Of a stretch of 8,934 nucleotides of DNA, positions 1-8,934 are shown piece after piece. Position numbers and translations under genes: made by a program. Source of the stretch: Candidatus Atribacteria bacterium (GTDB lineage Bacteria > Atribacterota > Atribacteria > Atribacterales > Caldatribacteriaceae); contig JARRCQ010000055.1 in NCBI GenBank assembly GCA_029982105.1, positions 1-8,934 of the forward strand, written 5' to 3'. Position 1 is the first letter of the stretch; each line of letters starts with the position of its first letter. The notes beneath the pieces were generated by a model. It had not been told where the DNA came from and did no database searches. It worked only from the letters and a program-made list of their open reading frames with translations.

Positions 1-30
1 GAAAGACAAAAACAAAAGACTTAAGTAAGA

Positions 31-72
31 AAAAAAACCTACTGAGGGACGCTTTTCTCCCTCAGTAGGTTT
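31..72 (-). terminator. Strong hairpin terminator, mainly for leftward transcription
   Basis: A perfect 12-bp stem (38-49 with 58-69, left arm CCTACTGAGGGA) encloses an 8-base loop. On the minus strand the stem is followed by seven T (31-37), a classical intrinsic terminator. On the plus strand only TTT follows, so it may work weakly in both directions, for example for a gene ending left of the window. The nearest leftward gene ends at 1390, far away, so its natural client is uncertain. Confidence 0.75.
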
Positions 73-82
73 CCCTATTGAA

Positions 83-125
83 GATCTCGGGAATGACAGA
101 GGGGGTGGATGATCTCGGGAATGAC
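83..125. repeat. Two direct copies of a 15-bp unit, 28-bp period
   Basis: GATCTCGGGAATGAC occurs at 83-97 and again at 111-125, separated by a G-rich spacer. AATGAC at 120-125 also meets GTCATT at 138-143, giving a small inverted repeat. GTCATTCC-type units like this are commonly scattered between genes as dispersed repeats, but that is inference: only two copies are visible here. Confidence 0.6.
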
Positions 126-322
126 GAAAAAGGAGTTGTCATTTTGGGGCGAGGATTAGAGCGATTTTTCTAATTGATAGAAGGGGAATAAAAGGAGAGG
201 GGTTTCGTTTATAGTTATGGTGTTAGATATTTGAATTTGCTTTTTGGTCTGCAGTTTTCTTCGTTTACTTCCTATTGCCTGGAGAGCCAAAACCACTGGA
301 AAAGAAGGGGGGTGTTTAAAAA
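126..322. other. Intergenic leader region of the 323 gene
   Basis: No credible coding frame is seen. A TATAGT hexamer at 210-215 could be a -10 box, but no convincing -35 lies at the right distance. The purine-rich run at about 304-312 is the ribosome binding site of the gene starting at 323. Confidence 0.4.
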
Positions 323-1132
323 GTGCGATTCCTTAGGCGATATATAGGTATGGGTTTAGTTATTTTGATTACTTTCTTTCTGGGAATTTTAGCTGGAGAT
401 ATTCCTCTTTCTTATTCTAAGGAAGATATGAAATCGATGGCTGAAAAAGTAGGCGTGACCGCTCAGGCTTTTTATACGACAGGAAGCGACCAGGTTTATT
501 ATCAAATTGGTCGAAACTTAAAAGCTCTGGATGAAATCATAAATATGGTAGAAAAAGCAAAGAGTCTTGATGAGGTTATAAACCCTGTGGTAGACAAATT
601 AGAAGAAATTACCATTTCTTATGAGCACATCTCCAATCTTAGGCCTCAGATAGAAGAAGAGTTAAGGGGAAAGGTAGAGGAATTCCAGAATTTACTTAAA
701 AAATCTAAGGACCAGATTAAAATTCTGGAAGATGAAAAATCAGGACTGGAAGAAGAGCTAAAAGAACTGTCTTTAGAACAGGATGAGGAAGTGAAAAAGG
801 TAAAGAGAAGGAGTTTGAGTATGCAAGTAGAGTTTAAGACCAAAGAAATTCAGATTTGGCGAGAATTTGTTTCTTTGGAAGATAAAATTTATGAGACTAT
901 CAAAGATGCTGACCAAACTATTAAGAAATTTCTTTTAGTTCTATCTGAAAATGCTAAAGTTTATCGTGGTGCTTTAGAAGTGGTTAAGCTCCAGCGAGAC
1001 ATTAAAAGTTTAGCTAATTTTATGAGTTTGCAACAGCTCTCTGATGAGCTAATCTCTACCTGGCAAGACCTTCATTGCCTTATTGAGCTTCTAACCCAGG
1101 AAGTTAATAGACTTCCTGCTTTCCAGGAATAA
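323..1132 (+). CDS. Membrane-anchored coiled-coil protein of unknown function
   Basis: I do not recognise this 269-residue protein. The start is a GTG behind a GAAGGGGGG ribosome binding site; an internal ATG at codon 10 has no such site and would cut into the hydrophobic segment. Residues 8-25 form one hydrophobic span after Arg-rich MRFLRR, so it is a signal anchor or an uncleaved signal peptide with the rest probably outside the membrane. Residues 65-100 and especially 108-165 are rich in Glu, Lys and Leu with heptad-like spacing, suggesting long coiled coils. The last 80 residues are also helical in character. It contains one cysteine (C252) and no enzyme motif. It is followed after 14 bases by a small membrane protein gene, so the two are probably one operon. 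A role as an envelope scaffold or partner protein is only a guess. Confidence 0.8.
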   Translation: MRFLRRYIGMGLVILITFFLGILAGDIPLSYSKEDMKSMAEKVGVTAQAFYTTGSDQVYYQIGRNLKALDEIINMVEKAKSLDEVINPVVDKLEEITISYEHISNLRPQIEEELRGKVEEFQNLLKKSKDQIKILEDEKSGLEEELKELSLEQDEEVKKVKRRSLSMQVEFKTKEIQIWREFVSLEDKIYETIKDADQTIKKFLLVLSENAKVYRGALEVVKLQRDIKSLANFMSLQQLSDELISTWQDLHCLIELLTQEVNRLPAFQE

Positions 1133-1146
1133 AATGGGTTGGAGCG

Positions 1147-1389
1147 ATGAAAAAAGGAGAAGACAGAAAAACATTCAGGAAAATAGGATGGTGGATAATT
1201 ATCCTGGTGATGGTTATTCTTCTGCTATGGGGAGTAAGCAGCAAGTGGAAATGGTTTTCCCCTCCTCATACTTGGTCTGACATAGCTATGCTTATTCAGG
1301 AAGTAGAAGAAAAAACTCAAAAACTAAACCAAATTTTACAAGAAGCTCTTCAATCCGGAGAAGAAAAAGAAACTTCTTTAGGACCCTAA
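1147..1389 (+). CDS. Small single-span membrane protein, unknown function
   Basis: This 80-residue protein has a basic N-terminus (MKKGEDRKTFRK), one Ile/Leu/Val/Trp-rich transmembrane segment at about residues 14-31, a WKWF stretch just behind it, and a helical, Glu/Gln-rich tail from residue 45. TGGAG stands just ahead of the ATG, with tight spacing. The gene follows the coiled-coil gene by 14 bases, and both products pair a single N-terminal membrane span with a helical tail, so they may act together. Its stop codon ends at 1389 and the stop of the convergent activase gene begins at 1390, with no room for a terminator between them. No family is recognised. Confidence 0.65.
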   Translation: MKKGEDRKTFRKIGWWIIILVMVILLLWGVSSKWKWFSPPHTWSDIAMLIQEVEEKTQKLNQILQEALQSGEEKETSLGP

Positions 1390-2421
1390 TTATCCCTCCA
1401 CCAAAGACTCTTCTTCCCTCTGGAGTGGTTCCTCGGAGCTTTCCTTTTCTTCCCATCTCTTTCTTACCGTAGCAGGAGTCCATTTGCCACAACGGCTACC
1501 CCACAAAGCTTTAATATCTTCTTCTTCTTTCAAGATTACTATCTCACAAGCATTGGGACAGTCTTCGCAATTAAAACTCCGACTTTCAAATTGGCGGCTT
1601 ATTACTTCAAATCCAGAGAAAGATGTTTTTTCTGGAGCATATTCTAAAGCTAAGATGGCCGCTCCCCAGGCTCCCATTACTCCATGTTCAGGAGGAACGA
1701 TAATTTTCTTTTTGCCCTGGAAAAAGTCTCGAAAAGCTTGGACAATTCCCTCATTGGCAGCTACTCCTCCCTGAAAAACAATGGGGTCTTCTATGGTTTT
1801 CCCGGTGGCTAAGTTGTTGATAAAATTTCGCACCAGAGCTTCACAAAGTCCCTTAACAATTTCTGGTTTACCAAAACCCAGTTGTTGTTTGTGAATCATA
1901 TCTGATTCAGCAAAAACCGTGCATCTTCCGGCGATACGCACTGCTTGTTCTGCTCGGAGGGCTAATTTTCCAAATTCTTCGATAGGAACGTTGAGGCGTA
2001 CTGCTTGATGCTCTAAAAAAGAGCCTGTTCCGGCTGCACAGACGGTATTCATAGCAAAATCTTCTACCACTCCATCTCGAATGATAATTAATTTACTGTC
2101 TTGCCCTCCAATTTCGAAGACGGTTCGTACCTCAGGTACTCGAGTAATAGCTGCTATGGCATGAGCAGTAATTTCGTTTTTTACTATGTCTGCCCCTACT
2201 ACTATTCCCGCTAGATGTCGAGCACTACCGGTACTACCCACTCCTTTTATTTCTCCATCGTGGGGAAAGTGTTTTTCTATGTAACGCAAACCTTCTTTCA
2301 GTGCTTCAATAGGGTCACCACTCGTGCGTAGGTAACAACTGGCTAAAATATTTTTCCCTTCATCCATAAGCACAAACTTAGTGGTTACTGAACCCACGTC
2401 CACTCCTAAATAAAGGTCCAT
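1390..2421 (-). CDS. BadF/BadG/BcrA/BcrD-type ATPase, 2-hydroxyacyl-CoA dehydratase activase (HgdC-like)
   Basis: The family uses ATP hydrolysis to drive one electron from a [4Fe-4S] cluster, shared by a homodimer, onto a dehydratase or reductase. Visible ASKHA ATPase motifs are DVGSVTTK (residues 8-15), IGGQDSK (104-110) and the GGVAAN loop (218-223). Cluster ligands match the HgdC pattern: C128 in NTVCAAGTG and C167 in AGRCTVFAESDM. At 343 residues it is longer than the usual 260 or so. The extension carries CX2CX3C (C285, C288, C292) and C311 in RCGKW, as in the activase part of very large fused activase/DUF2229 proteins, and may hold a second cluster (inference). The ATG directly follows the TAG of the upstream gene, and a GGAGG site at 2430-2434 lies inside that gene, so translation is coupled. 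No dehydratase subunit gene is present, so the electron acceptor is unknown. Confidence 0.9.
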   Translation of the reverse strand: MDLYLGVDVGSVTTKFVLMDEGKNILASCYLRTSGDPIEALKEGLRYIEKHFPHDGEIKGVGSTGSARHLAGIVVGADIVKNEITAHAIAAITRVPEVRTVFEIGGQDSKLIIIRDGVVEDFAMNTVCAAGTGSFLEHQAVRLNVPIEEFGKLALRAEQAVRIAGRCTVFAESDMIHKQQLGFGKPEIVKGLCEALVRNFINNLATGKTIEDPIVFQGGVAANEGIVQAFRDFFQGKKKIIVPPEHGVMGAWGAAILALEYAPEKTSFSGFEVISRQFESRSFNCEDCPNACEIVILKEEEDIKALWGSRCGKWTPATVRKRWEEKESSEEPLQREEESLVEG

Positions 2422-3522
2422 CTAACTAACCTCCAGCTTTCTTTTGTTCAATTTTTTCCTTCTTTCTAAAACGTCTACAAATGCTTCCACTCTGGTAACT
2501 AATCCTGCCTCTCCAGAGTGTTCGTCTATGGCTAAATGAAGGATAGGTAAATCATAATCTTTACTCACTGTAGTGAGTATACTTTTGGCTACTACTTCAG
2601 GCATGCAGGTAAAAGGATAAAGATGAATAACCCCATCAAAACCTTGCTGAGCATAGCGAATAGTGCTTCCCACAGTATCAATCCCTTCTCCTCCTACAAA
2701 TCTCTTTAGGTAAGGTTTAGCTAACTTCCAGGCTTCTAATTTTTCCTGAGAGTGAGTAAAGGGTAAGGTGTGCAAAACATACTCTACTGTGGAAACAGAG
2801 TTGTGCACGTATGCACCTAAATCACCTAATATTTTTTCTACATTGAAATTTATTTTTGTTTCTTGAGCTATATAAATTTCTCCCACGATTCCCACTTTTA
2901 TGAGGTCCTCTATTTCTTTCCGTTCTAAGCTGTTTAACTTCTTCCTAGTTGCTTCTTGGATAGCTTGCAAACTTTCTCCATTGTTTACCTGACGCAGCTG
3001 CTCCAGTGCTCCTTCTACTATTTCGTCCAATTGTTGTCGGTTTTTTACCTGAGCCCGCAAAGCTCTTCTTTCTGTTTCTAATTCTTCACTAAAGCGCAAA
3101 ATTTTCCAGGCTAAGCTGGCTACCTTAATAACTCGGGAAGAAAGAACTCGTCCTCCGGCCATAGCTTGCAGGGCTCTTATAAAAGGGCGAATACCATAAC
3201 GAGGATGGTCTAATAAAACAAAATTAACGTTATAACCCAGGTCTTCTAAAATTATACGCTGGATTTGCCCGTAATAACCGAAACGACAAGGTCCTACTCC
3301 TCCAGCCATAAAAATGGTATCAGCTCCTAACTCGATCCCTTCTATAAAGTTAGCTAAAGTAACTTTAAGGGGAAAACAAGCGTTTTGAGGAGCTAATTTT
3401 ACCCCAATTTCAATAGTTTTTTGAGTAATAGGGGGAGGAGTGATAATTTCTACCCCCAAAGCAGGGTAGAGAACTCCTAAGGCTATATCAAGATGAAGCA
3501 AATGAGGAAACGTGGCTTTCAA
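2422..3522 (-). CDS. Acyl-CoA dehydratase activase-related protein (COG3581-like, HgdB-related)
   Basis: This 366-residue protein resembles the family whose members begin MKxTFPH and carry a conserved GGVGPCRFGYYG (residues 74-85). Cysteines that could bind a cluster are C49 (NACFPLK), C79 (GPCRFG) and C306 (PFTCMPE). The C-terminus has IDEHSGEAGLVTRVEAF (332-348), nearly identical to a segment of the neighbouring upstream protein, so the two share a domain. The start is TTG, supported by GGAGG at 3533-3537 with 10-base spacing and by the family-like N-terminus. The start lies 35 bases inside the preceding gene. In many anaerobes these domains and the activase are fused into one protein of about 1,400 residues; here they are separate genes in one operon. 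The substrate is unknown for most of the family. Confidence 0.87.
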   Translation of the reverse strand: MKATFPHLLHLDIALGVLYPALGVEIITPPPITQKTIEIGVKLAPQNACFPLKVTLANFIEGIELGADTIFMAGGVGPCRFGYYGQIQRIILEDLGYNVNFVLLDHPRYGIRPFIRALQAMAGGRVLSSRVIKVASLAWKILRFSEELETERRALRAQVKNRQQLDEIVEGALEQLRQVNNGESLQAIQEATRKKLNSLERKEIEDLIKVGIVGEIYIAQETKINFNVEKILGDLGAYVHNSVSTVEYVLHTLPFTHSQEKLEAWKLAKPYLKRFVGGEGIDTVGSTIRYAQQGFDGVIHLYPFTCMPEVVAKSILTTVSKDYDLPILHLAIDEHSGEAGLVTRVEAFVDVLERRKKLNKRKLEVS

Positions 3523-4486
3523 TGTTCTTATACCTCCACTCCATCATATCTACAAAAGCTTCTAAACGAGTAACTAAACCTGCTTCTCCGGTATGCTCGT
3601 CAATTTCTAAACGCAAATAAGGGAGAGACTCCTTTTCCCTTTTAAGAAGACGCTCAATTAATTCTCCTACTAAAGAATCTGGCCCGCATTCAAAAGAAAC
3701 CAGGTGGATAAATCCTCTAACTTCTGCTTTTCTCTCTTTTAGATGGTATAAAGCACTACCGATGATTTCGTTAGAAATAGTCCAAAAACTGGGTTTGGGT
3801 ATAGTAGAGAGATAATATCTTTTCTTTTCTTCTTCTACCATATCGGGAGTGATGACCGAATAATTGAGGTCGTTGACTTTTTTGGCAATATTCATATTTA
3901 TATAGCTATCGCTTAAAAGATAAGTATGACCCAGAAGCACAATTTTCCTCTCTCGAAGAGGAAGGGGGTTTTTATGGTCAATCAAATCCTCTGGAAGTAT
4001 GCCTTGTTTAAGATTAGTTTGATACTCTTTATAAGCTTTTTCTGCTAATTGCAGAGCTTTCATAATTTTGCTTTCTTTAGTGGTAAAATGTTTACCAATG
4101 TTCAAGAAACCTTTTTGCCAACCTCGCATACCTTCTTCCCGCATATTAATTTCGTCATCGATTATTCTTTCTCCTGGAATACTGAAAAGGTTACGAGCTA
4201 AGTCGGGAAGAGCCAATATTTTTGGACAGTTATATTCTTTTCTGTGGAAACTAACTACTCGAGGGATAAACAATAAGTCTACCCGGTCCTTAAGATAAAG
4301 AGCGTGTCCCAAAAACACTTTGGCCGGAAAACAAATTTCCTCTACCGCGTAAGTTAAGCCTTGCTGGATTATGTTTTTATTGGTGGGAGGAGAAGTTACT
4401 ACCTCTGCTCCTAATTCTTCTAAAAAAGTTTTCCAGAGAGCATAAAAACGATAAAATAAAAGACCTCGCGGAATACCTACCTTCAT
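3488..4486 (-). CDS. DUF2229 / COG3580-like activase-associated protein
   Basis: This 332-residue protein starts MKVGIPRGLLFYR, the typical opening of the DUF2229 family. It keeps cysteines C52 (EEICFPAK), C87 (EYNCPK) and C267 (SFECGPDS) at positions matching the HgdB-like fold, and ends with IDEHTGEAGLVTRLEAF (295-311), shared with the next gene. ATG start, AGGTG ribosome site at 4492-4496 with 5-base spacing. It is first in a three-gene operon, with a good -10 box 33 bases upstream. Its position beside an iron-sulphur activase suggests these proteins form or receive electrons in a redox complex, but whether they act as enzyme, scaffold or electron acceptor is not known. The last residues (KNIESHVSSFASS) overlap the start region of the next gene. 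Confidence 0.87.
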   Translation of the reverse strand: MKVGIPRGLLFYRFYALWKTFLEELGAEVVTSPPTNKNIIQQGLTYAVEEICFPAKVFLGHALYLKDRVDLLFIPRVVSFHRKEYNCPKILALPDLARNLFSIPGERIIDDEINMREEGMRGWQKGFLNIGKHFTTKESKIMKALQLAEKAYKEYQTNLKQGILPEDLIDHKNPLPLRERKIVLLGHTYLLSDSYINMNIAKKVNDLNYSVITPDMVEEEKKRYYLSTIPKPSFWTISNEIIGSALYHLKERKAEVRGFIHLVSFECGPDSLVGELIERLLKREKESLPYLRLEIDEHTGEAGLVTRLEAFVDMMEWRYKNIESHVSSFASS

Positions 4487-4518
4487 TTTTTCACCTACTT
4501 TGAAAACATTCGGATTTT

Positions 4519-4546
4519 ATTATACAACTTAAACCCAGAAAAACAA
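4519..4546 (-). promoter_or_regulatory. Promoter of the activase operon
   Basis: On the minus strand a perfect TATAAT (4519-4524) stands 33 bases before the ATG at 4486. A weak -35 candidate, TTGTTT, lies 16 bases further upstream (4541-4546). The short leader holds only the ribosome binding site. Confidence 0.55.
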
Positions 4547-4585
4547 AAAAATTCCCTTTAAATCCCCCGGAAAAAATACTTTATC

Positions 4586-5065
4586 TTAACTTATATATTT
4601 CACCATTCTAATCCATATCCCCTTTTGCTCTTTTTTCTGAAATCCGTTGTGTAGATAGAACTCCTGGGCTTTATAGTTTTTTTCTCCTACCCATAGTTCT
4701 ATCTTCTTCCTTCCTCGAAAAAGAGCAATTTGAGTTGCTTCTTCTATCAATTTTTTTCCTATTCCTTTTCCTTGAAATTGAGGGTCTACCACAATCTCAT
4801 GAATTTCCGCCACTCGCTCTTTTCCTGACATCCAATTGGTATGTATTCCTAAAAATCCTATTGGCTTATCTCCTTCCAAAACCACTAAAAAATTATCCGG
4901 GTCTCCATTCCGTAACCAATGAAGATAAGCTGCTATTTTCCAGCGATTATTGTCTCCATACTCAGGGAGATCTTCATAGGCCCGTTGGTAAACAGAAACA
5001 AGTTCAGGGATTAATTCTTTAAATCGATGATAACTTAGATTTTTCTCAATCTTCACTTTTATCAA
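4586..5065 (-). CDS. GNAT family N-acetyltransferase
   Basis: This 159-residue single-domain protein has the GNAT acetyl-CoA pyrophosphate-binding motif QGKGIG (residues 98-103) after the strand IHEIVVDPQF. It also has the later motif B strand and helix, IELWVGEKNYKAQEFYLHNGF (N130 and Y137 in the usual places). It would transfer an acetyl group from acetyl-CoA to an amine; the substrate (small molecule, peptide or protein N-terminus) cannot be read from sequence. The start is TTG at 5065 with an AAAGGTAG ribosome site (5070-5077); no in-frame ATG lies near. It is monocistronic in appearance, about 100 bases ahead of the activase operon and on the same strand, with a TATAAT at 5115-5120 as possible -10. 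Confidence 0.85.
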   Translation of the reverse strand: MIKVKIEKNLSYHRFKELIPELVSVYQRAYEDLPEYGDNNRWKIAAYLHWLRNGDPDNFLVVLEGDKPIGFLGIHTNWMSGKERVAEIHEIVVDPQFQGKGIGKKLIEEATQIALFRGRKKIELWVGEKNYKAQEFYLHNGFQKKEQKGIWIRMVKYIS

Positions 5066-5114
5066 TTGACTACCTTTCTTCCTGGAATTAAGAATAAATT
5101 TTCTTTGTCTGGTA

Positions 5115-5120
5115 ATTATA
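5115..5120 (-). promoter_or_regulatory. Possible -10 box of the acetyltransferase gene
   Basis: TATAAT on the minus strand lies 49 bases before the TTG start, in a TATAAAATATAAT context. No good -35 hexamer stands at 16-18 bases; TTGTAT is 19 bases away. Only the -10 match supports it. Confidence 0.3.
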
Positions 5121-5135
5121 TTTTATAGTTGACCG

Positions 5136-5200
5136 CAAGATACAACCTACGGTGCCCTCTCTCCCGCCATCGCGAGGGTCGTATAAACAGCCTACGGCGT
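5136..5200. repeat. Two imperfect copies of an ACAxCCTACGGxG unit
   Basis: ATACAACCTACGGTG (5140-5154) and ATAAACAGCCTACGGCG (5183-5199) are similar units flanking a GC-rich segment that contains TCGCGA. This composition differs from the AT-rich surroundings and looks like a dispersed intergenic repeat or the edge of an old mobile element. No gene is seen here; the open frame at 5116-5301 on the minus strand is low-complexity and Arg-rich. Confidence 0.35.
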
Positions 5201-5204
5201 AAGA

Positions 5205-5238
5205 AAAAAGAACAATAAGGGGGTTTACCCCCCCTTAT
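5205..5238 (-). terminator. G/C-run hairpin, second possible minus-strand terminator
   Basis: ATAAGGGGG (5215-5223) pairs with CCCCCTTAT (5230-5238), a perfect 9-bp stem with a 6-base loop. On the minus strand it is followed within a few bases by a T-rich stretch (about 5203-5213). It is the backup partner of the hairpin at 5277-5302, or part of a repeat family, because the same ATAAGGGG/CCCCTTAT theme returns at 5302-5327. Confidence 0.4.
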
Positions 5239-5264
5239 CAACCCCCAAAGAAAAAAACGTAAAA

Positions 5265-5302
5265 ACAACAAAAAACAGTGAGGCAGGAAAACCTTCCTCA
5301 CT
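5265..5302 (-). terminator. Terminator behind trmO on the minus strand
   Basis: AGTGAGG-x-AGG (5277-5287) pairs with CCT-x-CCTCACT (5292-5302) around an AAAA loop on the plus strand. Read on the minus strand, the hairpin is followed by GTTTTTTGTTGTTTTT. This is a good intrinsic terminator for transcription coming from trmO. Confidence 0.6.
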
Positions 5303-5327
5303 ATAAGGGGAAAAATACCCCCTTATA
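5302..5327. repeat. Hairpin TATAAGGGG/CCCCTTATA
   Basis: A perfect 9-bp inverted repeat (5302-5310 with 5319-5327) with an 8-base A-rich loop directly abuts the terminator hairpin. It repeats the theme of the 5215-5238 hairpin, and both are trailed by an AACCCCCAAA run (from 5240 and from 5327). The pair therefore looks like two copies of one short palindromic element. Confidence 0.45.
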
Positions 5328-5420
5328 ACCCCCAAAAAGCAAAGAAACAAGAGCAAAAGACCGTTGGAGAGGATAAACCGGACAAAATCTCTTATAATTC
5401 TTGAAGTAGAAGACTTTTCA

Positions 5421-5619
5421 ATGAAACAGAAGAGCGTTGCCCTGATTTTTGTGGCTAACTATACGAGGAGTCAATCCAGAGTAGGAAAGACTTTTCAGGG
5501 ATTGATAAATAGGTATCGGAATAAATAACAAACCGACTGCTCTATCTACAGGAGAGCCATATTTAGCTCTGAGCGAAACGACCATCGTCACGAACGCCAG
5601 GGAAATCAGAAAGTTTGTC
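5421..5619 (-). pseudogene. Possible decayed IS110-family transposase C-terminal fragment
   Basis: Minus-strand translation just behind trmO contains IYQSLKSLSYSGLTPR, which resembles the conserved RFPSxKxLxSYAGLTPR stretch of the IS110/IS116/IS902 transposase C-terminal domain, with one residue missing before SY. In another frame, upstream by the right order of distance, lies LSDFPGV, like the LxSIPGI motif that precedes it in that family. The spacing is about a dozen residues too long, and both start and end are absent, so this would be a frameshifted relic. The open frame here (5418-5657) overlaps the end of trmO and is not likely to be an intact gene. Weak call based on short motifs only. 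Confidence 0.3.
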
Positions 5620-6051
5620 TTATAACCACCCTCGTTTTTCCACCACTGGAGAATCAAAATCAGATAAGTAGGGCTTGATATCTAAAAGAGGAGTTCCATC
5701 TAGAATATCTAATTCCTGGATAAAAAGGAGATTATTCTTTACCTTTAGCAACTTTACTACCGAGAAACCGATAGGATTAGGTCGGGAAGGAGCTCGGGTG
5801 GCAAATACTCTCCTCGGTTCCTGGTCTAAAAAAGGTTTAACTTTAAGGCTACCAGGCTTTGCCAGATGAAAGTGATAAATAAGAATGAGGTGAGAAAACC
5901 CCTCCAGGTCCTGCAAACCTTCTACGTATTGATCAAATACCTCCGCTGTTCCTGATATTCCGCGAGCAGCCCGGGGTTGAATAGGAGTTCCCTCTGGTTT
6001 TAGATAAGGAGAATGAATAATTCCGATTGGTTGATAACAAATTTGCATCAT
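5620..6051 (-). CDS. trmO: tRNA (N6-threonylcarbamoyladenosine37-N6)-methyltransferase TrmO / TsaA
   Basis: The protein (143 residues) is a complete single-domain UPF0066/TsaA protein. Characterised TrmO uses S-adenosylmethionine to methylate t6A37 next to the anticodon of threonine tRNAs. Conserved stretches are IGIIHSPY (residues 9-16), the acidic LEGFSHLILIYHFH region (about 49-62), FATRAPSRPNPIGFSVV (83-99) and DILDGTPLLDIKPY (about 114-127), and the short ending GWL is typical of the compact versions. It lacks the C-terminal domain of the longer enterobacterial proteins. The start is one of two adjacent ATGs at 6051; GGGG lies 5 bases before the first. A TATAAT at 6083-6088 may be its -10. 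It is transcribed divergently from amt and ends in a hairpin-rich stretch with a minus-strand terminator. Confidence 0.88.
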   Translation of the reverse strand: MMQICYQPIGIIHSPYLKPEGTPIQPRAARGISGTAEVFDQYVEGLQDLEGFSHLILIYHFHLAKPGSLKVKPFLDQEPRRVFATRAPSRPNPIGFSVVKLLKVKNNLLFIQELDILDGTPLLDIKPYLSDFDSPVVEKRGWL

Positions 6052-6082
6052 TTTTTCCCCATCTCAATTTTATCTCCAGATA

Positions 6083-6102
6083 ATTATACTCCTAAAAAGG
6101 AG
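6083..6102 (-). promoter_or_regulatory. Possible trmO -10 box with adjoining palindrome
   Basis: On the minus strand TATAAT (6083-6088) lies 31 bases ahead of the trmO start. Directly upstream is a small palindrome, CTCCT (6089-6093) and AGGAG (6098-6102). It covers the -10/-35 spacer and could be an operator. No -35 match is seen. A second TATAAT on the same strand at 6160-6165 is an alternative. Confidence 0.3.
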
Positions 6103-6179
6103 GACTCTACTGGACTTTTTACCACCACACTTCTTTTTAGATATTTTTCCACACACTTTATTATAGAGCCTCGGACATC

Positions 6180-6208
6180 TTGACAGACTTGGTAGCTTGT
6201 GATACTCT
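6180..6208 (+). promoter_or_regulatory. Promoter of the amt-glnK transcript
   Basis: A perfect -35 TTGACA (6180-6185) is followed by an extended -10, TGTGATACT (6198-6206; 15-base spacer), or a poorer TACTCT at 17 bases. The 30-base stretch shares 19 identical positions with the glnA promoter at 8550, including TTGACAG, TTGT and ATA. Transcription would start near 6213, giving a leader of almost 490 bases before amt. Confidence 0.6.
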
Positions 6209-6229
6209 GCAGCTAGTTTTGTGGAAGTA

Positions 6230-6248
6230 AAGCACAAGGTTAGTGCTT
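6230..6248 (+). promoter_or_regulatory. amt leader unit 1: antiterminator-type hairpin
   Basis: AAGCAC (6230-6235) pairs with GTGCTT (6243-6248) around a 7-base loop AAGGTTA. Position 1 is A and position 4 is G, but the loop is one base longer than the usual ANTAR hexaloop. Its 3' arm is also the 5' arm of the terminator at 6242-6285, so the two structures exclude each other. No first hairpin (P1) is seen between the predicted transcript start and this hairpin, so the unit is atypical. Confidence 0.5.
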
Positions 6249-6285
6249 AATGAAAAGGAAAGATATTGTTTTAAGTGCTTTTTTT
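6242..6285 (+). terminator. amt leader terminator 1
   Basis: AGTGCTTAA (6242-6250) pairs with TTAAGTGCT (6271-6279), a 9-bp stem with two G-U pairs and a 20-base loop, ending in seven T (6279-6285). It lies inside the leader, over 400 bases before amt, and overlaps the hairpin at 6230-6248. An alternative pairing uses AAAGCAC at 6229-6235 with GTGCTTT. Confidence 0.6.
6254..6266 (+). repeat. 13-bp direct repeat shared by amt leader units 1 and 3
   Basis: AAAGGAAAGATAT at 6254-6266 recurs exactly at 6387-6399, just after the first hexaloop hairpin of unit 3. In unit 1 it sits in the terminator loop. This supports origin of the stacked units by duplication, or a shared binding sequence. Confidence 0.55.
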
Positions 6286-6298
6286 CTGTTAGATTTCC

Positions 6299-6332
6299 CT
6301 TCTATGATTGGAAGAGCTGGATAAAGGCGTCC
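6299..6332 (+). promoter_or_regulatory. amt leader unit 2: paired hexaloop hairpins (ANTAR-type antiterminator)
   Basis: First hairpin: CTTCT (6299-6303), loop ATGATT, GGAAG (6310-6314). Its loop has A at position 1 but not G at position 4. Second hairpin: GGAT (6319-6322), hexaloop AAAGGC (6323-6328, A1 and G4 present), GTCC (6329-6332). The GGC of the loop and the GTC of the 3' arm form the 5' arm of the terminator that follows, so the second hairpin and terminator cannot coexist. The spacer between hairpins is 4 bases. Confidence 0.6.
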
Positions 6333-6370
6333 TTTTGGTAGCATAGCTGCTAAAGAGACGCCTTTTTTTT
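6323..6370 (+). terminator. amt leader terminator 2
   Basis: AAAGGCGTC (6323-6331) pairs with GACGCCTTT (6357-6365), and eight T follow the GC-rich stem (6363-6370). The apex contains a small hairpin, TAGC (6339-6342), loop ATAGCT, GCTA (6349-6352), which by itself also has a hexaloop with A1 and G4. Confidence 0.8.
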
Positions 6371-6463
6371 GGAACACAGGTGTTCTAAAGGAAAGATATA
6401 AGGGACATTCTGTCCTTGCAGAGTTAATTAAAAAGTAGATATTTATCTGAGTAAAGGCGCTCA
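6371..6463 (+). promoter_or_regulatory. amt leader unit 3: two hexaloop hairpins (ANTAR-type antiterminator)
   Basis: First hairpin: GGAAC (6371-6375), hexaloop ACAGGT (A1, G4), GTTCT (6382-6386). Second hairpin: TGAGT (6448-6452), hexaloop AAAGGC (A1, G4), GCTCA (6459-6463). The second overlaps the 5' arm of terminator 3, GGCGCTCA. The two are 61 bases apart, more than in the other units. Another stem, AGGGACA/TGTCCTT (6401-6417), lies between and could bring them together. Pairing of these two hairpins as one unit is inference. Confidence 0.6.
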
Positions 6464-6507
6464 ATTTGATGCCATGATGGCAGGCAAACAAAATTGAGCG
6501 CCTTTTT
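6453..6507 (+). terminator. amt leader terminator 3
   Basis: A perfect 12-bp stem, GGCGCTCAATTT (6456-6467) with AAATTGAGCGCC (6491-6502), extended by AAA/TTT, is followed by TTTTTATTTT. The loop carries its own small hairpin, TGCC/GGCA (6470-6482). This is the strongest terminator of the amt leader and stands about 190 bases before amt. Confidence 0.85.
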
Positions 6508-6526
6508 ATTTTCTACTCGATAAGAG

Positions 6527-6564
6527 AGGAGGTGAAACTCAAGATGAAAAATACTAGAACATAA
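6527..6564 (+). CDS. Possible leader peptide of six residues (MKNTRT)
   Basis: A near-perfect ribosome binding site AGGAGGTG (6527-6534) is followed after 9 bases by ATG (6544), five sense codons and TAA (6562-6564). Such a strong site ahead of so short a frame, just past the last leader terminator and ahead of three hairpins, could mark a translated leader peptide or a site where ribosomes affect the RNA fold. It could also be chance or a gene relic. The coordinates include the ribosome binding site. Confidence 0.25.
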
Positions 6565-6575
6565 TCTGTCAGCGG

Positions 6576-6648
6576 CCAAGAAAGATGAGACTCTTTCTTT
6601 TGGAAATCTGTAAGTGTCAGATGATGATAATCAAGATGATAAATCTTG
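6576..6648 (+). other. Three tandem stem-loops in the distal amt leader
   Basis: CCAAGAAAGA pairs with TCTTTCTT..GG (6576-6603, loop TGAGAC). ATCTG (6606-6610) pairs with CAGAT (6618-6622). CAAGAT (6632-6637) pairs with ATCTTG (6643-6648). None is followed by a T-run. They sit between the last leader terminator and the amt ribosome binding site and fit no RNA class I recognise. They may stabilise the mRNA or control translation. Confidence 0.35.
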
Positions 6649-6700
6649 CAGAGTATTTGTATTGGTATTCAGCTTTTAGCCTTGGGAAAGGAGAAAGAAA

Positions 6701-8071
6701 ATGCTCGTGAGAATGTTAAATTTAGTACCCAAGATTTTAATTTTAGCCACCTTAATGGTTATGTTCTCACCTTTTTTTGCCTTTGCTGATGAGTCAACAG
6801 CAGCAACTAATGCGGTAGCAATTGACACAATCTGGACGCTTATATCAGCCTTTTTAGTTTTCTTTATGCAAGCAGGGTTTGCCATGTTAGAAACGGGATT
6901 TACCAGAGCAAAAAATGCCGTTAATGTTTTGATGAAAAATCTTATGGACTTTAGTGTTGGCTCAATTGCTTTCTGGATGGTTGGTTTTGGAATAATGTTT
7001 GGCACAGATAAATTAGGACTTTTTGGCACAAGTGGATTTTTCTTAAGTAGCGCGAATCCTTCAACTAGTGAGGGATTATGGCAATTTGCCTACTGGATGT
7101 TTCAGGTAGTGTTTGCTGCTACTTCAGTAACTATCGTTTCAGGAGCACTGGCTGAAAGAGTAAAGTTCCATGCCTATTTGGTTTACTCGTTTGTTATATG
7201 CGCTTTAATCTATCCTGTAGTGGGCCACTGGATTTGGGGAGGCGGCTGGCTGGGGAATAGGGGTATTATAGATTTTGCCGGTTCAACCATTGTTCATTCA
7301 GTTGGTGGCTGGGCAGCCTTGGCTGGTGCAATTCTTATCGGACCAAGATTGGGTAAATATAATAATGATGGAACTTCCAATGCTATTCCCGGTCACAATA
7401 TTCCATTAGCTACCCTGGGAACATTCATTCTTTGGTTTGGCTGGTTTGGCTTTAATCCCGGAAGTACTCTGGCCGGCACAAATTTGAGTATCGCTACCAT
7501 TGCAGTAACTACTAATTTGGCTGCTGCTGCAGGATTTATCACTGCTATGTTTACCGCCTGGGTAAGATTCGGAAAACCCGATACCAGCATGGCTCTAAAC
7601 GGCGTGCTAGCAGGATTAGTAAGCATTACTGCTCCTTGCGCCTCTGTTTCACCATTTTCTGCTATCATTATTGGTGCGGTTGCTGGGATTTTAGTTGTCT
7701 TGAGCATTGAATTTATTGACAAGGTGCTCCACATAGATGATCCCGTAGGCGCAATATCGGTTCATGGAGTTTGTGGAACTTGGGGAACACTTTCAGTAGG
7801 TCTTTTTGCCCAAGCTGTTTATGGTGAAGCAAGTGGTATAGGTGCAATAAATGGACTTTTTTTCGGAGGAGGATTATCACAGCTACTTACCCAATTAATA
7901 GGTGTATTTTCCGTATTTGCTTGGGTGTTTGGTTCGGCACTCGTTCTTTTCTACATTGTTAAAAAGACTATAGGCTTAAGAGCTTCCGATGAAGAACAGT
8001 TAAAAGGGTTAGATATCAGCGAGCATGGCATGGAGTCTTATGCTGGTTTTCAGATATTTACTACTGAGTAG
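6701..8071 (+). CDS. amt: Ammonium transporter (Amt/AmtB family)
   Basis: This 456-residue protein is a full-length Amt channel conducting ammonium across the inner membrane, normally as a trimer. The N-terminus carries a signal peptide with a likely cleavage after AFA (residue 29), as in other bacterial Amts. Eleven hydrophobic spans follow, from about residue 40 to 420. Conserved elements are [16 protein letters not shown] (138-153, first pore Phe region), D191-x-x-G-S-T, the twin pore histidines H199 (IVHSVGG) and H355 ([10 protein letters not shown]), and [11 protein letters not shown] (245-255). The ATG has an AAAGGAG site at about 6685-6691. The cytoplasmic tail ends in a short acidic stretch. 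glnK follows after 21 bases, the usual partner that blocks the channel when nitrogen is plentiful. The long leader with three terminators implies strong transcriptional control. Confidence 0.96.
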
Positions 8072-8092
8072 AATGAACAGGGGGTAACCAGG

Positions 8093-8434
8093 GTGAAATT
8101 AATTATTGCTATGATACAGCCATACAAGCTCCCAGATGTTAAGAAGGCACTTTATGACGCCAATATCTTTAAGATGACTGTTACCAACGCTTTGGGTTGT
8201 GGCCAACAAAAAGGTTACACTGAAACTTATAGAGGAATTATCCATGAAGTAAACCTTCTTAAGAAGGTAAGAGTAGAAATTGCGGTTAATGATGACTTTG
8301 TAGATCCTACGGTGGAAGCTATCATTAAGGGAGCTAGAACGGGACGAATTGGCGATGGCAAAATATTTGTATTGGATTTGCCAGAATGTATAAGAATCAG
8401 AACGGGTGAGCGAGGCGAAAAAGCAATTGGTTAA
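8093..8434 (+). CDS. glnK: PII nitrogen regulatory protein (GlnK/GlnB family)
   Basis: This 113-residue protein has the size and pattern of PII signalling proteins, which bind ATP/ADP and 2-oxoglutarate as trimers and control Amt and other nitrogen proteins. Ligand-site residues are in place: T29, G37, Q39, K58, the R82-T-G-R-I-G-D-G-K90 segment, R101 and R103. The T-loop reads [16 protein letters not shown]: the tyrosine at 46 is present, but position 51, the uridylylated Tyr of enteric GlnB/GlnK, is His. Control by uridylylation at that site is therefore excluded, while metabolite sensing should remain. The start is GTG, supported by AGGGGG at 8079-8084 with 8-base spacing. It is the second gene of the amt operon. 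Linkage to amt suggests GlnK rather than GlnB. Confidence 0.94.
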
Positions 8435-8461
8435 GATAAACCTTAAGAAGTATGTTTTTTT
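8429..8461 (+). terminator. Weak terminator candidate behind glnK
   Basis: TTAAG (8431-8435) and CTTAA (8442-8446) can pair around ATAAAC, or GGTT (8429-8432) with AACC (8439-8442). Seven T follow at 8455-8461, eight bases after the stem. The stem is short and overlaps the stop codon, so termination may be leaky and allow readthrough into glnA. Confidence 0.3.
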
Positions 8462-8487
8462 ACCTTTATCGGGAACACCACTAATAC

Positions 8488-8523
8488 TCTGTGAAAGACC
8501 TCTACAGGAGAGTTGATCACAGA
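8488..8523. repeat. Two-tier palindrome between glnK and the glnA promoter
   Basis: TCTGTGA (8488-8494) pairs with TCACAGA (8517-8523), and inside CTCT (8500-8503) pairs with AGAG (8509-8512) around ACAGG. No T-run follows, so it is not a simple terminator. It lies 27 bases upstream of the glnA -35 box and could be an operator, an mRNA end-stabilising hairpin or part of another RNA switch. Confidence 0.45.
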
Positions 8524-8549
8524 ATAACTACGCGAGAGCCAAATTTCTA

Positions 8550-8578
8550 TTGACAGGTTACATGGTTTGTAATAAAAT
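8550..8578 (+). promoter_or_regulatory. glnA promoter
   Basis: TTGACA (8550-8555) and TAAAAT (8573-8578) are separated by 17 bases, an excellent vegetative promoter. Transcription should begin near 8585, at the very foot of the first leader hairpin. This places both leader terminators inside the glnA transcript. The stretch resembles the amt promoter at 6180. Confidence 0.75.
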
Positions 8579-8585
8579 GAGCGCA

Positions 8586-8618
8586 CACCAATGAGGGTGC
8601 AATAGAACGAAGGCGTTC
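8586..8618 (+). promoter_or_regulatory. glnA leader unit 1: paired hexaloop hairpins (ANTAR-type antiterminator)
   Basis: First hairpin: CACC (8586-8589), hexaloop AATGAG (A1, G4), GGTG (8596-8599). A variant starting at GCAC (8583) with a bulged A also forms. Second hairpin: GAAC (8605-8608), hexaloop GAAGGC (G at position 1, G at position 4), GTTC (8615-8618). The second overlaps the 5' arm GGCGTTCC of the following terminator. The linker is 5 bases. Confidence 0.6.
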
Positions 8619-8641
8619 CTTTACCGGGAACGCCTTTTTTT
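8610..8641 (+). terminator. glnA leader terminator 1
   Basis: GGCGTTCC (8612-8619) pairs perfectly with GGAACGCC (8627-8634) around a 7-base loop, flanked by AA on the left and followed by seven T (8635-8641). It lies downstream of the glnA promoter and more than 110 bases ahead of the start codon, so it acts as an attenuator. Confidence 0.88.
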
Positions 8642-8658
8642 ATCGAGTTTAAATTTTA

Positions 8659-8694
8659 ACCTAAAGAAGGGTAAATATAGAACAGAGGCGTTCT
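8659..8694 (+). promoter_or_regulatory. glnA leader unit 2: paired hexaloop hairpins (ANTAR-type antiterminator)
   Basis: First hairpin: ACCT (8659-8662), hexaloop AAAGAA (A1, G4), GGGT (8669-8672). Second hairpin: AGAAC (8679-8683), hexaloop AGAGGC (A1, G4), GTTCT (8690-8694), extendable by two more pairs at the base. The linker is 6 bases. The second hairpin shares GGCGTTCT with the 5' arm of terminator 2. This is the clearest of the five units, because both loops fit the published ANTAR target rule. Confidence 0.68.
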
Positions 8695-8725
8695 GTCCCG
8701 ATGTCGGGGTAGAGCGCCTTTTTTT
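8687..8725 (+). terminator. glnA leader terminator 2
   Basis: A long hairpin with GGCG at the base (8687-8690 with CGCC 8715-8718), then U-G, TCT/AGA, two wobble pairs and CCCG/CGGG (8697-8708) with a tetraloop ATGT. Seven T follow (8719-8725). It ends 15 bases before the glnA ribosome binding site. Confidence 0.88.
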
Positions 8726-8755
8726 ATTACTTTAAATCAGGGAGGTTTTCTTAAG

Positions 8756-8934
8756 ATGGCTTGCCAATTAAAAAGTAAAGAAGAAGTAATTAATTTCTGT
8801 CAGGAAAATCGGGTGAAGTTTATTCGGTTATGGTTTACTGATGTTTTAGGAAGTTTAAAAAGTTTTGCCATTCCTATTGAAGAGTTAGAAAATGCTCTTC
8901 AGGAAGGAATGGGCTTTGATGGTTCTTCTATCAA
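8756..8934 (+). CDS. glnA: Glutamine synthetase, type I (GlnA), N-terminal part, cut by window edge
   Basis: The 59 visible residues form the start of the beta-grasp domain of GSI, the dodecameric enzyme that makes glutamine from glutamate, ammonia and ATP. Diagnostic stretches are VKFIRLWFTDVLGSLKSF (about 20-37) and GMGFDGSSI (51-59), where the conserved DGSSI loop contributes to the neighbouring subunit's active site. The ATG has a GGGAGG ribosome site (8740-8745) with 10-base spacing. The N-terminus looks like that of the shorter GSI-alpha forms, which are usually feedback-regulated and not adenylylated, but the deciding regions are outside the window. It has its own promoter and a two-terminator leader, and follows amt-glnK on the same strand. 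Confidence 0.93.
   Translation, partial: MACQLKSKEEVINFCQENRVKFIRLWFTDVLGSLKSFAIPIEELENALQEGMGFDGSSI

Follow-up and report, generated by a model that had tools for sequence, protein, structure and literature searches.

The closest described systems are the ANTAR dual-hexaloop attenuators EutV/eutP, NasR/nasF and AmiR/amiE (Ramesh 2012; Walshe 2022). According to the sections of Ramesh 2012 (PMC3369931) available to us, the ANTAR motif consists of two hexaloop hairpins, the second of which (P2) lies over a terminator; an A at position 1 and a G at position 4 (A1/G4) of both loops are required by EutV and, by citation, matter for NasR; the AmiR target also has A1 and G4. The same sections place predicted ANTAR sites ahead of nitrogen genes, among them those for ammonium transporters, P-II and glutamine synthetase, and count at least 13 ANTAR attenuators, spread over six nitrogen transcription units, in Desulfotomaculum acetoxidans. 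In the available sections of Walshe 2022 (PMC8934654), the EutV dimer binds only a single hexaloop at any moment, P1 is proposed to be a recruitment hairpin and P2 the antitermination hairpin, lengthening of the linker by 20 nt abolished EutV action in vitro, and the question is raised of how far single-hexaloop sites occur and matter. For NasR, the accessible part of a third report (PMC7496416) describes selection by SELEX of a C:G pair that closes the loop, as well as weak binding to a single hairpin (about 12 µM). The definition of ANTAR antitermination comes from these few laboratory systems, which have a single P1 and a single P2.

The window, by which we mean the whole stretch of 8,934 nt that was analysed, is contig C48 of genome G000, an assembly of 1.25 Mb that is 60% complete and belongs to the same family as genome G009. 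The ammonium transporter gene amt comes after a group of genes of opposite orientation (a BadF/BcrAD ATPase, two DUF2229/HGD-D proteins, a GNAT and TrmO). Features of the amt leader and of the nitrogen genes were as follows, with loops in brackets.

6180–6208, + strand: likely promoter of the amt leader, TTGACA-17-TACTCT (by eye and alignment with genome G012; absent from the consensus scan)
6230–6248, + strand: hairpin AAGCAC[AAGGTTA]GTGCTT, unit 1 of the earlier note, with no credible terminator after it (folding)
6319–6332, + strand: unit 2 P2-like antiterminator hairpin GGAT[AAAGGC]GTCC, closing pair U-G (hairpin search, folding)
6323–6370, + strand: unit 2 predicted intrinsic terminator, stem 6323–6365 plus U tract (folding)
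6339–6352, + strand: possible tip hexaloop of the unit 2 terminator, TAGC[ATAGCT]GCTA (hairpin search, tip scan, folding)
6448–6463, + strand: unit 3 P2-like antiterminator hairpin TGAGT[AAAGGC]GCTCA, closing pair U-G (hairpin search, folding)
6453–6507, + strand: unit 3 predicted intrinsic terminator, stem 6453–6505 plus U tract (folding)
6701–8071, + strand: amt, ammonium transporter (PF00909)
8093–8434, + strand: P-II nitrogen regulatory protein (PF00543)
8756–8934, + strand: glnA, glutamine synthetase, 5' end, cut by the window (PF03951)

The −10 element of the likely amt leader promoter is TATTCT in G012; the consensus scan lists TTTAGA-17-TATTAT at 6136–6164 (+). Downstream of this region, the region 6290–6371 folded at −32 kcal/mol (z −4.83) and 6371–6512 at −41.8 kcal/mol (z −3.90), with 0 of 200 shuffles as good in either case. 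The terminator hairpins proper (6323–6365, −25.0 kcal/mol; 6453–6505, −27.6 kcal/mol) are each followed by a U tract; both terminators were found by folding and are omitted by the consensus terminator scan, which covers loops of 3–8. The AAAGGC hairpins overlap the 5' base of these terminators and are mutually exclusive with them. Given that AAAGGC satisfies the A1/G4 rule for ANTAR hexaloops, units 2 and 3 each present an A1/G4 P2 hexaloop over the 5' arm of a terminator, as in an ANTAR target. Two such hexaloop-terminator units were observed in none of 500 dinucleotide shuffles of 6213–6700, and one unit in 3 of 500. The small hairpins are weak (−2.0 kcal/mol for 6319–6332 and −3.5 kcal/mol for 6448–6463); the isolated segment 6309–6334 preferred another fold over the unit 2 hairpin (−4.3, z −0.20), and 6440–6466 in isolation folded as the unit 3 hairpin (−4.5, z −1.48; 15 of 200 shuffles as good). 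The best folds of the two units were the terminators, at −31.8 and −29.7 kcal/mol versus −18.4 and −14.2 kcal/mol with the P2 hairpin enforced. The units would therefore be off without help and on with a bound protein.

The earlier note had described three attenuators in series ahead of amt, with terminators at 6242–6285, 6323–6370 and 6453–6507 and a small-loop hairpin overlapping each. The arrangement in series held with two members rather than three: the second and third terminators, together with their overlapping hairpins, stood out on folding against shuffles, and the identity of the hexaloop AAAGGC in these two units was confirmed. The hairpin of unit 1 is real (−5.7 kcal/mol, seven loop bases), whereas its terminator was rejected. 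GTGCTT at 6243–6248 and at 6275–6280 forms a direct repeat, not an inverted one, and the region 6213–6292 folded at −12.8 kcal/mol (z −0.09), with 95 of 200 shuffles as good; a terminator at this position would have to reuse the hairpin's 5' arm and span about 40 bases in its loop. The note had also regarded a strong promoter in 6510–6701 that bypasses the leader as an argument against its reading, and the consensus scan lists no promoter-like site there on either strand.

A comparison with the described systems showed both similarities and differences. The units resemble them in their A1/G4 hexaloops, in a P2 that incorporates the 5' base of an intrinsic terminator and in their position ahead of nitrogen genes, but differ in that the canonical upstream P1 (A1/G4, 5–12 nt before P2) is absent from amt units 2 and 3. 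The nearest candidate before unit 2, CTTCT[ATGATT]GGAAG, has no G4, and a search for a P1 of unit 3 yielded none. The C:G loop-closing pair selected with NasR was also not found in these units, in both of which the closing pair is U-G, and this counts against the ANTAR reading. A hairpin with A1/G4, GAAC[ACAGGT]GTTC, was observed at 6372–6385, immediately downstream of the terminator 2 U tract and 62 nt before unit 3 (52 nt in G012); its CAGG tetraloop register is more stable. This hairpin could serve unit 3 for recruitment, though it is distant. G012 is too nearly identical to the window for a covariation test of the amt stems. A search with Rfam covariance models returned five matches up to an E value of 5, all under the gathering score, with 0.65 as the lowest E value.

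The second nitrogen leader in the window, that of glnA, contained the following features.

8550–8578, + strand: promoter-like site TTGACA-17-TAAAAT before the glnA leader (scan, 11 of 12 matches)
8586–8599, + strand: unit 1 P1 hairpin CACC[AATGAG]GGTG (hairpin search)
8605–8618, + strand: unit 1 P2 hairpin GAAC[GAAGGC]GTTC, with G at loop position 1 (hairpin search, folding)
8609–8637, + strand: unit 1 predicted terminator (terminator scan, folding)
8659–8672, + strand: unit 2 P1 hairpin ACCT[AAAGAA]GGGT (hairpin search)
8680–8693, + strand: unit 2 P2 hairpin GAAC[AGAGGC]GTTC (hairpin search, folding)
8684–8721, + strand: unit 2 predicted terminator, tip CCC[GATGTC]GGG (terminator scan, tip scan)

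Both glnA units thus have P1 and P2 hexaloops, a short linker and a P2 over the terminator, as do the described dual-hexaloop systems, and unit 2 has A1/G4 in both loops. Under the strict unit count applied to the amt leader, the glnA leader scores 0, because the first base of the unit 1 P2 loop is G and terminator 2, as delimited by the scan, also takes in its P2. A further unit of this form, AGCT[AATGAT]GGCT followed by GGGAC[AAAGGC]GTTCC and a terminator, precedes a glutamate-dehydrogenase family gene in G012 (PF00208, E value of 1e-78).

We found 14 glnA loci of the window's type in relatives and examined 12 of them, leaving aside that of G012, which is the window's, and that of G014, which is split by a stop. 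An R1/G4 hexaloop precedes the terminator in all 12 leaders, and in 7 of these an R1/G4 P2 also lies over the terminator base; the other five (L170–L174) have an R1/G4 P1 and tip, with no R1/G4 P2 by scan. Ten glnA loci of a second type showed no clear unit. The P1 stems covary, with 59 of 65 possible pairs formed in 13 leaders (the window, 11 further glnA leaders and the G012 dehydrogenase leader); when the 3' arms were redealt among genomes, with kinship ignored, the mean was 51.9 (sd 1.6) and none of 1000 trials reached 59. Position 1 of the P1 loops is A in 9 and G in 4, which is no test given that the hairpins were chosen as R1/G4. Unlike the described systems, the loops of the window's order accept G at position 1.

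The loop AAAGGC was also detected in the amt leaders of L083 (two units) and L113 and in the glnA leaders of G090 and G118. We searched five genomes with the pattern AGGCG..CGCCTTTTT and obtained 17 matches, compared with 3 for a reversed-pattern control. Four of the six matches in G000 are the units of the window, the others being on C69 and C103; in G012, three of five correspond to the window locus, one to the glutamate-dehydrogenase leader and one to C15. The single match in G003 is its glnA leader. Among the five in G002, the match on C9 was inspected and showed no clear hexaloop unit, and the pattern had no match in G001.

To place the leader in a wider context, we surveyed the best 80 of at least 592 amt loci in other bacteria, scanning up to 600 nt upstream of each gene (six loci had less, with only 2 nt for L054). 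We counted as a unit any A1/G4 hexaloop hairpin with 4 or more pairs that overlapped a terminator. Left out before counting were L022, L048 and L168 (the window's own locus), L034, L035, L041 and L045 (partial matches), L036, L037, L039, L040 and L042–L044 (genomes outside the phylum), and L181 (glnA split by a stop). At least one unit was present in 25 of the 80 leaders, a few of which look accidental (parts of L090, L108, L111 and L128), two units in series in 10 and three in none. Comparison of the number of modules, which the earlier note had suggested, therefore yielded pairs and no triplets, and its impression that such a stack is not a standard arrangement was not supported, stacking being found also in D. 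acetoxidans. At 67 leader terminators, the A1/G4 class accounted for 24 of 38 overlapping hexaloop hairpins of all classes, versus 34 of 302 at 1136 control terminators (p 6.5e-12). This enrichment, with stems that vary, favors the earlier proposal that the loop rather than the stem is selected. In the two amt units of the window, however, AAAGGC also serves as the base of the terminator stem, where it pairs with GCCUUU, and its recurrence there therefore has two causes.

Genomes with a unit also tended to encode an ANTAR protein: an ANTAR gene was found in 23 of 25 unit-bearing genomes (the exceptions being L108 and L120) versus 24 of 55 others (p 2.5e-5, kinship uncorrected). We searched 34 of the 47 ANTAR-positive genomes for glnA and obtained a locus in 30; in 24 of these 30, glnA is followed within 1 kb by an ANTAR gene of the same orientation. 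Hexaloop attenuators are therefore tied to ANTAR proteins and nitrogen assimilation independently of the window. For a count of additional hexaloops we took 19 of the 25 positive loci as input and kept 20 units, mainly clostridial, under a stricter rule, and an R1/G4 hairpin was present 2–22 nt upstream in 3 of the 20. In L116, L119 and L133, the start of the P2 hairpin approximately coincides with the expected transcript start, as judged from a −10 box placed by eye. In the amt leader of G004 (L031), a third A1/G4 hexaloop, AGGC[AAAGGA]GCCT, was observed at 1351–1364, shortly before the start of amt, with no convincing terminator.

As for the protein, an ANTAR match exceeded the cut-off in 29 of 61 genomes, and the 14 named control genomes were below it. 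Seven of the eight genomes of the window's family outside its genus exceeded the cut-off. The one protein of this family that we examined with Pfam is a GAF-ANTAR protein, the ANTAR part of which weakly resembles response regulators as well as PDB entry 4akk, a nitrate regulatory protein; the presumed regulator thus differs from the receiver-ANTAR proteins of the described systems. No ANTAR domain was detected at an E value of ≤0.001 in the window genome, at 60% completeness, or in its congeners G001–G003, although G003 (75% complete) has the glnA leader. In G012, the contig ends within the GAF-ANTAR gene, which covers the ANTAR profile only up to position 18 of 54, and the remaining ANTAR part scores 14.8 bits versus the cut-off of 27.3. 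G000:C72, a GAF match in the window genome, was considered as the regulator and rejected, given that it has a GAF domain and a weak HisKA_3 match with no ANTAR domain. We infer that the window's organism has a cognate ANTAR protein.

We consider it about 70% probable that the amt leader contains two predicted ANTAR-type attenuators in series, at 6319–6370 and 6448–6507, and the hexaloop hairpins are likely bound by a GAF-ANTAR protein. The hairpin- and terminator-forming sequences, their overlap, the A1/G4 enrichment, the co-occurrence with ANTAR genes and the adjacency of glnA and ANTAR elsewhere were computed, and from these we infer folding in the cell, protein binding, the signal and the direction of control, as follows. 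In the default state, transcription would end at each terminator. Once the regulator has been activated, presumably on nitrogen limitation sensed via its GAF domain, a GAF-ANTAR dimer would hold GGAT[AAAGGC]GTCC and then TGAGT[AAAGGC]GCTCA as each emerges. A held hairpin would take the 5' base of the terminator, leaving a stem that is shorter and away from the U tract; with termination blocked twice, amt and the P-II gene would be transcribed. The read-through probabilities of the two units would multiply to give the leak, and binding would have to succeed at both for full expression. With read-through required twice, two units would leak less than one and respond more steeply to active regulator. 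The same regulator would also read the two P1–P2 units ahead of glnA.

Several other explanations were weighed against these ANTAR-type attenuators. Another trans-acting factor or ligand, such as a protein linked to P-II or a riboswitch of an undescribed kind, might read similar hexaloops, with ANTAR as a mere correlate. The failure to find an ANTAR gene in the window genome or G003 speaks for such a factor, as do the single hexaloops of the amt units, without P1 and closed by U-G; however, the loop rule is that of NasR and EutV, ANTAR genes accompany the units and follow glnA at the frequencies given above, and Rfam gave no match at the gathering score, so we consider this explanation unlikely. 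Tandem and triple-tandem riboswitches (one of the latter, PMC4759541, is reportedly in print) are similar in having repeated units in one leader, but these units are ligand-binding aptamers rather than protein-bound hexaloops.

Three functional attenuators with graded control, unit 1 included, are improbable. The heptaloop AAGGTTA does have A1 and G4, a U run (6279–6285) accompanies the local hairpin 6230–6248, and the unit 1 region is identical in G012, a genome too close for this to weigh much; against this stand the z value of −0.09 for the fold, a repeat that is direct rather than inverted and a loop of seven bases. It is very improbable that amt is merely insulated from upstream read-through by plain tandem terminators with hexaloops arising by chance. 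AAAGGC does follow in part from a terminator base ending in GCCUUU, and the small hairpins are weak. Plain terminators in this position would, however, silence amt, because they lie between its likely promoter and the gene, and neither the absence of paired units from 500 shuffles nor the enrichment of A1/G4 in amt leaders over controls is in keeping with chance.

The switch that we favor, the ANTAR-type attenuator, is of a known type, and we found no description of this leader in the window's lineage. Stacking likens it to the multi-site ANTAR regulon of D. acetoxidans, a Firmicute, which we compared by its published description only, in the part available to us.

The terminators themselves provided a further difference from the described systems. 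In the window's order, the terminator tip is an R1/G4 hexaloop in 26 of 43 terminators from 29 amt, glnA and dehydrogenase leaders, all at or below −13 kcal/mol and with kin counted apart, compared with 19 of 533 distinct control terminators from the same loci (p 7e-22), two of the 19 being amt leaders themselves. Of the remaining leader tips, 5 are hexaloops of other classes and 12 have none; when only hexaloop-capable tips were considered, R1/G4 accounted for 26 of 31 in leaders versus 19 of 151 in controls (p 1e-14). Positives occurred in 8 of 10 genera, and CC[AAAGAA]GG in the glnA leader of G004 is one example of such a tip. Tip loops varied within one genus (AATGTT, GATGTT, GATGTC and GGTGTC), although these are hand-picked positives and constitute no test. 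The comparison sets contained no R1/G4 tip, with 0 of 20 amt units, mainly clostridial, and 0 of 19 glnA-leader terminators. In the window, the possible tip hexaloop of amt unit 2 lies 6 nt past the P2-like hairpin and has −2.4 kcal/mol versus −9.4 kcal/mol for a triloop register, and the unit 3 terminator has no tip hexaloop of the R1/G4 kind.

The literature, in the parts available to us, contains no recognised description of tip hexaloops or P1-less attenuators, and the recurring tip hexaloop appears to us to be a new feature with a candidate role only. In Caldatribacterium and its kin, the terminator might be part of the regulator's site, with its tip acting as an ANTAR hexaloop P3. Each attenuator would then be a hexaloop relay (P2–P3 for amt; P1–P2–P3 or P1–P3 for glnA) in which a GAF-ANTAR dimer passes from loop to loop while RNA polymerase advances, with Clostridia as the opposite extreme, having a single hexaloop without P1 or P3. 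We propose this relay tentatively, at slightly less than even odds. If both the relay and the single-hexaloop reading of the clostridial leaders are true, both break the rule of one P1 and one P2 in ANTAR antitermination. The amt leaders provide a candidate set, with no P1 in view (mostly clostridial) or with a second hexaloop on the terminator (atribacterial) and with units single or two in series, that makes the question of why there are two hexaloops directly testable. The ANTAR nitrogen regulon (amt, P-II, glnA and glutamate dehydrogenase) would also then reach into a group represented chiefly by assembled genomes.

Some minor observations concern the surroundings of the leader. Contig C17 of G012 (L048), a genome of another family, is 99.0% identical to window positions 6139–8934 across amt, P-II and glnA (13 mismatches and 5 gap openings over 2.8 kb). 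Parts of the window within 176–5102 are 79–90% identical to congeners and about 71% identical to G012, and the break in identity lies just upstream of the amt leader promoter. As judged from these alignments, the nitrogen block 6139–8934 may reflect a recent horizontal transfer or else an assembly artefact. A dispersed intergenic repeat at about 5155–5360 is matched dozens of times across G000, its congeners and G012. In the stretch from terminator 3 to amt, a strong Shine-Dalgarno sequence, AGGAGGTG (6527–6534), is followed by a 6-codon open reading frame, ATGAAAAATACTAGAACATAA (6544–6564, MKNTRT), which is identical in G012 and possibly encodes a leader peptide.
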